Origin: Alphaproteobacteria bacterium
GTDB taxonomy: Bacteria > Pseudomonadota > Alphaproteobacteria > Rhizobiales > Aestuariivirgaceae
Length of the DNA stretch: 5,125 bases
Reading direction: 5' to 3'
NCBI GenBank assembly: GCA_020441605.1
Contig: JAGRLX010000375.1
Coordinates: forward strand, 1-5,125
The position numbers and the translations under genes are program-made. Shown one piece after another: positions 1 to 5,125 of the stretch; the first letter of the stretch is position 1, and each line of letters starts with the position of its first letter. The notes under the pieces were generated by a model. It made no database searches. It had not been told where the DNA came from and worked only from the letters and a program-made list of their open reading frames with translations.

Positions 1-33
1 CCCGTGGGGGTTCGAGTCCCCCCGCCCGCACCA
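1..33 (+). tRNA. 3' end of a tRNA gene, probably tRNA-Leu (partial)
   Basis: The window opens inside a tRNA. Positions 6-10 (ggggg) and 18-22 (ccccc) form the T stem around the T loop ttcgagt at 11-17. Positions 23-29 (cgcccgc) are the 3' strand of the acceptor stem, 30 is discriminator A, and CCA is encoded at 31-33. The bases just before the T stem (cccgt) look like the end of a long variable arm, and an acceptor that would begin GCGGGCG with discriminator A is common in bacterial tRNA-Leu. The anticodon lies outside the window, so the amino-acid identity is an inference. Transfer-RNA 3' ends are frequent integration sites for genomic islands, which fits the accessory genes that follow. Confidence 0.85.
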
Positions 34-90
34 TCATCCATACAGGCCCAATACTGATTACTGCTTTTTCGACACTAAGGTGAGGAGCAC

Positions 91-2331
91 ATGCAGGAGC
101 AGCCGAAACACAGAGTGATTGCTCTTCTCGCCTATGCGGTTGCTCTCTTGTGCATTCAATATTTCGTCGTCAGCTCCCAGTTTGAGCCGAATGAAAAGGA
201 GATCTGGTTGCTAAACGGCATCGCAGGTCTGCTGTTTGGATCCCGGTTGTTGAACCCTCATTTCACGCCGCCCGCCGACGCAGCAACGAATGGGTTTGTT
301 GCGTTTGCCACACTGGTGGTGGCAACCAGTGTCGTTCCTGCTCGAACTCTCGACTCGACCTTGCTGTGGGCAACGCTGATGTTCTGTGCGGCTGTTTCTC
401 TGGCTGCGATTGTTGTGCTGCTCGTACGTGTACAGAAGGGTGTTGAGACTCGCTCATGGGTCCCTGTCGTCGACAAAGCAGTTAGGAGTCTTGGAAGTCC
501 CAACACCATATTCACTCTAGTGATCTTGCTTGTGTGTTGGCTTTTTCACCGGAAGCATCCAGTCGAGGTCTATTTCATTCTCGCGGTCTGGACCGCAATC
601 GTGGCTCTTCGGCCAATCGAATCGATGCTATCTTTGTGGGCTTGGTACCGAGAGCAACCAGAGACGCTCAAGAGTGATCGCATTGTCGGAGATATAGCTG
701 CTTACCAAGCGCCCGGCATAGTCTTAATCCGTCAACTTGGCGACCATCGTTTTTCCCGAGGCACACCCTTGTTGGTAGCGGATGACAACGGGCCTTGGAT
801 GCTCGGTGTATCACTTAATTATGTGGGGCGTGACGAAGGCAACTTGTTGCGCACGCTAACGGTTCCGCTTCCTCAGGCACTATCTGACCGAGTCGCCAAT
901 CTACCTTTGCCGATGGGCTCAGGTGTTGCTCTATCCCTAGGTCTACGACAGGAGGAAATTGAGCGTATATATCCACTCCTTGAGGCCGATCGTCTATGCG
1001 GCGTAGTGGATAGTGAAACGACGCTGGAACACCTTCAATTTGAGGTCATCGACGATTCTGAACTCTGCGAAGGCAGGCTCGTTGAGGTCCGCATTGGGGA
1101 AACTACGACGATCTTCCAGGTGATAGACGGACTGACACGCGACGAGATTGTCCAGCAAAAGAACAAGTATGGATATGCGCGAGCTGTGGCGCGGAAGATT
1201 GGCCGGTGGGATCGAGATTTGGAGAAGTTTGTGCCGGTGAAATGGATTCCGCACATCAACTCTCCGGTTTTTCTAATGAGACCCGAGCAAATCGATCCGG
1301 ACGCGCAGACAGTTGGGAACTTTCCAGATACATCTTTTGGAGTTGGCCTAAGTATCTCCGACGCCGTTACGCACAACACCGCTATCCTTGGCATACTCGG
1401 TGTTGGCAAGAGCTATCTCGCGGTAGAGCTCGTTGAGCGCATGATAGCCAGCGGCGTCAAGGTCATTTGTTTGGATCTTACGAACCAGTACACTGAGCTC
1501 TTGAGCGATTTTCTAGATACTGAGCACGAAGAGGGTGAACTTGAGAGACTGGTTGCCTCGGGTGAGGGCGGCGTAGCCAATCTGAATCAGGAGCAAGGTG
1601 GAAGCCATCAGCGATTTCAAGCGGAGGCTGTACGGCAACTGCGCGAATTCATCGCACCCGCGTCCGGGCGCTTCTTGCGCATCTACAATCCAGCCCAGTT
1701 CAAAGTCACGCGCCAAGCAAGTGGCATGTTCAATAACAACGCCAATATGGCGACTCTAACACCCTCCGAAATCACCGCGATTATTACTGATGCCGCATTA
1801 CTAGTGTGCCAGGAACTCGGCATGACCGACAGCGGCCGTGTTTGCCTTGTGTACGAAGAGGCACATACTCTTGTTCCCGAGTGGAATTCAGTTGTTGCCG
1901 ATGGGGACAAAGCTGCCACGTCGCGAAGCGCCCGCGCGATCCTTCAAGGTAGAAAGTACGGATTGGGTTGTTTACTTATAACTCAGCGAACCGCGAATGT
2001 GACGAAGACAATTCTGAACCAGTGCAACACGATTTTCGCAATGCGGACATTCGACGACACGGGTAGGGAGTTTTTGTCGAACTACATTGGCAGAGACTAC
2101 GCGGGGGCACTTCCGGCCTTGGATGCGCGTCACGCCGTCCTGTTCGGGAAAGCATCGACGTGCGAAAATCCTGTCCTAATCAGGCTAAATGATAGAGAGC
2201 GGTTCCAAGCGGTGTTTAGACCGCAACATCCCCCACCGCCACTTCCTCAGGCCCAAGCACCGATCGCCGCTGCGGACGTGCCCGCGCGGGCCAATTCGGC
2301 CAACGATCCTGACGACGAAATACCGTTCTGA
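91..2331 (+). CDS. Membrane-anchored HerA-type ATPase (DUF87) with an SSB-like C-terminal tip
   Basis: This 746-residue protein belongs to the HerA/FtsK group of P-loop motor ATPases that pump or unwind DNA. Hydrophobic segments lie near residues 9-28, 38-54, 69-84, 91-114, 139-152 and 159-174, so the N-terminus is probably embedded in the inner membrane. Residues about 195-395 look like HAS-barrel material, including the HerA-like stretch at 327-395 (QVIDGLTRDE, QKNKYGY, VKWIP). The ATPase core follows: Walker A GILGVGKS (434-441, K440), Walker B LVYEEAH (586-592, E589/E590), GRKYGLG (620-626) with R621 as possible arginine finger, and TQR at 631-633 followed by NQCNT. The tail from about 711 is Pro/Ala-rich and ends DPDDEIPF (739-746), like an SSB tip. 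The start is supported by taaggtgaggag just upstream (76-87). Defence HerA proteins usually pair with a nuclease, but none adjoins here. Class is sure; function is not. Confidence 0.88.
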   Translation: MQEQPKHRVIALLAYAVALLCIQYFVVSSQFEPNEKEIWLLNGIAGLLFGSRLLNPHFTPPADAATNGFVAFATLVVATSVVPARTLDSTLLWATLMFCAAVSLAAIVVLLVRVQKGVETRSWVPVVDKAVRSLGSPNTIFTLVILLVCWLFHRKHPVEVYFILAVWTAIVALRPIESMLSLWAWYREQPETLKSDRIVGDIAAYQAPGIVLIRQLGDHRFSRGTPLLVADDNGPWMLGVSLNYVGRDEGNLLRTLTVPLPQALSDRVANLPLPMGSGVALSLGLRQEEIERIYPLLEADRLCGVVDSETTLEHLQFEVIDDSELCEGRLVEVRIGETTTIFQVIDGLTRDEIVQQKNKYGYARAVARKIGRWDRDLEKFVPVKWIPHINSPVFLMRPEQIDPDAQTVGNFPDTSFGVGLSISDAVTHNTAILGILGVGKSYLAVELVERMIASGVKVICLDLTNQYTELLSDFLDTEHEEGELERLVASGEGGVANLNQEQGGSHQRFQAEAVRQLREFIAPASGRFLRIYNPAQFKVTRQASGMFNNNANMATLTPSEITAIITDAALLVCQELGMTDSGRVCLVYEEAHTLVPEWNSVVADGDKAATSRSARAILQGRKYGLGCLLITQRTANVTKTILNQCNTIFAMRTFDDTGREFLSNYIGRDYAGALPALDARHAVLFGKASTCENPVLIRLNDRERFQAVFRPQHPPPPLPQAQAPIAAADVPARANSANDPDDEIPF

Positions 2332-2342
2332 GTGTCGTTGTC
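2311..2342 (+). terminator. Weak hairpin spanning the end of the HerA-type gene
   Basis: The bases gacgacga (2311-2318) can pair with tcgttgtc (2335-2342): eight pairs including one G-T wobble, around a 16-nt loop that contains the stop codon. No T-run follows, so this is at best a weak terminator and may simply be chance complementarity in the GAC-rich codons for the acidic tail. Confidence 0.2.
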
Positions 2343-2465
2343 ACGCGTCTAGTCTGATCGGGCGGCGATGGCGATGGCGAATCTCGTCGCGGAGAATGCC
2401 GCACCGGACGTCGGCTTGGTACGACTCTGTCCTCGAGGCCACTTTTTCAATAACGCAGCGGAGCG

Positions 2466-2517
2466 CAGAACATAAAACGAACAAAAGCTTGGGAAAACTA
2501 CATATAGACCCTTTTGA
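2466..2517 (+). promoter_or_regulatory. AT-rich candidate promoter region of the restriction-modification operon
   Basis: The 228-nt spacer between the HerA-type gene and the methyltransferase changes from GC-rich (2332-2440) to clearly AT-rich (about 2466-2545), as expected of a promoter region. TATAGA at 2503-2508 is a reasonable -10 box and would place a transcript start near 2514-2516, just ahead of the hairpin at 2518. No good -35 box is seen 16-18 nt upstream of it. The assignment therefore rests on composition and position. Nothing else convincing was found in the spacer: the GC-rich half holds only short open frames. Confidence 0.3.
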
Positions 2518-2553
2518 TTCCTTCAATACAAGACTAAGCTGTAATTGAGGGAG
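2518..2553 (+). promoter_or_regulatory. Hairpin that would sequester the methyltransferase ribosome-binding site
   Basis: Positions 2518-2530 pair with 2540-2553. Going inward the pairs are t-g, t-a, c-g, c-g, t-g, t-a, c-g, a-t, a-t, then a bulged a at 2544, then t-a, a-t, c-g, a-t. That makes thirteen pairs (two of them wobbles) with a 9-nt loop, agactaagc. The 3' arm contains most of the ribosome-binding sequence GAGGGAGGA (2547-2555) used by the ATG at 2560, so the folded RNA would hide it. The inner half may also act as a DNA operator. The complementarity is seen directly; any regulatory role is inferred. Confidence 0.4.
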
Positions 2554-2559
2554 GACTTC

Positions 2560-3531
2560 ATGCGAAATAGTCTGTCATCAGTTGAACTCTGTGCCGGAGC
2601 CGGAGGCCAAGCATTGGGCCTGGAACGCGCAGGTTTTTCTCATGAAGCCGTCGTAGAAATCGATGAACATTGCCGCAATACATTGCGGCTGAACAGACCC
2701 GAATGGAATGTCGTCGAAGATAACCAGGCGGATATTTCGAATTTTGACGGTCGTCCTTTTAGAGGTATTGATCTTCTAGCCGGAGGGTTGCCGTGTCCTC
2801 CGTTCTCGGTCGCCGGCAAGCAGCTAGGCCGGAAAGACGAACGGAACCTCTTTCCCGATGCCCTGCGCTTAGTTGACGAGACCCGCCCCAAGGCTGTGAT
2901 GATTGAAAACGTGAGGGGATTTTTGGATGCCGTTTTCGCTGATTACCGGCAGCAACTAAAACGCCAGCTTTCCAAACTTGGATATGTGACGGATTGGCAC
3001 CTGTTCAACGCGTCAGACTTTGGTGTGCCCCAGCTCCGGCCACGCGTCGTAATCGTGGCCATGCGCCGTGACTTTGCAGATCAGTTCTCTTGGCCTGTTC
3101 CGAATTGCAACACGCCGCCCACAGTGGGAGAGATCTTATTTGATCTCATGAGCGAAAAGCGGTGGCGCGGAGCAGTGCGGTGGCGCGATCAAGCAGACGA
3201 GATTGCGCCGACGATTGTTGGTGGTTCAAAAAAGCATGGTGGACCCGACCTTGGTCCAACCCGCGCAAAGCGAGCCTGGGCGACACTTGGTGTTGACGGC
3301 ATGGGTATTGCCAATGAAGCGCCAGACCGCAACTTTGTTGGGATGCCGCGCCTCACCGTGCGTATGGTCGCGCGCCTTCAGGGCTTTCCTGACTCCTGGG
3401 AGTTCTCGGGCCGCAAGACGGCAGCTTACAGGCAAGTTGGAAACGCCTTCCCACCGCCTGTGGCAAGCGCGGTTGCAACGAATATCCTTGAGGCGCTGAC
3501 TGTGCGCCGATCCGTTCCGGTCGCGTCCTGA
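2560..3531 (+). CDS. C5-cytosine DNA methyltransferase of the restriction-modification system
   Basis: This 323-residue enzyme should transfer a methyl group from S-adenosylmethionine to carbon 5 of cytosine, protecting host DNA from the neighbouring endonuclease. The family motifs appear in order: motif I ELCAGAGGQALGL (9-21) for cofactor binding, motif IV GGLPCPPFS (75-83) with catalytic C79, motif VI IENVRG (115-120), motif VIII QLRPR (158-162), a target-recognition region about 180-260, motif IX around RMVARLQGFP (268-277), and motif X YRQVGNAFPPPVA (290-302). The length is typical of a monospecific enzyme and no motif is missing. The ATG at 2560 is preferred because GAGGGAGGA lies 4-5 nt upstream; a TTG at 2545 in the same frame has no such site and would add only five residues. 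There is no N-terminal helix-turn-helix extension of the kind some autoregulating methylases carry. Its stop overlaps the next start. The predicted target, GCCGGC, is inferred from the partner enzyme. Confidence 0.95.
   Translation: MRNSLSSVELCAGAGGQALGLERAGFSHEAVVEIDEHCRNTLRLNRPEWNVVEDNQADISNFDGRPFRGIDLLAGGLPCPPFSVAGKQLGRKDERNLFPDALRLVDETRPKAVMIENVRGFLDAVFADYRQQLKRQLSKLGYVTDWHLFNASDFGVPQLRPRVVIVAMRRDFADQFSWPVPNCNTPPTVGEILFDLMSEKRWRGAVRWRDQADEIAPTIVGGSKKHGGPDLGPTRAKRAWATLGVDGMGIANEAPDRNFVGMPRLTVRMVARLQGFPDSWEFSGRKTAAYRQVGNAFPPPVASAVATNILEALTVRRSVPVAS
2812..2817. other. GCCGGC site inside the methyltransferase gene
   Basis: This is one of only two GCCGGC hexamers found by eye in the window. 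It lies in codons 84-86, just after catalytic motif IV. If the cassette recognises GCCGGC, its own methylase gene is both a substrate and a potential cut site when methylation fails. Confidence 0.8.
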
Positions 3532-4376
3532 TGCCAGAGGCGCTGCTATCACAAGCCCGGCGGGAGTTTCATGCCACTATACTTGAGGGCATACTGACAC
3601 GGAGCCACGCTGGCGTGCCGAGCAATGCTGACAAGGCAAGCAAGCCGAGCATTGCTGTTGCCAATTCTATTCTCGACCAACTCGGCACAGCACGGACCGC
3701 CCCTAAACTTCCAGGGCAGACCGCGGGCGCCGATTTCGAAGGAGTCTGCGCGGTCTTTGTGAATGTCTGCTTCGAGCGAATGCAGCATCTGCGTCCGGGA
3801 AAATTTAGCGTCACAAAGGGCGGGGCTATTGCGCAATTCGATCAGTATGCGCACTTGGACGAACTGGAAGAGATTGCCAAGAACAATCGGGAGATTGCCA
3901 CCGCACTTGGGTCTGACTACCTCATCAAACCGGACATTGTCGTTGCGCGGCAGCCGGAGGAGGACGCTGTTATCAACGCCAGCGGACAACTTGTAGACAG
4001 CGAGACAGCCCGGCTCAGCAGCCTCAGAAAGGTAAACCAGCCGCTCGCTATCTTGCATGCTTCGATAAGCTGCAAATGGACGCTTCGCAGCGACCGCGCT
4101 CAGAACGCACGTTCGGAAGGACTCAATCTTGTCCGCAACCGCAAGGGCAACCTGCCGCACATCGCGGTTATTACGGCTGAGCCTCTGCCCGCCAGAATCG
4201 CCTCTCTTGCTCTTGGTACTGGCGACATCGATTGCGTCTACCATTTCGCACTCTATGAGTTGCGACGCGCGCTAGTGGACCAGGAACGTGAAGAGACGCT
4301 TGACCTTCTGGACACGATGATTGAGGGCAAGAGACTACGTGACATATCGGACCTGCCGCTCGACCTCGCTATCTAG
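3531..4376 (+). CDS. NgoMIV-family type II restriction endonuclease (predicted target GCCGGC)
   Basis: This 281-residue protein resembles NgoMIV of Neisseria gonorrhoeae along its whole length, a tetrameric enzyme that cuts GCCGGC after binding two sites. Compared with remembered NgoMIV residues, E70, D135, S180, K182 and E196 match the metal-binding and catalytic set E70, D140, S185, K187 and E201. RSDR (186-189) matches the reader of the central CCGG (R191/D193/R194), Q63 matches the minor-groove contact, and D34 and R222 match the residues I recall contacting the outer G:C pair. The near-identical block runs about 174-245 (SCKWTLRSDR, ARSEGLNLVR, DCVYHFALYE). The five-residue offset after E70 comes from a shorter loop around 95-105. 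The start aligns with the NgoMIV N-terminus. No ribosome-binding site precedes the ATG, which overlaps the methylase stop as TGATG, so translation is probably coupled. Similarity to a betaproteobacterial enzyme suggests horizontal spread. Specificity is predicted, not shown. Confidence 0.95.
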   Translation: MPEALLSQARREFHATILEGILTRSHAGVPSNADKASKPSIAVANSILDQLGTARTAPKLPGQTAGADFEGVCAVFVNVCFERMQHLRPGKFSVTKGGAIAQFDQYAHLDELEEIAKNNREIATALGSDYLIKPDIVVARQPEEDAVINASGQLVDSETARLSSLRKVNQPLAILHASISCKWTLRSDRAQNARSEGLNLVRNRKGNLPHIAVITAEPLPARIASLALGTGDIDCVYHFALYELRRALVDQEREETLDLLDTMIEGKRLRDISDLPLDLAI

Positions 4377-4378
4377 TT

Positions 4379-4801
4379 ATGGCTGATAAAATTCCGGAAG
4401 ATCGGCGCAGTTGGAACATGAGCCGCATCCGGTCCAAGGGCATGAAGCCCGAATTGGTGGTGCGGCAGCTTGTTCATGGCATGGGCTATCGCTACCGCCT
4501 TCACCGCAAGGAGCTTCCAGGAAAGCCTGATCTTGTGTTCGGCCCACGCCGCAAGGTGATCTTTGTGCATGGGTGTTTTTGGCATCAGCATGCTGATCCC
4601 AGCTGTAAAATTGTCCGCACACCCAAGTCCCGGCTTGATTATTGGAAACCTAAACTCGATAGAAATGTTGAGCGCGATCGCGCCGCACAGGATACGCTGA
4701 ATGCGAGCGGTTGGAAGTGCTTGACTGTTTGGGAGTGCGAAACGCATTCGGCGCGATTGCCCGAGCTCGCAGAACGATTGGAGAGGTTCCTGGAGGATTA
4801 G
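4379..4801 (+). CDS. vsr: Vsr very-short-patch mismatch repair endonuclease
   Basis: Vsr nicks next to the T of a T:G mismatch produced when 5-methylcytosine deaminates, so that the T can be replaced by C. The 140 residues carry the family signature with nearly the same numbering as E. coli Vsr: E25, D51 in GKPDLV, H64 and H69 in HGCFWHQH, and F67/W68 that intercalate into DNA. C66, H71, C76 and C120 form the structural zinc site, and VERD (97-100) and WEC (118-120) complete it. Position 63 is V where E. coli has T, which is common in homologues and not a sign of damage. The gene begins 2 nt after the endonuclease stop and has no clear ribosome-binding site, implying coupling. Its length is near the family norm. 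Being in this operon, it probably acts at deaminated GCCGGC sites rather than at the CCWGG sites of E. coli Vsr; that specificity is inferred. Confidence 0.95.
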   Translation: MADKIPEDRRSWNMSRIRSKGMKPELVVRQLVHGMGYRYRLHRKELPGKPDLVFGPRRKVIFVHGCFWHQHADPSCKIVRTPKSRLDYWKPKLDRNVERDRAAQDTLNASGWKCLTVWECETHSARLPELAERLERFLED

Positions 4802-4809
4802 CGCGCGGT

Positions 4810-4838
4810 CTCGGTTCGCAGAGGTCCGTTCTGCCGAG
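4810..4838 (+). other. Imperfect hairpin just after vsr
   Basis: The bases ctcgg (4810-4814) pair with ccgag (4834-4838), and caga (4819-4822) with tctg (4830-4833), leaving ttcg bulged on one side and a 7-nt loop. With the stronger hairpin at 4856-4879 it may help end the operon transcript. It is a weak structure and could be chance in GC-rich DNA. Confidence 0.25.
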
Positions 4839-4855
4839 CATTGATGCAACGAGGA

Positions 4856-4879
4856 CCGCCAGGGGCACACTCCTGGCGG
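4856..4879. terminator. GC-rich hairpin between vsr and the convergent small gene
   Basis: The bases ccgccagg (4856-4863) and cctggcgg (4872-4879) form a perfect 8-bp stem around ggcacact, extendable by one G-T wobble. It lies between convergent genes, where a bidirectional terminator is expected. Neither strand has a T-run after the stem, so it is not a classical intrinsic terminator; it may pause polymerase or protect a 3' end. Confidence 0.45.
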
Positions 4880-4886
4880 ACCCCTC

Positions 4887-4899
4887 CGGCTCAGAGCCG
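4887..4899. repeat. 13-bp odd palindrome over the stop codon of the minus-strand gene
   Basis: The bases cggctc (4887-4892), a central a at 4893, and gagccg (4894-4899) form an interrupted palindrome that includes the minus-strand stop codon at 4891-4893. It may be a protein-binding site or the second arm of a terminator region. No partner copy was seen in the window. Confidence 0.35.
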
Positions 4900-5079
4900 C
4901 AACCCTGACCCAGCCGGCCTGGCCAGCGCTCTTCGGATATTTGTCAGGTTGAAATGCGCCACGCGCAGCTCCGGCGAGCCCTCGGCAAGATCGGGCAGCG
5001 CGGCGGAGATCCTTTGCAGCAGAACCGACAGTTCGGTTCGGGTCATGCGCGAAAGTTCGGTTTGGGTCAGCACTCTCAT
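4891..5079 (-). CDS. Small conserved hypothetical protein, 62 residues
   Basis: This is a soluble, mostly helical, basic small protein of unknown function. It begins MRVLTQTEL and carries RMTRTELSVLLQ (11-22), a stretch resembling LPDLAEGSPELR (28-39), and a basic helix NIRRALARP (47-55). From memory, similar short proteins recur in accessory regions of Rhizobiales and other alphaproteobacteria, often in several copies per genome; no function is known to me. The start at 5077-5079 is chosen because GGAGG (5085-5089, minus strand) lies 5 nt upstream. The frame stays open to an ATG at 5119-5121, which would add 14 residues (MKAAMG...), and may continue past the window edge, so a longer form is possible. 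It converges on vsr and is probably not part of the restriction operon. Confidence 0.7.
   Translation of the reverse strand: MRVLTQTELSRMTRTELSVLLQRISAALPDLAEGSPELRVAHFNLTNIRRALARPAGSGLRL
4913..4918. other. GCCGGC site near the 3' end of the minus-strand gene
   Basis: This is the second of the two GCCGGC hexamers found by eye. It lies within the last codons of the minus-strand small gene, outside the restriction operon. It is a predicted target of the neighbouring methylase and endonuclease. Confidence 0.8.
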
Positions 5080-5125
5080 TGTTTCCTCCATCGGTTTGAC
5101 CGCGCCCATCGCGGCCTTCATGGAG

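Follow-up and report, generated by a model that had tools for sequence, protein, structure and literature searches.

We report that a HerA-type ATPase with a predicted membrane domain ends in what is very probably a genuine SSB-type docking motif. The protein is encoded in the window, by which we mean the whole 5,125-nucleotide stretch of DNA analyzed here; its open reading frame (91-2331) terminates in ...RANSAN-DPDDEIPF, followed by the stop codon at 2329-2331. Recurrence of this tip peptide in many relatives suggests that the pump borrows DNA-processing enzymes of its host. As judged from motifs and a structure model, the protein would be a stand-alone, membrane-anchored HerA DNA translocase; it is most likely an antiphage or anti-plasmid protein. 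The following features were assigned.

91..2331, + strand: gene for a HerA/DUF87 ATPase of 746 residues (open reading frame; Pfam DUF87; PADLOC HerA models)
91..651, + strand: predicted N-terminal membrane domain, residues 1-187, about six hydrophobic helices (hydropathy peaks, structure model)
682..984, + strand: beta-rich stretch between the membrane and HerA parts, residues about 198-298 (predicted strands)
982..2220, + strand: HerA-type barrel and RecA-like motor, residues about 298-710
1390-1413, + strand: Walker A motif, GILGVGKS
1855-1866, + strand: EEAH
2221..2304, + strand: Pro/Ala/Gln-rich linker, residues 711-738 (pLDDT, composition, poor alignability)
2305..2328, + strand: SSB-type acidic C-terminal tip DPDDEIPF, residues 739-746 (C-terminal sequence, homologue comparison)
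2560-4801: complete-looking NgoMIV-type restriction-modification set with Vsr, directly downstream of the HerA gene

The protein matched Pfam DUF87 with 36.2 bits (above the curated cut-off of 23.2) and the PADLOC HerA models with a best value of 3.1e-23. Walker A and Walker B motifs were intact, and over 112 aligned rows G434, G437, G439 and E589-E590 were invariant, with K440 and S441 conserved in at least 90%. Both the HerA barrel and the RecA-like motor fold were found in the protein, and a single-chain structure model combined this HerA fold with membrane helices (residues 5-25, 35-50, 61-78, 87-112, 123-152 in two pieces, and 157-173) and a disordered tail. By a simple hydropathy count, at least three hydrophobic segments were present in the N-terminal part of 198 of 200 de-replicated family members. 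The initial annotation had described the last eight residues as an SSB-type tip preceded by a Pro/Ala/Gln-rich, probably disordered linker. The first point was confirmed and is stronger than originally stated, and the second was borne out as well: residues 711-720 were still modeled with confidence (pLDDT 95), disorder was predicted from about residue 721 (mean pLDDT 63, 47 and 46 across 721-746), and linkers of homologues could barely be aligned. An SSB OB-fold domain was not detected in the HerA protein (no PF00436 match at E 0.1 or better).

Homologues were collected by three protein searches, with the best 120 of 1038, 953 and 947 matches, yielding 347 distinct proteins, seven of which had fewer than 680 residues. 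A tip was defined as D or E, one to three residues, P and a terminal F or Y; under a stricter rule P also had to be preceded by I, L, V, M or F. Among the matches listed, an acidic-then-P-F tip terminated 179 of 347 homologues, a count that includes the window protein and fragments and does not represent a family-wide rate; by query, the tip-bearing matches listed were 42 of 120, 94 of 120 and 43 of 107. The same rule was satisfied by one of 614 mechanically called neighboring ORFs, which ended in KIEPPF, and the stricter rule by 171 of the 347 listed homologues versus none of these ORFs. Over the 179 listed members, the consensus was F-D-D-D-I-P-F, the same as in E. coli SSB (F in 61 at position -7; D in 114 at -6, 154 at -5 and 126 at -4; I in 122 at -3), P at -2 being set by the selection rule and F at -1 nearly so. 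Since the E. coli SSB tip is given as MDFDDDIPF in a passage of PMC7145534, the likeness takes in the aromatic residue at -7. Tips were also found in proteins of Gammaproteobacteria, Betaproteobacteria, Balneolota and Bacteroidota at identities of 39-45%, distant tip-bearing loci being L013, L014, L018, L020, L021 and L032 (39.7-45.0%). Protein P0013 and locus L001 are filed as Spirulina, yet are 65% identical to the window protein, and the contig may be contamination.

The tail past the last conserved FR was 22 to 63 residues long, tip included, and the linkers of the 179 tip-bearing listed members were composed of 21.6% P, 13.6% A and 12.0% E. Alignment of homologues, which had been suggested as a check on the tip, gave a divided answer. 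Among 507 tip-bearing pairs at 45-60% core identity (out of 700 sampled), the tip was kept while the linker varied: identity was 31% in the linker (26% when shuffled) versus 68% in the last six residues, two of which (P and F) were fixed nearly throughout by the selection rule. On the other side, 168 of the 347 listed homologues had no tip by our rule, one of them (P0018) ending in NQIPF. Such tip-less homologues of the same architecture had been regarded as evidence against the tip; their number speaks for an optional module and not for a chance match. As about half of the listed family is without it, the tip is an optional module, one that changed often, and the motor can work when it is lacking. 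It was absent from sphingomonad relatives about 56-57% identical (L004, L005 and L012) and from Bacteroidota loci L024-L028. In a FastTree phylogeny of 200 rows, de-replicated at 80% from 370 and comprising 102 members with the tip (ends of the NQIPF type of P0018 counted too) and 98 without, the tip state changed 39 times versus 55-78 times in 200 shuffles. The tip is partly inherited and was often lost or regained.

With regard to function, we lean towards the view that the tip recruits host SSB partners to the membrane HerA motor, a reading suggested by the sequences. Six HerA subunits would form a ring at the inner membrane and engage double-stranded DNA, perhaps that of a phage or plasmid which is entering the cell or being replicated. 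The flexible tails, up to six in number, could capture SSB-interacting enzymes of the host and keep them on the pumped DNA, and the recruited enzymes would replace the dedicated partner (NurA, SIR2 or DUF4297) of other HerA systems. Recruitment is, in our assessment, the best reading, with a decoy action and self-control of the motor ranking as rivals. Of the original interpretation, the SSB-type docking motif as seen in sequence, the disordered linker and the predicted membrane domain were retained; ExoI was given up as a general partner, and the explanation of the missing nuclease is considered weak.

To our knowledge, known HerA defense motors bring their own effector, and HerA-NurA, SIR2-HerA and DUF4297-HerA are without an N-terminal membrane domain. 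In these three systems (SIR2-HerA being Nezha) the effector is encoded next door, whereas the present HerA has no fixed partner gene and is set apart from them by the predicted membrane domain and the SSB-type tip; the NCBIfam antiphage HerA equivalogs also scored far below their cut-offs (50.5 of 850 and 37.6 of 800 bits). The tail resembles SSB-Ct in having a Pro-rich linker of variable length and D-D-D/E-I-P-F at a free C-terminus; however, it is carried by a predicted membrane motor, not by an ssDNA-binding protein. FtsK/SpoIIIE and TrwB-type coupling proteins matched the present protein more weakly than the best HerA chains did, and we know of no SSB-type tail in either. Among the matches listed from open-licence PMC papers, no title or abstract described a HerA with an SSB tip. 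Four SSB-tail terms are absent from the Hna paper (PMC13381803), no membrane HerA is described in two passages of PMC10853773 that contain the words membrane or transmembrane, and in the available parts of PMC11981726 DDDIPF appears only as an SSB peptide.

Candidate partners were assessed in tip-bearing host genomes. RecJ and PriA genes were each present in seven of seven such genomes, RecO in 7 of 8, chi (HolC) in 5 of 8 and the ExoI C-terminal domain in 3 of 8; genome G001 was counted in the eight-genome checks (ExoI, chi and RecO) and left out of the seven-genome ones (RecJ and PriA), and absences are weak in those assemblies that are draft or metagenomic. ExoI had been named among the partners at the outset; as it was missing from five of the eight genomes (some draft or metagenomic), it is not a general partner, and HolC was likewise rejected in this role on its occurrence in five. 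The accompanying idea that the tail explains the lack of an adjacent nuclease proved weak, given that tip-less members are also without a fixed nuclease neighbor (L023 excepted).

Several published observations are relevant to the remaining candidates. According to passages of PMC7145534, the isolated nine-residue tip of E. coli SSB binds PriA and chi, and in a crystal structure of Deinococcus RecJ with the SSB tip, as described in part of PMC4846377, the last Phe lies in a deep pocket. Deinococcus HerA binds and stimulates RecJ, and the extra RecJ C-terminal domain is a feature of the Deinococcus-Thermus phylum (both from the abstract of PMC4663267). The Deinococcus radiodurans HerA-RecJ pair is likewise a case of HerA working with this nuclease; there the contact, by the same abstract, is made by the extra C-terminal domain, whereas the tail of the present HerA could use an SSB-Ct pocket. 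The SSB-tip pocket and the HerA contact of Deinococcus RecJ both lie in that domain, which makes the analogy to the present hosts a loose one. For the same reason, we doubt that RecJ in particular is the recruited partner, even though it would be the most economical and likeliest nuclease partner, with PriA and RecO as the likeliest others.

A decoy action, in which the tails occupy SSB-binding pockets and deliver no enzymes to the DNA, draws on the same sequence evidence as recruitment; restart and repair enzymes would be kept off phage (or host) forks and replication would be stopped near the membrane. In its favor, a ring would offer several tips at one point. However, cellular SSB should supply far more tails than a membrane protein of low copy number, which makes bulk titration unlikely, and a decoy would not need the motor. 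Although in E. coli nothing beyond the tip is needed for binding, as stated in passages of PMC7145534, we consider this action unlikely.

Resemblance of the tip to that of the host SSB counts in favor of recruitment. SSB genes were present in all 19 genomes with a family member, and the HerA tip tends to lean towards the SSB tip of its host group. The HerA and SSB ends were, respectively, IDDDLPF and IDDDLPF in L014 (a Balneolota member, Aliifodinibius, with identical ends), FDDDIPF and FDDDIPF in L013, FDDDVPF and FDDDIPF in L020 and L021, FDDDMPF and FDDDIPF in L018, LNDQIPF and LDDEIPF in L022, and FEDDIPY and FDDDIPF in L032. Within genomes, the two agreed at 42 of 49 positions (last seven residues, seven genomes, G001 left out), and 120 of all 5040 HerA/SSB pairings were equally good or better. 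Residue -4 was E in 28 and D in 8 of the first-query HerA tips, whose named members are nearly all Alphaproteobacteria, versus E in 14 and D in 118 of the other two sets (Fisher 1.1e-14, relatedness uncorrected); residue -7 was L in 15 and F in none of the former, versus L in 8 and F in 61 of the latter. SSBs of the Hyphomicrobiales genomes G007, G009, G010 and G013 end in LDDEIPF. Two HerA proteins named Bacteroidetes and Bacteroidales (P0275 and P0305) end in DLPF, like the SSBs of Bacteroidota G017 and G018; in G016 the main SSB ends in NMAF and a second SSB in DLPF. Since shared ancestry contributes and direct pairing was limited to seven genomes, the agreement is support, not proof.

This agreement bears on the second rival, a sensor or self-control device in which a basic pocket of HerA or of SSB holds the tip until, in an infected cell, SSB or DNA displaces it and the motor is switched on. 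Among ssDNA-binding proteins, there are known cases of acidic tails competing with DNA. A defense system triggered by phage SSB has also been published (PMC10732053, in the parts available). However, a self-docking tail should track HerA, whereas residues -4 and -7 lean to the host SSB (a comparison confounded by ancestry). In addition, tip-less members are common (168 of 347 listed) and the tail was not confidently placed in the single-chain model; self-control of this kind appears improbable to us.

The tip was further compared with similar ends elsewhere in host genomes. The pattern D[DE][IV]PF followed by a stop had 24 matches in 19 host genomes and its reversed control had four. The 24 comprised 15 SSB-family proteins, three membrane HerA proteins (the pattern misses HerA ends such as DLPF or DMPF), one phage-type SSB, two members of a second accessory family, one unknown and two short frames. 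DD[DE]IPF followed by a stop was present in 54 of 57 relatives of the Amphritea genome, and the reversed control in none; 30 of these loci were read, and 26 were SSB by signature, three were short frames with SSB-like ends and one was a 52-codon frame. Further loci with the tip pattern were SSBs, two DUF3127-like phage-type SSBs and a few short frames. A chance C-terminus was rejected on these pattern counts together with the occurrence of the tip in 179 of 347 listed homologues versus one of 614 neighbors. Hydrophobic C-terminal residues can act as degrons, and the tip might have another function that only resembles SSB-Ct, such as a C-terminal degradation or localization signal; this is very unlikely, considering that 19 of the 24 matches fell on SSB-type proteins or membrane HerA and that the consensus from -7 to -1 equals that of SSB, aromatic residue included.

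The tip was also found on a protein family unrelated to HerA. Two of its members, encoded on the minus strand at L162:1501-2256 and L163:1501-2280, are 26% identical to each other and both end in ELDDEIPF. Eleven members were read (L162, L163, L191, L192, L193, L194, L195 and L197-L200), nine of which had the tip (L195 and L199 did not). These proteins have about 220-265 residues, a hydrophobic stretch recognized by eye and a Pro-rich linker, and neither of two members tested had a Pfam or PHROGs match. On three Methylobacteriaceae plasmids, the gene is followed, after about 160-180 bases, by a DNA methyltransferase gene and a phospholipase-D-family gene. Counting HerA, at least two accessory families that are unrelated to each other have thus adopted the SSB-type tip. 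It is possible, and we offer this tentatively, that the SSB tip is a portable plug by which unrelated accessory genes commandeer host SSB partners. If so, a membrane DNA pump would gain nuclease and helicase activity while encoding none, an immune motor carrying the docking peptide of host SSB would be hiring the repair enzymes of the cell, and the sufficiency of one gene would be explained. An SSB tip on a non-SSB protein would then be a searchable signature for more such systems.

The gene is rare, being found in 4 of 369 gammaproteobacterial and 6 of 385 alphaproteobacterial genomes, counts that include the starting genomes (G006, G002 and G007), a fragment (G134) and copies with internal stops (G100 and G532). 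Clustering of neighboring ORFs from 38 sources revealed no fixed effector or partner gene. The largest cluster (6 of 38 sources) was recombinase-like, its L004 and L016 members being serine recombinases; the next (3 of 38) included a type I methyltransferase at L019, and the others had two sources or one. At 1e-5, PADLOC models matched 10 of 20 hand-picked neighbor proteins: IetS and a type III methyltransferase (L013), a type IIG enzyme (L014), an AAA protein with weak likeness to AriA/OLD (L022), DRT8 (L002 and L081), a retron-VII reverse transcriptase (L081), a type I restriction subunit (L010), a type I methyltransferase (L019) and a type III restriction subunit (L024). The antiphage role, which we consider most likely, is guilt by association only, since the other ten neighbors had no match and L033 adjoins a metabolic gene (methylmalonyl-CoA mutase). 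Integrases or serine recombinases near L001, L022, L004 and L016, the serine recombinases of the largest cluster and the action of HerA-fold motors in conjugation could point to DNA movement, that is, recombination or transfer of the carrying mobile island. This is highly improbable, as that cluster is restricted to 6 of 38 sources and the gene occurs sporadically (4 of 369 and 6 of 385 genomes), in many cases with restriction or abortive-infection genes next to it.

A phage or virus origin was rejected: 50,697 phage records yielded no match, and of 31 stretches in viral contigs that fitted one or other of two short patterns, none could be confirmed. Positions 1-34 of the window resemble the 3' end of a tRNA truncated at the window edge, which may place the gene at the boundary of an island; ARAGORN found no tRNA in the window, and a search for a right-end repeat found no word of at least 11 bases shared with its first 60 bases.

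Several additional loci were observed. In Omnitrophota, a PD-(D/E)XK nuclease gene (L023:8952-9614, + strand) lies 21 bases downstream of a distant, tip-less member; a mirror-image pattern of tip-less members with an adjacent nuclease was rejected, L023 alone being too few. The Sphingomonas laterariae genome encodes a 126-residue protein ending in SEDDDIPF (L189:2503-2883, - strand) with no Pfam or PHROG match. At L002, a DRT8-type reverse transcriptase gene is directly downstream of the HerA gene, and on an Aminobacter plasmid (L081:14360-18045, + strand) a DRT8-type reverse transcriptase gene adjoins a retron-VII-type one downstream of a tip-less member.
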